From Candidatus Binatia bacterium (GTDB taxonomy: Bacteria; Desulfobacterota; Binatia; UBA12015), in assembly GCA_029243485.1 (NCBI GenBank), contig JAQWRY010000003.1, forward strand, positions 186,001 to 250,000: DNA of 64,000 nt, given 5' to 3'. Below are positions 1 to 64,000 of this stretch, one piece after another (the first letter of the stretch is position 1; every line of letters starts with the position of its first letter). The notes beneath the pieces are model-generated. The model was not told the DNA's origin and searched no databases. It was given only the letters and a program-made list of their open reading frames with translations. The translations under genes and the position numbers were made by a program.

Positions 1-583
1 CGAACGCTGTGATGCGATCTTGGACCTTCGCGTACACGAGAAAGTAGTCCGCATCGGGAGCGTTCGTGATGAATGTTTTACGGCCCTGCAGCACGTAGTC
101 GTCGCCGCGGCGCTCCGCGGTGGTCTTCATGCCGAGGACGTCGGTGCCGGCGCTGGGCTCAGTCATACCCATCGCGCCAATCTGTTTCGCGGAAAGAACG
201 CCTGGAAGGAAGCGGGCCCGTTGGTCGGCGTTCGCCGAGTGATAGAAATTGTTCACGAACAGGATCGCGTGTGCGAGGAGTGCGAGGGTGAATCCGGGGT
301 CGCTCTTCGAGAGCTCGTGATGGACGATCACCGCGGCGGTCGCATCGAGACCGCCGCCGCCGTCCTCGGACGGGATGGTCATGCCGAGCAGTCCGAGCTC
401 GCCCGCGCGTCGCATGAGCGCGACGTTCAGGCTGCCCTCCCGGTCATGGTTGCCAGCCTGCGGCTCGACTTCGCCGGCAGTGAAGTCGCGGGTGAGGTCC
501 TGGAGCATCCGGTGCTCTTCGCTGGGGAGTTCGGGTTCGATCTGTCCGGGAAGGGTGTCCATGAGGGGTTCGGAAGCGGCCAT
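1..583 (-). CDS. Acyl-CoA dehydrogenase, N-terminal part (runs off window)
   Basis: This is the first 194 residues of an FAD-dependent acyl-CoA dehydrogenase; the rest lies beyond base 1. It would oxidise an acyl-CoA to the 2-enoyl-CoA. The all-helical N-terminal domain covers about residues 20-130, and the family signature GMTEPSAGTDVLG sits at 139-151, where the Thr/Ser and Glu line the flavin. A DYVLQGRKTFITNA strand follows, as usual. I chose ATG at 583 (MAASEPL); an in-frame ATG at 562 is possible, and neither has a strong ribosome site. It is divergent from the small gene at 657. Substrate class cannot be judged because the catalytic Glu region is missing. Family assignment is very sure. 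Confidence 0.93.
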   Translation of the reverse strand, partial: MAASEPLMDTLPGQIEPELPSEEHRMLQDLTRDFTAGEVEPQAGNHDREGSLNVALMRRAGELGLLGMTIPSEDGGGGLDATAAVIVHHELSKSDPGFTLALLAHAILFVNNFYHSANADQRARFLPGVLSAKQIGAMGMTEPSAGTDVLGMKTTAERRGDDYVLQGRKTFITNAPDADYFLVYAKVQDRITAF

Positions 584-656
584 GATCAGGGATCGTCGCG
601 CTTTTTCGGGGCTTTCGCCAGTGCCCCGTCTCGGACTTTCCTCTAAACAGCGACTC

Positions 657-944
657 ATGGACTGGACGCAGATCCCCGAGAGCGAGAACGTCGTCGAGTT
701 GGCCGCGGTCGTAGGCGAGGCCGAGTTCGTCCTCGAGTTCACCGAAGCTGTGCGTGGCTGGTTCCGGCTAAGCGTGTTCTGTGACCACCGTTCCGCCGAT
801 CCGGCCGCGCGCTACTTCGCCCGGGCGGTCGAGAAGGACGATCCCGGAATCCAGGCACTCGCGAACGCGTCGACCGCCGAGGACGCGGCCACGCTCTGCA
901 TCCGCGAGGCGGGCACATCGCTCCGCCGCGCTCGTGGTCGCTGA
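657..944 (+). CDS. Small hypothetical protein (95 aa)
   Basis: Not recognised. A 95-residue acidic-to-basic protein starting MDWTQIPESE and ending in an Arg-rich tail. It has no signal peptide, no membrane segment and no cysteine pair that would suggest metal binding; Cys occurs only in isolated positions. The middle looks helical (AARYFARAVEKDDPGIQAL). It is divergent from the acyl-CoA dehydrogenase and converges on the esterase-like lipoprotein, ending 7 bases before that gene's stop. The ribosome site before ATG 657 is weak. The same frame stays open upstream to 375, but that part overlaps the dehydrogenase, so the ATG is preferred. It may be a real small gene or a chance frame in GC-rich DNA. 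Confidence 0.45.
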   Translation: MDWTQIPESENVVELAAVVGEAEFVLEFTEAVRGWFRLSVFCDHRSADPAARYFARAVEKDDPGIQALANASTAEDAATLCIREAGTSLRRARGR

Positions 945-951
945 GCGGTCT

Positions 952-2109
952 CTACTCGACTACGCTCTCCCACGACGAGGAGCCGTCGAGGAAGTCGCGC
1001 GTCCATTCGAGGAGTGAGACACCGTTCACGGTCTGGGTGTAGAACTCCGAGCCGAGGAGCACCGTGTGCGTCGTGCCCTTGGGGAAGAACCGCTCGAAAC
1101 GGCCCGGCCAACTCGCCGCGAGCTCGCCGCTCACCGACAGGATCAAGTCCCGGTATTTTGGGCCGCTCAGATCGATGAAGAAGCTGATGACGCTGTCTTC
1201 CTGGTACGAGTAGAGCGCGGTGCGGAGTGTCGGATCTCGCTCGAACGCCCATTCCGTGAGGAAGCTGTACTGCGTGTCGCACTTGGTGCAGCTCTCCGGG
1301 ACGAGGCGGGTGAAGTTCCAGTTCTTGACGCGGTTCTGAATGTCTTCGGAGGCGCCGATGTTCTGCACGCCGGGACCCGAGTCGTTGTAGACGAGAATCG
1401 GAGTCTCGGGCAGTGCCACGCGGACCGCTCCGTAGCCCGCATAGGTTCCGTAGCCGCCGGCGCTGCTTCCGGCGATGACGACGCGCGACGGGTTCGGGAA
1501 GTTGTTCGTGAGTGCATCCACCGCGACCGACAGGTTTCTGAAGCCATGGTGGTAGGTGCGGATGCCGTCGTAGTCCACGGTCGCGTCTCCGGTGAACACC
1601 GAGCCGTCGCAGTACGGGACGTACACGATGTCGAAGTCGGCAAATGGGTTGCGCGAGTCGCTGGTGTCGATGATGCCAGTTTGAGCCGGGCCGTTGGCGG
1701 TCTTGAGTGCAGTATTCGCGGCATGGCACGTGGCGTAGTCCCAGCAGGCGCCGCCGCCTTGGAGATAGAGGAGGGCTTCGTCGGAGGCTCCCTCGCGGAC
1801 GCTCACCTGGAACTCGTCGCCGACGAGGCAGATCGCGCCCTCTTCGGCTGCGTCGAAGAAGTAGTGCGTCCACGCCCCGTCCTCGACCACGCGGCTCGGC
1901 TCCTGCGTGCCGAGGTACTCTGCGAACCCGGTCTCGCGGAGCTCGTCGACCGCGCGGCGGGGGCTGAGCGAGTCGCCGCCTCCGTTCGGCGTGTTTCCGC
2001 TTCCGGCCGAAGTCGAGCCATCGCCGCAGCCGACGACTAACACGGCGAACACGAGGAGCAGGACCATGTGCGCCGAGCGGCGCGCGATGAGCGAGAATAG
2101 AAGCGACAT
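952..2109 (-). CDS. Pectin-acetylesterase-family lipoprotein
   Basis: Predicted 385-residue exported serine esterase. The N-terminus has a hydrophobic signal with lipobox VVGC followed by a Gly/Ser-rich linker, so it should be a lipoprotein anchored at the cell envelope. The fold is that of the PAE/NOTUM-like alpha/beta hydrolases: LYLQGGGACWD (oxyanion-hole region), VPYCDGSVFTGD, and the nucleophile elbow GSSAGGYG with Ser near residue 213. A His in GTTHTVLLG near the C-terminus is the likely triad base. Six or more cysteines suggest disulfides. PAE family members remove acetyl groups from pectin or, in NOTUM, a lipid from a protein; the substrate here is unknown. It stands alone and converges on the small gene at 657. 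Family fairly sure, substrate not. Confidence 0.82.
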   Translation of the reverse strand: MSLLFSLIARRSAHMVLLLVFAVLVVGCGDGSTSAGSGNTPNGGGDSLSPRRAVDELRETGFAEYLGTQEPSRVVEDGAWTHYFFDAAEEGAICLVGDEFQVSVREGASDEALLYLQGGGACWDYATCHAANTALKTANGPAQTGIIDTSDSRNPFADFDIVYVPYCDGSVFTGDATVDYDGIRTYHHGFRNLSVAVDALTNNFPNPSRVVIAGSSAGGYGTYAGYGAVRVALPETPILVYNDSGPGVQNIGASEDIQNRVKNWNFTRLVPESCTKCDTQYSFLTEWAFERDPTLRTALYSYQEDSVISFFIDLSGPKYRDLILSVSGELAASWPGRFERFFPKGTTHTVLLGSEFYTQTVNGVSLLEWTRDFLDGSSSWESVVE

Positions 2110-2343
2110 CCGTCGAAGATACCCATATCGGGTCAGGGTATGCCACGGGTGAATCCGGGTATCCGTTCGCAGACTGCATCATGGGTCCGATCCCGATCTG
2201 AGCGTCCGCCCGCGCCCCAATCGTGCGCATCAGCCCGCGTCTCGGAGTCGGGCCGGCCGAGCTACAGGAGTGGGCCGAGGCTTTGCCTGCGGCGCGGGGT
2301 GTGCGACCTACGAGCACGGCACATGCGCAATGGGAGAACTCGA

Positions 2344-3324
2344 ATGAAGGCGATCATCATGAACCAGCCCGGTGCCGCGGAGGTGCTCGAATGGGGCGAC
2401 GCGCCCGACCCGAAGCCGGGGCCCGAGGACGTTCGGATCCGCGTCGCGGCGACCGCCGTGAATCGTGCGGATCTGAATCAGCGGATGGGTTTCTACCCGC
2501 CGCCACCGGGTGCGCCGGACATTCTCGGTCTCGAGTGCTCGGGAGAGATCGTCGAGAAGGGCTCCGCGGTTCCGGGTGACTTCGAAGTTGGCGACCGGGT
2601 CATGGCTCTGCTCGCGGGTGGTGGATACGCCGAGCAGGTCGTCGTGCACCACGGCTCCGTGATGCCGGTGCCCGCCGGACTCGATCTCGTGCAGGCGGCG
2701 GGTCTTCCGGAGGTCTACCTCACGGTCTTCCTCAACGTGTTCCAACTCGCCCGCTTTCCGGAAGGTGGGACCCTCCTCGTGCACGGCGGTGGCAGCGGTA
2801 TCGGCACGGCGGCGATGCAGCTCGTGCGTGAGGCCGGGGGTCGTTGCTTCGTCACCGTCGGGAGTGACGAGAAGTGTGCTCGATGTGTGGAACTCGGCGC
2901 GGCGGCCGCGATCAATTACAAGACCGAGGCGTTCGGCGAGCGAATCCACGAGCTCACGGGTGGAGCCGGAGTGGACGTCGTGCTCGATCCTATCGGCGGC
3001 TCGTACCTCGAACCGAACGTCGCATCGCTCGCCGTGGGGGGACGGCTCGTGATCATTGGGATCACGGGCGGTGGACAGGGGAACCTCGACATCGTGTCAC
3101 TCCTACTGCGTCGTCTTGAGATCATGGGATCGACCCTCCGCGCGCGCCCCGTAGAAGAGAAGGCAGCGATCGTTCGCGGGTTTCGCGAGCGCTTCGGTGC
3201 GGCCGTGGAGGCAGGACGGTTGGCACCGGTCGTTGATCAAATCCTGCCGATGGAGAACGCCGCCGGGGCCCACCGGGTTCTCGAGGCGAGCACGCACGTC
3301 GGCAAGGTTCTCCTTCGGGTGTGA
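2344..3324 (+). CDS. NAD(P)H:quinone oxidoreductase, zinc-free MDR (PIG3-like)
   Basis: A 326-residue medium-chain dehydrogenase/reductase of the zeta-crystallin / TP53I3 (PIG3) group, predicted to reduce quinones or enoyl/enone compounds with NADPH. The GroES-like domain begins MKAIIMNQPGAAEVLEWG and carries AVNRADLNQRMG(F)YPPPPG, typical of PIG3 proteins. The Rossmann glycine motif HGGGSGIGTAA is near residues 146-157, and DVVLDPIGG follows. The catalytic-zinc Cys/His ligands of alcohol dehydrogenases are absent. The ATG at 2344 has GGGAG about 6 bases upstream. Its stop overlaps the next gene's GTG by 4 bases (GTGA), so it is probably co-translated with the acyl-CoA synthetase, suggesting a shared role in acyl or enoyl metabolism. 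Confidence 0.9.
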   Translation: MKAIIMNQPGAAEVLEWGDAPDPKPGPEDVRIRVAATAVNRADLNQRMGFYPPPPGAPDILGLECSGEIVEKGSAVPGDFEVGDRVMALLAGGGYAEQVVVHHGSVMPVPAGLDLVQAAGLPEVYLTVFLNVFQLARFPEGGTLLVHGGGSGIGTAAMQLVREAGGRCFVTVGSDEKCARCVELGAAAAINYKTEAFGERIHELTGGAGVDVVLDPIGGSYLEPNVASLAVGGRLVIIGITGGGQGNLDIVSLLLRRLEIMGSTLRARPVEEKAAIVRGFRERFGAAVEAGRLAPVVDQILPMENAAGAHRVLEASTHVGKVLLRV

Positions 3325-4760
3325 GCCGAGAGATGTCCGAGAACGCGCTTTCCGCTGCACTCCGAAACGCCGCTGCGCGCGGCGACGCCTGGGCTCGGAT
3401 CCGCGAGGGGGACCGGACCACGACAGTGGCGACCCTCGACTGTGCGGCGAGCGACGTCGCGACGGAGCTGCTGCGCAGCGGAGTGACACAACGCGCTCGC
3501 GTGGGCTTGGTGGTCGAGAACACGTCGGCGCACATCGCTGCCCTCTTCGGGATCTGGCGCGCCGGCGCGGTCGCGGTTCCGTTGAATCCCCGTTTGCTCG
3601 ACGCCGAGGCCGACGCGCTTCTCGCTCATGTGGGCGCCACCGCGCGGCTCGAGGTCGACGCAGGCACGGGGGCCCCGAACATTCAATCGGCTCCCGGTGC
3701 GGACGAGGGCGAAGACTCGGACGATGAGCCGGACGCGGTCGTCGCGTACACGTCCGGCACGACGGGCCGTCCGAAGGGCGTGCGGCTCACGCACGTGAAC
3801 ATGCTCGCTGCGGCGATGGCCGTGGCGCGCACGCGACGCGACGGACCGGAGTCCGTCGCCGTGGTTGCGAGCCCGCTCTGTCACAATCCGGTCTTCGTTT
3901 CGCACTATCTCGCGCGTCTCCTCACGGGCGGCACGCTCGTGCTCGGTGGATTCGAACCAGCGCGCGTGGCGCGCGTCATCCGCGAGCAGGGGGTGACGGA
4001 CCTGCCGCTCGTGCCCGCGATGATCGAACCGCTTCTTGCGTCGGGCGTCTCCGCCGCATCGAGTCTGGCGAAGGTGACGGTCGGCAGTGCGGTGACGCCC
4101 ATGCATGTGAAGGAAGCTCTGGCGGAGCGATTCCCGAATGCGGAGATCCTCGAAGCGTACGGCCAGACCGAGAGCACCGACGGGCTCACGATGACGACCG
4201 GGCGAGAGGCCTTGATCCGCGCAGGGACCGTCGGTCGGGCGCATGCGTCGTTCGAGATCGGAGTCCGGAGGCCGGATGGAGCGGCGAGTGACGTCGGCGG
4301 GTCCGGTGAGGTCGTAGCTAGAGGGCCGATGGTCATGCGCGGGTACTGGAACGATTCTGCTCAGACGGAGGCGGCGCTCCGCGACGGCTGGCTCCACACC
4401 GGAGACCTCGGTCGGATCGACGCCGACGGGTTCTTGTACATTACCGGTCGCCTGAAGGAGATCGTCATCACCGGCGGCGAGAACGTCAGTCCCGAGGAGG
4501 TCGAGGTCGTGCTCTCACGGCATCCCGACGTTCGGGGCGCGGTCGTGTTCGGGACCCCTCACGAGCGATGGGGCGAGCAGGTGACGGTCGCGGTGATTTC
4601 CGATGTGGACATCGCTCTCGACGACCTGCGCGAATTCGCTCGCCCGCACCTCGCAGGTTTCAAGCTTCCGCGCGCTCTCGTCCGCGTCCGTGAATTTCCC
4701 CGGACGAGTGCGGGGAAGGTTCGGCGCGGCGAGTTGCGGGACCGCTACGCGCCGGGCTGA
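3321..4760 (+). CDS. Acyl-CoA synthetase / AMP-binding ligase
   Basis: A 479-residue member of the ANL adenylating superfamily, which activates a carboxylic acid to acyl-AMP and then acyl-CoA. The phosphate-binding loop YTSGTTGRPKGV is near residues 142-153. The adenine-binding AYGQTES block, the hinge-region HTGDLGRIDADGFLYITGR and the ITGGENVSPEEVE block follow in order, and the C-terminal lysine lies in SAGKVRRGEL. At 479 residues it is a compact ligase of the medium/long-chain fatty-acid or cyclohexanecarboxylate-like type. The GTG at 3321 overlaps the previous stop; an ATG at 3333 is an alternative. It converges on the esterase remnant 30 bases downstream. Substrate unknown. Confidence 0.93.
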   Translation: MSREMSENALSAALRNAAARGDAWARIREGDRTTTVATLDCAASDVATELLRSGVTQRARVGLVVENTSAHIAALFGIWRAGAVAVPLNPRLLDAEADALLAHVGATARLEVDAGTGAPNIQSAPGADEGEDSDDEPDAVVAYTSGTTGRPKGVRLTHVNMLAAAMAVARTRRDGPESVAVVASPLCHNPVFVSHYLARLLTGGTLVLGGFEPARVARVIREQGVTDLPLVPAMIEPLLASGVSAASSLAKVTVGSAVTPMHVKEALAERFPNAEILEAYGQTESTDGLTMTTGREALIRAGTVGRAHASFEIGVRRPDGAASDVGGSGEVVARGPMVMRGYWNDSAQTEAALRDGWLHTGDLGRIDADGFLYITGRLKEIVITGGENVSPEEVEVVLSRHPDVRGAVVFGTPHERWGEQVTVAVISDVDIALDDLREFARPHLAGFKLPRALVRVREFPRTSAGKVRRGELRDRYAPG

Positions 4761-4790
4761 TTCGACACCGCGATCTCAGTGGTCGGTGTA

Positions 4791-5351
4791 CTAGCCGAGC
4801 ACGCAACTGAAGCCGTCGGGCGGTGTCGTATACTCGAAGTTCGAGGGGTTGGTCCCCTTGGGGAACGAGAGGAGCGTCTTCGCGAGCCACGTCGTCATTG
4901 CGGTGGGCCAGATGTGCCCGTGGCTCCCGGTGCACGAGAGCGTCACGACGTTCGATTGCGCCGCGTAGTAGATCGCCGCGTCCCGGGTCTCCGGGTCGTA
5001 GTTCGCGATCGGGGCGTTGGGAGGCCACAGATCCGTCGGCCCACCCCAGATGAGGATGACCAGGGATCGATCCATGGTGACGTCGTCCGCGGGGGCGGCC
5101 AGCCCGCCGTACCAGTTACCCGACGAGGCGACTCCGCCGGCGAAGAAGTCGGAATTGAAGGTCATCGAGCGGTTCGTGAACGAGCCTCCCGCCGAGATGC
5201 CGCCGACGTGGATCTGAGATTCGTCGACGGACCACCGATCGGCCACGCAGCGAACCATGGACTCCACGAAGCGGAGGTCGGGCCCTTCTTCGTCGCTCGG
5301 TCCCGCGATGCTGCCATCGTACCACGGCTCCCACACGCGCCCGACCGACAT
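4791..5351 (-). pseudogene. 5'-truncated esterase (PHB depolymerase/LpqC-like)
   Basis: The 186 residues match only the C-terminal part of a PHB-depolymerase/LpqC-like alpha/beta hydrolase. The nucleophile elbow GGISAGGSFTN is only about 50 residues from the start, and a likely catalytic His lies in TGSHGHIWP. The N-terminal strands and oxyanion-hole segment that family members carry (about 80-100 residues) are absent. Reading upstream in frame gives LLL and then TAG, and the space is taken by the intact lipoprotein gene whose stop is only 13 bases away. There is no clear ribosome site before ATG 5351. I read it as a gene that lost its 5' end by deletion. A short functional enzyme translated by coupling to the lipoprotein cannot be excluded. 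Confidence 0.65.
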
Positions 5352-5364
5352 CAGCAGAAGCTAC

Positions 5365-6189
5365 TCAGAACTGACCGATTGAGTCCGCCGCCATCTCGGC
5401 CAGGTCGCGCTCGGTTCGCAGATTGATGCGGGTTCGCGTCTCGCCCGCGAGGATCGTCAGCTCTAGTACCTCGCGAACGAGCCCGATGCCGGGCACGAGA
5501 TGCTCGGTTCCCCGGAGGTCGAGTCGGAGAGCCGTGTCGCTCGGGGCGCCCGCGTGTCCCGTGAGGTGGACCGTCTGACTCTCGCCGCGTACGTCGAACG
5601 CGAGTGCCGAGAGTTCCATTCCCGACACGGAGATGGTCTCCCGCGAGCGGGGCGTCCGCACGCTCTCGCCTTCGAAGGTAATCGACCGTGCGCGCGGGGC
5701 CCCGTCGATGGTGGCGAGGACCTCAAGCGTTCGGACGAACCGGGTGCGGAGGGCGCGGCCACGGACGACAGGCGTCTCGACGAGCACGGCAGCCGGATCG
5801 ATGTCCGTCCAGTGCATGCCGTCGGGGCCGTCGACAGACACGGCTTCGAGGCGGATCTGCGTTTCCGTCTCTCGTGCGCGTAGCCGGCGGGGGGGGCCAC
5901 CGTCGGGCGTGCCTTCGACGATGAAAACCCCATCCGGACCCTCGTTCAGAACCCGCGTGGTGAGGATCGTGGAGATCGCCTCGTCCCCACTTCGAGTGTG
6001 TACGAGGAACCGGCTGCGGCGGTCCGTCTCGTGCGGGAGGAGCTCTCCGGGCGGGCCTGCGAAGAGGATGCCGTCCTCCCCCGCGTCGTCTCCTCCGCAG
6101 CCCGCGACGAGGGCCGCGAGGAGTGCGAGGATTCCGGTTCTGCGCGCTGTTCGCCGTCCTGTGCTCGTCGTTCCGCGTCTCGAATCCAT
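5365..6189 (-). CDS. Lipoprotein of unknown function (274 aa)
   Basis: Starts MDSRRG with an Arg-rich n-region, a hydrophobic stretch and lipobox LVAGC, then GlyGlyAsp, so it is a predicted lipoprotein of about 274 residues. The mature part is beta-rich and charged, with repeated patterns such as ETQIRLEAVSVDG and TRFVRTLEVLATIDG, and no cysteine after the lipid-bearing one. I do not recognise a family. ATG 6189 was chosen over an upstream start at 6291 because a strong GGAGAGGAGG ribosome site lies 6-7 bases before it and the signal peptide then has normal length. The frame after it holds the truncated esterase, 13 bases downstream. Confidence 0.72.
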   Translation of the reverse strand: MDSRRGTTSTGRRTARRTGILALLAALVAGCGGDDAGEDGILFAGPPGELLPHETDRRSRFLVHTRSGDEAISTILTTRVLNEGPDGVFIVEGTPDGGPPRRLRARETETQIRLEAVSVDGPDGMHWTDIDPAAVLVETPVVRGRALRTRFVRTLEVLATIDGAPRARSITFEGESVRTPRSRETISVSGMELSALAFDVRGESQTVHLTGHAGAPSDTALRLDLRGTEHLVPGIGLVREVLELTILAGETRTRINLRTERDLAEMAADSIGQF

Positions 6190-6336
6190 CACCGTCCTCC
6201 TCTCCGGGGGATTGGCTCCCGGAGAGTTCGGCGTATGGCGGGCGCGACGGTACGGGAAGGGATGCCGCGGAAACTTTGTTCCGCAGAGCAAGCCTTCTCT
6301 TCATTCCGCCGTCGTTGGGCGGAACGGGGTCGATTG

Positions 6337-6371
6337 CGTACGCGCGCGGCGGGAAGAACCGCGCGCGTACG
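6337..6371 (-). terminator. Perfect 13-bp hairpin downstream of glnK
   Basis: Left arm CGTACGCGCGCGG (6337-6349), 9-base loop, right arm CCGCGCGCGTACG (6359-6371), with no mismatch. It lies 21 bases past the glnK stop in the direction of transcription. There is no run of U after it on the minus strand, so it may act as a 3' mRNA-stabilising hairpin or a Rho-type end rather than a classic intrinsic terminator. Confidence 0.5.
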
Positions 6372-6391
6372 TCACCGCGAGGGGCGCGTTC

Positions 6392-6733
<342 letters not shown>

Positions 6734-6778
6734 TCATTCCTCCGTGGCGGAGTTGATGGGTGGTTTTGGTCCGCTCGC

Positions 6779-8107
6779 TCAGTCGATCGAGCCGTAGGCT
6801 CGCTCGCTGTGCTCGGTCAAGTCGAGTCCGGCCATTTCGCCCTCGTCGGTGACGCGGAGGCCGACCAGCATGTCCGTGAGCTTGAGTATGATGATGGCAC
6901 CGACGAAGCAGAATGCCATCGTCGCGAGCACGCCCTCGACCTGGATCCAGAGCTGACCCGGGTTTCCGTAGAGCAGGCCGTCCTTATCGCCGAACGCCGC
7001 GTCCGCGAAGATGCCCGTTGCGATCGCGCCCCACGTGCCGCCGACGCCGTGAATGCCGACCACGTCGAGCGCATCGTCGGCTCCGAGCATCTCCTTCAGG
7101 CGGATACCGAAGTAGCAGAGGATGCCGGCGCCCGCGCCGATGGCGATCGCGGACATCGGGCTCACGTAGCCCGCGGCCGGTGTGATCGCGACGAGGCCGG
7201 CGACGGCGCCGGAGGCGGCGCCGAGCACCGTGGGCTTGCCCCGATTCATCCACTCCACGAACACCCAGGCCAGAGTCGCGGCCGCGGCCGCGGTGTTGGT
7301 CGTGACGAAGGCGATGGCCGCCGAGCCGTTCGCGCCGAGCGCGCAGCCGGCGTTGAAGCCGAACCATCCAACCCAGAGGAGGGCGGCGCCGGCGACCGTG
7401 AACGGAAGGTTGTGCGGCGGAAGCGGCTCCTGGCCGTAGCCGATTCGCTTCCCGAGGAGGAGCGCTGCGGCGAGGGCCGAGACGCCGGAGCTGATGTGCA
7501 CGACCGTGCCTCCGGCGAAGTCGAGCGCACCGTCCGCGGCGAGCCAGCCGCCGCCCCACACCCAGTGGCAAAGCGGCGCGTAGATCAGGATCGACCACAG
7601 CACGGTGAAGATCAGGAACGCGCTGAACTTCATCCGCTCGGCGAACGCGCCGACGATGAGCGCCGGGGTGATGATCGCGAATGTTCCCTGGAACATCATG
7701 AAGAGCAGGTGCGGGATCGTGCCTCCTTCACGCGGCTCGACGCCGACGCCGGCGAGACCGACCATGCTGAGGTCGCCGATGAAGGCATTGCCTTCGCCGA
7801 AGGCCAGCGAGTAGCCGATCACGATCCAGGCGATGCTGATTGCGGCCATGCACATGATGCACTGCATGAGGACGCTCAGGACGTTCGTGCGTCGCACGAG
7901 GCCGCCGTAGAAGAGCGCGAGGCCGGGAGCGGTCATCATGATGACTAGGGCCGTCGCCGTGAGAATCCACGCCGTGTCCCCCGTGTCGATTGCAGGAGCG
8001 TCTTGGGCCCAGGCCAGGCTCTTTGTGAGCAGAACCCCGAGTACGGCTAGGCAGGCGGAAATGAGCGCGCGAAATGCGCGCGCGTGTTTCGGGCGCTTCT
8101 TCTCCAT
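6779..8107 (-). CDS. amtB: Ammonium transporter AmtB
   Basis: A 442-residue Amt/Rh channel that conducts ammonium across the inner membrane. An N-terminal signal peptide ends near SLAWAQDA, as in E. coli AmtB. About eleven membrane helices follow, starting DTAWILTATALVIMM. The pore twin histidines are in GTVVHISSGVSALAAALLLGKR and VVGIHGVGGTWGAIATG. The conserved pore Phe/Trp regions FQGTFAIITPALIVGAFAER and PLCHWVWGGGWL are present. The cytosolic tail ends MAGLDLTEHSERAYGSID, the GlnK contact region. The ribosome site GAGAGGA precedes ATG 8107. glnK follows by 48 bases. I looked for a sigma-54 promoter upstream and saw no convincing TGGCAC-N5-TTGC pair. Confidence 0.96.
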   Translation of the reverse strand: MEKKRPKHARAFRALISACLAVLGVLLTKSLAWAQDAPAIDTGDTAWILTATALVIMMTAPGLALFYGGLVRRTNVLSVLMQCIMCMAAISIAWIVIGYSLAFGEGNAFIGDLSMVGLAGVGVEPREGGTIPHLLFMMFQGTFAIITPALIVGAFAERMKFSAFLIFTVLWSILIYAPLCHWVWGGGWLAADGALDFAGGTVVHISSGVSALAAALLLGKRIGYGQEPLPPHNLPFTVAGAALLWVGWFGFNAGCALGANGSAAIAFVTTNTAAAAATLAWVFVEWMNRGKPTVLGAASGAVAGLVAITPAAGYVSPMSAIAIGAGAGILCYFGIRLKEMLGADDALDVVGIHGVGGTWGAIATGIFADAAFGDKDGLLYGNPGQLWIQVEGVLATMAFCFVGAIIILKLTDMLVGLRVTDEGEMAGLDLTEHSERAYGSID

Positions 8108-8240
8108 GGCTGATTTCCTCTCGAGAGGTGCAAGGTGGGGGCCAGCGGTGGGCCCCCGAAACGGGCGAAGAGTTGTTCGTTCCCCGACAGCGACGTGCCT
8201 AGGATGAAGGCACTGCCTACTAGATCACCGGCCGGTGGGG

Positions 8241-8259
8241 GAAGGCCGGCGTGGCCTTC
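8241..8259. terminator. Hairpin after plsY
   Basis: A perfect 7-bp stem GAAGGCC / GGCCTTC with a 5-base loop lies just past the plsY stop. On the plus strand it is followed, after six bases, by TTTTTTT, while plsY reads the other way and its own transcript lacks a U-tract. It probably ends or stabilises plsY mRNA. Confidence 0.42.
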
Positions 8260-8262
8260 TCG

Positions 8263-8886
8263 TCAATTTTTTTGCCCGGAGCCCAGGCGTGGCTCGGCCC
8301 CGGCCCGGAGCCGAGCCAGATTCTCGCCGTGGCGGGCCACGATGAGCACGCTCAGCCCGGCGGCCGCCGCGATCACGAGGCCCGGTTCTCCCAGGGCAAC
8401 GGCGCAGAGCGGGGCCGCCAGGGCAGCCGCGATCGACGCCACGGACACGATTCTGGTCGCGCCCAGGACCGCTGCGAAGACGGCGACCGAACCCAGGGCG
8501 ACCGTCGGGGCCAGCGCCAGGAGGGCGCCGAGCGTGGTGGCGACACCCTTTCCTCCCCGAAATCGAAGAAAGACTGAGAACACATGGCCCAGTGCGGCAA
8601 AGATCGCGGCGACGACCCGCGCTCGCAGTACATGGGCGGGTCCCCCGCCGGCGAGGGACTCGAGTCCCGCCACCAGGAGTACGGGAACCGCGCCCTTCAC
8701 TGCATCGATTCCCAGGGTCACCGCACCGGCGTAGGCACCCACCGATCGCGCGACGTTGGTTGCGCCGATGTTCCCGCTCCCCTCTTCGCGGACGTCGACG
8801 CGGTACAGCAGGCCCAGAAGGTACCCGCTAGGGATCGACCCGAGCAGATAGGCAGCGACGCCGACTGCTACGAGCTCCCAGGTCAT
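8263..8886 (-). CDS. plsY: Acyl-phosphate:glycerol-3-phosphate acyltransferase PlsY
   Basis: A 207-residue inner-membrane enzyme that moves the acyl group of acyl-phosphate (made by PlsX) to glycerol-3-phosphate, the first committed step of phospholipid synthesis in most bacteria. The three PlsY motifs are visible: AYLLGSIPSGYLLG, EEGSGNIGATNVARSVG and FRFRGGKGVATTLGALL. Five membrane segments fit the known topology. Length is typical (about 200). Its ATG overlaps the stop of the upstream gene (8883-9323) by 4 bases, so the two are co-translated. Very sure. Confidence 0.95.
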   Translation of the reverse strand: MTWELVAVGVAAYLLGSIPSGYLLGLLYRVDVREEGSGNIGATNVARSVGAYAGAVTLGIDAVKGAVPVLLVAGLESLAGGGPAHVLRARVVAAIFAALGHVFSVFLRFRGGKGVATTLGALLALAPTVALGSVAVFAAVLGATRIVSVASIAAALAAPLCAVALGEPGLVIAAAAGLSVLIVARHGENLARLRAGAEPRLGSGQKN

Positions 8887-9323
8887 AGCCGGAAACGGGA
8901 GTCTTTTCGGCTATTTCGGCGCTGCAGACTGCGCCCGGCAAAGAAGCCGAGGATCAGGGTGCACAAGGAGACCGTGAGGAGCGTAAGCGGTTCGTCGAGC
9001 CGAGGAACCGGGGTGTCGACGCGGGCGGACAGACGCTCGAGCATGGTCGTCAGGCGTTCGAGACGACGATCGAGGAGGTCGTGCTCTTGGCTGGCCCACT
9101 GCGGAGCCTCTTCCCCATCCGTGAGGCGATCCAGCTGGTGCCACAGTGCGCCGACGTCGTCACGCAGTGCAGCGATCTCCTCATTCAGATCGGGCTCCGG
9201 CGCAGGCGCGGCCGCGGCTCGCAGCGGTGCTGCGGGCGGAGGTTCCAGGCCGAGGGCTGCGATCGGGCTTCCCACAAGGAGGAGCACGATCGAAAGGCCT
9301 GCAAGAAAGCGAGAAATACCCAA
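8883..9323 (-). CDS. Membrane protein with coiled coil, unknown function
   Basis: Not recognised. 146 residues: an N-terminal signal or membrane helix (FLAGLSIVLLLVGSPIAALG), an Ala/Pro-rich stretch, a coiled coil (EEIAALRDDVGALWHQLDRL and ERLTTMLERLSARV), then a C-terminal membrane helix (LTLLTVSLCTLILGFFAG) and a basic tail. The layout fits a periplasmic coiled coil anchored at the C-terminus. Its stop overlaps the plsY start (ATGA), so it belongs to the plsY transcript. tRNA-Pro lies upstream on the same strand. Function unknown; a role in membrane biogenesis is suggested only by the neighbour. Confidence 0.7.
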   Translation of the reverse strand: MGISRFLAGLSIVLLLVGSPIAALGLEPPPAAPLRAAAAPAPEPDLNEEIAALRDDVGALWHQLDRLTDGEEAPQWASQEHDLLDRRLERLTTMLERLSARVDTPVPRLDEPLTLLTVSLCTLILGFFAGRSLQRRNSRKDSRFRL

Positions 9324-9420
9324 CGGGGGCGCGATATACCACCCCTTCGGCCGTCAATCCATCGCTCGCGGCCGCTCGCTTCCCCCGAGCCCGACAGGAC
9401 TCCTTCAATAAGCGAAAGAG

Positions 9421-9494
9421 TCGGGGTGACAGGATTTGAACCTGCGGCCCCTGCGTCCCGAACGCAGTGCTCTACCAGTCTGAGCTACACCCCG
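9421..9494 (-). tRNA. tRNA-Pro (anticodon CGG)
   Basis: The minus strand folds into a full cloverleaf. The acceptor stem CGGGGTG pairs with CACCCCG, the D arm is GCTC...GAGC, the anticodon stem CTGCG/CGCAG closes the loop TTCGGGA (anticodon CGG, codon CCG), and the T arm is GCAGG TTCAAAT CCTGT. It is 74 bases including the discriminator A at 9421. CCA is not encoded. Confidence 0.96.
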
Positions 9495-9598
9495 GAGAAG
9501 CGAAAAACGCCTGATTCCGCGCGGTCGCGCGGAGAGGACCGGATCTAGCAACAGCCCTCGGGGCACGCAAGACGATCCCGGTGCCGGCCGGGGCTCGC

Positions 9599-9626
9599 TT
9601 GGCGTGCTGGGGAGTGCCGCTAGACT
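9599..9626 (+). promoter_or_regulatory. Possible sigma-70-type promoter for the histidine kinase
   Basis: TTGGCG (9599-9604), a 16-base spacer and TAGACT (9621-9626), each 4 of 6 to consensus, about 70 bases before the kinase start. Plausible but weak. Confidence 0.35.
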
Positions 9627-9694
9627 AGAGCAGGCCAACGGGGCAGCCTTGGGAGACAAGAGGTGGCGCCCCTGGCAGGGCGGGTAGCGGTACA

Positions 9695-12448
9695 ATGCCC
9701 ACACAGATGAGGATTGACGATGTGGTGCGGTCTTCGCCGGCAGGCGGTGCGCCTGTGACCGCGGATCGCAAGGCTCGCGCGCTGGCGGAGCTCGCGGAAA
9801 GCAATGCGCTCGCCCGTGGAGACCGGGCCGCCTTCATCGCCGAGCTGACCGTCCTCGTAGCCGACACCCTCGATCTCGAGCGCGTCGGTGTCTGGTCCTT
9901 CGACGAGGACGGGGGCCGCCTCACGTGCGAACGGTTGTGGGAGCGAAGCCGGGGCCGGGCGACGAGCAGCCAGGAGTTCACGGCAGCCGAGTGCCCGGAG
10001 TACTTCGCCGCCGTTCGTTCGGGGCGGTCTCTGCTCATCGCCGACACCGAGGCGGAGTCCGTGCTGAGGTTCGCCTCGAAACATCTCAACGGCGTGCGCG
10101 CTTTGTTGGACGCGCCGGTGCGGCTTCACGGTGAGCTCGTCGGGGTCGTTTGCCACGAGCATGTCGGCGGGCCTCGCATCTGGACGAGAGAGGAAGAACA
10201 GTTCGTTCGCTCCGTATGCGGCCTGGTGGCTCTCGTCATAGAAGTCGAGGGGCGTGCGAGCGCGGAGTCCTCGCTTCGCGATTCTGAGCAGGCCTACGGT
10301 GAGCTCATCGAGAGCATGGACGACGTGCTGTACGTCGTCGAGAACGACGGCCGGGTCACATCACTGAATAGTGCGTTCGAGCGCCTGCTGGGTTGGAAGC
10401 GTGAGGATTGGATCGGCAAGCACTTCGCCGCGTTCATCCACCCCGACGATTTCTCGCTTGCCGTCGAAGTGCAGACGAGAATCTTCGCGGGAGAGTCGTC
10501 GGTCGCGCTCGAACTTCGGTTTCGAGACAGCGTGGGCGGATGGAAGGTCGGAGAGCTTCGCGCGCGGCCGCGGCGCACGGGCGAAGAGATCACGGGCGTG
10601 ATCGGTGTCGCTCGGGACGTGACCCATCGCAATCGTTCCGAGTCTCACAAGCAGACGTTGCTCGGGATTGCGAAAGACGTCGCGGGCAATCTGGATCTGG
10701 CCACATTGTTCGATCGAGCGCTCGAGCCCACCGTATCCGCCCTTGGCTGTGATGGTGGGATCGTCTTCCGCGAGAATCCGGAAACCGAGGTGAGTCGGAC
10801 CATCGCAGATCTCGGCTTCGCTCCGGAACAGTCGGCGCTCCTTCGCTCGTTCGAGTTTCCGCGAGGCTTTCCGTTCGGTGGGCGACTCGCCCGCGGTGAG
10901 ACTGTGGTTCTTCGCAGCTGGGACGAAGCGCCTCCGAAGCTGGTCGAGCAGGTGCTGGAGCCCCTGGGGATCTCGTCGCTCTTGATCGCACCGTTCTATG
11001 CCACCGGCCAGTTCTATGGTGCCGTCGCCGGGTGGAGCACACGCCCTGGCGCGTTCGATCCGGCGGGGGTGGCGCTGGCCGAAGCGATTGCTCGACTTCT
11101 GACGAGCGCGGTCGGAGCGGCCGAGCTCTTCCGGTTCAAGCAGGAGGAAGGTCGCCTCGAGGCCGTCCAGGCCCGGCTTGCCGAGGACATGATCTCTTTG
11201 ATGGACGCTCCGGTTCTACTCGAGCGGCTCTGCCGAGCGACCCGTGAGGCCCTGCACTGCGATACCGTGCATGCGTTCCTGTTCGACGAGAAAGCCGACG
11301 ATTTCGTTCCTGCGGGTCACGACGGTCACACGGCGATGCCGTACGATGCGCTGCAGGCGATTCGGATCCCGCGCGGCCCCATTGGCGCAACGATCGAGGT
11401 CCTGGAGGCACAGGGGCTGGTGCACGTCGCCGACGACGACCCGAGTCTTGCTCCGATCATGTCGGTGTACGGCGTCGCTGAGGGGTTGCTGGTCCCGCTC
11501 CGGCGAGGCCCCGAACTCCATGGCGTTCTCGCCATCGGTTGGGAAACGTCAGGCCCGAACTTCGATTCGACCGACGAGCGTATCGCCCTCCGCATTGGTC
11601 GCCTCGCATCGCTCGGGCTTGCGAACGCAGAGCTCGTCTCGCAACTCGAGAGCGCGAACACGTTGAAGTCGGAGTTCGTTGCGACGATGTCGCATGAGCT
11701 GCGGACGCCGCTCAACGTGATTCTCGGGTACTCGGATCTCCTCCTCGACGGCGTGTTCGGCCCCCTGAACGAAGAGCAGGTCGACACGATGAGTCGCCTG
11801 TCGCGAAGCGCCGAGAATCTCTGTCAGCTAGTGAACGCGACGCTCGACTTGAGTCGACTCGAGTCGAGCCGGATTCACGTCGAGCCGGCCGACGTCGCGG
11901 TGGACCAGCTCGTGCGGGAGATCGTCGAGGCCCAGGTGGAGGTGCCGGCCGCGGTCGAGTTCCGTCTCGAGCAGGCGGAGGACCTCGGCTTCGTTCGAAC
12001 CGACCCCGGGAAGCTGAAGGTCGCTGTGGGCAATCTGCTGTCCAACGCCTTCAAGTTCACGGATAATGGGAGCGTCACGCTCTCGGTCGACGTGGTCCGC
12101 GGCGGAATCGAGTTCTGCGTTCGGGACACGGGTCCGGGAATTCCCTTGGCCCTTCAAGATGCTGTGTTCGAATCCTTCCGGCAGGGTGATGGGTCCTCGT
12201 CCCGTCGACACGGCGGCGTCGGGCTCGGGCTCTACATCGTCCGACAGCTGGTCGGGGTGCTCGGCGGGAACGTGATGCTGGAAAGCCCCGAGGGCGAAGG
12301 GGCGACGTTCCGGCTCTGGATCCCGGCGCACGGTGCCCCGAGCCGCGATGGTGAGGCCCGGCAGGTCGACATGTTCAAGAGGCCGGTGGTCACCGGTGTC
12401 TCCCCCGAGGAGAAGGCCGCTCTGTTTCCGAACCGATCGGAAAGCTGA
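9695..12448 (+). CDS. GAF-PAS-GAF-GAF sensor histidine kinase (917 aa)
   Basis: A soluble sensor kinase with no membrane segment. In order: a GAF domain (about 35-180), a PAS domain (about 200-310, starting SEQAYGELIESMDDVLYVVE), a GAF domain (about 330-475), a third GAF (about 495-650), a HisKA dimerisation helix with the phospho-accepting His-667 in MSHELRTPLNVILGYSDLLL, and a HATPase domain with N box GNLLSNAFKFTDNG, G1 RDTGPGIP and G2 GGVGLGLYIVRQL. It phosphorylates an unlinked response regulator, since none is adjacent. The ATG at 9695 lacks a good ribosome site; nearby ATG 9707 is possible. Its TGA abuts the stop of rpe on the other strand, so the two transcripts must overlap. The ligand is unknown. 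Confidence 0.92.
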   Translation: MPTQMRIDDVVRSSPAGGAPVTADRKARALAELAESNALARGDRAAFIAELTVLVADTLDLERVGVWSFDEDGGRLTCERLWERSRGRATSSQEFTAAECPEYFAAVRSGRSLLIADTEAESVLRFASKHLNGVRALLDAPVRLHGELVGVVCHEHVGGPRIWTREEEQFVRSVCGLVALVIEVEGRASAESSLRDSEQAYGELIESMDDVLYVVENDGRVTSLNSAFERLLGWKREDWIGKHFAAFIHPDDFSLAVEVQTRIFAGESSVALELRFRDSVGGWKVGELRARPRRTGEEITGVIGVARDVTHRNRSESHKQTLLGIAKDVAGNLDLATLFDRALEPTVSALGCDGGIVFRENPETEVSRTIADLGFAPEQSALLRSFEFPRGFPFGGRLARGETVVLRSWDEAPPKLVEQVLEPLGISSLLIAPFYATGQFYGAVAGWSTRPGAFDPAGVALAEAIARLLTSAVGAAELFRFKQEEGRLEAVQARLAEDMISLMDAPVLLERLCRATREALHCDTVHAFLFDEKADDFVPAGHDGHTAMPYDALQAIRIPRGPIGATIEVLEAQGLVHVADDDPSLAPIMSVYGVAEGLLVPLRRGPELHGVLAIGWETSGPNFDSTDERIALRIGRLASLGLANAELVSQLESANTLKSEFVATMSHELRTPLNVILGYSDLLLDGVFGPLNEEQVDTMSRLSRSAENLCQLVNATLDLSRLESSRIHVEPADVAVDQLVREIVEAQVEVPAAVEFRLEQAEDLGFVRTDPGKLKVAVGNLLSNAFKFTDNGSVTLSVDVVRGGIEFCVRDTGPGIPLALQDAVFESFRQGDGSSSRRHGGVGLGLYIVRQLVGVLGGNVMLESPEGEGATFRLWIPAHGAPSRDGEARQVDMFKRPVVTGVSPEEKAALFPNRSES

Positions 12449-13141
12449 TCAGCGAGCGGCCAGGCCGCTCTCGGCGGCGGCACGCATCGCGGAAATGCGC
12501 TGGCCGTAGTCGTCCCCGCCAAAGATCCCCGAGCCGGAGACGAGGGTCTCGGCGCCCTTTTCCGCGACCTCGTGGCTGTTCGCTTCCTTGATTCCGCCGT
12601 CGATCTCGATGTCGTATGCCAGGCCGCGTTCAGATCGCCAACGCGAGAGCGTCTCGGTCTTCGCGAGAGCTTCGGGGATGAAGGACTGACCGCCGAAGCC
12701 CGGGTGCACACTCATCACGAGGACGCGCTCGACGAGGTCGAGGAACGGCTCGACCGCATCGACCGGGGTGTCGGGGCTCATCACGATCCCGGCGCGTTTT
12801 CCCAGACCGTGGATCTTGCCGATCGTGTCGGCCGGATCCGGGCAGGCCTCGACGTGCACGGTGATGGAGTCGGCGCCGGCCTTTGCGAAGGCCTCCAAGT
12901 ACTCCCAGGGCGACTCGATCATCAGGTGGACGTCCAACTCGAGCTTCGTCACGGGCCGAATGCCCTGGACGACGACCGGACCGAGCGAAATGTTCGGCAC
13001 GAAGTGGCCGTCCATCACGTCGACGTGAATCAGGTCGGCTCCACCGGCCTCCGCTGCTTTGATTTCGTCGCCGAGCTGACCGAAGTCGGCCGCGAGTATC
13101 GAAGGGGCGATCTGAATGGTGCCGGGCACGTAGCTGGTCAT
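12449..13141 (-). CDS. rpe: Ribulose-phosphate 3-epimerase
   Basis: A 230-residue TIM-barrel enzyme interconverting D-ribulose 5-phosphate and D-xylulose 5-phosphate in the pentose phosphate pathway. Motifs in order: IAPSILAADFGQLGDEI, the metal/catalytic HVDVMDGHFVPNISLGP, DVHLMIESP, MSVHPGFGGQSFIPEAL and EIDGGI, then VSGSGIFGG for phosphate binding. Ser, His and Asp residues of the active site are all present. Its ATG overlaps the rsmB stop (ATGA), so it is the last gene of the priA-def-fmt-rsmB-rpe operon. Its stop directly abuts the kinase stop on the other strand. Confidence 0.96.
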   Translation of the reverse strand: MTSYVPGTIQIAPSILAADFGQLGDEIKAAEAGGADLIHVDVMDGHFVPNISLGPVVVQGIRPVTKLELDVHLMIESPWEYLEAFAKAGADSITVHVEACPDPADTIGKIHGLGKRAGIVMSPDTPVDAVEPFLDLVERVLVMSVHPGFGGQSFIPEALAKTETLSRWRSERGLAYDIEIDGGIKEANSHEVAEKGAETLVSGSGIFGGDDYGQRISAMRAAAESGLAAR

Positions 13142-14475
13142 ACCGAGCCACCGCCGTTTCTCAAGGCGACGGCGAAGAACCCGTCGAGACCGCCCAGGTC
13201 GGGGGACGTGCGCAGGGCGAGGTCTTCCCCGACGAAGGTCGCGGCGTCGCCGATGCGGTCGCGGGGATCGTCGCGGGTCCACGTCGGATGGTGCGCGAGA
13301 AAGTCGGCCACGTTGTCCTCGTTCTCCTCCGCGAGGGTCGTGCACGTGGCGTAGACGAGTCGGCCGCCGGGCCGGATGAGCGGTGCCGCCGAGTCGAGGA
13401 GCCTGCGTTGAAGGGCGGCCAGGCGGATCACGTCCTGCCGGTCGCGTCGCCACCGCAGCTCGGGGTGTGCCCGCAGGGTTCCGAGGCCGGAGCACGGAGC
13501 ATCGACGAGGCCGGTGTCGAACGTGTTCGGCGCGAACGGCGGGTGGGTACCGTCCGCTCGAAGGACGAAGAGGCCCGAGCGACCGGAGCGGCGCGCGGCC
13601 GTGTGCCTAATGCCGCCGCGCGCTCGGTCGGACGCAATGACGCGGGCATCGGGTTGGCTCTCCGCAAGGGCAGCGGCCTTTCCCCCAGGAGCGGCGCAGA
13701 GGTCGAGAGTTCGGTCGCCGGCAGCGGGTCCGACAATTTCGGCGACGATCTGCGAGGCGACGCTCTGCGCCTCCAGGCCTTGGACGTCCGAGACGGAAGA
13801 AACGGGTCCTTCGATGACGACGGCGGCCCGCGCATACGGGCTCGCGTGTGCGACGACGCCGCGCTCCGCCAAGGAGGCGATCATGTCGTCGCGCGAAGCG
13901 CGACGGAGATCGACCCGAAAGGCCGAGGGGCCGGCCTCGTTGTTCGCGGCAAGGAGTGCCTCGGTCGCCGCGCGACCGCGTTCGTCGATCCACCGGCGCA
14001 CCAGCCATTCGGGATGAGACCACCGGATCGCGAGGTGTGCGGCTGCATCGACGTCGTCGGGCGGAGGCGCGGCTTCGCCGTCGCGCAGTGCACGCCGCAG
14101 AATCGCATTCACGACGCGGGAGCCGCCCGGTGACGTGCGCTTCGCGAGCTCGACGCTGGTGTCGACCGCAGCGTGATGGGGCACCCGGTCGAGGAACAAG
14201 AGTTGGAAGAGGCCGAGGCGGAGCGCGCCGCGCACGGCCGGCTCGAAGTGTTCCGGAGACCGGCTGGAGAGGGCGGCGAGCGTCCAGTCGAGTCGCGCGC
14301 GCCAGGTCTCGACGCCGTAGGCGAGTCGCGTGAGTAAGGCGGCTTCGCGACGGTCGCTCAAGCGGTCGACGGCGGGTCCGAGGAGGGCGTCGAGAAACGC
14401 GCCCTTCTCCACCCGGAGCAGAACCTCGAGCGCGGCTTCTCGTGCGCTGACTTCGGGTGCGGTCTTACGTGCCAA
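13138..14475 (-). CDS. rsmB: 16S rRNA (cytosine-967-C5)-methyltransferase RsmB
   Basis: A 445-residue RsmB (Sun/Fmu) enzyme that methylates C967 of 16S rRNA. An N-terminal NusB-like RNA-binding domain spans about residues 12-135. The SAM-dependent domain has motif I LCAAPGGKAAALAE near 255, motif IV VDAPCSGLGTLRAHPEL near 325 and motif VI YATCTTLAEENE near 377. The two cysteines, in PCSG and ATCT, are the product-release and nucleophilic cysteines of the family. It overlaps fmt by 11 bases and rpe by 4, the classic def-fmt-rsmB arrangement. Very sure. Confidence 0.95.
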   Translation of the reverse strand: MARKTAPEVSAREAALEVLLRVEKGAFLDALLGPAVDRLSDRREAALLTRLAYGVETWRARLDWTLAALSSRSPEHFEPAVRGALRLGLFQLLFLDRVPHHAAVDTSVELAKRTSPGGSRVVNAILRRALRDGEAAPPPDDVDAAAHLAIRWSHPEWLVRRWIDERGRAATEALLAANNEAGPSAFRVDLRRASRDDMIASLAERGVVAHASPYARAAVVIEGPVSSVSDVQGLEAQSVASQIVAEIVGPAAGDRTLDLCAAPGGKAAALAESQPDARVIASDRARGGIRHTAARRSGRSGLFVLRADGTHPPFAPNTFDTGLVDAPCSGLGTLRAHPELRWRRDRQDVIRLAALQRRLLDSAAPLIRPGGRLVYATCTTLAEENEDNVADFLAHHPTWTRDDPRDRIGDAATFVGEDLALRTSPDLGGLDGFFAVALRNGGGSV

Positions 14476-15433
14476 GGGCTTGGCCTGCCTCGAGGCGCGC
14501 GCCGCGCGCCCAATCCGCCGCCTTCATCCGCTTCTTCCCGGCGGCCTGCACGTCGAGCAGCCGGAGTGCGCCGGTTCCTGTCGCGATGAGCGGACCCGTC
14601 TTGTCGACGGCGAGAACGGTACCGGTCGCGGCGGCGGAGGAGTCCTCGACGGCCGCGCGCCAGATTTTCAGGAGGGCTCCTTCGCGCGTCGTAGTGGCGC
14701 AGGGCCACGGATCGAGCGCGCGCGTTGCCCGCTCGATGTCCGCCGCCGGGCTCGACCAATTGATACGCCCGTCGCTCTTCTGCACCAGTGGCGCCGTCGT
14801 GACCTCGGACAGGACCTGCTCGCGCGCTTCGAGGCGTCCTTCGCGCCAGAGATCCAAGGCCTCGCAGAGCGTTTGCCCGCCCTCGAGCGCGAGCTTCTTT
14901 TCGAGCTCACCGCCGGTGTCCTGCGACGTGATCGGCAGGCGCGACTGATGGAGGATCGCACCGGCATCCATCTCGAGGACCATCTGCATGATCGTGATAC
15001 CGGTCTCGTCGTCCCCCGCGAGAATGGCGCGGCTGATCGGATCGGCGCCTCGCCATCGGGGGAGGAGCGACGCGTGCACGTTGATGCAGCCGAAGCGGGG
15101 CAGGTCCAACGCGGCTTGTGGCAGCAGGCGCCCGTAGGCGGCCACGACGGCCAGGTCGGGCTTCATTTCCCGGAAGGTTTCGAGGGCGCTGCCGTCCTTC
15201 CAGCCGCGGGGCTGGGCAACCGGGATGTCGCGCGCCGTGGCGAGCCGCTTGGTGGGCGGAGCGACCATCGTCATCCCGCGTCCCTTGGCGGCGTCGGGGC
15301 GGGTGAAGACGCCAACGACGTGGTCATCGCGCCCGAGGAGGGCTTCGAGGACGGTTGAAGCGAGATCGGGGGTTCCGAAGAAGACCACGCGCAGAGGCGC
15401 GGCGGGGAGCGCCGGAAGAGACGAGGCGCTCAA
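14465..15433 (-). CDS. fmt: Methionyl-tRNA formyltransferase
   Basis: A 322-residue enzyme that formylates initiator Met-tRNA with 10-formyltetrahydrofolate. The N-terminal formyltransferase fold begins LRVVFFGTPDLASTVLEALL. The catalytic and folate-binding block CINVHASLLPRWRGADPISR (Asn, His) is near residue 115, followed by ETGITIMQMVLEMDAGAIL. The C-terminal OB-like domain binds tRNA. Length is standard. The start overlaps the def stop by 4 bases; the end overlaps rsmB. Together with def it handles N-formyl-methionine at the start and end of protein synthesis. Confidence 0.96.
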   Translation of the reverse strand: MSASSLPALPAAPLRVVFFGTPDLASTVLEALLGRDDHVVGVFTRPDAAKGRGMTMVAPPTKRLATARDIPVAQPRGWKDGSALETFREMKPDLAVVAAYGRLLPQAALDLPRFGCINVHASLLPRWRGADPISRAILAGDDETGITIMQMVLEMDAGAILHQSRLPITSQDTGGELEKKLALEGGQTLCEALDLWREGRLEAREQVLSEVTTAPLVQKSDGRINWSSPAADIERATRALDPWPCATTTREGALLKIWRAAVEDSSAAATGTVLAVDKTGPLIATGTGALRLLDVQAAGKKRMKAADWARGARLEAGQALGT

Positions 15434-15984
15434 GAGTCCTCGTCGTCTTCATCGCGCGCGATCGGTCGCCCCTCGCGGAGGGCCTTTTTCACGCGGCGAG
15501 CGTACATGTCTTTCTTCAGCCGGCTCAGGTGATCGAGGAAGAGCGTGCCGTCAAGGTGGTCGATCTCGTGTTGGAGCGCGACCGCGAGTAGGCCTTCGGC
15601 TTCGAGGGACACTTCTTTCTGGTCCCGGTCATAGCCCTTCACCCAGATGTGGTTCGCGCGGGTGACTTCGGCTCGGAAGTCGATCACGGAGAGGCATCCT
15701 TCCTCCCACACGATCGTACCTTCCTCCTCGACGATCTCGGGGTTGATGATCGAGACGAGTTCCTTGCCGCGTTCGCCGTCCTCATCGTCGTCGCCGACGT
15801 CGACGACGACGATCCGCTCGTTGAGTCCGATCTGGGGTGCGGCGAGCCCGATGCCGGGCGCGGCGTACATCGTCTGTGCCATGTCGTCCATGGCTTCGAC
15901 GATGCGCCCGTCGATGTTTGCGACGTCGTCGGCCTCTTCCTTCAGGAAGGGATCGGGGAACGTGAGAATCTTACGAATAGCCAT
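15430..15984 (-). CDS. def: Peptide deformylase
   Basis: A 184-residue metal hydrolase that removes the formyl group from new proteins. The three deformylase motifs are intact: GIGLAAPQIG, EEGCLSV (metal-binding Cys) and QHEIDHLDG (two metal-binding His and the catalytic Glu). A polar insert DDDEDGERGKE lies between motifs 1 and 2, and the tail is acidic (DEDDEDS). I chose ATG 15984 (MAIRKILTFPDP) over an upstream in-frame start because the family begins there. The stop overlaps the fmt start. It lies 67 bases downstream of priA. Confidence 0.96.
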   Translation of the reverse strand: MAIRKILTFPDPFLKEEADDVANIDGRIVEAMDDMAQTMYAAPGIGLAAPQIGLNERIVVVDVGDDDEDGERGKELVSIINPEIVEEEGTIVWEEGCLSVIDFRAEVTRANHIWVKGYDRDQKEVSLEAEGLLAVALQHEIDHLDGTLFLDHLSRLKKDMYARRVKKALREGRPIARDEDDEDS

Positions 15985-16051
15985 GGCGTTCGGGCCATTT
16001 GATACCAAAGAGGCTGGGGAAGCGCATCCAACCACCGCGCCGCGCGGCCCT

Positions 16052-18547
16052 TCACATCATGCTGATCGGATCGATGTCGACGATCGTTCTGGTGGAACTC
16101 TTGGTCTCGGTCGGGCGTGCCGCCCGGAGCACTTGGGCGAGCCGGCGACTCTCGGCGGCCTTCAGGAGAAGCTGGATTCGATACCGGCCTCGAAGGCGTT
16201 CGATCGGGGCTGGAGCCGGGCCCAGGACCTGCACTTCGCCGGGCGCCAGTCCGGGCATGGAGTGAACCGTCTTGCGCAGCCGGTCGGCGAGCTGATCCGC
16301 CTGGCGTTCGACGAGGGCGGCATCGCCCTCGAGGACGATCCGGGCGAGGCGCCCGAAGGGCGGGTAGTTCAAGTCTTCGCGCAACCGGAGCTCGCCTTCG
16401 GCGAACGTCGGGAAGTCGTGGCGTGTGGCGGCTACGAGACTTGGGTGGTCCGGGGTACGGGTCTGAACGAGAACGCGTCCGGGTTTTGCGCCGCGTCCTG
16501 CGCGTCCCGCGACCTGAGCCAGGAGTTGAAACGTGCGCTCGCTCGCCCGGAAGTCCGGGAAGTGTAGCGAGGCATCGGCCAGGATGACGCCGATGAGAGT
16601 CACACCCGGCGCATCGTGCCCTTTCGCGATCATCTGCGTCCCGACGAGTACGTCGAGCTCTCCATCGCGCCAGGCCGCGAGCGTTTCCTGCACGAACTCG
16701 GGCGAGCCTCCCGTGTCGCGATCGAGACGCGCGATGCGCGCGGCCGGGAGAAGCGTGGCGAGTGCGCCCTCGACCTGCTCGGTGCCGAAGCTTCGGCCGG
16801 CCATCGCGGCGCCGCAGTCGGTGCACGTCGAACTCGGTGGACGCGTGAAGCCGCAGTGGTGGCACGTCGCGATGCCCCGGGCCCGATGGAGCGTGAGGCT
16901 CACGCTGCAATGTGGACAGTCCTCGACGCGCCCGCAGTCTTCGCATTGGATGAAGCGGGCGAACCCACGTCGGTTCAGGAACACGAGGCTCTGCTCGCCC
17001 CCGCGGTAGTTCTCGACGAGCGCTTTCTCCAGGGGCGGGGACAGCAGCGGAGGCGGGGGAGGGGGGGTCTTACCTTCGGTTTCGGGTTGTCGCGGACGAT
17101 CCTCGGGGAATCGGTTCTTCGGATCGCGCAGATCGATCAACTCGACGGCGGGGAGCGCCGACTCCGTCGCCCGGTTCGGCATCTCGAGCAATTGATACCG
17201 CCCGGTGAGGGCGGCCTGGTAACTTTCGAGGGACGGCGTCGCGGAGGCGAGGACCACGGGGATGTCAGCGATCTTTCCGCGCATCACGGCGACGTCCCGC
17301 CCATGGTAGCGGGGCGATTCCTCCTGCTTGTACGCGGCGTCGTGTTCTTCGTCGACGACGATCAGGCCGAGGTTCGGCAGGGGTGAGAAAACGGCGGACC
17401 GGGCACCGATCACGACCGGAGTCCGTCCGGCGGAGATGTCGTGCCACGTGCGTGCACGCTCGGTGTCGCTAAGGGCGCTGTGCAGCACGGCGATTTCGCC
17501 GGGGAACCGGCGGCTCGCATTGGCGATCAACTGCGGCGTGAGGCCGATCTCGGGTACGAGAAGCAGCACGCTGCGTCCGGCCGCGCGCACCGCGCTCGCG
17601 GCTTGCAAGTAGACTTCGGTCTTGCCGCTCGACGTCACGCCGAAGAGAAGGAGGGTGCCGAAGCGCCCCTGGCCGCCGACGATTGCGCTGAGAGCGGCGT
17701 TCTGTTCTGCGTTTAGGTCGACGGCTGCGGTGGCGTTCGGCTGGGGAGCTTTTAGCTCCTCTTCTGACGGGGGCCGCAGCGCGCCGCGTGCGAGGAGACG
17801 TCGGACCTGGTCGCCGGAACCAGGGAAGCGAAGTTCGACCTCCGCCCGCGAGACCGGTTGCGGTCGTCGTGCGAGAACGAACTCGTGAATCGCCGCCTGC
17901 CGCGGAGCTCGGCGGAGCTCCGTGCCGGCATTCTCCGCTACCAAGGCGCGTACTTCTTCGCGCCGTTCGATCACGACGTCGTTCACCGTGACCCGGCCCT
18001 GGCCCGCGAGCCTCCGCACTGCGGCGTCCGTACCGTCCCCGAAGTCACGACGGAGCTGCCCGAGATCGAGTCCGGTTTCGGGTAAGCGTGCGAGAATTCG
18101 ATCGGTGAGGGGTTTGGGCTTCGCCGGTGCGGCGGCCTCCGGAAGAAGAGCGGGTTCGCGCGGAGGCTCGGTGGCGGGCACCGCCGCCGCTGTCGGTACG
18201 ACTTGTCGCCGGGTACGACGCCGCACCGACGGGGGGAGGATTGCGCGTAGGAGGTGTGCCGGTAGGACCTGGTAGTAGCGCGCGGCCCATCCGGTGAGCT
18301 CGATGAGATCCGGCGGGAGCGGCTGGCCCGGGAGGATCGCCGCTACGTTCTTGAGCCCCTTCGGCGCGGGTCCGTCGTTCTCTCCCACGACAAATCCCGA
18401 GACGCGCCGTCGCCCGAGGGGAACTTCGACGGCGCTCCCCGGCACGATTTGGGGTGAGAGGGCCTCCGGAACCCCGTAGGTGAAGGTTCCCGGGGCGCCG
18501 CTGGCGCCCACGAGGGCGACCTCGACGAGGCGATCGGCTGTTGGCAT
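16052..18547 (-). CDS. priA: Primosomal replication restart helicase PriA
   Basis: An 831-residue superfamily 2 helicase that reloads DnaB at stalled forks. The N-terminal DNA-binding part begins MPTADRLVEVALVGASG. The helicase core shows Walker A FGVTSSGKTEVYLQ, Walker B VVDEEHDAAYKQEE and motif III VLASATPSLES. The zinc-binding insert has four CxxC pairs (CEDC, CPHC, CHHC, CTDC). Motifs V and VI include GTQMIAKGHDAPGVTLIGV and QVAGRAGRG. ATG 18547 has GGAG about 7 bases before it; an in-frame start at 18682 would add a low-complexity extension not seen in the family. A weakly conserved insert rich in Pro/Arg lies near residues 120-160. First gene of the def-fmt-rsmB-rpe operon. Confidence 0.95.
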   Translation of the reverse strand: MPTADRLVEVALVGASGAPGTFTYGVPEALSPQIVPGSAVEVPLGRRRVSGFVVGENDGPAPKGLKNVAAILPGQPLPPDLIELTGWAARYYQVLPAHLLRAILPPSVRRRTRRQVVPTAAAVPATEPPREPALLPEAAAPAKPKPLTDRILARLPETGLDLGQLRRDFGDGTDAAVRRLAGQGRVTVNDVVIERREEVRALVAENAGTELRRAPRQAAIHEFVLARRPQPVSRAEVELRFPGSGDQVRRLLARGALRPPSEEELKAPQPNATAAVDLNAEQNAALSAIVGGQGRFGTLLLFGVTSSGKTEVYLQAASAVRAAGRSVLLLVPEIGLTPQLIANASRRFPGEIAVLHSALSDTERARTWHDISAGRTPVVIGARSAVFSPLPNLGLIVVDEEHDAAYKQEESPRYHGRDVAVMRGKIADIPVVLASATPSLESYQAALTGRYQLLEMPNRATESALPAVELIDLRDPKNRFPEDRPRQPETEGKTPPPPPPLLSPPLEKALVENYRGGEQSLVFLNRRGFARFIQCEDCGRVEDCPHCSVSLTLHRARGIATCHHCGFTRPPSSTCTDCGAAMAGRSFGTEQVEGALATLLPAARIARLDRDTGGSPEFVQETLAAWRDGELDVLVGTQMIAKGHDAPGVTLIGVILADASLHFPDFRASERTFQLLAQVAGRAGRGAKPGRVLVQTRTPDHPSLVAATRHDFPTFAEGELRLREDLNYPPFGRLARIVLEGDAALVERQADQLADRLRKTVHSMPGLAPGEVQVLGPAPAPIERLRGRYRIQLLLKAAESRRLAQVLRAARPTETKSSTRTIVDIDPISMM

Positions 18548-18884
18548 GGGCGCTCTCCGCTCATACTCTTCGGACCGGCGCGCCGTCGAGGGCGGGGCGT
18601 GGGGGGCCGACCCCGCCGAGCGCATGGCGGGCCCCGCGGAGGGTCCCGAGGCAAGCGCTGCCTGCGGTTCTGGGGTTCCCATTTTTTGCAGCGATTTCTA
18701 CAACTTGGAGTTGATACGATCGATCAAACCTTTAGCGAGTTCATGCGGGGGGGCTGATTGACTCCACCCCGCCCGGGGGCCATCTTAATCGTTGGCCGCC
18801 GGTTGTGGGACGGGCGGTGACTCAGGTGGTGCCGCCAGGGGACTGGGCTTTTTCTGGATTGTGGGCGGCCCGAGGTGGGGTGCG
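18548..18884. other. Intergenic region between priA and pilM
   Basis: About 337 bases between divergent priA and the pil operon. It holds a locally AT-richer patch (about 18685-18740, including a palindromic CGATCG) and then a G-rich stretch. A poor promoter-like TTGACT at 18756 on the plus strand could serve pilM, but no clear -10 follows. Both operons must start here. The same stretch is open in frame with pilM from a TTG at 18792, which I judge to be too far upstream. Confidence 0.4.
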
Positions 18885-19997
18885 GTGGCTTGGAGCGGAA
18901 GAACTCGGAAGGCCGGTAGGTTTGGCGGCCTCGGTACGGCTTGGTCCAAGCTGACCGGGCGCGGTGCAGGCAGCTACATTGCGCTTGACGTCGGCGCGAG
19001 CTCGGTGAAACTCCTGGAGGTGCGCGGTCCGGGTGGGAGCCCCGAGATCGTCCGCGCCGGGATGGCGCCAGTGCCGGAGGGGGCGCTGCAGAACAACACC
19101 GTCCAGGACATCGTCGCGGTGTCCGAGGTGATTCGTCGCCTCGTCGACGGGTTGGGCGTCACGGCCCGTCAGGTCGTCACGGCAGTGCCGGGTCCTTCGG
19201 TAATCATCAAGAAGGCGCGTCTCGCACTTCGGCCGGATGAAGATCTGGAATCACTACTCATGATCGAGGCCGTGAACTTTATCCCGGAGAATATCGAGAA
19301 CGTCAGCCTCGACTACCAGGTCCTGAGCCACGAAGAGTCTGAGGCCGAGGTGCTGCTCGTTGCCGTTCGTAAGGACATCCTGTCCGGCTTCACGATGGCG
19401 ATCACGGACGCAGGTCTCGAGCCGGCCATCGTTGACGTCGACTACTTCGCGCTCGAGAACATGTACGAGCTGAACTACGACAATGGCCCCGACGACGTCG
19501 TCGCACTGATCAACGTCGGCTCGCGCTACTCGTCGATCAACATCGTAAAGGGTGGCGTCTCAGCGACGACCGGTGACGTTCAGGCCGGCGGCGGAGCAAT
19601 CACCGACGCTCTCGTTTCGAGTCTCGGTCTCTCTTACGACGATGCGGAGCGGGCGCAGTGGGGCGAGTCGATGGGCGCCGAGATGGATCTGAAGATCCGA
19701 ATGGTTCTGGAACGCGGCGTCGCGGAGTTGGCTGACGCCATCAATCAGTCGCTCCGCTTTCTTTGGCGTACCGCAAGCGACGAGCCGCTTCACTCGGTGT
19801 TCGTCACCGGCGGTGGTTCGCGTGTGCCGGGCTTGGTGGAGAGCCTTTCCGCCCGGCTCGAGGCTCCGGTCGAGATCGCAAATCCCTTCAACCGAGTGCA
19901 GATCAACCGTTCTCTGGACATGGTCGCCCTCGAGGAAATGGCCCCATCGCTCGGGGTGGCGGTAGGCCTGGGCACGCGCCGACCGGGTGACGCATGA
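18885..19997 (+). CDS. pilM: Type IV pilus assembly protein PilM
   Basis: A cytoplasmic actin-like ATPase that binds the N-terminal peptide of PilN and links the pilus alignment complex to the inside of the cell. The FtsA-like fold begins SYIALDVGASSVKLLEV (phosphate 1), and the second half has INVGSRYSSINIV and FVTGGGSRVPGLVESLSARL (adenosine region). About 370 residues from the start used. The start is uncertain: GTG 18885 has AGGTGGGG a few bases before it; GTG 18861 and TTG 18792 are alternatives giving extra residues unlike the family. Its stop overlaps the pilN ATG by 4 bases. Confidence 0.92.
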   Translation: MAWSGRTRKAGRFGGLGTAWSKLTGRGAGSYIALDVGASSVKLLEVRGPGGSPEIVRAGMAPVPEGALQNNTVQDIVAVSEVIRRLVDGLGVTARQVVTAVPGPSVIIKKARLALRPDEDLESLLMIEAVNFIPENIENVSLDYQVLSHEESEAEVLLVAVRKDILSGFTMAITDAGLEPAIVDVDYFALENMYELNYDNGPDDVVALINVGSRYSSINIVKGGVSATTGDVQAGGGAITDALVSSLGLSYDDAERAQWGESMGAEMDLKIRMVLERGVAELADAINQSLRFLWRTASDEPLHSVFVTGGGSRVPGLVESLSARLEAPVEIANPFNRVQINRSLDMVALEEMAPSLGVAVGLGTRRPGDA

Positions 19998-20632
19998 TTC
20001 GCGTCAATCTCGTTCCTCAGGATGAGGCCCGTCGGCAGGCGGCTCGGCGGCGCGACCAGCAGGCCGGAATTCTGGTCGCGGTTCTCCTCGTCGGTCTGAT
20101 CGGGGTGGCCGAGTTTTTCACGCGCGGCGATGCGAGCGAAGTGCAGCGTGAGGCTGATCTCTATCAGGCGCAGCTCGCTGATCTGACCAAGAAGTACCAG
20201 GAGACGGTCCTCCTCGAGCGCAGGCAGTCCGAGCTCGAAGCGAAGCTCAAGACGATTGATGTACTCGAGCGTCAGCGTCGGGGGCCGGTGCACGTTCTGG
20301 CGGACTTGGGGGATGCGACTCCCGAGAAGCTCTGGCTGACGGAGATGCGTGAGGCCGGTGGCGCCGCTACGTTGTCGGGACGTGGCCTCGACAACCAGAC
20401 CGTCGCTCTTTTCATGCGGAACCTCGAAGATTCGCCGTACTTCTCCAACGTGGAACTCGTCGAGACCAAACAGGTGGAAGACGGGCAGGCGAAGCTGAAA
20501 GAGTTCGCGATTCGCTCGAGCGTGATCTACGGCGGGCGGCATCCGAAGGCGGAGGCGCCCGCTGCGGATGAGAAGAAGGCCGAGGCCGAGGAGAAGACCG
20601 CGGCAACGGATGCCGAGGGGGCGTCGTCGTGA
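19994..20632 (+). CDS. pilN: Type IV pilus inner-membrane protein PilN
   Basis: A 212-residue bitopic protein of the alignment subcomplex. The short cytoplasmic N-terminus MIRVNLVPQDEARR is the PilM-binding peptide of the family. One membrane helix (GILVAVLLVGLIGVAEFF) is followed by a periplasmic coiled coil (about 50-85) and an alpha/beta ferredoxin-like domain (about 95-180) that pairs with PilO. The C-terminal Ala/Glu/Lys-rich tail (EKKAEAEEKTAATDAEG) is probably disordered. ATGA overlap with pilM, GTGA overlap with pilO. Confidence 0.93.
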   Translation: MIRVNLVPQDEARRQAARRRDQQAGILVAVLLVGLIGVAEFFTRGDASEVQREADLYQAQLADLTKKYQETVLLERRQSELEAKLKTIDVLERQRRGPVHVLADLGDATPEKLWLTEMREAGGAATLSGRGLDNQTVALFMRNLEDSPYFSNVELVETKQVEDGQAKLKEFAIRSSVIYGGRHPKAEAPAADEKKAEAEEKTAATDAEGASS

Positions 20633-21249
20633 ATCAGATCTCGGAGTTCTTCGACAACCTCGAGCCGAGCCGAAAGCTCGCGATCGTGATCGCGGTGCCG
20701 ATCCTCATCTTGCTCGCCTACTACGTGTTCATGCTCGGGCCCCGCATGTCGCGCACGGCGGGCCTGCGCGAGCGCATCGGCGAGATGCTGGAGGAGAGGG
20801 ACCGCAAACAGATCGAGACCGCGCGTTTTGCGGACCGGGAGCAGCAGGTCGCCGAGTTGGACCGGAAGCTCCAGACGGCAATCACGCGCCTGCCCGACGA
20901 GAAGGAGATCCCCGAGCTTCTGAGTAGCATCTCTTCGCTCGGGCGAGACTCCGGCCTCGACATCCTGATCTTCCGCCAGAAGCCCGAGGGCTATCAAGAG
21001 TTCTACGCGGAGGTGCCGGTGGATATGCAGGTGCGCGGGACCTACCACCAAGTCGCGTCGTTCTTCGATGAGGTGGCCAAGCTCGATCGCATCGTGAACG
21101 TCTCGAACATCGTCTTAAGGGATCCCAAGATCGCCGACGATGACCTCCTGCTCGAGGCGAACTCCACCGTCACGACCTTCCGGTTCCTCTCGGACAAAGA
21201 GCGCGAGCGTCTGATCGAGCAAAAGAAGATTAAAGGAGAGAAGAGGTGA
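20629..21249 (+). CDS. pilO: Type IV pilus inner-membrane protein PilO
   Basis: A 206-residue partner of PilN. The N-terminal membrane helix is KLAIVIAVPILILLAYYVFM. Next comes a periplasmic coiled coil (about 45-90), then the ferredoxin-like core with typical PilO segments: KEIPELLSSISSLGRDSGLD, PVDMQVRGTYHQVASFFDEVAKL and RIVNVSNIVL. It starts at GTG 20629, which overlaps the pilN stop, and ends with a Lys-rich tail that overlaps pilP. The protein forms the scaffold between inner-membrane platform and secretin. Confidence 0.94.
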   Translation: MNQISEFFDNLEPSRKLAIVIAVPILILLAYYVFMLGPRMSRTAGLRERIGEMLEERDRKQIETARFADREQQVAELDRKLQTAITRLPDEKEIPELLSSISSLGRDSGLDILIFRQKPEGYQEFYAEVPVDMQVRGTYHQVASFFDEVAKLDRIVNVSNIVLRDPKIADDDLLLEANSTVTTFRFLSDKERERLIEQKKIKGEKR

Positions 21250-21722
21250 GGAAGTCCGCGGTATGGCTGCTCGCACTGGCACTCACGGCCGCCAGTTCGA
21301 CGGCGCTGCCGGCGGTGCGTGCGCAAACGATTGGGAGTATGCCCGGTGCCGGCGACGGCGACGGCTACGAATACGACCCGACGGGCAAACGCGATCCCTT
21401 CCGGCCTCTCTCCCTCATTCGGGAACCGAATCGTGCGCGAGCCGAGCCACTGACGCCGCTCGAGCGTTACGAGCTCGGTCAACTTCGCCTAGTCGGTGTG
21501 GTGCATCAGCTCACGCCGCCGAGGGCGATGGTCGAAGATAGTGCAGGGCTCGGGTTCATTCTGACGCCCGGGACGCCTGTCGGGCCGAACGGTGGGGTCG
21601 TAACGCAGATCCGACCGCGAGAGGTTGTGGTGGAGGAATGGCATACGGACGTGATTGGCCAGGAGCATCGCACGGAGCACGTGCTGGAGCTTCCGGCCGA
21701 CGAGGATGGGCCGGTTCGATGA
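21246..21722 (+). CDS. pilP: Type IV pilus protein PilP, non-lipidated form
   Basis: A 158-residue periplasmic protein that bridges PilN/PilO to the secretin PilQ. The PilP motif YEYDPTGKRDPFRPL is present, followed by the beta-sandwich domain (LGQLRLVGVVHQLTPPRAMV and GVVTQIRPREVVVEEWHTD). The signal peptide MRKSAVWLLALALTAASS ends near PAVRAQ and contains no cysteine. In the best-studied systems PilP is a lipoprotein, so lack of a lipobox is notable; see PilQ, which has one. GTG start overlapping the pilO stop; ATGA overlap with pilQ. Confidence 0.92.
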   Translation: MRKSAVWLLALALTAASSTALPAVRAQTIGSMPGAGDGDGYEYDPTGKRDPFRPLSLIREPNRARAEPLTPLERYELGQLRLVGVVHQLTPPRAMVEDSAGLGFILTPGTPVGPNGGVVTQIRPREVVVEEWHTDVIGQEHRTEHVLELPADEDGPVR

Positions 21723-24121
21723 GGGCAATTTGCCTCATCGTGCTGGTCGCTCTCACCTACGGGTGTGCGGCGCAGAGGCCGCAGCCCGAGATCGTGGGTC
21801 GTGAGTACAAGACTCGCATCAGTGGAGACGGTGTGGTCGACGCGGAGGATTCAGTGGCGACGCTCGAGGACACGACGGATTACGGTTCTTACAGGGACGC
21901 CCGTAGCGCCTCGGCCGAGATCAACAGCATGCTCGCAGAGCCGCCGGGATTCGCCGAAGAGCACCAGCTCCGTGTTCTCGAAGTTGCGCGGGCCGGCGGA
22001 CCGAACGGCACACGGGTTGTCGTGCAGCTTTCGCGAAGTCCGGTGGATTGGAAGTTCAGTGAGCTCTCCGATCCGCCTCGCTGCATGGTGGACGTTTACG
22101 CGCCGACGGCCGACGACTTCGGTCCTCGGTCGGTCGAGACTGGCGATCCGCTCGCACCTCGTGTGCGTGTCGGGCACTACCCCGATCGTCTTCGTCTGGT
22201 CGTCGATCAGTCGCCGGCGATGGCGGGGGCCTGCTCGGTCACGTTCGAGGACAGTGCGGTCGTCGTCGCTCTGGGCGGCAGCACCGGTGGTGCGACTGCG
22301 ATCGATCTCTGGGAGGCGTATGACGTCCCGCTGGGTGCGCACGCGCATGCGGCACACACGTTGGCCGTGGCATCCGGAGTCACACCGCCTGCGCCGCCTC
22401 TCCCCGAGGCGATGGCTGCAGCGCCCATGCCTCCGAAGCCGGTGCCGGCCGATCTCGGGGAGCCGTACGCTGCTGCTCCGCCTCTTCCGAACCCGGGCCC
22501 GGCGGGCCCTCCGGGCGATCAGGCGAGTCTGAAGATGCCGCCTCCGCCGCCGGATAACCGCTACGGTGCGCCGTCGCCGGCCGGGGATCAGATCATCGAT
22601 GGCGATGGGGCCGCGGCACCGCGACGGAAGATCTACAGCGGGCGACGGATTTCGCTCGAGTTCAAAGACGCCGACATCTTGAACGTCCTGCGGATCATCG
22701 CGGACGTCGCGCACCGCAACATCGTCGCGACCGATGATGTCACGGGTCGCGTCACGATCGTTCTCTACGATGTGCCTTGGGATCAGGCGCTCGAAATCCT
22801 GTTGAAGTCGACCGGCCTCGAACTGGTCGAGTACGACGACGTGATCACGGTCTCGACCGCGAAGCGGCTCGAGGAGGAGCGCAAGGCGCGTCTCGCGGCA
22901 CAGATCGCGGGTCGTCGTCTCGAGCCTCTCCAGACCGCGTACCTCAGGGTCAACTACGTGAAGGCGCGTGACCTGGCGGAGCTTCTGCGCGGGAATCCGA
23001 CCACGTCTTCCGCCGGTGCGATGACCGCGGGAGATCTCGCCGGGCAGTCGGCCGGACAGCGCCGCGGTCTGCTCTCGGGGCGCGGTACCGTCATGACGAA
23101 CGACGCGACGAATAGTCTGATCGTTCGTGACATCTCCGATGGTATCGCGAACTCGCGTGAGTTGGTGCGTCGGCTCGACGTACAGACGCCACAGGTCGCG
23201 ATCCAGGGGCTCATCTTCGAGGCCGATACCGACATCGGTCGGGATCTCGGCGTTCGTTGGGGCGCGAGTTACATCGCGAGCCCCGAGACGGGCAATCCCA
23301 CGGGTAAGAACTTTCCGGGCCGGGTCGCGGTTGGTGGTGCGGGGCCGCGAAACACGGTCGAGGGTGAGGATGGCGCGACCGCCGGAAGCCCGATCCTGGT
23401 CGACTTCCCGGCTGCGGGTATTGCCGCCGGCGCGGGCAGTACGCTTGGCCTGGTGCTCGGATCCCTCGATGGAAGTTCGCAGATTGATGCCCAGGTCACT
23501 GCGATCGAGCAGGCCGGTAAGGGTAAGGTGATCTCGCGTCCGAAGGTGATCACGCTCAACAATGCAGAGGCGGAGATCCAGAGCCTCGAGATCCTCCGCG
23601 TACGGCTGCCGTCTACGGGCACGGTCATCAACACCGGCGCCGGTGGCAGTGCGGGTGGGAACACGGCGGCCACTCAGGCGATCGATACCGGAATCATCCT
23701 GCGGGTCACGCCGCAGGTGTCGAACGACGGCTACATCCTGTTGCAGATGTTCGTGAAGTCCAGCGTGCCGAGTTCTGCGAAGACCGACGACATCCCGAAC
23801 GAGATCAGCCGCCAGGCGACCTCGCAGGTTCTGGTGCGCGACGGTGAGACCGTCGTCATTGGTGGCGTCTATCGCCAGCAGGCGAGCCAGGCGGAGAGTG
23901 GCGTACCCTGGCTGAAGGACATCCCCATCTTGGGATGGCTCTTCAAGAACCGTTCGACTCAGGACCGTCGCCAAGAGCTCTTGGTCTTCATTACGCCGCG
24001 CGTCGTGTGGCGGACGGTGCAGCCGGGAGCCTTGCCGAGCGCGGCGAAGCTCTGGCAGGAGCGCGACAAGAGCGCCTACCAGGTCCTGGATCCGAACCCG
24101 ATCTCGGCGATCCCGGGCTGA
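21719..24121 (+). CDS. pilQ: Type IV pilus secretin PilQ with predicted lipobox
   Basis: The 800-residue outer-membrane secretin through which the pilus passes. The start MRAICLIVLVALTYGC is a lipoprotein signal with Cys at residue 16. One AMIN domain lies at about 75-200 (LRVLEVARAGGPNGTRVVVQ), followed by a Pro-rich linker, an STN/N0 domain (about 310-385, ISLEFKDADILNVLRIIADV), a NolW-type N1 domain and the secretin barrel domain (about 560-785), ending with the conserved VPWLKDIPILGWLFKNRS and RQELLVFITPRVV. ATG 21719 overlaps the pilP stop. A lipidated PilQ could reach the outer membrane by itself, without a pilotin. aroK follows. Confidence 0.95.
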   Translation: MRAICLIVLVALTYGCAAQRPQPEIVGREYKTRISGDGVVDAEDSVATLEDTTDYGSYRDARSASAEINSMLAEPPGFAEEHQLRVLEVARAGGPNGTRVVVQLSRSPVDWKFSELSDPPRCMVDVYAPTADDFGPRSVETGDPLAPRVRVGHYPDRLRLVVDQSPAMAGACSVTFEDSAVVVALGGSTGGATAIDLWEAYDVPLGAHAHAAHTLAVASGVTPPAPPLPEAMAAAPMPPKPVPADLGEPYAAAPPLPNPGPAGPPGDQASLKMPPPPPDNRYGAPSPAGDQIIDGDGAAAPRRKIYSGRRISLEFKDADILNVLRIIADVAHRNIVATDDVTGRVTIVLYDVPWDQALEILLKSTGLELVEYDDVITVSTAKRLEEERKARLAAQIAGRRLEPLQTAYLRVNYVKARDLAELLRGNPTTSSAGAMTAGDLAGQSAGQRRGLLSGRGTVMTNDATNSLIVRDISDGIANSRELVRRLDVQTPQVAIQGLIFEADTDIGRDLGVRWGASYIASPETGNPTGKNFPGRVAVGGAGPRNTVEGEDGATAGSPILVDFPAAGIAAGAGSTLGLVLGSLDGSSQIDAQVTAIEQAGKGKVISRPKVITLNNAEAEIQSLEILRVRLPSTGTVINTGAGGSAGGNTAATQAIDTGIILRVTPQVSNDGYILLQMFVKSSVPSSAKTDDIPNEISRQATSQVLVRDGETVVIGGVYRQQASQAESGVPWLKDIPILGWLFKNRSTQDRRQELLVFITPRVVWRTVQPGALPSAAKLWQERDKSAYQVLDPNPISAIPG

Positions 24122-24157
24122 GCCCTTCACTCGCGCACGGGATATGATGTTGGAGTG

Positions 24158-24691
24158 ATGAGAATCGTGTTGGCTGGTTTCATGGGAACGGGGAAGAGTG
24201 CCGTCGGTCGAAGGTTGGCCGACCGCCTGGGTCTCCCGTTCGTCGATCTCGACTCGTGGATCGAGGAGCGGGCGGGGATGCCCGTGCGCGAAGTCTTCGC
24301 CCAGCAGGGGGAAGCGGCCTTTCGTGCGATCGAGAAGCGGGTGGTGCGCGATGCGTGTGCCCTTGATGAAGCCGTGATTGCCGCCGGCGGTGGAGCGGTG
24401 GTGGACGACGAGAACCGCGAGGCCCTCGCGGACGGCGGCCTTCTATTTTGTCTCGTCGCGAGCCCGGAGGCGGTTCTTCGCCGGGTGGGCTTGAAGGTGA
24501 AGGACCGTCCCATGCTGGCGGGCCATTCGGATCTCGTCGCACGGATTCGGGATCTCCAAGCCGAGCGGGAACCGGCCTACGCGCGGATTCCGCGCCAGAT
24601 CGACACGTCGGATCTCGATCTCGAACAGGTCGTGCGCGCCATCGAGACGGCGATCGATGCTGCCGCGAATGGGCAAGGAGCATCCTCTTGA
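24158..24691 (+). CDS. aroK: Shikimate kinase
   Basis: A 177-residue kinase that phosphorylates shikimate at O-3 with ATP, in the path to chorismate. Walker A is GFMGTGKSAVGRRLA; the shikimate-binding DLDSWIEERAG follows; GGGAVVDDENR is the second substrate loop; the lid is VKDRPMLAG. ATG 24158 has GGAG just upstream; an adjoining GTG at 24155 is less likely. Its stop overlaps the aroB TTG (TTGA). The pilQ-aroK-aroB order is common in proteobacteria. Very sure. Confidence 0.95.
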   Translation: MRIVLAGFMGTGKSAVGRRLADRLGLPFVDLDSWIEERAGMPVREVFAQQGEAAFRAIEKRVVRDACALDEAVIAAGGGAVVDDENREALADGGLLFCLVASPEAVLRRVGLKVKDRPMLAGHSDLVARIRDLQAEREPAYARIPRQIDTSDLDLEQVVRAIETAIDAAANGQGASS

Positions 24692-25776
24692 GCGACCTTC
24701 AGCCCATCACGGTCGAGCTGCGTGACCGCTCGTACGACATTCAGGTTGGGATCGATTCGCTCGGGCGAATCGGCGAGTGCCTCGCGCCGTTGCTGCGAGG
24801 GAAGAAGATTGCACTCATCACCGACCCGGTCGTCGAGCCGCTGTACGGACGCCGTGTACGCGATTCCCTGAGAGACGCCGGCTTCACGGTTGCGCAGGTG
24901 ACCGTGCCGACCGGGGAGCAGCACAAGAATCTCGGCGAGTTGGAGCGCGTCCACGAGGAACTCGCGTGCGCGCGCCTCGAACGGTCGTCGACGCTGGTCG
25001 CGCTGGGCGGCGGTGTGATCGGCGACCTCACCGGCTTCGCCGCGTCGAGTTTTCTACGCGGCATCGATGTCGTGCAGGTCCCGACGACTCTCCTGGCCCA
25101 GGTCGATTCGTCCATCGGTGGCAAGACCGGCGTGAATCTGAAGGCCGGCAAGAACCTGGTGGGTGCCTTCCACCAGCCGCGCTTCGTTCTGGCGGACGTC
25201 GAGACGCTCGCGTCTCTTCCGGTGCGCCAACTTCGCGCGGGCATTGCCGAGGTCGTGAAGTACGGCGTGATACTCTCGGACGAGCTCTTCGGGTTCCTGG
25301 AGGCAAGAGCTGACGCGATTCTGGCGCTCGACCGCGAGATCCTGGCGGAGGTCGTGCATCGGTGTGCCGCCGCCAAGGCGCGCGTGGTGATGGAAGACGA
25401 GAAGGAAGGCGGCCTCCGGGCGATTCTGAACTTCGGCCATACGCTGGGCCACGCCGTAGAGGCATTGACCAAATACCAGCGTTTTCTCCACGGAGAAGCC
25501 GTGGCCATCGGGATGGTTTTCGCGGCGAAGCTGTCGGCGGTCCGGCACGGGTTTCCCGCGCCAGACGCGGCCCGGGTGGCCGGGCTTCTGGAACGCTTCG
25601 GGCTGCCGATAGTCATTCCGGAGGAGTTGGACCGCGGGGATTTGGCCCGGGCCATCGAGACTGACAAAAAACGACAAGAGGACAGAGTGAAGTTTGTTTG
25701 CGTCGAGCGGATCGGCAAGACGCGGTTCGAGCTTCTCTCGACGAGTGAGATCGAGGACTCGCTTCGTGCAGCCTGA
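24688..25776 (+). CDS. aroB: 3-dehydroquinate synthase
   Basis: A 362-residue NAD- and metal-dependent enzyme that turns DAHP into 3-dehydroquinate. Typical blocks: TGEQHKNLGELERVHEEL, the NAD-binding LVALGGGVIGDLTGFAASSF, RGIDVVQVPTTLLAQVDSSI followed by GGKTGVNLKAGKNLVGAFHQ, the metal-binding LNFGHTLGHAVE and HGEAVAIGM. It starts at TTG 24688, overlapping the aroK stop, with AAGGAG 7-8 bases before it; this ribosome site decides the start. An unusual start codon in a coupled gene may limit AroB to AroK output. Confidence 0.95.
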   Translation: MSDLQPITVELRDRSYDIQVGIDSLGRIGECLAPLLRGKKIALITDPVVEPLYGRRVRDSLRDAGFTVAQVTVPTGEQHKNLGELERVHEELACARLERSSTLVALGGGVIGDLTGFAASSFLRGIDVVQVPTTLLAQVDSSIGGKTGVNLKAGKNLVGAFHQPRFVLADVETLASLPVRQLRAGIAEVVKYGVILSDELFGFLEARADAILALDREILAEVVHRCAAAKARVVMEDEKEGGLRAILNFGHTLGHAVEALTKYQRFLHGEAVAIGMVFAAKLSAVRHGFPAPDAARVAGLLERFGLPIVIPEELDRGDLARAIETDKKRQEDRVKFVCVERIGKTRFELLSTSEIEDSLRAA

Positions 25777-25812
25777 GTTTGCCCGAAGCGGAGCGGTGGG
25801 GAGGGAGTTGTA

Positions 25813-26457
25813 ATGCGGATAGGGATCGAAAGAGTGGGGCTTGGGTTGGTGGTGCTGGCGACGGTGGGCCTTCTGGGCTGCGGTGGTTCGGGCGGCGCCG
25901 ACGGCAACAACGATCAGGGGATCGTGTTTCGCGCAGTGAGCTTCGTAAAGGGCCCCGCGTCGATCGACACCGACCAGATTCGGTGCACGGAGCCGACGAC
26001 GCAGAACGCGATCATCGACTCGTCGTTCGTCATCGAGCTCGACCGGACCAGCTTCTTCCCGGACGAGAACGACCCGTTCGGGAATCCGTGCGGTGGCTAC
26101 CTCGCGCTCGAGAACCATCTCTCGACGCAGGCTGTGAACGTGCAGGAGATCGTCGTAGCCTACGAGATCCCCGGCGCAGGAATCACGCCGCCGGAGAACT
26201 CGATTTCCTTCGGGCTTCGAATCAACTCGGCCTCGTCTCAGGACGAGTCGTCGAGCGGACAGCCGAACCTGGCCTACGCGAAGCTCCTCGGCCAGATGAT
26301 CCCGGAACAGATGATATCTTGGCTCGAGGTCAATCGGAACAACCTGCCCGGAGAGCCGTACTCGATGAACGCGTTCTTCCGGGCGAAGGGCCAGTCTGAC
26401 AGCGGCACGCGCTATACGTCGAACGAGATCGGCTACCAATTTACGATCACGAGGTGA
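25813..26457 (+). CDS. Lipoprotein of unknown function (214 aa)
   Basis: Starts MRIGIERVGLGLVVLATVGLL with lipobox LLGC and a Gly/Ser/Asp linker, so it is a predicted lipoprotein. The mature domain has two Cys (RCTEPTT and GNPCGGY) that may form a disulfide, and alternates beta-rich stretches such as QAVNVQEIVVAYEIPG. I do not recognise the family. A strong GGAGGGAG ribosome site precedes ATG 25813, 36 bases after aroB. The next gene, a large Ig-repeat lipoprotein, follows 47 bases on. The pair may be surface partners; that is inference from location only. Confidence 0.72.
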   Translation: MRIGIERVGLGLVVLATVGLLGCGGSGGADGNNDQGIVFRAVSFVKGPASIDTDQIRCTEPTTQNAIIDSSFVIELDRTSFFPDENDPFGNPCGGYLALENHLSTQAVNVQEIVVAYEIPGAGITPPENSISFGLRINSASSQDESSSGQPNLAYAKLLGQMIPEQMISWLEVNRNNLPGEPYSMNAFFRAKGQSDSGTRYTSNEIGYQFTITR

Positions 26458-26504
26458 CCCGGCGGTTGCGGTACCAATTCGCGCCGAGGGCCGGGGAGGA
26501 AGCC

Positions 26505-28988
26505 ATGAGAAGGTATGTGGGGTGGAGTGGAGCGGTGGGGCTAGCGGTCTTGAGTGCCGCCTTGCTCGCGAGTTGTGGTGGGGGCACCAATAGTACGAAC
26601 TCGGAGCCGGCAACGCGGACGCCGCAGTTCGTGCTCGATCCGGTTGGTACGACGTCCAACACGGGAAGCCTCACCATGGGTGTTTCCAAGGCGGGACTGG
26701 ATGCGAACCGGGCGGACCGAATCGTGGTCTTCGCACAGTTGCTAGACCCGCAGCGTCGACCGCTGGTCGGTGTTCCGGTCGGGTTCACGACGGATTTTCC
26801 GGATTCGTCCTTCATTCCGGACCGGACGCCACCCGATGGCGTCACGCAGGACGGTTTCCCCGCGAGTTCCGCGCTCACGGATGGCGACGGTATCGCACAG
26901 ATCACGGTCGTCGCTCCGAGTGAGCCCGGCCGCATGGCGATCGTCGCGGCGACGGCGCGAAATCTGCGTCTGTCCGGTCTCATCTTCGTGAACGTCTACG
27001 ACGTCGGTTTCATCCCCGGGGACGACGGCATACTCGCCGTCATCCCGGTCGAGATCAAAGTGACCGATCCGAGCACCGGTTCGCGGCTTCAGTTCGTGGT
27101 CATCGGGGGCATCCCGTTCACCGCCCAGAACCAGCCGCCCGCTTCGGCGGCGGTCGAGCCCGACGTGGGCTTCGTGTTCGCGGACCTGGAGTCTCCGGCG
27201 ATGGAGACGCCGCCGTTCATTATACAGAATTTCAATAGCGGGATCGGCGTGGCCGACCTGGTCTTCAATGGTCGCTTCCCGGCCTCGGTGCTCTATACGC
27301 TCGGGGGTCGAGTCGCGGGCGCTCACACGTTCGGACTCATCGATGCGGCGGGCCAAGCCGCGACCGGCACGGTCACGGTCGAGTTCACCGGACTCGTTAT
27401 CACGCCGGAGACGGCATCGATCGAAGTCGGCCAGTCGCAGGCCTTCTCTCTCACCGGCGGTGTCCCGCCGTACAACTGTATCCCGAGCGGTGGCGTTCTG
27501 ACGCCGACGACCATCCCGGAACGTGGCGGCACGACGGTCTTCACTCCCGACGCGATCCTTCGTGAGGGCACCTTTACGATTCTCTGTACGGACCAGAGCG
27601 GTCAGACCATCTCTGCGGCCGTTTCAATCACGCCTCTCCCGGCGGCGAGCCCCGGAAGCACGGCTGGACCGGTCGTGACGCCGACGCCGGCCCGCGAGGC
27701 GGAGCGAGTCGAAGTTTCGGCTACCCCGCCGACGCTGAACGGACCCGACGGAGGCACGTCGACCATCACGGCGCGCGTCCTGGATCAGAACTTCGACCCG
27801 CTCGCGGGGGTTCCGGTGATCTTCACCCTGCCGGGCCAGAGCGGGGATCCGACGCCGACGGTTCCGTCTATCGGGACCACGACCGGGGTCAGTGACGGCA
27901 ACGGCCAGGTCTCCACGATCCTCACAGTGCCGACCGGTACGGCGCCACAGTTCCTCACGATCTCGGCCGAAACCGACAATGGTAAGGTTGGCAGCGCTCA
28001 GGTCGGGATCACGTCGCAGACGACGACGCCGTCGGGCGATCCCGCGAGGATCTCCGCGGCGATCCTTCGTAACGATGCCTGTCAGCTGAACCAGGATGGG
28101 TCGTACACGGCGATTATCTCGGCATTGGTCAGCGACGACAACGGTAACCCCGTGACCACGGGTGTCGCGGTCAAGTGGGGGCCGGTGACGCCCGCCGCCT
28201 TCGCTGATGTCATCAGCGAGAGCTTTACGAATGCCGAGGTCCCGTGCTCGGTCGATCAGTACCGCGCCGGGTGCAGCGACCTCGGGTTGCTGCTCAGTAT
28301 TTCCCCGCAACCGGGTACCGCGACGACGTGCTTCACGTACGATGCGGATCGCGGCGGTCAGGCGGCGAGTGTCGTCGCGACGGTCGCGGGCACGTCGATC
28401 ACCACGTCGACAAACTTCACCATGCCAGCTCCGGTGGTGGAGCCGACGCCGAGCCCGGCGCCGCCGGTCACGACTCCGACGCCGGCACCCCCGAGTGTCG
28501 TGCCGAACTTCGCGGCTCTCGATGTGGGTAAGACGCAGGTCTTCGCGGTCAGCGGTGGCGTGGCTCCGTACACGGTGAGCGCAAGTGGTGGAACGGCAAC
28601 GCCGACCACCGTGCCGTCGTCCGGGTCGACCTTCAGCTACCTCGCGACGACCCCGGGCAACTTCACCATCCTGGTCAGTGATTCAAACGGTCAGGTGACG
28701 AGCGCCGCGGTGAACAATACCGCCGGCTCGATCATCCAGGTGGACAAGACGGGTCCGCTGGGGGTCGCGTTCTCCGCAGTGGAGACCGTGACGATCACGG
28801 GCGGTGGTGCGCCGCCGTACGCGATCACGCTCACGGGCGGCCTCGGTGGCTCGATCACCGGGAGTCCGCTCCCGGCTCCCGGTTCGTTCGACTACAACGC
28901 CCCGGCGAGCCCGACCTCCGGCCAGATCCTGATCACCGACAGCGCCGCTTCGCCGAACACGCTGTCGATCAGCGTCTTCGTCCCTTAG
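26505..28988 (+). CDS. Large Ig-like-repeat lipoprotein (827 aa)
   Basis: Lipoprotein signal MRRYVGWSG...LLASC, then a Thr/Asn-rich linker. The protein is built of beta-sandwich repeats. An N-terminal Big-1-like domain (about 50-170) and a second one (about 405-505) share the pattern LVGVPVGF / LAGVPVIF followed by a DGDG or DGNG turn. Three further repeats of about 85-95 residues carry the signature GG-x-PPY or GG-x-APY (near residues 320, 685 and 765). Pro/Thr linkers (TPSPAPPVTTPTPAPP) separate them. Such proteins are usually extracellular stalks or adhesins. GGGGAGGA precedes ATG 26505. A role with the pilus genes upstream is possible but unproven. Confidence 0.82.
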   Translation: MRRYVGWSGAVGLAVLSAALLASCGGGTNSTNSEPATRTPQFVLDPVGTTSNTGSLTMGVSKAGLDANRADRIVVFAQLLDPQRRPLVGVPVGFTTDFPDSSFIPDRTPPDGVTQDGFPASSALTDGDGIAQITVVAPSEPGRMAIVAATARNLRLSGLIFVNVYDVGFIPGDDGILAVIPVEIKVTDPSTGSRLQFVVIGGIPFTAQNQPPASAAVEPDVGFVFADLESPAMETPPFIIQNFNSGIGVADLVFNGRFPASVLYTLGGRVAGAHTFGLIDAAGQAATGTVTVEFTGLVITPETASIEVGQSQAFSLTGGVPPYNCIPSGGVLTPTTIPERGGTTVFTPDAILREGTFTILCTDQSGQTISAAVSITPLPAASPGSTAGPVVTPTPAREAERVEVSATPPTLNGPDGGTSTITARVLDQNFDPLAGVPVIFTLPGQSGDPTPTVPSIGTTTGVSDGNGQVSTILTVPTGTAPQFLTISAETDNGKVGSAQVGITSQTTTPSGDPARISAAILRNDACQLNQDGSYTAIISALVSDDNGNPVTTGVAVKWGPVTPAAFADVISESFTNAEVPCSVDQYRAGCSDLGLLLSISPQPGTATTCFTYDADRGGQAASVVATVAGTSITTSTNFTMPAPVVEPTPSPAPPVTTPTPAPPSVVPNFAALDVGKTQVFAVSGGVAPYTVSASGGTATPTTVPSSGSTFSYLATTPGNFTILVSDSNGQVTSAAVNNTAGSIIQVDKTGPLGVAFSAVETVTITGGGAPPYAITLTGGLGGSITGSPLPAPGSFDYNAPASPTSGQILITDSAASPNTLSISVFVP

Positions 28989-29010
28989 TCGGAAGGCTCT
29001 GAAACGAATG

Positions 29011-29039
29011 CGCCCCGAGGCTCACCGAGCCCCGGGGCG
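29011..29039. terminator. Bidirectional hairpin terminator
   Basis: CGCCCCG-a-GGCTC / GAGCC-c-CGGGGCG, a 12-bp stem with one A/C mismatch and a 3-base loop, then TATTTCGTTT on the plus strand. It lies between the convergent Ig-repeat lipoprotein gene and the small membrane-protein gene. Confidence 0.62.
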
Positions 29040-29059
29040 TATTTCGTTTGGCGGCTGGT

Positions 29060-29482
29060 TCAGGCTGCGGCGGTTTCGTCGTCGGCGAAGATCGCGCCGT
29101 AGCCGGTGACGAGGATGGCGATCAGGAAGCCGAACTCGAGGAAGCCGAACGCAGCGACGATCATCTTCCCGCGAACCGGCCACGTCGCCATGTCGCCGTA
29201 GAAGATGTAGTGCCAGAGCACGAGGAGTGTCACGACACACTCCACGATCGTGCCGACGACGCCACCCTTTTTGTGGGAAACGTCGACGCAGGTCCATAGC
29301 TGGAAGCTCGCGACGGTCAGAATCATCGCGCCGCAGAGGCGAATGAAGAAGGACGAGGGTTCCGAGTACTCCGGGATGCCGAGGAGCTGGAAGGCCTCGA
29401 GCGGCAGAAAGAGCATCGGTACGGCCAGCACGAAAAAAGCGATCGTACCCTTCAATGCGAGAACCATCCGTAAACGCGGCAT
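29060..29482 (-). CDS. Four-helix membrane protein, unknown function
   Basis: 140 residues with four hydrophobic segments: GTIAFFVLAVPMLFLPL, FIRLCGAMILTVASFQLW, GTIVECVVTLLVLWHYIFYG and KMIVAAFGFLEFGFLIAIL. The N-terminus is basic (MPRLRMVLALKG), and the tail is short and acidic. The layout resembles small DoxX/DUF-type inner-membrane proteins, but I cannot name a family. It stands alone between convergent and divergent neighbours. A codon-regular membrane frame of this kind is unlikely to be chance. ATG 29467 is an alternative start. Confidence 0.7.
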   Translation of the reverse strand: MPRLRMVLALKGTIAFFVLAVPMLFLPLEAFQLLGIPEYSEPSSFFIRLCGAMILTVASFQLWTCVDVSHKKGGVVGTIVECVVTLLVLWHYIFYGDMATWPVRGKMIVAAFGFLEFGFLIAILVTGYGAIFADDETAAA

Positions 29483-29589
29483 CTCGTGAGGCTAAGCCAT
29501 CGCCCACATCAGAGCAATGGGCCCCGCATTCGTGGCCTCTCGATTGACGTCGTCCGCCGATGGGGATAGCTCCGGGCGGAGCCGTGGTC

Positions 29590-30093
29590 ATGAAGCGAAA
29601 CACGAAAAAGACGTCGGGCAAGAAGAAGGTCGTCGCGCTGCGGGCCCCGAAGGTGCTGGTTCTTCACGGACCGAATCTGAACCTGCTCGGAGAGCGGGAG
29701 CCGGCGATCTACGGAAGCACGACCCTAGCCGAGATCGATCGATCCCTGGACCAGCTCGGCGCGGACCTGGGCGTCATCGTCGAGACGTTCCAGTCCAACC
29801 ACGAGGGGGCGCTGATCGATCAGATCCAGAGAGCACGGGGCTCGGTTCGCGCGATCGTGATCAACGCCGGCGGTCTCACGCACACCAGCGTCTCGTTGCG
29901 CGATGCCTTGGCGTCGGCCGATGTGCCCGTCATTGAAGTGCACCTCTCGAATCTGCACCAGCGCGAAGAGTTCCGACACCGCTCCCTCATCGCAGGCGTC
30001 GCCGTCGGCCAGATCTGTGGACTCGGTGCGGAGAGCTACCTTCTCGGTTTGCGGGCGGCTGCGACCGCGTCCCGCGCCCGCGCCAGGCGCTGA
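29590..30093 (+). CDS. aroQ: 3-dehydroquinate dehydratase, type II
   Basis: A 167-residue class II dehydroquinase that dehydrates 3-dehydroquinate to 3-dehydroshikimate; the active enzyme is a dodecamer. Motifs: VLHGPNLNLLGEREPAIYGS (with the catalytic Tyr of the flexible loop, Glu/Arg), FQSNHEGALIDQI, VIEVHLSNLHQREEFRHRS (catalytic His region) and ICGLGAESYLLGL. A Lys-rich N-terminal extension (KRNTKKTSGKKK) of about 20 residues precedes the domain and is unusual. It supplies the step between AroB, 4 kb upstream, and AroK. Start ATG 29590 chosen; no strong ribosome site is evident. Confidence 0.93.
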   Translation: MKRNTKKTSGKKKVVALRAPKVLVLHGPNLNLLGEREPAIYGSTTLAEIDRSLDQLGADLGVIVETFQSNHEGALIDQIQRARGSVRAIVINAGGLTHTSVSLRDALASADVPVIEVHLSNLHQREEFRHRSLIAGVAVGQICGLGAESYLLGLRAAATASRARARR

Positions 30094-30127
30094 GCGTTCC
30101 GGGCTCAGGATCGCAGGAGGTCTCCCG

Positions 30128-30157
30128 TTGTCGGGCCCCGCTGACCTTGGGTATAGA
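30128..30157 (+). promoter_or_regulatory. Possible promoter for the DUF3604-SGNH pair
   Basis: TTGTCG (30128-30133), 18-base spacer and TATAGA (30152-30157), 27 bases before the GTG start. The -10 is fair and the -35 is weak. Confidence 0.38.
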
Positions 30158-30183
30158 TCCCGAATGCTCGGAGCTCTGAACCG

Positions 30184-32436
30184 GTGAGGCGCGCCCTTCG
30201 AATCCTCGGCTGGACCGCGTTGGGTTTTCTTGCGGTCGCTGTGCTGCTCGTGCTCGTTTCGTGGCCGATCTCAGAAGGGGTGTTCGGCGAACTGTATGAC
30301 CGCGGTGTCGTCACCACGCAGCCGCAGCCATCGTCGGCCGTCGAGGCGAAGGCCGCTCGGCAGGCTGGTCTCGCTCCGGAGGGAGAGGCGCAGGTCCTCT
30401 TCGGGGATCTGCACGTGCATACGACCTTCTCCGCGGATGCCTTCGTGTTTTCGCTGCCCATGTTTCAGGGGGAGGGCGTGCATCCCCCCGCGGACGCCTG
30501 CGACTTCGCGCGGTTCTGCGCGGAACTCGACTTCTTCAGCTTGAACGACCACGCCGAGTTCATCACTCCTCGGCAATGGACGGAGACGAAGGCGTCGGTT
30601 CGCGAGTGCAACGCGGTGGCCGGCGACGCCGGGGATCCTGACCTCGTCGCTTTTCTGGGCTGGGAGTGGACGCAGTCTGCGAACCCCTTGAAGGCGGATG
30701 GCCCGCACTACGGGCACAAGAACGTGATCCTTCTCGGCACCGAGGACGACGAGGTGCCCGTCCGTCCGATCGGCGCCGGAAGCGGTGGCCTGTTCTCGGC
30801 TGACGTGCCGGGTGCCGCGTGGGCCGCGTTGCGTGTCGGCATCACCGTACTCGACATGCCGGCGATCGGCCCCTACCTCGACCTCAATCGCTGGGTGCGC
30901 GAAGTCCGCGGCACCGAGGATTGCCCGGCGGGTGTTCCGGTCCGAGAGCTCTCGGAAGATTGCTTCGAGGGCGCCTCGAGCCCTGATCTCCTCTTCGCGA
31001 AGCTGGATGATTGGGGGTACGAGAGCCTCGTCATTCCCCACGGCACGGCCTGGGGCATTCATGCGCCTAGGGGCTCGTCGTTGGCGCTTCAGCTCGAGCC
31101 GGGCATGCAGGATGAGGCGCGGCAGCGGCTGTTCGAAGTCTACTCCGGCCACGGGTCGTCGGAAGTCTATCGCGAACTTCTCGAGTTCTCCGTCGACGAG
31201 AATGGAGAGCGAGCGTGCGAACCGCCGAGCGGTGGCTTCCTGCCGTGTTGCTGGCGCGCGGGGGAGATCATCCTGAAACGCTGCGGGAAGGAAGGCCTAC
31301 CCGAAGCCGAGTGCACCGCCCGCGCGGAACTCGCGCGTGAGTACATGGCGGAGGCGAGCGGGCCGGGGCGCTACAACGTCGTGCCAGGCACGAACGCCGC
31401 GGATTGGCTCGAATGCGGGCAACTCCCCGAAGGCTTCCTTCCGGCGTACGAGTACCGTCCGCAGATGAGCGCACAGTACGGCCTGGCGGCGCGGGGCTTC
31501 CGACCGGACGGAGGGGTCTCTGCATTCCGCTACGGGCTGATCGGCTCCAGTGACAACCACAAGGCGCGAGCGGGCTCCAGCTACAAGGAGATTGGTCGCA
31601 AGGCATTCGGCGATGCCTACGGTCTGAACGACGCGTGGACGGATCTCCTGAGCGGCCCCCAGGAGCCGTCCTCGCAGCCGGTCTCTCCCGGGCCGGGGCT
31701 CGGTGGTGCCGCCGATCGCAACGCCTCGTTCTATTACACGGCCGGTCTGGTTGCGGTACACGCGGAGGGCCGAGGGCGCGAGGAGATCTGGAACGCGTTG
31801 GACGCGCGGCACGCGTACGGAACCTCGGGAGATCGGATCCTCTTGTGGTTCGACCTGCTGAACGGTCCGATGGAAGCGTCGGTGCCGATGGGTTCGGAAG
31901 TCACGATGGGCGAGACGCCGCGCTTCCGGGTGCGGGCGCTCGGTGCCTTCGAGCAGCTGCCGGGCTGTCCCGACTACACCAAGGAACGTCTCTCACCCGA
32001 GCGGCTGAAACGGCTGTGCTTGAACGAGTGCTACCACCCGAGCGACGTCCGAAAGCGCATCAACCGAATCGACGTCGTGCGGATCCGCCCGCAGACGTAC
32101 GAGGGTGAGCCGGTGGGTCCGCTGATTGAAGATCCGTGGCGCAGCTTCGAGTGCGCGGGCGGTCATGACGGCTGCACGGTGGAGTTCGACGATCCCGAGT
32201 TCGTGCCCGGGCAGCGAGAGTACGTGTATTACGTGCGGGCGCTGCAGGAGCCGTCGCCCGCGGTGAACGGCGACCCGATGCGGTGCGAGCGCGATGAGGA
32301 GGGTGCCTGTGTTCGGTCGAACCCGTGCCCGGCGTCCGGCCCCGACTTCGATCCCGAAGACGAGTGCCTCTCGATGGTGCAGGAGCGCGCCTGGTCCTCG
32401 CCGATCTTCGTTCTCCCGGCGACGGGAGCACGGTGA
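30184..32436 (+). CDS. DUF3604 (PHP-like) exported protein
   Basis: A 750-residue protein of the DUF3604 family. An N-terminal signal anchor (LGWTALGFLAVAVLLVLVSW) places the rest outside the inner membrane. The domain begins FGDLHVHTTFSADAF, continues FFSLNDHAEFI and YGHKNVILLG, and closes with GLIGSSDNHKARAGS. This His/Asp pattern is like that of PHP-type metal phosphoesterases, so a metal hydrolase is likely; the substrate is unknown. Many Cys (for example PPSGGFLPCCWRAG and RLCLNECYHPSD) point to disulfides and so to an oxidising compartment. GTG start at 30184 with GGAG 10 bases upstream. Its stop overlaps the next gene's GTG (GTGA), so the two proteins are co-translated. Confidence 0.88.
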   Translation: MRRALRILGWTALGFLAVAVLLVLVSWPISEGVFGELYDRGVVTTQPQPSSAVEAKAARQAGLAPEGEAQVLFGDLHVHTTFSADAFVFSLPMFQGEGVHPPADACDFARFCAELDFFSLNDHAEFITPRQWTETKASVRECNAVAGDAGDPDLVAFLGWEWTQSANPLKADGPHYGHKNVILLGTEDDEVPVRPIGAGSGGLFSADVPGAAWAALRVGITVLDMPAIGPYLDLNRWVREVRGTEDCPAGVPVRELSEDCFEGASSPDLLFAKLDDWGYESLVIPHGTAWGIHAPRGSSLALQLEPGMQDEARQRLFEVYSGHGSSEVYRELLEFSVDENGERACEPPSGGFLPCCWRAGEIILKRCGKEGLPEAECTARAELAREYMAEASGPGRYNVVPGTNAADWLECGQLPEGFLPAYEYRPQMSAQYGLAARGFRPDGGVSAFRYGLIGSSDNHKARAGSSYKEIGRKAFGDAYGLNDAWTDLLSGPQEPSSQPVSPGPGLGGAADRNASFYYTAGLVAVHAEGRGREEIWNALDARHAYGTSGDRILLWFDLLNGPMEASVPMGSEVTMGETPRFRVRALGAFEQLPGCPDYTKERLSPERLKRLCLNECYHPSDVRKRINRIDVVRIRPQTYEGEPVGPLIEDPWRSFECAGGHDGCTVEFDDPEFVPGQREYVYYVRALQEPSPAVNGDPMRCERDEEGACVRSNPCPASGPDFDPEDECLSMVQERAWSSPIFVLPATGAR

Positions 32437-33428
32437 GTTCGCCTCCGCCATCGTCGGGGCGCCGGGTGGGTTCCCGGATCGCGCTCGTCGTCTTCGGAGT
32501 TTTGCTCGCCCTGGTTTTGCTCGAGGGGGTGCTGCGCGTCGCGGGGATTGTGTCGTCGCGTGGGAGGACGGTTGCCGGCGCCGATGGGGAAGCGATCATC
32601 GTCTTGTGTGTCGGGGACTCGCACACCTGGGGGCGCGGTGAGGGCGTCCCGGCGCGTCTGGCTGAGCGTCTGGCCGAGCGCTCCGGGCAGTACCGGGTGA
32701 TCAACCTGGGCGTCCCGGGGACCAACACGGCGCAACATCGAAAGCGCTTCGATTCGTATCTGGAAAAATTCGATCCGGCCCTCATCGTGTTCTGGGGCGG
32801 CTTGAACAACGTCTGGAATCAGACCGGCTCGGAGGCCTGGGCGGATGCAGGTCACGAGGAGGCTCCGTTCTGGCGTCGTCTCCTCGACGAGATCCGGATC
32901 CTTCGTTTCGTACGCGTATGGCGCCACCAGGCGGAATTGAACGAGATCCTCGCGGCCGGTGACGGGTACGTCGTGCCGGAAACCTCCGAAGAGCGAACGC
33001 GGTTTCGCAAGGTGCATGCTCGGAAGCTGGGTGGCTCCGAAGACGTCTTCGTAAATACGCGCGACGAGACCGGTGGTGAGTTGGACTCCGAACTCGTGGC
33101 TCGGGTCACGGCGGGAGATCTCGCGTGGATGATCAAACGCGCTCGGGAGCGCGGCGTCGCCGTGCTCCCGATCACCTATCCGAACGAGCGGTCGTACTAC
33201 GGCGGCGTAAACGTCGGCATCCGTTGGGCTGCCAGCGATACCGGTGTGCCGCTGGTCGACGGAACGAGTGCGAAGGTTCGTTTGGAGGAGCGGGGATCGG
33301 ACGACGGCGGCCCCCCCCCCCGGCTCTTCGACAAGACCGCTCATCCCACGCAGGAACTCTACGATGAGATCGCGGATCTCACCGTCGAGACCATCGACCA
33401 GAACGAGCTCCTGCCGGCTGGGCGCTAG
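32433..33428 (+). CDS. Membrane-anchored SGNH/GDSL-like hydrolase
   Basis: 331 residues: a Ser/Pro/Arg-rich N-terminus, one membrane helix (IALVVFGVLLALVLLEGVL), then an SGNH-hydrolase fold. The block I Ser is in CVGDSHTWGRG; block II Gly may be in LGVPGTNTAQHRKRF; the block III Asn is in VFWGGLNNVWN, in place of the usual GxND; the block V Asp/His pair is in FDKTAHPT. Such anchored enzymes often remove or transfer acetyl groups on surface sugars. The GTG at 32433 overlaps the DUF3604 stop. A run of 11 C lies just before the block V Asp/His codons and could slip. The exact substrate is unknown. Confidence 0.8.
   Translation: MSSPPPSSGRRVGSRIALVVFGVLLALVLLEGVLRVAGIVSSRGRTVAGADGEAIIVLCVGDSHTWGRGEGVPARLAERLAERSGQYRVINLGVPGTNTAQHRKRFDSYLEKFDPALIVFWGGLNNVWNQTGSEAWADAGHEEAPFWRRLLDEIRILRFVRVWRHQAELNEILAAGDGYVVPETSEERTRFRKVHARKLGGSEDVFVNTRDETGGELDSELVARVTAGDLAWMIKRARERGVAVLPITYPNERSYYGGVNVGIRWAASDTGVPLVDGTSAKVRLEERGSDDGGPPPRLFDKTAHPTQELYDEIADLTVETIDQNELLPAGR
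33311..33321 (+). repeat. Homopolymer run of 11 C inside the SGNH gene
   Basis: Eleven C in a row, coding Gly-Pro-Pro-Pro-Arg in the current frame. Gain or loss of one base would cut off the block V Asp/His. It is the longest single-base run I noticed in the window. Confidence 0.8.
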
Positions 33429-33570
33429 TGGAGCGCCGTGGGCATAGAATTGGCGGCAAGATGTTCACTCGATGTCGACGGCAGTGCACTGGTGGCGCGG
33501 GCGGCTCGGGAGTCGGAATCCGTGCCGGGTCGATACGGGCAGTGCAGACGGTGCGCGGGGAGCCGGGCGA

Positions 33571-35796
33571 TCACGCGGTCGAGCGCGAAGGGGTCGGTAG
33601 CTCGATGACCTTCGCGCCGCGGCTCGCGAGGCGGTCGCGCAGGCCCGCGTCGAACGTGAAGTAGAGGATCTGCCAGCCTTCCTCCGCGAGCTCCGAGAAC
33701 GCCGTTGCGAGAGCTTCCCGCCGGCTGGCGTCCGAGGTGAGGAATGCATCGTCGAGGGCCAGGAAGCCCGGTTCGCCAAGAAGCCGCCGGACCAGCGCGA
33801 CGCGCACGGCGAGTGCCAGCTGGTCCTTCGCGCCGCGACTCAGCGCATCGGTTCCGAAGCGGGTGCCGTCGTCGCGTTCCACCGCGAGGCCGCCGTTCTC
33901 GTCGAGAACGACGGCGACGTATCGCCCGCCGGTGAGCCGAGCCAGATAGGACCCTGCGGCACCGGGCCCGTTCCCGAGTGCTTCACGAAGCGGCCGGTCG
34001 ATGTCCTGTGCGAGCTCCCGAAGGGCTTGCAGGCCGAGTTGTCCGCCGCGAACCTCGGCGTCGATCTGCTCGATTCCTTGGGCCAGGCGTTCGCGCTCGG
34101 CCTCGGCGGCACCGAGGTCGGGAAGGCTGATGGCACTGAGTGCGCGGTCGCGGCGGTCGCCGATCTCCCCCTTTAACGCGAGGAGGCGCTCGTCGAAGCC
34201 CTCGAGCTCCCGTTCGAGGGCGGCCAGCTCGTGCGCGTCCGGGGCGACCTCGGGGTCCGGCACGGTGAGAGCTTCCATACGGCGTTCGAGCGGAAGGTCG
34301 GCATTCCCGTCCCCGAGCAGTCCGGACACCGTGCGGAGTGCCTCCTCGAGCGTCGAAGCGATCTGCGTGCGCTGCTTCAGCTTTTCTTCGAGCTGATCGA
34401 TGCTCGCGAGACGTACGCGTTCGCGGACGTCGGCCACCATTCGCTGGGTTTCTTCAAGCCGACGATGTCTCTCGGCCTCGGTGCGCTCGGCCGTCCGAAC
34501 GGCTTTGTCCGCGATGCGCTTCTGGTCGACGGCGGCGCCGCGCTCTGCCTCGGCCCGTTCGGCGTTGCCGCTGATGCTGCCGAGCTGTGTGGTGCACTCG
34601 TCGAGGTTTCCGGCCTTTGCGAGCACAGCGCCGCACGCGGCGACGGCCTGGTCTTCGAGTGTTTTCGCGGAACGGTTGCGGCTAGTGCCGAAGATCGAGA
34701 GGCCTGCGCCGAGGAGGCCGAGGACGGCCGAAGCCCCCGCGAGAAGGCCGAGAGGGACGCCGTCTGCGTTCGCGTCTCGCGCCGTCGCCTCGACGCCGAC
34801 GCCGACGGAGAACAGAAGGAGCAGGACTCCGGCGATGGCGAGCGGCGTGCGCCAGAGGGTCCAGAGTCGGGCACTGGAACGCTCGTTGCGCGCGCGTTCG
34901 ACGAGTCCGTCGAGATCGCGCCGGGTACAATCCGCGGTTTGCGTGCGGGCCTTGTCGGCCGCGATCTCCCGCTTTCGAACCTCTTCGGCAGAAAGAGTCT
35001 GTTCGTCGCGCAGGCGATGCGCCTCGTGCTCCCCGGACTTGGCGACGACAGCAGCTTCGCGCACGGCCACGACCGCTTCCCGCCAGGCGGTGAGGTCGTC
35101 TTCTCCGTATCGCTCGAGTTCCTGGAGGCCCTTCCGGGAGTTCTCGACGGTGTCGACCGCACGTTGCGCGAGCCGGAAGCGCTCGAAGCGCTCGGCAGCG
35201 CGCAGCTTTTCGACGCGATTGCGCGCCGCGCCGCGTCCGCGCGTGAGTTGATGGGATTCCTCGAGCAGGCGGCTGATTGCTGGAAGGTCGGCCAGGAAGC
35301 CCTCGAGTCGAGAGAGTCGCTCGGCGAGCCGTTGTCGCTCGTCCTGCCGAGCTTCGCGCGGAGTTCCGTTCGGGCCGAGGGATGCGGCGCTTCGCACCCG
35401 TTCCGACACCCGGGCGAGGTCGATGCCGATGAGTCGGCCGCGGATCGCGTTCAGCCAGCCACGGCCGCCCTCGAGAGAGGCATCGGCGTCGCGTACGATG
35501 AACAGGCGGGTGAGGGAAGGATGGTCGCTAAGCAAGTCCACCACCGGGCCGCCATCTTCGGGCGCGAGCAAGAGGTCGATTTCGCCCTGAAAGCCCGGGC
35601 CGTCGCGCAGGTTCTCGAGCATCTTGCGATTGCCGGGGCGCACGCGCTCGCGGAGCGCATGGGTAAGAGCGTCGATGCACGAGGTCTTGCCGGCCTCGTT
35701 CTGTCCGTGCACCACGGTGACTTCGCCTGGCACGAGGACGAGGTCGCGTAGGGGGCCGAAGTCGCGGATGGAGAGCCGCTCGATGCGCACACTCAC
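33571..35796 (-). CDS. SbcC/YhaN-like coiled-coil ATPase with membrane hairpin
   Basis: A 741-residue Rad50-like ABC ATPase. The N-terminal half-site starts SVRIERLSIRDFGPLRDL with Walker A HGQNEAGKTSC (about 32-42). Two long coiled coils flank a middle segment (about 312-370) with two hydrophobic helices (TPLAIAGVLLLLFSVGVGVE and GLLAGASAVLGLLGAGLSIF). The C-terminal half has the signature-like LSRGAKDQLALAVRVALVRR and Walker B FLALDDAFLTSD. Rad50 and SbcC have a zinc hook at mid-coil; here a membrane hairpin takes that place and no CxxC is present. The GTG at 35796 overlaps the stop of the phosphoesterase gene, as in sbcDC and yhaON. Likely role: DNA end processing near the membrane. Confidence 0.85.
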   Translation of the reverse strand: MSVRIERLSIRDFGPLRDLVLVPGEVTVVHGQNEAGKTSCIDALTHALRERVRPGNRKMLENLRDGPGFQGEIDLLLAPEDGGPVVDLLSDHPSLTRLFIVRDADASLEGGRGWLNAIRGRLIGIDLARVSERVRSAASLGPNGTPREARQDERQRLAERLSRLEGFLADLPAISRLLEESHQLTRGRGAARNRVEKLRAAERFERFRLAQRAVDTVENSRKGLQELERYGEDDLTAWREAVVAVREAAVVAKSGEHEAHRLRDEQTLSAEEVRKREIAADKARTQTADCTRRDLDGLVERARNERSSARLWTLWRTPLAIAGVLLLLFSVGVGVEATARDANADGVPLGLLAGASAVLGLLGAGLSIFGTSRNRSAKTLEDQAVAACGAVLAKAGNLDECTTQLGSISGNAERAEAERGAAVDQKRIADKAVRTAERTEAERHRRLEETQRMVADVRERVRLASIDQLEEKLKQRTQIASTLEEALRTVSGLLGDGNADLPLERRMEALTVPDPEVAPDAHELAALERELEGFDERLLALKGEIGDRRDRALSAISLPDLGAAEAERERLAQGIEQIDAEVRGGQLGLQALRELAQDIDRPLREALGNGPGAAGSYLARLTGGRYVAVVLDENGGLAVERDDGTRFGTDALSRGAKDQLALAVRVALVRRLLGEPGFLALDDAFLTSDASRREALATAFSELAEEGWQILYFTFDAGLRDRLASRGAKVIELPTPSRSTA

Positions 35797-36932
35797 GGCA
35801 TCGCCTCGAGAAACGCGTCGAGGCCCATCCGGAGCGCCGCTTGCAGGGCGGTCGGGTCGTCGACTCCTTCGCTGCGCGCGCACGCTTCGACCCGCTCGAC
35901 GAACTCGCCGATGATCGGAAGATCGGCGAGGCTGGGGTACGAGGCAGTCTCGAGCTCGAGAATCGCGAGTGAGGCATCGGGGTCGTCCGGGTCCGTGGAG
36001 ACGGTCGACGGGGTCGGACTGGCCTCGCCGCCGAAGGCGCGTGCCAGGGCACGCTCGGCGGCGTCGCGAAGGTCGGGTTCCGCGGCGAGGGAGAGCCCGG
36101 TCAGCTGCGCGAGAACGCGCGCCCCCGGTTTCTTTCGCGCGAGAGCTTCTCGTGCGAGCGCCTCGATCGCCTTGGTTTCTCCGCCCGGGAGGCAGTTCAC
36201 GCTGACGTGCTCGTAAAAGGGCGTCGCGATTGGGACGAACTCGTGGGCCAACACGCCCGCCGTGGCCTCGAAGTCCACGAGGAGCGCGCCCCGCGGACCG
36301 TTTTCCCGGCGGCTCGTCGCGACCGGGGAGCCGGCGTACGCGACCAGTCGCTCGCCATCGCGGTGGATCAGGTTCCCGCCGGAATGCAGGTGCCCGAGGG
36401 CTGCGTAGCAGGAGCGCTTCAGGAGATCGGCGAGGAAGATCGGCATGTAAGAGCCGTCTTCCCCTTCGCCGGCGAACGCGTTCTGGACGCCGTCGATGAT
36501 GGTGCCATGTGCCATCAAGATCGTGTGCCGCGGATCTCCGACGATGCCCGTAAGGCATTCCGCGAGGGCTTTCCCGTGCTGGTAGGGGATTGCGACGATC
36601 TCGAGTCCGCACACCCTCGCTCGGGAGGACGGTGTGCCAGCGAGGACGATGGCGTTGGCGCCGTAGTCGGCGTCTGGCCCGTAGCACTCGGCATCATCGT
36701 TTCCCGGAACGAAGACGACGGGCCGAGGTGCGACGCTCTCTACGAGCTGCCTGACAAAGGCGCGTCCGCCGACGGCATCCGAGGCCCGATCGAACAGGTC
36801 GCCACAAATCAGCATGGCATCCGCGCTCCGGGCGCGGGCCAGCTCGAACACCAAGGACAGCGCCCGGCCTCGCTCGGGTCGGTCCTTACGAAGGTGCACG
36901 TCAGATGTCTGGAGCAATCGAACGCGAGCCAT
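35793..36932 (-). CDS. SbcD/YhaO-like metallophosphoesterase nuclease
   Basis: A 379-residue Mre11/SbcD-type phosphoesterase, predicted partner of the coiled-coil ATPase. Metal motifs: TSDVHL (Asp-11, His-13), CGDLFD (Asp-45), then PGNDD (77-80), AHGT, and GHLHSGG. Where most SbcD/Mre11 proteins have GNHD, His is replaced by Asp, removing the residue that helps protonate the leaving group in Mre11. A C-terminal helical part (about 270-379) probably holds the ATPase-coil contact. It overlaps the ATPase gene by 4 bases and follows the LolB-like lipoprotein by 49 bases. Family sure; nuclease activity not certain because of the substitution. Confidence 0.88.
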   Translation of the reverse strand: MARVRLLQTSDVHLRKDRPERGRALSLVFELARARSADAMLICGDLFDRASDAVGGRAFVRQLVESVAPRPVVFVPGNDDAECYGPDADYGANAIVLAGTPSSRARVCGLEIVAIPYQHGKALAECLTGIVGDPRHTILMAHGTIIDGVQNAFAGEGEDGSYMPIFLADLLKRSCYAALGHLHSGGNLIHRDGERLVAYAGSPVATSRRENGPRGALLVDFEATAGVLAHEFVPIATPFYEHVSVNCLPGGETKAIEALAREALARKKPGARVLAQLTGLSLAAEPDLRDAAERALARAFGGEASPTPSTVSTDPDDPDASLAILELETASYPSLADLPIIGEFVERVEACARSEGVDDPTALQAALRMGLDAFLEAMP

Positions 36933-36981
36933 GTTCCCGGAACGATTAACGTGAACGCCGGGGGAAGTACACCGAGGTTCG

Positions 36982-37884
36982 TTAGGGCCCGACGCTCGTC
37001 ACGATCCGTGGGCCCAAGGGAAGATCCTTCATCCCGCTGGGGGTGACTAGTTGGAAGCTCGAGGCCTGGAGTTCGGGGTTCGCTTCGAGCTCGCGGTACG
37101 TCACCGTGACCTTCGATCCGGGTGCCGTCACCTCGATTCGCGTCGGGAGCACGTGGCCACCAAAATCCTGGTGTTCGCCAAACCGTGCTCGGAGCTGCAC
37201 GGTCCCCTTCGCGTCGATCCGCTCGAAGGAGACCGGGACGGCAACGCCTCCGGCGACCGGAGCGCGGGCGAATCCGACGAGCACCGTCTCGCCGGCGGAA
37301 GCCGCGCTCGGCGCGTGGAGGAACACCTCGGCCCCTTCGCCGCCGGGCCGGGTTTCGGCGGTGCCCCCGTCGTGGGAGGAAGAGGCCCACGCCAGGCGGC
37401 CCTCGATCGCGGGGACCGGTGGCTGGCCCAGCAGAATGCGTGTGATGTCTTCGGGTGTCGCCTCGACACCGGTAGCGCTCGCGACCGTTTCCGGGGTGGC
37501 CTGGCCGCGATAGATCGTGCCCTCGTCCGGCGCGAGGACGGCAAGGCTGCTGCCGTCGCTCACCGCCGAGTAGCTCACGCCGAAGGGGGAGAGGGAGTCG
37601 AGACGAAACGCCCCTGGCGCCGAGGCGAGAACGGCCTGCGACGTGCTGAAGCTCTCTTCGTCTTCCCCGGGCAACGGCTGAAACGTGATCCGTACCTTGG
37701 CGATCCCGCGGAGGCTTCGAACGTCGGTGCGCTGTTCGTCGAGCACCTCGATCAGGGACGCGACCGAAGAGCCCTCGAGCCGGCCGTACACCTGAGAGGC
37801 GGACGACCCCCCGAGGGTGCAGCCCCCAAGCAGCAGCGGAGTGCAGAGGAACCACAGAGCAAGCTTGTCGCCGTTTGCCTTCAG
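36982..37884 (-). CDS. LolB-like lipoprotein, apparent CTG start
   Basis: A 300-residue lipoprotein whose mature domain resembles LolB/DUF4292 outer-membrane proteins: SLRGIAKVRITFQPLPG, a beta-sheet run with FRLDSLSPFGVSYSAV, and ATPEDITRILLGQPP. LolB family members take lipoproteins from LolA into the outer membrane. The frame has no ATG, GTG or TTG before GTG 37791, which would leave no export signal, yet a perfect lipoprotein signal (KLALWFLCTPLLLGGC) lies just upstream in frame. It is reached from a CTG at 37884 that overlaps the TPR-gene stop as CTGA. The neighbouring genes use this same 4-base overlap, so CTG initiation is my best reading. A sequencing error is the alternative. Confidence 0.75.
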   Translation of the reverse strand: MKANGDKLALWFLCTPLLLGGCTLGGSSASQVYGRLEGSSVASLIEVLDEQRTDVRSLRGIAKVRITFQPLPGEDEESFSTSQAVLASAPGAFRLDSLSPFGVSYSAVSDGSSLAVLAPDEGTIYRGQATPETVASATGVEATPEDITRILLGQPPVPAIEGRLAWASSSHDGGTAETRPGGEGAEVFLHAPSAASAGETVLVGFARAPVAGGVAVPVSFERIDAKGTVQLRARFGEHQDFGGHVLPTRIEVTAPGSKVTVTYRELEANPELQASSFQLVTPSGMKDLPLGPRIVTSVGP

Positions 37885-39620
37885 AGCGAGGGCTCGCCGG
37901 CGCTTCCAGCCCGCTCGACCGCGCGGACCTTGGCCTCGATACGGCGTCGTTGGTCGGAGTCGTCCGAGGCGCTCAGCGCCTCGCGGTAGAGCTGCAGGGC
38001 CTCGAGTTCGCGTCCGACCTTCCGATAGGCGTCGGCGAGGTGCTCGTTGATCGTCGGGTCGTCGCCGGTGAGTTCCACTGCACGTTCCAACTGCTCGACC
38101 GCCTGCCGATACTTGCCTCGTTGGAACAGGACCCAGCCGAGGCTGTCGATGTAGAACCCGTCGTTCGGGTCGATGGCGAGGGCCCGCTTCACCAGGCGCT
38201 GGGCTTCCTCGAGTTGCTGTCCCGATTCGGCGAGGGAGTATCCGAGGTAGTTCAACGCGGCGGCATTTTTCGGGTTGAGCTCTATCGCCTCGCGCATTTG
38301 TTCGAGTGCGGCCGGGCGGTTGCCCGCTTCCTGGTAGAGCGCGCCCAGCATGAAGTGGTAGCGATCATTGTTGGGGCTCTTGTCGACGAGCCGCTCGGCG
38401 AGCTCGACCGCTTGAGGCAGATCCTCACGATCGCGCTGGAGCGCGATCAGGAACTCGACGATGCCGGCCGACTCGGGATGCGTGCTGAGCGCCTCGTTGG
38501 CGTAGTCCACGGCGGTATCTAGATCGTCTTCACGCTGGGCCAGATAAGCCAGCTGGAGACGCGATTCCGCGTACAGCGGTGAGTTGGTCTGAACCGAGAG
38601 CAGGGTCTCGGTCGCACGATCGAGCTCGCCGGTCTCGGTGTAGACGACGCCGAGGTAGTAGGCGACGGAATGATCCTCTGGCTTGGCGCGCTGTACCAGC
38701 GTGAGTTCGGTCGCCGCGCTCTCGAAGTCGCCCTTTTCAAGGTAGATGAGCCCGATCTTCAGCCGGGTGTCGGTCGGGTCGGCTTCGATGCGTTCGAGCT
38801 GGCGGAACTCTTCGAGTGCTTCGTCGTAGCGCTTCTGTCCGGCCAGCATGCCGGCCAGGCGACGTCGCGCGACTTCATTGCCGGGGTCGAGCGCGAGCAC
38901 GCGGCGGTACAGGAGGTTGGCCTCTTGCGCGCTGCCGCGCATCTCTTCGACGAGTGCGAGGTCGGTGAGGATCAGGACGGACCGGGAGTTGTAACGCAGG
39001 GCTTCTTTGAACGCGTCGCGCGCTTCGTTGAGACGACCCGCTCCGGCGTGCAGGCGGGCGAGGTAGTAGTAGCCCATGACGGAGCCGGGGTCGGCTTCGA
39101 CGAGTCGCTCGAGCACGATCCGGGCTTTCTCGGGCTCGCCCCATTTCGTGTAGAGGGCGGAGAGCAGGAGGTAGGCCTCGGCCGTGTCGGAGCTCTGGCC
39201 GATGACCTCACGGTACTCTTCGGCGGCGTCCTTCTCGCGGCCTAGGCCGACGAGCGTGCCGGCGAGAAGCATGCGGGTCGGTACGTCGTCGGGACGCTTC
39301 GAGACGGCGTACGATGCTTCTTCGTGCGCCCGCTCGAGGTCGCCGCTGCGCACGTAGAGATTCGCGAGTCGCGCGTGGAGTCGCGGTTCTTCGGGGTCCA
39401 GGCGGGCGGCGCGTTGGTAGGCGGTGAGAGCCGTCTCGTAGTCGCCATTGCGCATGGCGACCTCGCCTTTGAGGAATGCGCCGAGCGCCAGATCGCGCGG
39501 CGACAAGCCCAGGTCGGCTGATGGGCGCGAAGCCCCAGAACTCCGGCTCCCGGAGCCGAGCGGAGTGCAGGCTCCGAGCGATACCGCCAGCAGGAGCGAC
39601 AGAATGACACACCGCTTCAT
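37881..39620 (-). CDS. TPR-repeat lipoprotein
   Basis: A 579-residue lipoprotein (signal MKRCVILSLLLAVSLGAC) filled with about a dozen tetratricopeptide repeats, each about 34 residues, such as YETALTAYQRAARLDPEEP and GKYRQAVEQLERAVELTGDD. TPR solenoids bind proteins. Family-like TPR lipoproteins next to a LolB-like gene are common in deltaproteobacteria, so a scaffold in outer-membrane assembly is plausible. ATG 39620 is taken because it gives a clean signal peptide; a GTG 21 bases earlier is possible. Stop overlaps the CTG of the lipoprotein gene. Confidence 0.9.
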   Translation of the reverse strand: MKRCVILSLLLAVSLGACTPLGSGSRSSGASRPSADLGLSPRDLALGAFLKGEVAMRNGDYETALTAYQRAARLDPEEPRLHARLANLYVRSGDLERAHEEASYAVSKRPDDVPTRMLLAGTLVGLGREKDAAEEYREVIGQSSDTAEAYLLLSALYTKWGEPEKARIVLERLVEADPGSVMGYYYLARLHAGAGRLNEARDAFKEALRYNSRSVLILTDLALVEEMRGSAQEANLLYRRVLALDPGNEVARRRLAGMLAGQKRYDEALEEFRQLERIEADPTDTRLKIGLIYLEKGDFESAATELTLVQRAKPEDHSVAYYLGVVYTETGELDRATETLLSVQTNSPLYAESRLQLAYLAQREDDLDTAVDYANEALSTHPESAGIVEFLIALQRDREDLPQAVELAERLVDKSPNNDRYHFMLGALYQEAGNRPAALEQMREAIELNPKNAAALNYLGYSLAESGQQLEEAQRLVKRALAIDPNDGFYIDSLGWVLFQRGKYRQAVEQLERAVELTGDDPTINEHLADAYRKVGRELEALQLYREALSASDDSDQRRRIEAKVRAVERAGSAGEPSL

Positions 39621-39726
39621 GCGCTCATCCACAGCTACCACGCTGGCCCACCTCCGGCAAAATAAAGCGTCCCTCCGTGCGGTGGCCTCGATGGTTCGTC
39701 TTGGTCTCCGGCGGGCCGGGGAGCTT

Positions 39727-40017
39727 CTACTGATCTCGGCCGGGCGCGGTCTTTGGCACGATCAGCGTTGCGCTCGCGTACTCGCGGAATGAGTCCACCT
39801 CTGTGGTTTCCTGAACCTCGACCACGAAGGGGGCACCGACCTCACTGCGAACCGAGCCTGCGAATTCCTCGCGCACCACACCTGCAGCCATAGCGCCGGC
39901 CTCGGTACTGCTGTCCGCTTCCACGAACCTGGTTGTTAAGAACTCACGGACCTTCTGGACGCCACCAGTGACCATCGAGAGGTTAGAGCCTTGCAGGCGG
40001 GCCATGTACTTCGCCAA
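39727..40017 (-). CDS. Small soluble protein, TTRFVEA-type (96 aa)
   Basis: A 96-residue soluble protein starting at TTG 40017: GGGAGGT lies about 5-6 bases before it, whereas ATG 40005 and GTG 40047 have no ribosome site. The run REFLTTRFVEADSSTEAG, and the later PFVVEVQETTEVDSF, recall small conserved proteins of deltaproteobacteria that share a TTRFVEA core; that link is from memory and not tested. No signal, membrane helix or cysteine. It sits between larC and the TPR lipoprotein gene on the same strand. Function unknown. Confidence 0.6.
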   Translation of the reverse strand: MAKYMARLQGSNLSMVTGGVQKVREFLTTRFVEADSSTEAGAMAAGVVREEFAGSVRSEVGAPFVVEVQETTEVDSFREYASATLIVPKTAPGRDQ

Positions 40018-40081
40018 ACGACACCTCCCATCCAGAGTCCGGTCCACCTACCCGGGCCGGCCAGTTGGGGAGCGGAAGTCC

Positions 40082-41332
40082 TCAGGACCCCTTGTCCCAG
40101 GCGGCTCGGAGGGTCTCCTCGTAGACGGTTGCGACGGGGACCCCGTGCTCGCGGCCTGCTCGGTGGCAGTCGGCGTACTCCGGAGTGATCCGCTCGTCGC
40201 CGCCCGGCACCTGAACGACCTTTACGTTGATTGCCCCGAACCGTGTTGACACCGTCCGGTTCTCGCGCGGGAGCATGAGTCGAGACACGGGGTGGGTTCG
40301 GACACCGATGGTCGACGTCTCGCGCAGGAGGATCCGGCCGAGGGCGTCGCCGTCGCTGGGCGAGGCGATCACGCGGATCAGGGTTCCCGGCCGACCGCGC
40401 TTCATCGTGATCGGGGCGAGCGATACGTCTCGTGCGCCGCCCTCGAAGAGCGCCTCCATCGCGGGCTCGAAGAGCTCGGGGTTCATGTCGTCGATGTTCG
40501 CCTCGAGCACCATCATCTCGTCCCGTTCGAGGTCCATGCCCGGCGCTACGGCGGACGGTGCCGCGTCCGGGACGGTGTCGGCGAGGATGATCCGCAGGAG
40601 GTTCGGGCGGTCGGGCATCTCGCGATCCCCGGCGCCGTAGCCGCTCGCGATAGGTGCGAGCACGGGAGGTGGCTCGGGACGCGCGAGGGCGGCGATGATC
40701 GCGGCCCCGGTCGGCGTGACCAACTCGGCGGTTCCGTCCTCGAGGCGCGTGGGGAAGCCACGAAGGATCTCGACGGTCGCCGGCGCGGGAACCGGGATCA
40801 CGCCGTGTTGCGAACGGGTCATGCCGGAACCGAGGGGCAGCGGCGAGGAGTGGATTCGATCGATCCCGAAATGCTCGAGACAGATTGCCGCTCCGACGAT
40901 GTCGACGATGGCGTCGATCGCCCCGACCTCGTGAAAGCCCACGTCCTCGAGGGGCATGGCATGGATGCGTGCCTCCGCGACGGCGAGAACGTGGAACACC
41001 TTCTCGGCTCGCTCGCGCACGCGGGGTGTGAGCGCGCTCTTCGTGAGTAGCTCTCGTATGTCGCCGTAGGAGCGGTGCGTGTGGTGATGATCGTGGGAAT
41101 GGTCGTCGTGATGATGCCCGTGCTCGTGGAGCCCGGGGGCGTGGACGGTGAACTTCGTCGCCTGAATGCCGGAGCGGACGCGATGACCGACATCGAGCGT
41201 CACGTCGGCGAGACCGAGTGGTGCCAGGCCCTCTTCGAGAACGGAGAGCGGCATGCCGAGGTCGAGGAAGGCCCCGATGGTCATGTCTCCGGAGACGCCG
41301 GAGAAGGTGTCGAAGTAGGCGACTCGCATCAA
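40082..41332 (-). CDS. larC: Nickel-insertion protein LarC (pyridinium dithiocarboxylate nickel)
   Basis: A 416-residue protein of the LarC (DUF111) family, which inserts nickel into the pincer cofactor (NPN) with CTP. It begins MRVAYFDTFSGVSGDMTIGA. A His/Asp-rich loop (HEHGHHHDDHSHDHHHTH, about 70-88) probably holds nickel. The domain includes FHEVGAIDAIVDIVGAAICL, TPTGAAIIAAL and EANIDDMNPELFE. In Lactiplantibacillus the gene is split by a programmed frameshift; here it is one continuous frame. The user of the cofactor (LarA-type racemase) and LarE are not in the window. GGAGAGGA ribosome site before ATG 41332. It shares an operon with larB, with the ABC1 kinase gene between. Confidence 0.93.
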   Translation of the reverse strand: MMRVAYFDTFSGVSGDMTIGAFLDLGMPLSVLEEGLAPLGLADVTLDVGHRVRSGIQATKFTVHAPGLHEHGHHHDDHSHDHHHTHRSYGDIRELLTKSALTPRVRERAEKVFHVLAVAEARIHAMPLEDVGFHEVGAIDAIVDIVGAAICLEHFGIDRIHSSPLPLGSGMTRSQHGVIPVPAPATVEILRGFPTRLEDGTAELVTPTGAAIIAALARPEPPPVLAPIASGYGAGDREMPDRPNLLRIILADTVPDAAPSAVAPGMDLERDEMMVLEANIDDMNPELFEPAMEALFEGGARDVSLAPITMKRGRPGTLIRVIASPSDGDALGRILLRETSTIGVRTHPVSRLMLPRENRTVSTRFGAINVKVVQVPGGDERITPEYADCHRAGREHGVPVATVYEETLRAAWDKGS

Positions 41333-41345
41333 TCCTCTCCTGCGC

Positions 41346-42701
41346 TCAGGTTTCTTCGCGCTCTTCCGCTTCGCGGATGCACTCTTCGAAGAGCCGGTGG
41401 TAGTTTACGACGCTGCCGAACTGCTGCATGTAGGAATCGAGCCCGACCAGGGCCCTTCCCAGAAATACACTATGCCCCGGCGAGTTGAAGACGCGGTTCT
41501 CGAGCTTGATGGCCGCGGCGCTCAAGGCCCGCTCCATCGAGTTGTACTCCCGCGGGTCGTACGGCCGGTCGGTGTAGGCCGGCTCGAAGATGATGTCGAG
41601 CACGTGCACCATCGGCGCGGGGTCGTCACCCTCGTTGATGAAGCCCAGGTCGACTAGGGCCGCCCCGGCCGTTTCCTTGTCCTGTTCGAGCAGCGCCCGG
41701 GCGAGCCGGCGGTACGCATGCCGGATCTCGGTGGGGAAGAACCGGATCGAGCCGAAGTCGAGGATCGCGAGCTTCGGGTGGAAGGTGACGAGGTAGTTCC
41801 CCGGGTGGGGGTCGGTGTGAAGAACCCCGAATTCGAAGACCTGTCGCCAGACCGCCTTGAAGTACTTGATCGCAACCTGGTCCTTCAGGTCCTGGTCGAT
41901 TCCGGGGCCGAGGATCTCGGTGAGCTTGTAGCCGTCGATGTAGGAGGCGGTGAGAACGCGTCGTGACGTCAGCTCAGGGTAGACTTCGGGAATGAGGATC
42001 TCGTCGTCGTCCGCGAACATCTCACCGAAGCGCTGTGCGTTCTTTGCCTCGTTCTCGTAGTCGAGCTCTTCGCTGAGTCGTTCCTCGAGCTCTTCGTAGA
42101 CCTCTTGGATGTCCACCTTCTGCCGCATGACGTCGCGGGCGATCAACGTAAACGTGTGAAGCAAGGCCTTCACGTTCTTCAGGTCCTGGGCGACGGTCTC
42201 TTCCACGCCGGGGTACTGGACCTTCACGACGATGTCGTCCCCGCCGTGCAGTCGCCCGCGGTGGACCTGACCAAGGGAGGCCGCGGCGAATGCCTCCTCT
42301 TCGAGTTCCGCGAAAAGCTCTTCGGGTGGGGAGCCGAGCTCGGTGGTGATCTGGTCTCGGATCACGTCGAAGGGCATCGGCGGGACGTCCGATTGGACGA
42401 CCGAGAGGACGTCGAGCATCTCGGTCGGCAGTAGGTCGTTTCGCATGCTCAGCATCTGCGTGAGCTTGAGGAACGTGCCGCGCAGTTCCTGCGAGCGCTC
42501 GACGATGAGCATCGCGTTCTTCAGATGGGTATCGAGCAGCTCGCGGTTCTGCTCGTCGATTGACTGAAACGGCCGTTTGAGGGCGTTCCAGAGATAATTC
42601 CCGCCGACCTGTGTGGTGAGCGATCCGACGCTGAGCGCACGTCGGGTGCGCCCGGTCGTCAGGCTGTCCGCGCCCGTTTTCTTTCGACTCCCACGGGCCA
42701 T
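41346..42701 (-). CDS. ABC1/UbiB-type atypical kinase
   Basis: A 451-residue protein-kinase-like member of the ABC1/ADCK/UbiB family. The N-terminal signature region reads GTFLKLTQMLSMRNDLLP near residue 82, so the K-x-G-Q motif is K-L-T-Q with Gly replaced by Thr. The Ala-rich loop AAASLGQVHRGRL, the catalytic block LHTDPHPGNYL (about 295) and DFGS (about 315) are present. UbiB-type proteins support lipid or quinone metabolism and show ATPase activity. There is no C-terminal membrane helix. It lies between larB (7-base gap) and larC (14-base gap). Function in this position is unknown. Confidence 0.9.
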   Translation of the reverse strand: MARGSRKKTGADSLTTGRTRRALSVGSLTTQVGGNYLWNALKRPFQSIDEQNRELLDTHLKNAMLIVERSQELRGTFLKLTQMLSMRNDLLPTEMLDVLSVVQSDVPPMPFDVIRDQITTELGSPPEELFAELEEEAFAAASLGQVHRGRLHGGDDIVVKVQYPGVEETVAQDLKNVKALLHTFTLIARDVMRQKVDIQEVYEELEERLSEELDYENEAKNAQRFGEMFADDDEILIPEVYPELTSRRVLTASYIDGYKLTEILGPGIDQDLKDQVAIKYFKAVWRQVFEFGVLHTDPHPGNYLVTFHPKLAILDFGSIRFFPTEIRHAYRRLARALLEQDKETAGAALVDLGFINEGDDPAPMVHVLDIIFEPAYTDRPYDPREYNSMERALSAAAIKLENRVFNSPGHSVFLGRALVGLDSYMQQFGSVVNYHRLFEECIREAEEREET

Positions 42702-42707
42702 CGGCAG

Positions 42708-43457
42708 TTACTTTCGGTTGATCATCGAAGCGGCGACTGCGGCCCCGAAGCCGTTGTCGATGTTCACCACGAGCACCCCCGCGGCGCAGGAGTTCAGCAT
42801 GCCGAGTAGGGCGGCCAAGCCGCCGAAGGAGGCGCCGTACCCGACGCTGGTCGGCACGCCGATCACCGGCCGCCCGACGAGTCCGCCGACGACGCTCGGC
42901 AGCGCGCCCTCCATGCCGGCCACGACGATCAGGACCGAAGCCGAGGTCAGCCGTTCCTTGTTGGCCATGAGGCGGTGGAGGCCGGAGACGCCTACGTCGT
43001 ACAGCCGCTCGTGGGGATGTCCGAGCGCTTCGAGGGTGCGGACGGCCTCCTCCGCGACCGGCAGATCGGTCGTGCCGGCGGCGACGACGAGGATGGGCCC
43101 GCGGGTCTCGGGGGTCGCCTTGGTCACCGTGAGAGCCGCGGTTCGCGAGACCGGGTCGTGGGAAATCTCGGGCATCGCCACGCGCAGCGCGTCGGCACCC
43201 TCCTGTGAGATCCGTGTGACGAGCACGTTCTGGCCGGCATCGCGCAAATTGCAGGCGATGGCCGTGATCTGCTCCGGCGTCTTCCCCTCACCAAAGACCA
43301 CCTCGGGGAACCCAACGCGCAATTCGCGGTGGTGATCGACGCGGGCGAAGCCGAGATCGTCGAAGGGGAGGTGTTTCACCTTCTCGAGCGCGTCGTCAGC
43401 CGAGAGCGTACCGCTTTCGACCTGCGCCAGAACCGTGCGGAGTTGTTCAGGGGTCAC
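42708..43457 (-). CDS. larB: LarB, nicotinate-adenine-dinucleotide carboxylase
   Basis: A 249-residue LarB, which carboxylates and hydrolyses NaAD to pyridine-3,5-dicarboxylate mononucleotide, the first step of the nickel-pincer cofactor. The N-terminal helical part (EQLRTVLAQVESGTLSADDA) is followed by an AIR-carboxylase (PurE)-like fold: ILVVAAGTTDLPVAEEA, LYDVGVSGLHRL, VVAGMEGALPSVVGGLVGRP, GVPTSVGYGASFGGLAAL and MLNSCAAGVLVVNIDNGFGA. GTG 43457 overlaps the stop of the upstream CorC-type gene (GTGA). Very sure of family. Confidence 0.94.
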   Translation of the reverse strand: MTPEQLRTVLAQVESGTLSADDALEKVKHLPFDDLGFARVDHHRELRVGFPEVVFGEGKTPEQITAIACNLRDAGQNVLVTRISQEGADALRVAMPEISHDPVSRTAALTVTKATPETRGPILVVAAGTTDLPVAEEAVRTLEALGHPHERLYDVGVSGLHRLMANKERLTSASVLIVVAGMEGALPSVVGGLVGRPVIGVPTSVGYGASFGGLAALLGMLNSCAAGVLVVNIDNGFGAAVAASMINRK

Positions 43458-44605
43458 GTTCGTCCCTCCTCGTTGGGTTCTGCGATTGTCGTCACGGAGA
43501 TTTCATCGACGGATCTCGGAGACGCCGCGGTGACCCGAAGGGCCACGCGTGGGAGAGCGAGGGTCTCTCCCACGTCCGGAATGTGTGCCAGGTGTGCCAA
43601 CATCAGTCCTCCGAGGGTTTCATATTCGCCTTCCGGCAGCTGCCAGGGGAAGCGCTCATTCAATCGCTCGATCTCCGCTCGTCCGTCCACGATCCACGCG
43701 CCGGCCTCGACTTCGCAGACGGGATCTTCCTCCTCGTCGTACTCGTCTTCGATCTCCCCGACCACCTCTTCGAGGATGTCCTCGATGGCGACGATCCCTA
43801 CCGCGCCCCCGTACTCGTCCACGACGACCGCGAGGTTCACGCCCTCGACCTGCAGTCGCCGTAGCACGTCACTGGCCGGGGTCATCTCGGGCACGAAAGT
43901 GGGAGTTTTCATCAGCTCCGCGGCCGATCGGGCACCGCTCTGCACGAGCAGATCGAACACGTGGATGAGCCCGATCACATTGGGGAGTCGTTCGTGGAAG
44001 ACGGGGATCCGCGAGAAGCCCTCTTGCTTGGCGACGCGTACGACCTCGTCCGCGGACGAGTCGTCGCGGACGGCGATCACGTCGACGAGGGGAACCATGA
44101 TGTCGCCGACCGAAACGTCGCCGAAGTCGTAGACCCGACGCGCCATGTGTTGCTCGGCGGCATCTTCGCCGGGTGCGTCCGTGCGGACCAGCGTGGTGAG
44201 GCCGTCGTGGGTCCACGCGTACTCGTTCGTTCCGGTCCACGGACGCTCGAGGGCTCGGAGGCCGCGGCCCAGCGCGGCCGTCCACCAGGCACCGAGGATT
44301 TTTTCCTGGGGCTGACGGGCGAGCGCGCGAGGGAGGAGGTCGGAGAGTACGAGCAGAGGTGGCGCGGCGAAGAGTGCGACGGCGAAGCCGGCGTCACCGA
44401 GGAGGCCGCTTGCGAAAACAGCACCTCCGAGTGCCATGAGAGCGGCACCGAGCCTGCTAAGGACATAGGTCCCGCGTAGCCCGTCACCCCGTCCGGGGTC
44501 GTCGACCATCTTCAGCCGATGAGCGTCGTCGAGGACGGTGGTGATGCGCACCGTCATCCCGGCGACGAGTAGAGTGAGTCCGAGGATTTCGGGGCTTCCG
44601 ATCAC
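43454..44605 (-). CDS. CorC/HlyC-type CBS-domain membrane protein (second copy)
   Basis: A 383-residue protein of the CNNM/CorC/DUF21 superfamily. N-terminal hydrophobic helices (LGLTLLVAGMTVRI, LGAALMALGGAVFASGLL and a third near 80-105) form a shortened DUF21-like domain. A pair of CBS domains follows (about 165-285) with VGDIMVPLVDVIAV and VVVDEYGGAVGIVAIEDILE. The C-terminal CorC_HlyC domain includes WIVDGRAEIERLNERF and YETLGGLMLAHL. CNNM family members bind Mg-ATP at the CBS pair and export Mg or Na; the true activity here is unknown. It overlaps its paralogue by 4 bases upstream and larB by 4 bases downstream. Confidence 0.87.
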   Translation of the reverse strand: MIGSPEILGLTLLVAGMTVRITTVLDDAHRLKMVDDPGRGDGLRGTYVLSRLGAALMALGGAVFASGLLGDAGFAVALFAAPPLLVLSDLLPRALARQPQEKILGAWWTAALGRGLRALERPWTGTNEYAWTHDGLTTLVRTDAPGEDAAEQHMARRVYDFGDVSVGDIMVPLVDVIAVRDDSSADEVVRVAKQEGFSRIPVFHERLPNVIGLIHVFDLLVQSGARSAAELMKTPTFVPEMTPASDVLRRLQVEGVNLAVVVDEYGGAVGIVAIEDILEEVVGEIEDEYDEEEDPVCEVEAGAWIVDGRAEIERLNERFPWQLPEGEYETLGGLMLAHLAHIPDVGETLALPRVALRVTAASPRSVDEISVTTIAEPNEEGRT

Positions 44606-45783
44606 GTGGCCGGCTCCACACGTACGCGCCGAAGGATCGTTCCTTCGCGGCGTTCGACTGTGAAACGAAGACCGTCGATGGTCAGTTGGTCGGCGACGCG
44701 TGGGATCTTTCCGGCGGTCTCCATCAGGAGCCCCCCGACGGTGGTTTCCTCTGCGGTACCCTCGATCGCGCGATCGAGCGCCGTCGCTAGCTCTGCGACG
44801 GGGAGCCGCCCGGGGACGACGAGTGCTTCTCCGTGACGTTCGATCCCGGGCTCGGCGACGTCTGACTCGTCGAGGATCTCACCGAAGAGCTCTTCGAGGA
44901 GGTCTTCCAGCGTGATGAGGCCCGCGAGAGTGCCGAGCTCGTCGATGACGAGCGCGATGTGCACCTTCTTTCGCCGGAGCTCGTAGAACGCTTCGTCTAC
45001 CGGAAGCTCCGGCGCGACGACGCTGGGCGGATGGAGGAGATTCGCGAGAGCCGGTCCGCCCGCAGGATCGCGTCCCAGGAGATCCTTCGCGTAGAGGATT
45101 CCTACGACATCGTCGGTGGCCTTGCCGTGCACGGGGATTCGCGCGAAGCGCGCCTCATCGACCGCGGCGAGGAGTTCCTGGTCGGACATGTCTTCGGAGA
45201 GCCAGAAGACGTCGACCCGGGGGGTCATCACGTCGTTCACCTGGCGGCTGCCGAACGACCGGACGTTGGCGAGAAGCTCGCGCTCTTCGGGGTCGAGTTC
45301 GCGAGGGTCGCCTTCGACACCCTCGACGTCGCCCGCGACGAACGCGTCCAGGGGCATGTTCGTAAGGCGCCGTGCGAGGAGGCGGCCGCTCTGGCGGAGC
45401 ACGCGCGCGATCGGGAGGAGTCGCTGAACCCAGCGCCAGGTCCGGCCGCGCAACGGGCCGTCGATTTTAGACGCCCTGGCTGCACCGATGAGGCCGGCCG
45501 TCCAGGCGAAGACGGTGAGCGCAACGGCGGGTCCGACGCCGGCGAGTGCAGCGCCGGATGCCGCCGCGCCGAACAGCGCGATATCCCGCGTCAGCCAAAG
45601 AGACGTGACGGCGAGGCGCGGAAAGGCGCGCACGTCGCGGATCTCTGGCGGCGCCTGTGGATCGCTCGCGGTTCGTGTTCGGAGGAACCGGGATTCGGCG
45701 CGCCCGACCCACGCCGCGAGGACACAGAACAGTGCCCCGGCGACGAGACTTACGGCGATGCGGATGGAGTCGGTCGCGTCCAT
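44602..45783 (-). CDS. CorC/HlyC-type CBS-domain membrane protein (first copy)
   Basis: A 393-residue paralogue of the next gene. An N-terminal domain with about four helices (SIRIAVSLVAGALFCVLAAW, AVALTVFAWTAGLIGAA) is followed by a helical linker, paired CBS domains with VNDVMTPRVDVFWL and HIALVIDELGTLAGLITLED, and a CorC_HlyC C-terminal domain (ETTVGGLLMETAGKIPRVAD). ATG 45783 follows the thiL stop by 5 bases; a longer in-frame start inside thiL is unlikely. Tandem CorC-type pairs may form a hetero-complex. Function unknown. Confidence 0.87.
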   Translation of the reverse strand: MDATDSIRIAVSLVAGALFCVLAAWVGRAESRFLRTRTASDPQAPPEIRDVRAFPRLAVTSLWLTRDIALFGAAASGAALAGVGPAVALTVFAWTAGLIGAARASKIDGPLRGRTWRWVQRLLPIARVLRQSGRLLARRLTNMPLDAFVAGDVEGVEGDPRELDPEERELLANVRSFGSRQVNDVMTPRVDVFWLSEDMSDQELLAAVDEARFARIPVHGKATDDVVGILYAKDLLGRDPAGGPALANLLHPPSVVAPELPVDEAFYELRRKKVHIALVIDELGTLAGLITLEDLLEELFGEILDESDVAEPGIERHGEALVVPGRLPVAELATALDRAIEGTAEETTVGGLLMETAGKIPRVADQLTIDGLRFTVERREGTILRRVRVEPAT

Positions 45784-45788
45784 TCGGA

Positions 45789-46793
45789 TCAGCCTTCGGG
45801 CGTGAAGTGGTCGAAGCCGCGCGTGAGAGGGAGCGCCTGGCGTGCGGAGTCGAGAAGCATGATCTCGCCGGCCCGCTCGGTGCAGCGACCGATGACCGTC
45901 AGCGGGACTTCGGCTTGGGCGGCCAGTGCGCTGAGGTTGGCCGTAGTCGCCGGTGGACATGCGGCGAGGAGCTCGTAGTCCTCTCCGCCCGTCGCTGCGT
46001 AGTTCGCGCCGTTCGCGTCGAAGTGGCTCACGGCGGCGGATCGCGGAAGCTTGGCGTGTTCGATCTCAGCGCCCACGCCGCTCGCTTCGCAGACGTGGCT
46101 GAGATCGGCGACGAGGCCGTCACTCAAGTCGATTGCGGCGTGGGCACCCGCCTCCGCGAGGGCCAAACCGGCTCGCACGCGCGCTTGCGGGCGGGCCCAT
46201 CGGTTCCGCTGTTCCGACTCGGGTCGACCTCCGTCACTGAGGATGGCCACGGCGGCCGCCGCGTCTCCCAGCGTGCCCGTGACGACGAGGTCATCGCCGG
46301 CTTGCGCGCCGCTACGATCGAGCCGTCGTCCGGGGATGTCGCCGAGCGCGGTGATTGTGATGGTGATCTCGCTCGCACGCGAGAGATTGCCGCCGATGAG
46401 CGCGGCTCCGGCGGCTTCGCCCGCGTCGGCACAGCCGTCCAGCAGGGCATCAAGCCATTCCGAAGATGTGCTGCTGGGCGCGGTGATCGCGCAGAGCAGG
46501 AATCGAGGTTGCGCGGCCATTGCCGCGAGGTCGCTCAGATTCACTTCGACGGCGCGCCTGCCGAGCTCGGTCGCGTCGAGCCAGTCGGTGCGGAAGTGAA
46601 TGCCTTCCACCAGGGCGTCGGTCGTCAGGGCGAGCGGATGGGTGCCGGGCTGGAAAACGGCCGCGTCGTCGCCCGCGCCGAGGAGGAGCCGTGCGGCGCC
46701 GGAGGGTGCGGGGGTTGCGTCGCGAGCCTGAAGGCGCCCGATCAGCCGGCGGAGAAAATGGTGCTCGCCTTCTAATGGGTCGTCGTCAGCCAA
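45789..46793 (-). CDS. thiL: Thiamine-monophosphate kinase
   Basis: A 334-residue ThiL that phosphorylates thiamine monophosphate to thiamine diphosphate with ATP. N-terminal [12 protein letters not shown] (Mg/ATP) and [17 protein letters not shown] are the family's characteristic blocks; then [37 protein letters not shown], the substrate-side [15 protein letters not shown] and [11 protein letters not shown]. The start TTG 46793 ([13 protein letters not shown]) overlaps the dnaJ end by 8 bases, with GGGAGAAG just before it. Other in-frame starts lie deep inside dnaJ. This enzyme serves the cell's thiamine cofactor pool; linkage to dnaJ is co-transcription only. Confidence 0.93.
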
Positions 46794-47901
46794 ACTTCTC
46801 CCGGACTTTGTCGAAGAAGCCCTTTGCGCCGTGGTCGGCCTCTTCGCCGGCGATCTCGGCAAACTCTTCCAGGAGTTCGCGTTGACGCGGGTTGAGCGTA
46901 CGCGGCGTCGCAATGTTCACGCGCGTGAGTTGGTCGCCGCGGCCGTAGCCGTTTAGGTCGGGCACGCCTTTGCCGCGCAGACGGAAGATCGCGCCCGGCT
47001 GCGTCCCGCCCTTGATCTTCATGTTCACGGCTCCGTCGAGCGTGGGGACGTCGACCTCGGTGCCGAGCGCCGCCTGGGCGAACCCGACGATGACTTCGCA
47101 AAGCACGTTGTTCCCGTCGCGACGGAAGTGGTCGTGTTCTTCGACCGAGATCAGGACGTAGAGGTCGCCCTTCTGGCCGCCGGCCATCGCCTCGCCTTCG
47201 CCGCGCAGCTTCAGCCGCGTGCCGGAGTCGACGCCGCCGGGGACGCGGACCTCGAGGCTCTGTTGTTCGCGAACGTGCCCGGTGCCACGACACCCGGTGC
47301 AGGGGTCCCTGATGACCTGTCCGCGCCCGTTGCAGTGTCCGCACGTCTTGGCGATCGAGAAGAAGCCCTGCTGGAATCGAACCTGGCCCATGCCGCGGCA
47401 TGGCTGGCACTTCTCGGGTTTGGCGCCGCCCTTCCCGCCGCTGCCATTGCAATCGTCGCATTTGACCGCGCGCGGGACGGAGATTTCCTTCTCGCACCCG
47501 AATGCAGCCTCTTCGAAGCTGACTGGCAGGGTGTAGCTCAGGTCTTCGCCGCGCCGGCGTCGGCCGCGACCGCCTCCTCCTCCGCCGCCGCCGAAGAAGT
47601 CGTTAAAGATGTCGCCGAACAGATCCTCGAAGCCGGCCGAGCTGAAGTCGAAGCCGGCGCTGCCGCCGGGGCCTTCGAACGCGGCGTGACCGTGTCGGTC
47701 GTATCGCGCGCGCTGCTCGGTGTCCGAGAGGATCTGGTAGGCCTCGGAGACTTCGCGAAACTGTGCTTCCGCCTCCTGGTCGCCGGGGTTCCTGTCCGGA
47801 TGGTACTTGAGAGCCAGCTTCCGGAAGGATTTCTTGATCACCTCGCCGTCGGCGTTGCGCTCAACTTCCAGTACTTCGTAGAAATCTCTTCTGGTCGCCA
47901 C
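46786..47901 (-). CDS. dnaJ: Co-chaperone DnaJ
   Basis: A 371-residue type I Hsp40. The J-domain has the HPD triad in YHPDRNPG. A Gly/Phe-rich region ([20 protein letters not shown]) carries a GGGGGGGGR run. The zinc domain has four CxxCxGxG units: [27 protein letters not shown] and [10 protein letters not shown]-terminal beta-domains bind client proteins. The start is GTG 47901 ([13 protein letters not shown]) without a strong ribosome site. It stimulates the DnaK ATPase. It lies 74 bases downstream of dnaK and overlaps thiL. Confidence 0.96.
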
Positions 47902-47975
47902 GCTTGAGTCCAGAGGCAGTGTCGGTCAGCGGGCGGCGCGACGCAAGTGCCGCCCCGCCGCGCCGAATCGACGAC

Positions 47976-49922
47976 TCATCCTTCTTTGACTTCTTCGAAG
48001 TCGGCGTCGACGACATCGTCTTTGCCGTCGTCACCAGGGCCCGCATCGCCACTGGTCGCGTCCGCGCTGCCCGCGTCGCCACCCGGGGCCGCACCGTCGC
48101 CGTCACTGCCACCGGTGTTGGCGTACATGGCTTCCGCAAGCTTGTGCGACGCCTGGGTGAGAGCGGCAGCCGCTGCGGACAACTCCTCGGGCTCGGCGGC
48201 CTCGTTCTCGAGGACCTTCTTCGCTTCCGCGACCGCCGTCTCCACGCCGCCCTTGGCTTCGGGGTCGAGCGAATCGGCGTTGTCGGTGAGGTTCTTCTCG
48301 GTCTGGTAGACCAGCGAGTCGAGCTGATTGCGCGCCTCGATCGTCTCGCGGCGCTTCTTGTCGTCCTCCGCGTGGGATTCGGCGTCGTCGACCATCTGCT
48401 TGATCTCGTCCTCGGAGAGACCCGAGGAAGCCGTGATCTTGATCGACTGCTCTTTGCCCGTGCCGAGGTCCTTCGCGTTCACGTGCACGATGCCGTTGGC
48501 ATCGATGTCGAACGAGACCTCGACCTGGGGGACGCCGCGCGGTGCCGGCGGAATGCCGACGAGGTCGAACTGACCCAGCAGCTTGTTGTCCGGCGCCATC
48601 TCACGCTCGCCCTGGAAGACTCGGATCGTGACCGCAGTCTGATTGTCCGAAGCGGTCGAGAAGACCTGGCTCTTCTTGGTCGGGATCGTGGTGTTCTTCT
48701 CGATGAGCTTCGTGCAGACGCCCCCCAGCGTTTCGATGCCGAGGGACAGCGGCGTGACGTCGAGAAGGAGGACGTCTTTCACCTCACCCTTCAGCACGCC
48801 GCCCTGAACCGAAGCGCCGATGGCGACGACTTCGTCGGGGTTCACACCGCGGTGCGGCTCTCTGCCGAAGAGCGCCTTCACACGCTCGCCGACGGCCGGC
48901 ATTCGGGACATGCCGCCCACCAGAACGACCTCGTCGATCCCCTTTGTGGAGAGACCGGCGTCCTTCAGCGCGGTGATGCACGGGGCCTCGAGGCGATCGA
49001 GCAGGTCGGCGCATAGCGCCTCCAGCTTGGCTCGCGAGAGCTTCAGATTGAGGTGCTTTGGACCCGTCGAGTCCGCCGTGACGAACGGCAGGTTGATGTC
49101 GGTCTCGGCGACCGACGAGAGCTCGATCTTGGCCTTCTCTGCAGCCTCCTTGAGACGCTGCAGAGCCATACGGTCCTCGCGAAGATCGATGCCCTGATCC
49201 TTGCGGAACTCGTCGGCGAGGTAGTCGATGATGCGCTGGTCGAAGTCCTCACCGCCGAGGAACGTGTCACCGTTGGTCGACTTCACTTCGAAGACGCCGT
49301 CGCCCACTTCGAGGATCGAGACGTCGAACGTACCGCCGCCAAGATCGAAGACCGCGAGCTTCTCGTCGGCCTTCTTGTCGAGGCCGTACGCGAGAGCCGC
49401 CGCGGTGGGCTCGTTGATGATGCGTTTCACTTCGAGGCCGGAGATGCGGCCGGCGTCCTTCGTGGCCTGGCGCTGGCTGTCGTTGAAGTACGCCGGAACC
49501 GTGATGACGGCCTCGGTCACTTCTTCGCCCAGGTAGTCTTCCGCGGTCTGCTTCATCTTCTGAAGGACGAACGCGGAGATCTCAGCCGGGCTGTACTGCT
49601 TGCCACGGCACTCGACCCAGGCGTCGCCGTTGTCGGCGCGGACGACGGTGTACGGAAGGACCGTTGCGGCCTTCTGGACCTCGGCATCGTCGAAGCGGCG
49701 CCCGATGAGGCGCTTGATCGCGAAGACGGTGTTCTCGGGGTTGGTCACGGCCTGGCGGCGGGCGATCTGTCCGCTGAGGCGCTCCCCATTTTCTGCGAAC
49801 GCAACGACCGACGGGGTGATGCGACTCCCCTCGGAGTTGGTGATCACCGTGGGGTCGCCCCCCTCGATGACCGAGACGCACGAGTTCGTCGTCCCCAGAT
49901 CGATTCCAATGACCTTGCTCAT
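47976..49922 (-). CDS. dnaK: Chaperone DnaK (Hsp70)
   Basis: A 648-residue Hsp70. The ATPase domain starts [20 protein letters not shown]; it has the family blocks [34 protein letters not shown] and [17 protein letters not shown]. The substrate-binding domain begins near [13 protein letters not shown], and the C-terminal lid ends [10 protein letters not shown] instead of the eukaryotic EEVD. AAGGA precedes ATG 49922. grpE lies 127 bases upstream and dnaJ 74 bases downstream. The length and order are standard. Confidence 0.98.
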
Positions 49923-50010
49923 GGTTTTCCTTCCACCGACAGGGACAAACAGCGTCTCAAAAAGCGCGCATCCCTCGGATTTTGTTGGATTTTTTGTGCA
50001 GCGACTATGG

Positions 50011-50037
50011 ATTTAACCACGATCCGGGGTCGTTCAA
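50011..50037 (-). promoter_or_regulatory. Weak possible promoter between grpE and dnaK
   Basis: TTGAAC (50032-50037) and TTAAAT (50011-50016), read on the minus strand, 15 bases apart, inside the 127-base grpE-dnaK gap. Short spacer; it also contains CCCC after TTGAAC, loosely like a heat-shock (sigma-32) element. Not convincing; no CIRCE element is present. Confidence 0.28.
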
Positions 50038-50049
50038 CCCTGCATCAGG

Positions 50050-50661
50050 TCAATTCCCTTGGCCGCCGGGCGCTTTTGCGACGGTGACCTGCGCCGGGCG
50101 CAGGAGCCGATCGTGCAGGCGGTAGCCCGGGAGGTGCTCGTCGAGGACGGCACCGGGCTCTTTCTGGGTGGTCTCGATGAGGGCCAGCGCCTCGTGTTCG
50201 GTGGGGTCGAAGGGCTGCCCCGCGGCTTCCACCCGGGCGACGCCGAAGCGGGTCAGGATGTCGTCGAACTGCTGCGCGACCATGGCCAAGCCGTCGCGCA
50301 GGGCGTCGGCTTGTCCCTCGGCCAGGGGAGGGGCGGCGTTCAGGGCCCTCTCGAGATTGTCGATTACGGGGAGGAGTTCCCGGATGAGGGGCTCGCTGGC
50401 GAAGCGAAGGGACTCGGATTTGTCCCGCTGCATTCGTTTTTTGAAGTTCTCGAGGTCCGCCCGCTCGCGCAGGAACTGGTCTCGGAGCTTCGCCGCCCCT
50501 TGGTCCTGCTGGGCGATCGTGGTCTGGAGCTCACCGATGATCGTCAGAGCGTCCTGAAGCGTGGTCGGCTCGGGGGGCTCTGTGGCGGTCGCCTCGGCTT
50601 CGGGGGCCGCGTTGGGCATGTCCTCTGTGGGGGAGCCGTCTTGGTCGTTTTTCTCGCTCAT
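50050..50661 (-). CDS. grpE: Nucleotide exchange factor GrpE
   Basis: A 203-residue GrpE that releases ADP from DnaK. The N-terminus is acidic and disordered (MSEKNDQDGSPTEDMPNAAP). A long helix is the dimerisation coil (LRDQFLRERADLENFKKRMQ), then ELLPVIDNLERALNAAPP and the C-terminal beta wing (FDPTEHEALALIET, GYRLHDRLLRPAQVTV). ATG 50661 was chosen as the family start; the frame is open further upstream but has a promoter there. First gene of the grpE-dnaK-dnaJ-thiL run and divergent from recO. No hrcA gene precedes it. Confidence 0.96.
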   Translation of the reverse strand: MSEKNDQDGSPTEDMPNAAPEAEATATEPPEPTTLQDALTIIGELQTTIAQQDQGAAKLRDQFLRERADLENFKKRMQRDKSESLRFASEPLIRELLPVIDNLERALNAAPPLAEGQADALRDGLAMVAQQFDDILTRFGVARVEAAGQPFDPTEHEALALIETTQKEPGAVLDEHLPGYRLHDRLLRPAQVTVAKAPGGQGN

Positions 50662-50694
50662 TGGATCCACTGTTCCTCGGTCTGAATCGGCGGA

Positions 50695-50723
50695 AACGTA
50701 AGCACGGGACGGACACGTGTCAA
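50695..50723 (-). promoter_or_regulatory. Near-consensus housekeeping promoter for grpE
   Basis: On the minus strand TTGACA (50718-50723), exactly 17 bases and TACGTT (50695-50700), giving a start about 25 bases before grpE ATG. It is 6 of 6 at -35 and 4 of 6 at -10. No CIRCE repeat or clear sigma-32 element was seen, so heat control may come from elsewhere. Confidence 0.65.
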
Positions 50724-50752
50724 CGTGGGTTCGGTCGTGGTACGGCTGTCGC

Positions 50753-51559
50753 GTGCGTGTGGGATCCACGCCCGCGATCGTCTTGCGAGCGCGCGAATTC
50801 GGCGAGTCCGACAAGATCGTGACCGTGCTTTCGCGCTCCGACGGGAAGTTCACCGGCATTGCGAAAGGGGCAAAACGTTCACGGCGACGCTTTCCCGGCT
50901 CCCTTGAGCTGTTCGCCCACGTCGACCTGGCCTTCAAGCAGAAGAACGACAATGCCCTCTGCTTCCTCGAGCGCGCCGTCCTGATTCGTCCCTGGCGCAC
51001 TTTGGTGACCTCGCTGGAGAGCTATGCGGCGGCGAGCCATGTGATCGAAGTCGCCGACAAGATGACGGCCGATCGCGAAGTTGGCGATGAGATCTACGCC
51101 CTCGTCGTCGCGGCGCTTGCCCGCATCGACGACCGCCCGCCGTCGCCCACCACGCTTCGCCTGTTCGAACTCGCCACCCTGGCGGCGAGTGGTTATCGCC
51201 AGGAGTTCGGTCGGTGCACGCGCTGCCAGGAAGAGCTTGCGGGGCTCGGTGATGCTCTGCGCGTGCCCTATGCCGGCACTGGTATTTTGTGCGCCCGGTG
51301 CTCCGATCGAGAGCACGGTGGGCCGACGATTTCGGCTGGCGCGGCTGCGATCCTCCTACGCCTCGAGGAGGCGGTCTCCCGCGGCCTTCCGGGGGACACG
51401 GACGACATCGATGCGTCGGCCTGTTTCGTGGGTGATGACGCGATCGAAGCCGACGCATCGGCTCGAGTCGCGACCGAGGTTCGGATCGCGACGATGACCC
51501 TGCTACAGCCGCATCTTCGGGGGCGGCTTCGGGCCCTGGAGGCGATGGGGGTTCTCTAG
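50753..51559 (+). CDS. recO: DNA repair protein RecO
   Basis: A 268-residue RecF-pathway mediator that anneals SSB-coated DNA and loads RecA with RecR. The N-terminal OB fold starts STPAIVLRAREFGESDKIVT followed by VLSRSDGKFTGIAKGAKRSR. The C-terminal part has a four-Cys zinc motif, CTRCQEE...CARCSD. Start uncertain: GTG 50753 or GTG 50759, with weak ribosome sites; 50717 would collide with the divergent grpE promoter. The gene is divergent from grpE and converges on the polysaccharide deacetylase. Confidence 0.92.
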   Translation: MRVGSTPAIVLRAREFGESDKIVTVLSRSDGKFTGIAKGAKRSRRRFPGSLELFAHVDLAFKQKNDNALCFLERAVLIRPWRTLVTSLESYAAASHVIEVADKMTADREVGDEIYALVVAALARIDDRPPSPTTLRLFELATLAASGYRQEFGRCTRCQEELAGLGDALRVPYAGTGILCARCSDREHGGPTISAGAAAILLRLEEAVSRGLPGDTDDIDASACFVGDDAIEADASARVATEVRIATMTLLQPHLRGRLRALEAMGVL

Positions 51560-51617
51560 GGCGCCATGGCGGACGCCTCACTCGGCGACCGTTCTGAGAT
51601 GGTTGTTTGTGACGGCG

Positions 51618-52460
51618 CTACTGCGCGAGTTCGCTTGCGAATACTTCACGGATCGGAGCGAAGCGAAACGTCGACAGGAGTCGGTCGATCTTGGCGCGCA
51701 TCCGGCTCCGACCGACGTTGTTGAACCAGCGCACGTAGCCGGGCGTGCCGGGCAGTTTCGGGGAGTCCGGATCGATCTCCCACGGATGGGTGTAGACGAC
51801 GGTTCGCCCGACCTCGGTATTGAAGCGCTCGAGGTAGCGGTGGGTGATCCAGAAGGGGAGGGCGCGCAGCGAGAACCCGCCGGCGGCCGAGGGGAGAATG
51901 TGGCCGCTTGGGAGTCGTGACAACGGGAGGGGAAACTCCCACAGTCCGTTCTGCATGCGGACCGCGCCGCCTCCGCCGGGCAGTCGCGGGACGTCCCCGG
52001 GGAAGTATCGCAGCGGCATGTAGCTCGAGTCGTATCGGAAGCCGCTCTCGGCCAGGACGTCCAGCGCCCAAAGGTCGTTGGGCTGGATGAAGTACGGGGC
52101 GCGGAAGCCGAGCACGTCGACTCCCGCCACGTCAGCCACGATCTCGCGTGCGGTGGAGACGTCGTAGCGGAGCTCGGGTGCGGTGCGTCCGTGGACGGGC
52201 TTGTGATCGAGGCCATGGCACGCGACTTCGTGTCCGAGGTCGACGGCGCGCCGCACCAGGGTGGGCTGCTCACGCGCGACGTCCGCGAGGAAGAACAGAG
52301 TCGCACGGGTGTCGTGCTTGGCGAGGATCTGGAACAGAGCGTTCACGTTGCGCTCGACCCGGGAGCCGACTGCTGCGATCTCACTCGCGGAGGCCGGGCC
52401 CGCCGGCCGGGCCGCGTCGTGGTACCAATCTTCGACGTCGATGCTGAGCGCGTTTTTCAT
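51618..52460 (-). CDS. Polysaccharide deacetylase with DUF3473 domain
   Basis: A 280-residue NodB-type deacetylase. Active-site motifs: LSIDVEDWYHD (catalytic Asp and metal Asp), HEVACHGLDHKPVHG (metal His pair), FRAPYFIQPNDLWALDVL and YTHPWEIDPDSPK near the end. The C-terminal DUF3473 part is typical of deacetylases in exosortase A / exopolysaccharide gene sets. No signal peptide, so it acts in the cytoplasm or on lipid-linked sugars. It follows the ICMT-like gene by 12 bases and lies at the end of the chemosensory operon; no other exopolysaccharide genes are nearby. Confidence 0.9.
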   Translation of the reverse strand: MKNALSIDVEDWYHDAARPAGPASASEIAAVGSRVERNVNALFQILAKHDTRATLFFLADVAREQPTLVRRAVDLGHEVACHGLDHKPVHGRTAPELRYDVSTAREIVADVAGVDVLGFRAPYFIQPNDLWALDVLAESGFRYDSSYMPLRYFPGDVPRLPGGGGAVRMQNGLWEFPLPLSRLPSGHILPSAAGGFSLRALPFWITHRYLERFNTEVGRTVVYTHPWEIDPDSPKLPGTPGYVRWFNNVGRSRMRAKIDRLLSTFRFAPIREVFASELAQ

Positions 52461-52472
52461 GGTCTCGGAGGA

Positions 52473-53078
52473 TTAGAAGAGACCTGGCACGAGCCGCCAC
52501 GTTCGACGGGCGTACGCGCTGTAGGTGTCGCCGAATCGTTCGGACAGGAACGCCTCCTCGCGGGCGATCCGGATTCCCGCCGCGGGGAGCCACAGGCAGA
52601 CGGCCGCGAGGAGGGCGGCGCTGCTCCGCATGGACAGCGCGGTACCGAGTGCGATGAGGCCGAGGCTCGAGTAGCTCGGATGCCGCAGGATGCGGAATGG
52701 GCCCGTCTGGACGAGCTCGTGATCGTTCGCGCTCTGGATCCGCACCGTGAAATGGCGTCCCATCTCCTCCGAGGTCCACCGCCGGAGCCAGGCGCCCGCG
52801 GCGATCAGCACCAGTCCCAGTGCCTCGGGCACGCCGGGCATTTTCAGGTGCGCCCAGCTCCGGTTGTCCCAGGCGGCGCCGCAGAGGATGAGCAGGAAGC
52901 CGATCTGCATGCCCCACCCGGTCCAATCGCGCGAATCCGCCTCGGCGTGCTCGCGCCGGCCGAGGTCGTAGAACGATAGCCCGGCGATCAGCGCCAGCAC
53001 CCACACGGGAGGTGTGGCGAATCGTCCCGCTGCCGCCACGAGGAACACGGCGGCGGCCCCCCGTAAGAGTGGCGTCAC
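52473..53078 (-). CDS. Isoprenylcysteine methyltransferase-like membrane protein
   Basis: A 201-residue integral membrane methyltransferase of the ICMT/phospholipid-methyltransferase group. About five hydrophobic helices; the SAM/active-site region reads GPFRILRHPSYSSLGLIALG (LRHPxY motif), then EEAFLSERFGDTYSAYARRT near the end, the diagnostic block. Bacterial homologues methylate small lipophilic substrates; the one here is unknown. GTG start 53078, 9 bases after the CheA stop, so it belongs to the chemosensory transcript. Confidence 0.87.
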   Translation of the reverse strand: MTPLLRGAAAVFLVAAAGRFATPPVWVLALIAGLSFYDLGRREHAEADSRDWTGWGMQIGFLLILCGAAWDNRSWAHLKMPGVPEALGLVLIAAGAWLRRWTSEEMGRHFTVRIQSANDHELVQTGPFRILRHPSYSSLGLIALGTALSMRSSAALLAAVCLWLPAAGIRIAREEAFLSERFGDTYSAYARRTWRLVPGLF

Positions 53079-53087
53079 ACGGTGATT

Positions 53088-56000
53088 CTATTCACCAGAA
53101 GAGGGGGGCGCATCAATCGAAGGCGGTTTGGGCCTCTCGGGCGCGGGCGGCAACGGCGGAGCGGCCATGGGGGCCGGTGGCTCAGCGAGGCACTCTCGCA
53201 CTACGGTCGCGAGCGCCTCTTGCGTGAACGGCTTCGTCAGATAGCCGTTCGCACCGGCCTCGCGCGCGCGCCGGCGATGCTTCTCGCTCGATCTCGAGCT
53301 GCAGACGACGACGGGAAGGTTGCTCAGCTCGGGGTCGGCCCGGATCTCCTGGAGGAGCTCGTAGCCGTGAAGTCGGGGCATCTCGAGGTCGGTCACCACG
53401 ACCTGGAAGCGACCGCGGCGCAGTTTCTCCAGCGCGTCCATGCCGTCGACCGCGGTCTCCGCGCTCCAGCCCTCGGCGTTGAGGAACAAACCGGCGAGCT
53501 TGCGGACACTGATCGAGTCGTCGGCCCACAGAACCGTTGCGCTGGTCGGCGTGGTACCGGCGACGAGGCTCCTCGACTCCGGTGGCGCCTCGGGCTTTGG
53601 CGTCGAGATTCGCTGCGCGAGCGCCGGGAGGCGCGACGAGTCGAGCACGAACACGACCTGTCCGTCGCCCGCGAACGTGGCGCTCGTGATGAAGGGGTGG
53701 CCAGAGAAGAGACGGCTGAGCGGACGGATGACCGCTTCTCGTTGGGCCTCGATCCGATCCACGAGGAGTGCGATTCGCTCGTCGCCGTCCTGGACCACGA
53801 GTGCCGTCGACGGATGGCCGGTGGGCTGGCCGGTAACCGCCGCCAGCGAGAGTGCGGGCAGCATGCTGCCGCCGATGCGCACGCGTGCGCCGTTCGGTCC
53901 GTACTCGATGTGTTCGGGTTCGATGCACAGGACGGTCTCGATCGGCGCCTGGGAGAGAGCGAAGATCTGCTCACCTGCCCGAAGGACGAGGACCTGTTCG
54001 ATCATCGCGGCCAGCGGCAGCGTGATGCCGAACGTGGTGCCGGCTCCATCGCGTGAGTTGACCGACACGGTGCCGCGGAGTTGCTCGACGTCGCTTGCGA
54101 CGACATCCATCCCGATTCCTCGGCCGGCGAGGTCGGTGACCTGCTCCTGCGTGGAGAAGCCTGGGCGGAAGATGAGTCGCGAGAGTTGGTCGCGCGTCGC
54201 GGACGCCTCCGGGGGAAGCATGCCGAGGCGCTCGGCCTTGGCGTGGATTGCGTCGAAATCGAGGCCGCGCCCGTCGTCGCGTACGATGATCTCGACGGAG
54301 CCTTGTCGCTGGAGTGCTTCAAGCGTGATGCGCCCAGTGCTCGGTTTGCCTGCTTGCTCGCGCTCTTCGGGGGATTCGATTCCGTGGGAGACTGCGTTTC
54401 GTACGACGTGCAGCAGCGGCCCGTAGAGCGACTCGATCAGGCCGCGATCGAGTTGCACGTCTCCACCGATCGCGACGATTTCGACTTCGCGGCCGGCGTT
54501 CCGGGCTGCATCACGGATCGCGCGCTGAAGTTTGCGGAACAGGGTGTCGAGCGACTGCAGCCGCATGGCGCTGACGGTCCGCTGAAGACTGGAACTGACC
54601 TTGGAGATCTGGCGGCCTTCTTCGCCGAGCCCGTCGAGGACCCCCGAGAGCTGTTCGAGCATCTCTCCCGTGTCCGCGGCCAGTTCGACGAGTGTTCGCG
54701 TGAGAACGTTGAAGTCGTCGTACTTGTCGAATTCGAGATCGGTGAACTCATCGGGCGTGTTCGAGGTGTGGGTCTCCGCGTCGTCGCCGGACGAGGGCAC
54801 GGTGTTGAACTCGAAGCTGCGGAAGCCTTCGACGGTCTCGTTCAGCTGAAGCCGGTCGAGGTTCAGCTTGTCTCGCATGTCGTTGATCGACAGCAGGGCG
54901 TCGTCCATGCGGGTCCGGCTGACGACGAGCTCGCTCACGCGATTCATCAACAGGTCGAGCCGGCTCGCGTGCACACGGACGATCGCCGAGTCGCCCTCGG
55001 CGGCCGGTGCCGGTGTGGTGGTCGGTGGAGCGGCGCCGGCGCTTGGCGGGGCGATCCGTGCGGCCGCGGGTTTGGCGATCGGTACGGGCCGCTCCTGCGC
55101 AATGGATTCCGTCAGAATCTCGGAGATCCGAGCGTCCACGTCCGGCAGGATCCGGTGGTCGTGGCGGTTGCCTTGCGCGTCGTCGATCAGACCCGTGACC
55201 GAATCGAGCATCTCGAGAAGGAGCTGCGTGAAGCGGTCGGCATCGCCGGGGATGCCGGCGTCGACGGCGTTCTCGAGCAGGGTTTCACCCGAGTGGAGTT
55301 GCTCCGCGATCCGGTCCAGGCCGACTGCCGCCGCCGCGCCCTTCAGTGTGTGGAACTGGCGGAACAGAATCCGAAGCGGGCCGCGGTCTGCCGGGTTCTG
55401 CTCGAGCGCGATGAGCGCGCCTTCGGAGGCCTCGAGGGCCGTGTCGGCGTCCAGCGTGAACGCCTCCATGATCTCGGGCTCGACACCGAGCGACGCTTCC
55501 TCTGGTGGTGCGGCCGACGCTCCGGCCGGCAGTTCGCCCGCGGTCTCGATCGGCTCGGTGGGCTCGGTGGGCGCTCCGGGACCGGCGGCAGGCTCGGCTG
55601 CCTCGGCGTCGGGTCCTGCCGCGGGGAGATGCTCCAGGTCGACCGTGGGCTCTCTCGGCGGCGGGGTCTCCAGTGGTCCGCCTGCGTCGTCCGTGTCGAC
55701 GACGCTCGCGGCGGCCATCCCGAACAGCAGGTCCAACGCGGCGGTAGGTGGTTCGAGGCCGGCGGTCAGGAACAGATCCTTCAGCGGCTCGGCGATTTCG
55801 CTGGAGAACTCCGGTCGCAGCGGGAGCAGGCTCGCATCCTCGGTCGGGCGCTCGAATGCATCCTGCAGCGTGAGGCCGAGATCACGAAATTGGTTCTGCC
55901 CGACGGTCGCGGCGCTTCCTTTCACTGTGTGGAAGATCCGTCCGAGATCGGCGCACAGATTCATCTGCTCCGCGGGGTCGACGAGGCCCGTCAGAAGATC

Positions 56001-56687
56001 GGGCACGTCGGCGAGGAGATCCTTCAGCTCTTCCTGGAAGATTCCGGCGAGGCTCTCAGCCAGAGCGGAATCAAACGCGGGTTCCTCCGCGGCCGGGTCC
56101 GGCTCGCGGGTCGGTACGGCGGCCGGTGTTTCCACGGCAGCGTCCGCAAGCAGTGGCACGTCTTCCTCGATTTGGGGTGCCGCTGTGGATGCGGCTTCGA
56201 GATCTTGGCGAAGCCCCTCCTGGTACGCCGGAGAGAAGGTCTCGTGCATCTCGCGGATCAGCACCTCGTCGGCACCCGCGTAGCCCGAACGAGCGTGCTC
56301 GACCATCCGCCGCGCCGGGTTCAGCGCAGCGAGTGTTTCCCGAACGAGACTGCGCGCGGTGTCGCGACTGTGCTCGGCCTGCCGCGCCGCGAGTTCTGCC
56401 GCTCGCTCGAGAACGGCACCGACGTGACTCAGCGTCGGCAGCTGCGCTAGCGCGGCGGAGCCTCGCAGGGTGTGACCGCCTGCGGCGACTTCGTCCAGAC
56501 CGGTCGCGTCGCCGAGATCCTCGGAGAGCGAGCCGAGTCGTGAGGCCATCGCTCGAAGCAGGTCCTCTGCCTCCTCGAAAAAGACACCGCGGATCGCGGT
56601 GAGGGTGTCATCGGCGGCGGGCGGTGGCTCCGATTCCGGTGAACTGAGACTCGCCACAGGGACCGCTCTCTGTCTCCAGTCGTCCAT
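53088..56687 (-). CDS. Hybrid CheA kinase with three Hpt domains and a receiver (ChpA-like)
   Basis: A 1199-residue multi-domain chemosensory kinase. Three Hpt domains: His-72 in GHTLRGSAALAQL, His-253 in FHTVKGSAATVG, and His-446 in FHTLKGAAAAVG, separated by Ala/Pro/Glu-rich linkers. Next are the dimerisation helices (about 590-660), the HATPase domain (about 690-880; RNAVSHGIESPEEREQAG, RDDGRGLDF, GRGIGMDVVASDV), a CheW-like coupling domain (about 885-1015) and a C-terminal receiver (about 1050-1170; WADDSISVRK, VVTDLEMPR, LTKPF). No P2 domain for CheY docking is obvious. Several Hpt domains and a C-terminal receiver are marks of ChpA/PixL-type kinases of pilus motility. It follows the MCP gene by 11 bases. 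Confidence 0.94.
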   Translation of the reverse strand: MDDWRQRAVPVASLSSPESEPPPAADDTLTAIRGVFFEEAEDLLRAMASRLGSLSEDLGDATGLDEVAAGGHTLRGSAALAQLPTLSHVGAVLERAAELAARQAEHSRDTARSLVRETLAALNPARRMVEHARSGYAGADEVLIREMHETFSPAYQEGLRQDLEAASTAAPQIEEDVPLLADAAVETPAAVPTREPDPAAEEPAFDSALAESLAGIFQEELKDLLADVPDLLTGLVDPAEQMNLCADLGRIFHTVKGSAATVGQNQFRDLGLTLQDAFERPTEDASLLPLRPEFSSEIAEPLKDLFLTAGLEPPTAALDLLFGMAAASVVDTDDAGGPLETPPPREPTVDLEHLPAAGPDAEAAEPAAGPGAPTEPTEPIETAGELPAGASAAPPEEASLGVEPEIMEAFTLDADTALEASEGALIALEQNPADRGPLRILFRQFHTLKGAAAAVGLDRIAEQLHSGETLLENAVDAGIPGDADRFTQLLLEMLDSVTGLIDDAQGNRHDHRILPDVDARISEILTESIAQERPVPIAKPAAARIAPPSAGAAPPTTTPAPAAEGDSAIVRVHASRLDLLMNRVSELVVSRTRMDDALLSINDMRDKLNLDRLQLNETVEGFRSFEFNTVPSSGDDAETHTSNTPDEFTDLEFDKYDDFNVLTRTLVELAADTGEMLEQLSGVLDGLGEEGRQISKVSSSLQRTVSAMRLQSLDTLFRKLQRAIRDAARNAGREVEIVAIGGDVQLDRGLIESLYGPLLHVVRNAVSHGIESPEEREQAGKPSTGRITLEALQRQGSVEIIVRDDGRGLDFDAIHAKAERLGMLPPEASATRDQLSRLIFRPGFSTQEQVTDLAGRGIGMDVVASDVEQLRGTVSVNSRDGAGTTFGITLPLAAMIEQVLVLRAGEQIFALSQAPIETVLCIEPEHIEYGPNGARVRIGGSMLPALSLAAVTGQPTGHPSTALVVQDGDERIALLVDRIEAQREAVIRPLSRLFSGHPFITSATFAGDGQVVFVLDSSRLPALAQRISTPKPEAPPESRSLVAGTTPTSATVLWADDSISVRKLAGLFLNAEGWSAETAVDGMDALEKLRRGRFQVVVTDLEMPRLHGYELLQEIRADPELSNLPVVVCSSRSSEKHRRRAREAGANGYLTKPFTQEALATVVRECLAEPPAPMAAPPLPPAPERPKPPSIDAPPSSGE

Positions 56688-56698
56688 GAAGTCCTGGC

Positions 56699-59155
56699 TC
56701 AGGCCTCGGCCGGCCGCTCGACGCGGGCGCGTAGCTCGTCGGAGAGCTTGGAGAGTTCGGCGCTGCTGCGGCGTGTCTGGTCACTCGATCGTTGTACGCC
56801 GGTGGCGGCCGAGGCGATCTGCGAGACGGCCTCGCCGAGTCTTTCGGCACCGGAGGCCTGTGCGTCGGCGGTGGTCGCGATCTCTTCCATCGTGACGCTC
56901 GCCTCGTTGGTGACGGCCCCGACCTTCTCGAGTGCGTGCTGCGCCTGTGTGGCGGCAGCTGCCTGCACTTCGATTCGTTCGCCCTGGCGCTCCATCCCGC
57001 CCACCGCGTCCCCGATGTCGGATTGGATGCCGACGATCAGCCGCTCGATCTCCTTGGCGGCCGCCGCGGCGCGCTCCGCGAGCTTGCGGACCTCGTCGGC
57101 AACGAGAGTGAAACCCTGCCCCTGTTCACCGGCACGGGAGGCCTCGATCACTGCGTTGAGTGCGAGCATGTCGGTTTGCGCCGACATCTTCGAGATCGTT
57201 CCGATGATGGCGGAGATCTGCATCGATCGCTCGCCGAGTCTCTTGATCTTCACGGTAGCGGCGCGGGTTTCGCGCTGCAGACCGTCCATGCCGGTGAGGA
57301 GATCGGTGAGCGCAGCCTGCCCGGAGCGCGTTGCTTGCTCCGTGCGGCGCGCGACCTCGAGCGCCTCGGAGCACTTCTCGGCGATCCGGCTGCCTTCGGT
57401 CCGTAGCGCCTGCGCGGAGCCCTCGGTCTCGCCGCAAACCCGCGTCTGCTGCGCGGCGTTCGTCGACGTCTCGTCGGCAGACGCGCGAATCTGAGTCGCC
57501 GACGTGCCGACCAGCGCGGACGCCTCGTGAATGCTCTCCGACAGCGTACCGATCGTATCGAGCATCTCGTTCAGGGCGCTCGAAACGGTGGCCAAGGCGC
57601 CTCCATTGATCTGCGCGTGGACGACTGGTCCGCCGTGCGCCGCCGTACGGGCGACCTCGAGGAGCTGCTCGGCGTCGTTAGCCAATCTCTGGTGTTCGAG
57701 TTCCGCCTTTTCGATCACGCTCGCGCGATCTTCGAGAAGTCGGTTGATCGTCGCGGCGAGTTCGCCGACGGCACCTTCTTGATCGACCTCGAGACGCGCC
57801 TTGCGGTCGCCGCGCTGCGCCTTCTGGACGACGCTCGAGATCTTCCGCAGCCGCCCCGCGAACTGGGACCAGAGGCGCGAGCCGAGCATCCATCCCGCGA
57901 GAGTCGCCACGAAGACGATTCCCAACAAGACCGGGAGCAGCAGGGCGAGCGGCGCTACGACCTCACTCTGCGGTCGTTCGGCTGCGATCACCCATCGGTT
58001 TCCACCGACGTCGATTGGTCCGTACGAGGCGAGGGTGGTGTTGCCGCCGACGTCGAAGGTGCCGGTGGTCGATGTCCCCGCGAGCGCCTCGCGAAGTCCT
58101 GCGGACGTCTGTCCCGGGTTGGAGGCGTGGCGTGGTGTACTCCGTAGCGCGCCGTCGCCGGCGAGGGCGAGAACTTGTCCGCCGGCACCGAGGTTTGCGC
58201 GGGCCCACTTCTCGGCGCCCGTGCCAGGAAGGAGCGCGCGGTCGATCGCGGCGGTATCGATGGCTGCGACGATAGTGCCGATGCGACGCTCACCCGAGAA
58301 GACGGGCGCGGAGACGAAGACACGAGGAGACGCGTCGACAGAACCGAACTTAGTGTCGGCGAAGAAATGCTCGCCGGCGCTGGTCTCGGCGTTCGTCCTC
58401 GAGGCGGCGAGTGCGAGCCCGCTGCCGCGGTGGACGCCGTCGGTGAGGTTGGTGAACGTCTCTACGGCAGCTTCGGTGCTGTAGACGATCGTCCCGGAGG
58501 TGTTGTCGATCAGGTGGAGGTTCTCCCACCCGTTGCGTGTCGCCAGGTCCCGCAGCCAGGGCCCGTGGCTTCCGTACGCCTCGCCGTACTGTTTGGTGAT
58601 GTCGTCGGTCGCGACTGTGGAATCCTCGGTGAGGTACAGGGACTGCAAGACAACGGTCGGGTTCGGGGTCTCGAATGAGCCGTCGTCGGGGTAGAGTTCC
58701 TCGAGGCTCGCCGGACGCCCGGCCGAGCGGGCGCTGGGTAGGATTTCGGCCTCGTAGAACGCGGTGAGTCGCGACTGATACGGTTCGAGCTCGCCCGGCT
58801 TCTTGTCGGCGACTTCGACGGTCGCGCTCCGGACCCCGTCCTTGAACGCTTCGATTGCCGACGCGGTCCTCGGGTCCGCCGCGAGCACGCCCGTTTCGGC
58901 GCCGACCTCGTCGAACAACGTCCCGAGATCGTTGTGGGCGGCGTCTCGCAGACCCTCCAGATGTCGCAGCGCATTTTGCTCGACGAGCCATCGAGAGCCG
59001 AAGAACGCCGCACTGGACGCGACACCCGCTAGAAGGAGAGCCAAGGTGGCGACGCGAAACGCACCCGGCCGGCGTGGTTCCGTGTTCGAGCGCGCGGCAC
59101 TCGCAATGACTGGTCCGCTCGATGCGGACGTCAACGTTTTGGATTGAGTGGCCAT
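56699..59155 (-). CDS. Methyl-accepting chemotaxis protein (PilJ-like position)
   Basis: An 818-residue receptor. TM1 is near residues 32-52 (FRVATLALLLAGVASSAAFF), a large periplasmic sensor domain spans about 53-395, TM2 is near 398-425 (LLLPVLLGIVFVATLAGWML), then HAMP (about 425-480) and a long cytoplasmic signalling part. The hairpin tip reads KMSAQTDMLALNAVIEASRAGEQGQGF... with the conserved EVRKLAERAA after it. The sensor domain looks like a double Cache fold (SLYLTEDSTVATDDITKQYG, ENLHLIDNTSGTIVYSTEAA). It lies 3 bases after the CheW gene. Ligand unknown. Confidence 0.94.
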   Translation of the reverse strand: MATQSKTLTSASSGPVIASAARSNTEPRRPGAFRVATLALLLAGVASSAAFFGSRWLVEQNALRHLEGLRDAAHNDLGTLFDEVGAETGVLAADPRTASAIEAFKDGVRSATVEVADKKPGELEPYQSRLTAFYEAEILPSARSAGRPASLEELYPDDGSFETPNPTVVLQSLYLTEDSTVATDDITKQYGEAYGSHGPWLRDLATRNGWENLHLIDNTSGTIVYSTEAAVETFTNLTDGVHRGSGLALAASRTNAETSAGEHFFADTKFGSVDASPRVFVSAPVFSGERRIGTIVAAIDTAAIDRALLPGTGAEKWARANLGAGGQVLALAGDGALRSTPRHASNPGQTSAGLREALAGTSTTGTFDVGGNTTLASYGPIDVGGNRWVIAAERPQSEVVAPLALLLPVLLGIVFVATLAGWMLGSRLWSQFAGRLRKISSVVQKAQRGDRKARLEVDQEGAVGELAATINRLLEDRASVIEKAELEHQRLANDAEQLLEVARTAAHGGPVVHAQINGGALATVSSALNEMLDTIGTLSESIHEASALVGTSATQIRASADETSTNAAQQTRVCGETEGSAQALRTEGSRIAEKCSEALEVARRTEQATRSGQAALTDLLTGMDGLQRETRAATVKIKRLGERSMQISAIIGTISKMSAQTDMLALNAVIEASRAGEQGQGFTLVADEVRKLAERAAAAAKEIERLIVGIQSDIGDAVGGMERQGERIEVQAAAATQAQHALEKVGAVTNEASVTMEEIATTADAQASGAERLGEAVSQIASAATGVQRSSDQTRRSSAELSKLSDELRARVERPAEA

Positions 59156-59158
59156 GAT

Positions 59159-59680
59159 TCAGTCCTCTTCCGGTCCGGCAGTGCGTGTCGGGCTCGTTTG
59201 CTCGGACGCGGGGTGATAACGGAATCCCTCGGCGATGCGCTGAACGACCGTGCCGATCAGCGTTTCGCCATCAAGAACGATGAGGCGGTCTTCCCCGGTG
59301 CCGCTGTAGCCGCGGACGAGCTCGCCCGGAGGCGGCTCTCCTTCGACGTCACGACGAATCTCCCAAGGTGCGAAGTGCACGACCCTGGCGACTCGATCGA
59401 CGACCGCTGCGAAACGGAGGTCGCCCAAACCGAGGACCAGGAGGGCGTCCTTGTGCGACGGAGGCCGCGCCGGGACGTCCAGAAACGAGTCCAGAGCAAC
59501 CAACGGGACGACTTCGCCGCGCAGGTTCAGCGCGCCGAGGAGTTCCGGTGGTGCGAAGGGTACGGCGGTGAGAGGGCGGTTTTCGATGACTTCCTTGGCA
59601 AGGTGGGTCGAGATCGCAAACCCCCGCTTGCCACGATGAAAGACGCAGAAGTCCATTCGAGCCGACGTGTCGGTGCTCAT
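59159..59680 (-). CDS. CheW-type coupling protein (PilI-like)
   Basis: A 173-residue CheW that links the receptor to the CheA kinase. The fold is clear: FCVFHRGKRGFAISTHLAKE, then PPELLGALNLRGEVVPLVAL (the typical G-x-x-N-x-R-G-x-v-P), ALLVLGLGDLRFAAVVDRVARV and LIGTVVQRIAEGF. Its start overlaps the response regulator gene by 4 bases, and the MCP gene starts 3 bases after its stop. In order it corresponds to pilI before pilJ. The C-terminal tail is short and polar. Confidence 0.92.
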   Translation of the reverse strand: MSTDTSARMDFCVFHRGKRGFAISTHLAKEVIENRPLTAVPFAPPELLGALNLRGEVVPLVALDSFLDVPARPPSHKDALLVLGLGDLRFAAVVDRVARVVHFAPWEIRRDVEGEPPPGELVRGYSGTGEDRLIVLDGETLIGTVVQRIAEGFRYHPASEQTSPTRTAGPEED

Positions 59681-60846
59681 AGGCTCACCACCTCGAGGCC
59701 GATGACGCGCGTCGGTTCACCGCCCCGGCTCTCGGTCGACTGGAACGAGCCCGCGAGCTCATCCAGATCGGCGACGTGTTCGAATGCTGCCCACGGGCCG
59801 CCCTCGAGAGATGCGCTCAGTGGAGCGATCGCGAGCCGCCGGCACGGAGCGTTCGGCAGCCGGCCGATGGCCGCGTTCAGGCTCAGGTCGGCTCCCGGCA
59901 CGCCGACGAGCACCTGGGGCTGCATGAGGTGGACGACCCACGGGACCGAGGCGAATTCCCGATCGATCAGCAGCACCTCTTTGCGCGGCCCCGCTAGCTG
60001 CGAGAGTGTGGTGTGCAGCTCGTGGTCGGTCGGGACGAGGACGATCACCTCGGGCGGCGTCGGAAGCTCCGGGCCCGGTGCACCGGTCGCGGCGAGAGCA
60101 AGCGTCGCCTCACACAACACCCGGTGCGTTTCGAGCAGGGTGCTCGCGATGTTGGCAAACGTACCGTCGGGTCGGAGTCGATACGGAGCCACACCGTCGT
60201 CTTCGATGTGTTGCCCGATCTCACGGAGCTGTTCGCGCGCGCGTCGGAGCGGATCCCCGAGGCGTGCGAGGGTCCGCGGCGCGGCGGCGTCAGTACTGGT
60301 CTCCGCGGAGACGGCGTCCTCGAGCTGGCCGAGGAGCGCGGAGAACGTCTCCTCGAGCGTCGCGGCGCGCACGAGTGGGAGGGAGGCGCCTGCGGGCGTG
60401 GGTGCCGGTTTCATCGTTGCTCGTGTCGGCTGCGGGCGAGGCGCCGCCGGTTCTGCAGCCACGACTGTCGCTCGCCCACGGGAGAGGGCGTTGTCGACTA
60501 TGGACAGGACTACCTGTGGCTTGAACGGCTTGGTGATGTAGCTCACCACGTTCTGCGCATCCTGATACGCCTGCCGGATCGAGGCGCCCTTGGCCGAGAC
60601 CAGGATCACCGGTGTCTGCGCGGTCGACGGGATCGCGGAGAGCGCCGAGCACACGTCCGGGCCCCGCATGTCGGGGAGGACGTAGTCGAGCAGTACGAGA
60701 TCGGGGTCGAAGGATGCGGCGCGGTCGAGTGCTTCGCGGCCGTCGGCTGCGAACTCCAACGCGTAGCCGCGGGGCTTCAGAATGAATTCGAGAGCGCGAC
60801 GAATCGTGAGTGAGTCGTCGACGACGAGAAGGCGAGCCTGATCCAT
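59677..60846 (-). CDS. Response regulator: receiver plus unknown C-terminal domain (389 aa)
   Basis: The receiver (1-120) is complete: Asp-10, Asp-11, phospho-acceptor Asp-54 in VLLDYVLPDMRG, Ser-84 in VSAKG, and Lys-106 in YITKPF. A Pro/Ala linker (about 125-160) follows, then a helical part (about 165-265) and a C-terminal alpha/beta domain (about 275-385; EVIVLVPTDHELHTTLSQL, KEVLLIDREFASVPWVVHLM) that I do not recognise and that looks like a degenerate receiver or nucleotide-fold output. ATG 60846 chosen over a long upstream extension. It corresponds in order to pilG/pilH, but those are single-domain. It should receive phosphate from the hybrid CheA. Confidence 0.9.
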   Translation of the reverse strand: MDQARLLVVDDSLTIRRALEFILKPRGYALEFAADGREALDRAASFDPDLVLLDYVLPDMRGPDVCSALSAIPSTAQTPVILVSAKGASIRQAYQDAQNVVSYITKPFKPQVVLSIVDNALSRGRATVVAAEPAAPRPQPTRATMKPAPTPAGASLPLVRAATLEETFSALLGQLEDAVSAETSTDAAAPRTLARLGDPLRRAREQLREIGQHIEDDGVAPYRLRPDGTFANIASTLLETHRVLCEATLALAATGAPGPELPTPPEVIVLVPTDHELHTTLSQLAGPRKEVLLIDREFASVPWVVHLMQPQVLVGVPGADLSLNAAIGRLPNAPCRRLAIAPLSASLEGGPWAAFEHVADLDELAGSFQSTESRGGEPTRVIGLEVVSL

Positions 60847-60851
60847 ATCGG

Positions 60852-61442
60852 TCAGTTCCCCACCGCGGTGCCTTGAGGCGCGATGGCCGCGATCCCGCTG
60901 GGTGCGATTGGTCGGGCCGGCAATCGGTTCTCTCGGGCGCGTGATAGAGCTTGCGGCTCGATCAGGAAGTGCGGCTGCCGATCGACCAGGAGAAGGTAGC
61001 AAAGCGGGCGACCCTCCTTCTCGGCAAGGCGTGTCGGGATCGGCGGCGACTCGAGGAATGAGACGTCGCGCACGCCGAGGCACTCCTCGGCGCGAAGTCC
61101 GATCGATCCCGCGTCGGTTCGCACGATCACGAGGGATCCGCGTTCGGGCGGTGGCTGATCCGACCCCATGCCGGAGACGTCCTTCCACCCCACGACGTCG
61201 ACCGACGCCTGGCGCGAACCCTCTTCCGCCGGATATGCGAAGACCCCCTCGACGACGTCGAGTGCCAGGCACACCAAGCAACCCTCGGCTCGAAGCAGAA
61301 GCATTCGCGCCCCCGTCGACCCGCTCGTTCGACTATCCACTCCACCCATGAAGAACCCCACCGGCGCACGCAGCGCCTTCTTCCTCATCGATTCGACCTG
61401 ATCGACGGAGGACTTGAACCCCGATGTGTTCACATTGCCCAT
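60852..61442 (-). CDS. CheW-like protein, first gene of chemosensory operon
   Basis: A 196-residue protein with a CheW-type fold: ARMLLLRAEGCLVCLALDVV, a shortened middle, RGSLVIVRTDAGSIGLRAEE and PLCYLLLVDRQPHFLIEPQA. It differs from the downstream CheW: a polar N-terminus of about 45 residues (NVNTSGFKSSVDQVESMRKK) and a missing clear NxRG motif. It may be a ChpC-like accessory coupling protein or a receptor competitor. ATG 61442 has AGGA 5 bases before it; TTG at 61445 directly precedes it. Divergent from the GAF/receiver gene, 69 bases away. Confidence 0.75.
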   Translation of the reverse strand: MGNVNTSGFKSSVDQVESMRKKALRAPVGFFMGGVDSRTSGSTGARMLLLRAEGCLVCLALDVVEGVFAYPAEEGSRQASVDVVGWKDVSGMGSDQPPPERGSLVIVRTDAGSIGLRAEECLGVRDVSFLESPPIPTRLAEKEGRPLCYLLLVDRQPHFLIEPQALSRARENRLPARPIAPSGIAAIAPQGTAVGN

Positions 61443-61511
61443 CAAGTCCTGCGGCGTGGCCGCCGATGGTGGGGTTGGGCGGCAGTCAGGCCGCAGAGGG
61501 GCGCAAGAGCC

Positions 61512-63437
61512 ATGTCGGTCGAGGGAGCGACCGCTACACCGACTGCGATAGAGGGTCGGTTGGGCGGTGAGGGCAACAAACAGAGCGATCCGTATCGAGT
61601 TCTCTCGACTCGGCTCGTCCGCGAGCTGATCGCGGCGGACTCACACGCAGAAGCGGCCGGAGAGGAGATCGACGTGATGGCGGCTCGTCTCCTCGACGTC
61701 GTTGCCGGTGGTCTGTCGCAACCTGGAGCCGCGCTTCTCGATGCCGCGACCCTTCGCGTCGTCGCCGCTCGCGGTTTTGGAGCCGAGGAGCAGGCACTCC
61801 TGCAGTCGCCGCCCCCGGGTGGCGACGCACCTCTCGTAAGGCGGGCACTCGATGAACGTCGGGTTTTTCTGCTCGCCCGCGGTAGCCGTGAGCCGCTCTT
61901 GCCGGCCCTGCGTGAGGTTCGCAGCGAATGGAGTGGGCTCGTTCTCGTGCCGCTGTGTGATCGAGAGCAGTGCGCGGGCGTTCTTGTGTTGGCCGCGACG
62001 GAGACGGCTCTGCCGGCCGCCGTCCTTGGCTCTCTGGCACCCGCCTTTCGTCTGTTGAGCCTGTTGCTCCATCCCGGCCGACGGACGGCGATCTTGGACG
62101 GGGAAGCCGCCGCGCCAGCGGGCGAAGCCGAGCGGTACGTCGTCGAGATCGAAGAGCTTCGTTCACAGCTCGCCGAGGCGCGCGACCAATGCCGCGGGAT
62201 CGAGAACGAGGAGTTGAGCGCGCAAGCGGCGCAGCGGGCGGAGAGCGAATCCCTGCGGGCGCGCGTGGCCGAGTTGGAAGCGTCGGCGGCGGCAGGCGGA
62301 AGCGAGCAGGGCAGGCGCGAAGAACTCGAGTCCGAGATCGGGCGTCGGTCTACGGAGATCGACGAAGGGAAGCATCGCATCGCGGGTCTGGAGGCCGAGA
62401 ATCGATCGCTTCATGAGCGAATCGAGAGCTCGGAAGGCGCTCGAGTGGATGCCGAGGAGCGTGCGGCGCAAAGCCTCTCGGCAGAGGAGGCGCTGCGCGA
62501 GGTCATGAACCAGCCCGGACTCGGCGACGTCGAGCCGGAGCCGCAAGCGACCTCCCTTCTCGACCCCGAGGGCGGTGACCTTCGACTCGGAGAGATCGTC
62601 CAGGCCGCGGCGGCGGCGATCGGTGATGTCGACCAGTCGTCGGCCGAAGACCTGCTCGATCCATCCGACGAGGTCGTGGTCGCGGATCCGGGCGAGCCGG
62701 CTCTCGCGAGGGTAGAGCCCTTGCTCGCGATTGCGGGTGGGGACTGCCCCCCGGTGGGCGTGTGGCACTTCGACTCGAATCCGGGCGCGCGCGCGTGGGC
62801 CGAGGAGTTGGCCGTCCAATCGGGCTCGGCCTTCTGGACGGGCGACGGTGAACCTCCGCGGGCGGCGAAAAGCATGCTGCTCATCAATCTTTTCGACGAC
62901 TCGGTTACCCGAGCGCTGGACCTCGCCGCGAGTGACGTCGAGAGCCTGGTGTACGCGGCCGACGGTGAGTCGGGACAGGGCTTCGAGCTCGGTTCGATCG
63001 GGTGGGTTCCGCGGCCGCTGGATCCGGCCGAGGCGCTTCAGCGGATTCAGACTCGGGTCGCGGGGCGGCTCGGGGGCATCGTGATCGTGAGTGCGCAGCT
63101 TCGCGAGTTGGCCGGCCTCCGGCAGGCTCTGGTCGACGTCGACGCCGCGGGGTCCGTCGCCTGCGATGCGCGACAGGCGACCGATCTCCTGGAGATCGTC
63201 CGGCGGCCCGATGCGGTCCTGATCGATCTAATGCTCGATGGTGGACAGGGGCTCGCCCTGGCACGCCAACTCCGCACGGAATCGGAGACGAGCGACGTTC
63301 CGATCCTTTTCCTCATGCCGGAGGCGATCAACGCGGAGACGATGCGTGCCGATGCCGAGCGCGCCAATGTCCTCGAACCGTACGGCTCGACCGATGCGCG
63401 CCGGTTGCTCAATAGCGCGCTCGCTCACCACTGCTAG
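61512..63437 (+). CDS. GAF / coiled-coil / double pseudo-receiver protein (641 aa)
   Basis: A 641-residue soluble protein. GAF-like domain (about 45-185: GLSQPGAALLDAATLRVVAA, GLVLVPLCDREQCAGVLVLA), a long coiled coil (about 205-330), an acidic linker, then two receiver-like domains. The first (about 418-520) has no Asp pair and no phospho-Asp (LLINLFDDS at the acceptor strand, IGWVPRPLD at the Lys end). The second (about 530-641) keeps only Asp-572 in VLIDLMLDGG; its first strand GIVIVSAQL lacks the acidic pair and its Lys is lost. So it is probably an assembly or docking factor rather than a phospho-switch. GAGGGG precedes ATG 61512. It is divergent from the chemosensory operon. Confidence 0.75.
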   Translation: MSVEGATATPTAIEGRLGGEGNKQSDPYRVLSTRLVRELIAADSHAEAAGEEIDVMAARLLDVVAGGLSQPGAALLDAATLRVVAARGFGAEEQALLQSPPPGGDAPLVRRALDERRVFLLARGSREPLLPALREVRSEWSGLVLVPLCDREQCAGVLVLAATETALPAAVLGSLAPAFRLLSLLLHPGRRTAILDGEAAAPAGEAERYVVEIEELRSQLAEARDQCRGIENEELSAQAAQRAESESLRARVAELEASAAAGGSEQGRREELESEIGRRSTEIDEGKHRIAGLEAENRSLHERIESSEGARVDAEERAAQSLSAEEALREVMNQPGLGDVEPEPQATSLLDPEGGDLRLGEIVQAAAAAIGDVDQSSAEDLLDPSDEVVVADPGEPALARVEPLLAIAGGDCPPVGVWHFDSNPGARAWAEELAVQSGSAFWTGDGEPPRAAKSMLLINLFDDSVTRALDLAASDVESLVYAADGESGQGFELGSIGWVPRPLDPAEALQRIQTRVAGRLGGIVIVSAQLRELAGLRQALVDVDAAGSVACDARQATDLLEIVRRPDAVLIDLMLDGGQGLALARQLRTESETSDVPILFLMPEAINAETMRADAERANVLEPYGSTDARRLLNSALAHHC

Positions 63438-63472
63438 TACCGCCTCAGGCCACGATCTTGATGGCATTTGAT

Positions 63473-63496
63473 GTGGGGCAAACTGGCCTGCCCCAC
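63473..63496 (+). terminator. Perfect 8-bp hairpin between pseudo-receiver gene and glyS
   Basis: GTGGGGCA, 8-base loop, TGCCCCAC. It is 36 bases past the pseudo-receiver stop and 38 before glyS. No U-tract follows. It may end the first transcript or sit in the glyS leader; no T-box motif is present. Confidence 0.4.
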
Positions 63497-63534
63497 GGCT
63501 GCGTGGTAGCTCCGACCTCCAAGGAGCACCGCCA

Positions 63535-64000
63535 ATGTCCAAACCGAAGAAGAAAGCGCCCGATCGCATGGAGCGGATCGTCAACCTCGCCAAGCGGCGT
63601 GGGTTGGTCTTCCAGTCGAGCGAAATCTACGGTGGTTTGAACAGCTGTTGGGACTACGGCCCGATCGGCGTCGAGCTCCGCCGCAACGTGAAGGACGCGT
63701 GGTGGCGCGAGATGGTCTGGTCTCGCGGCGACATCGTGGGGCTCGACTGTTCGATCCTGATGCACCCCCGTGTGTGGGAAGCCTCGGGCCACCTCGCCGG
63801 GTTCACGGATCCGATGGTGGACTGCAAGAAGTGCAAGAGCCGCTTCCGTGCAGATCATCCCGATCAGATCGCGGTGCACGCCGATAGCTGTGACGGCGAG
63901 CTGACCGAGGCGCGTCAGTTCAACCTCATGTTCAAGACGTTCATGGGTCCGGTCGAGGAGTCGGCGAACGAGGTCTTCCTGCGCCCGGAGACGGCGCAGG
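63535..64000 (+). CDS. glyS: Glycyl-tRNA synthetase, dimeric type (N-terminal part)
   Basis: The first 155 residues of a class II alpha2 glycyl-tRNA synthetase, which charges tRNA-Gly; the rest lies past base 64000. Typical blocks: [59 protein letters not shown], the zinc-type Cys pair [10 protein letters not shown] and the motif 2 start LRPETAQ. It belongs to the GRS1/archaeal-eukaryotic-like form, not to the glyQ-glyS tetramer. AAGGAG lies 8 bases before ATG 63535. Very sure. Confidence 0.95.

Follow-up and report, generated by a model that had tools for sequence, protein, structure and literature searches.

How an Mre11-Rad50-like complex might work when its apex is rebuilt is the question raised by a gene pair of Candidatus Binatia bacterium. 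The Rad50 apex is thought to tether DNA ends, two complexes being joined there through zinc. The pair lies on contig JAQWRY010000003.1, within the stretch of 64,000 nucleotides that was analysed as a whole and is called here the window. A preliminary description of this DNA had proposed an Mre11/Rad50-like pair in which two hydrophobic helices occupy the middle of the ATPase coiled coil, at the place of the zinc hook, and in which the phosphoesterase has lost an active-site histidine.

Identity of the gene pair

The phosphoesterase (P0002) and the ATPase (P0001) are listed with their features in Table 1. P0002 matches the Pfam family Metallophos (4.2e-8) and the SbcD profile TIGR00619 (1.2e-8), the latter at 35 bits and under the cut-off of 77.65. 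P0001 matches AAA_23 (2.8e-8) and AAA_27 (2.1e-6, aligned to residues 4-47 only), and the Rad50 profile of NCBIfam matches it under that profile's cut-off. Among PDB chains, the solved structures closest by sequence are SbcD/Mre11 for the phosphoesterase and Rad50 for the ATPase. Both proteins were modelled with AlphaFold2 from the relatives' sequences collected in the present analysis. The phosphoesterase model (mean pLDDT 87.8) retrieved Mre11/SbcD structures in Foldseek with E about 1e-13, and the ATPase model (mean pLDDT 82.6, pTM 0.47) retrieved Rad50 and SMC proteins. The ATPase head carries the two Walker motifs (A and B) and the ABC signature around a long coil, and the GWQI of its C-terminal motif is invariant across 28 aligned ATPases. 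Profiles, PDB-chain matches and models together make the assignment of the pair as Mre11/Rad50-like a sound one. The gene coordinates, the reading frames and the 4-base GTGA overlap given in the preliminary description were reproduced exactly.

Table 1. Coordinates of the gene pair, its sequence features and the conserved upstream genes in the window
Feature	Position	Strand	Basis or remark
Mre11/SbcD-like phosphoesterase, 379 aa (P0002)	35793..36932	-	Pfam, NCBIfam, AlphaFold2, Foldseek
Rad50/SMC-like ATPase, 741 aa, GTG start (P0001)	33571..35796	-	Pfam, PDB chains, Foldseek
Overlap of phosphoesterase and ATPase genes, 4 bases, GTGA	35793..35796	-	
Phosphoesterase motif III, P-G-N-D-D, residues 76-80	36693..36707	-	
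Phosphoesterase codon 79, GAT	36696-36698	-	CAC (His) in two same-genus relatives
ATPase Walker A, GQNEAGKT, residues 31-38	35683..35706	-	
ATPase ABC signature LSRGAKDQ to Walker B LALDDAF, residues 652-685	33742..33843	-	
ATPase family motif EGWQI, residues 706-710	33667..33681	-	Alignment of 28 ATPases
ATPase apical hydrophobic helix 1, residues ~317-337	34786..34848	-	
ATPase apical hydrophobic helix 2, residues ~346-370	34687..34761	-	
Co-directional upstream gene, weak DUF4292 match below cut-off	36982..37791	-	Synteny kept in family
Co-directional upstream TPR protein	37881..39641	-	Synteny kept in family

A hydrophobic hairpin at the apex of the coil

The two most hydrophobic segments of P0001 lie at residues 319-337 and 351-369 (Kyte-Doolittle means 2.26 and 2.02), and CxxC is absent anywhere in the protein, likewise in its close relatives. 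The helices placed in mid-coil (about residues 312-370) by the preliminary description, where Rad50/SbcC carry the CxxC hook, are thus real features of the sequence. When the sequence of P0001 was shuffled, the hydrophobicity of the second segment was matched in about 10% of shuffles. Because such segments are not rare in shuffles, the hydrophobicity of P0001 alone is modest evidence, and the claim of a hairpin rests on conservation.

Both helices are present in all ten full-length ATPases of the window's family. The alignment of homologues that had been proposed as a check extends to 28 ATPases, from Clostridia to Nitrospirota, Chloroflexota and archaea, with identities of 17-22% at its far end. 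Throughout, the hairpin occupies the same apical place, at 43-47% of ATPase length, and in 27 of the 28 the two most hydrophobic segments of the whole protein are both apical; the exception (L120) has one strong apical segment. Twenty further loci from the phylum gave two apical hydrophobic segments in 15 cases, one in three and none in two; among relatives of other branches, L154, L155, L158, L160 and L161 lack one or both of the apical hydrophobic helices. As an internal control, canonical SbcC proteins of sister genomes have the CxxC hook and lack the hairpin. The long YhaN of sister genomes (about 1180 aa) has neither. Chance hydrophobicity, a question that one protein would not suffice to settle, is ruled out by the apical position and its conservation over the 28 relatives. 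As judged from these alignments, the hairpin is an old feature, general among the short Rad50-like ATPases of a broad family that have Mre11-like partners. The preliminary description was right that it is present; it is not peculiar to this locus, being found through bacteria and archaea. A second YhaN-like ATPase of about 800 aa, with Walker A GLNESGKS and a mid-coil hydrophobic hairpin, was observed in the same-genus genome G003 (L074:1748-4156).

Further properties of the segment bear on whether the hairpin enters the membrane. Lys/Arg counts in the 28 ATPases are 1-5 before the hairpin, 0-2 in its loop and 1-7 after it; by the positive-inside rule, such Lys/Arg-rich flanks and so Lys/Arg-poor a loop would put both coil arms in the cytoplasm. 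In the window's family, the helices are conserved to a coil-like degree (0.72 and 0.70) and the intervening loop scores 0.36. The AlphaFold2 model has helices at 316-336 and 349-391, where the two coil arms join, at the low confidence of the apex (pLDDT 54-73). Apical helices of this kind could instead stay out of the membrane as a soluble hydrophobic zipper that pairs two apices, a metal-free substitute for the hook. Apical pairing is indeed the hook's known task, and helix 2 in the window's family is Ala/Gly-rich and, on the octanol scale, marginally favourable or unfavourable. In distant relatives, however, both apical segments are mostly strongly hydrophobic, with octanol values up to 19, and they stand between charged flanks around a charge-poor loop, which makes the zipper rather improbable. 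Hydrophobicity, charge pattern and conservation instead suggest that the hairpin would insert into the membrane.

Loss of the motif III histidine in the phosphoesterase

The motif III residues of P0002 are N78, D79 and D80, and alignment to chain 6s85 (query 5-81 on 2-86) sets residue 79 opposite H84 of E. coli SbcD, which bears out the loss of the active-site His read earlier from PGNDD. The other metal-binding residues (D11, H13, D45, N78, H142, H181, H183) are intact. An alignment of residue 79 in homologues, likewise proposed earlier, showed that 46 of 49 readable relatives retain the His, and the three exceptions all come from the window's family. Three same-genus species have GNHD. Two genomes of one other genus of the family have GNAD, and two of another have GHDD, where motif I is altered as well (DLQM for DVHL) and its His also missing. 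A motif III insertion with the His still present (PGGG...GHDA) was seen in L154 and L160, which lack the hairpin.

The phosphoesterase tree nests the GNDD species among its GNHD congeners (support 100/99), and in it the GNAD and GHDD lineages part at an open fork; a second tree with fewer family rows joins these two lineages (94/77). Because the GNDD species is nested in a GNHD genus and the GNAD/GHDD lineages are separate, the alignments and trees require at least two loss events in the family, possibly three. Nearly all hairpin-bearing relatives keep GNHD, so the hairpin and the His loss are not one package: the former is old and the latter a local change, with separate histories.

That the nearest relatives carry GNHD had been named in advance as a possible sign of local error, and the species is represented here by a single genome, so that GNDD could be a sequencing or assembly error in it. 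Codon 79, however, differs at two bases from that of the two closest relatives compared (GAT versus CAC), so an error of one base would need a synonymous change too, and the His was also lost in other genera, each time in two genomes. The GNHD relatives were indeed found, but the error that they seemed to imply is improbable. Against the GNHD neighbours, dN/dS is about 0.11-0.14, and the two neighbours compared with each other give the same value; dS is close to saturation. Decay to a pseudogene is ruled out by this ratio together with the intact frames.

The consequence for catalysis can be read in two ways. The complex may be just as membrane-anchored and its nuclease fully working, with Asp 79 or a neighbour standing in for the His: all other metal-binding motifs of P0002 are intact, purifying selection is unchanged relative to the GNHD relatives, and LpxH, an enzyme of the same fold, has GNRD and works without this His. 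By analogy with such enzymes, cutting may persist. On the other side, the H84Q mutant of E. coli SbcD was used as a nuclease-deficient enzyme, its ATPase activity down only about 15% (PMC6265447), and a structure of P. furiosus Mre11 H85S in complex with branched DNA is among the Foldseek matches of the phosphoesterase. The varied replacements (D, A, HD for NH) also suggest relaxation and not one new chemistry, and the GHDD lineage lost the motif I His as well. A fully working nuclease is therefore unlikely, if far from negligible, and cutting by the GNDD enzyme of this species is probably impaired.

Distribution and gene neighbourhood

Each of the 14 genomes in the window's family carries the phosphoesterase, the relatives being 46-79% identical, and no comparably close relative was found in the other searched families of the class. 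A full or partial ATPase adjoins it in 13 of these genomes; in G006 the phosphoesterase contig ends, and an ATPase fragment lies on a different contig. The two genes mostly overlap or abut in the window's family, and they stand together also in distant bacteria and archaea: when 84,980 species genomes were scanned with the family profile, distant pairs turned up in Clostridia, Thermoanaerobacter, Nitrospiraceae, Anaerolineaceae, Caldithrix, Bacteroidales, WOR-3, Natronomonas, Thorarchaeota and Nanohaloarchaea. By these profile matches, hairpin-bearing pairs form a family that is widespread among bacteria and archaea and has been little studied. The family's pair and gene order were also seen in L112 (CAMBZJ010000015.1), labelled Klebsiella pneumoniae, a bin that is probably mislabelled.

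Upstream, the order of the TPR and DUF4292-like genes is constant in the window's family wherever contigs reach. An extra gene, by eye resembling an oligopeptide-binding lipoprotein, sits between the DUF4292-like and phosphoesterase genes in several genera (L036:1055-2893, L038:6654-8390, L043:7183-9066) and is missing from the window. Further upstream on the same strand, the gene at 40082-41332 has a His-rich stretch and by eye resembles a LarC-like nickel-insertion protein; at 30184-33428, a DUF3604 protein and a GDSL-like hydrolase are convergent with the pair. One scan of viral contigs found no phosphoesterase relatives, one search of plasmids no ATPase relatives, and no plasmid relatives of the distant hairpin ATPases were found. 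PADLOC matches cover mainly the ATP-binding core, and the mads_3 match covers both head lobes. A mobile or defence element was considered and rejected, given the absence of viral and plasmid relatives in these searches, the presence of the phosphoesterase in every family genome and the conserved gene order.

Relation to SbcCD, YhaO/YhaN and other coiled-coil ATPases

With Mre11-Rad50 and SbcCD the pair shares the paired genes, the Mre11-like phosphoesterase fold and a Rad50-type ABC head split by a long coil. Its ATPase differs in being short, in having no CxxC hook and in carrying the membrane-type hairpin at the apex; its phosphoesterase lacks the full catalytic motifs with GNH(D/E), and neither protein reaches the SbcD/SbcC profile cut-offs. 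With YhaO/YhaN (SbcEF of B. subtilis) it shares a phosphoesterase beside a Rad50-like ATPase without a hook. The sister-genome YhaN, however, is of the long type and has a whole AAA_27 domain and no hairpin, whereas the window's ATPase aligns with AAA_27 over its first residues only. The pair has instead the two apical hydrophobic helices, the GWQI motif near the C-terminus and the adjacent Mre11-like gene of the hairpin family. SMC, MukB, JetC/Wadjet and other Rad50-like proteins have the head-coil-apex architecture in common with the window's ATPase; at the apex, all these have a hinge or hook domain, not a membrane-type helix pair.

In a tree of 50 phosphoesterases, whose deeper branches are moderately supported and whose YhaO references were taken from sister genomes and from Sorangium rather than from Bacillus, the window's protein belongs to a 32-row group of hairpin partners (91/88) that is separate from an SbcD clade (100/99) and a YhaO clade (96/92). 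A few hairpin partners lie on the YhaO side of this tree, so the hairpin is not limited to one clade. The window's genome (97.5% complete) contains no SbcD, SbcC or long YhaN above cut-off or at full length, where the SbcC cut-off is a strict one, reached by one of 14 control genomes. Some sister genomes have one of SbcCD or YhaON alongside the hairpin pair, which is for this reason a separate system. That the pair is an ordinary SbcCD or YhaO/YhaN system, as the weak SbcD, Rad50 and AAA_27 profile matches could be taken to mean, is highly improbable in view of this coexistence, the SbcD score below cut-off, the missing hook and the position of the phosphoesterase outside both clades. The label of YhaO/YhaN relatives used in the preliminary description holds as a rough one; YhaN of sister genomes lacks the hairpin, and the YhaO partners form a separate clade.

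B. subtilis YhaN is probably annotated with membrane helices. Among searchable papers outside the subscription literature, none was found to describe a membrane hairpin for proteins of the Rad50 or YhaN kind. SbcE is YhaN of B. subtilis (Krishnamurthy et al. 2010, cited in PMC4205851 and PMC3896406), and the title of the 2010 paper, as cited in PMC4205851, connects it with double-strand break repair and competence. In B. pumilus, yhaO and yhaN are induced by peroxide together with SOS genes (PMC3896406). What is newly seen here is how broadly the apical hairpin is shared, and that one family has lost the catalytic His repeatedly.

A proposed membrane-anchored DNA clamp and its significance

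Taken as a whole, the evidence favours, with a probability of roughly 0.6, a membrane-anchored Mre11-Rad50-like DNA clamp or nuclease, which in this species probably cuts less well. ATP would join two ATPase protomers at their heads, where a dimer of the Mre11-like subunit would be bound. From the heads, antiparallel coiled coils of 150-165 residues per arm, ~23-25 nm long if straight (at 0.15 nm per residue), would reach the inner membrane, and each would end in the two-helix hairpin, an apical anchor replacing the zinc hook. With both ends of the ATPase in the cytoplasm, such a complex could keep hold of DNA ends, hairpins or blocked DNA near the membrane, or process them there; blocked ends, incoming DNA and segregating chromosomes are candidate substrates. 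Most members of the wider family have an intact-looking nuclease centre; this species and one or two other lineages of its family have lost the transition-state His of motif III. Because its catalytic His is gone, the GNDD complex of the window is expected to clamp rather than cut, binding DNA with little or altered cleavage. More speculatively, and with the odds against it, the pairs, spread through bacteria and archaea, may make up a separate class of Mre11-Rad50-like complexes that are anchored in the membrane, with a hairpin for a hook, in which a non-cutting DNA tether arose more than once in one bacterial family.

If the reading is correct, membrane helices at the apex would bring end processing to the membrane and give a natural means of testing the function of the apex. 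The loss of the His, with the ATPase, the hairpin and strong purifying selection retained (selection having been tested in the window's lineage), would likewise separate a clamping role from a cutting one.
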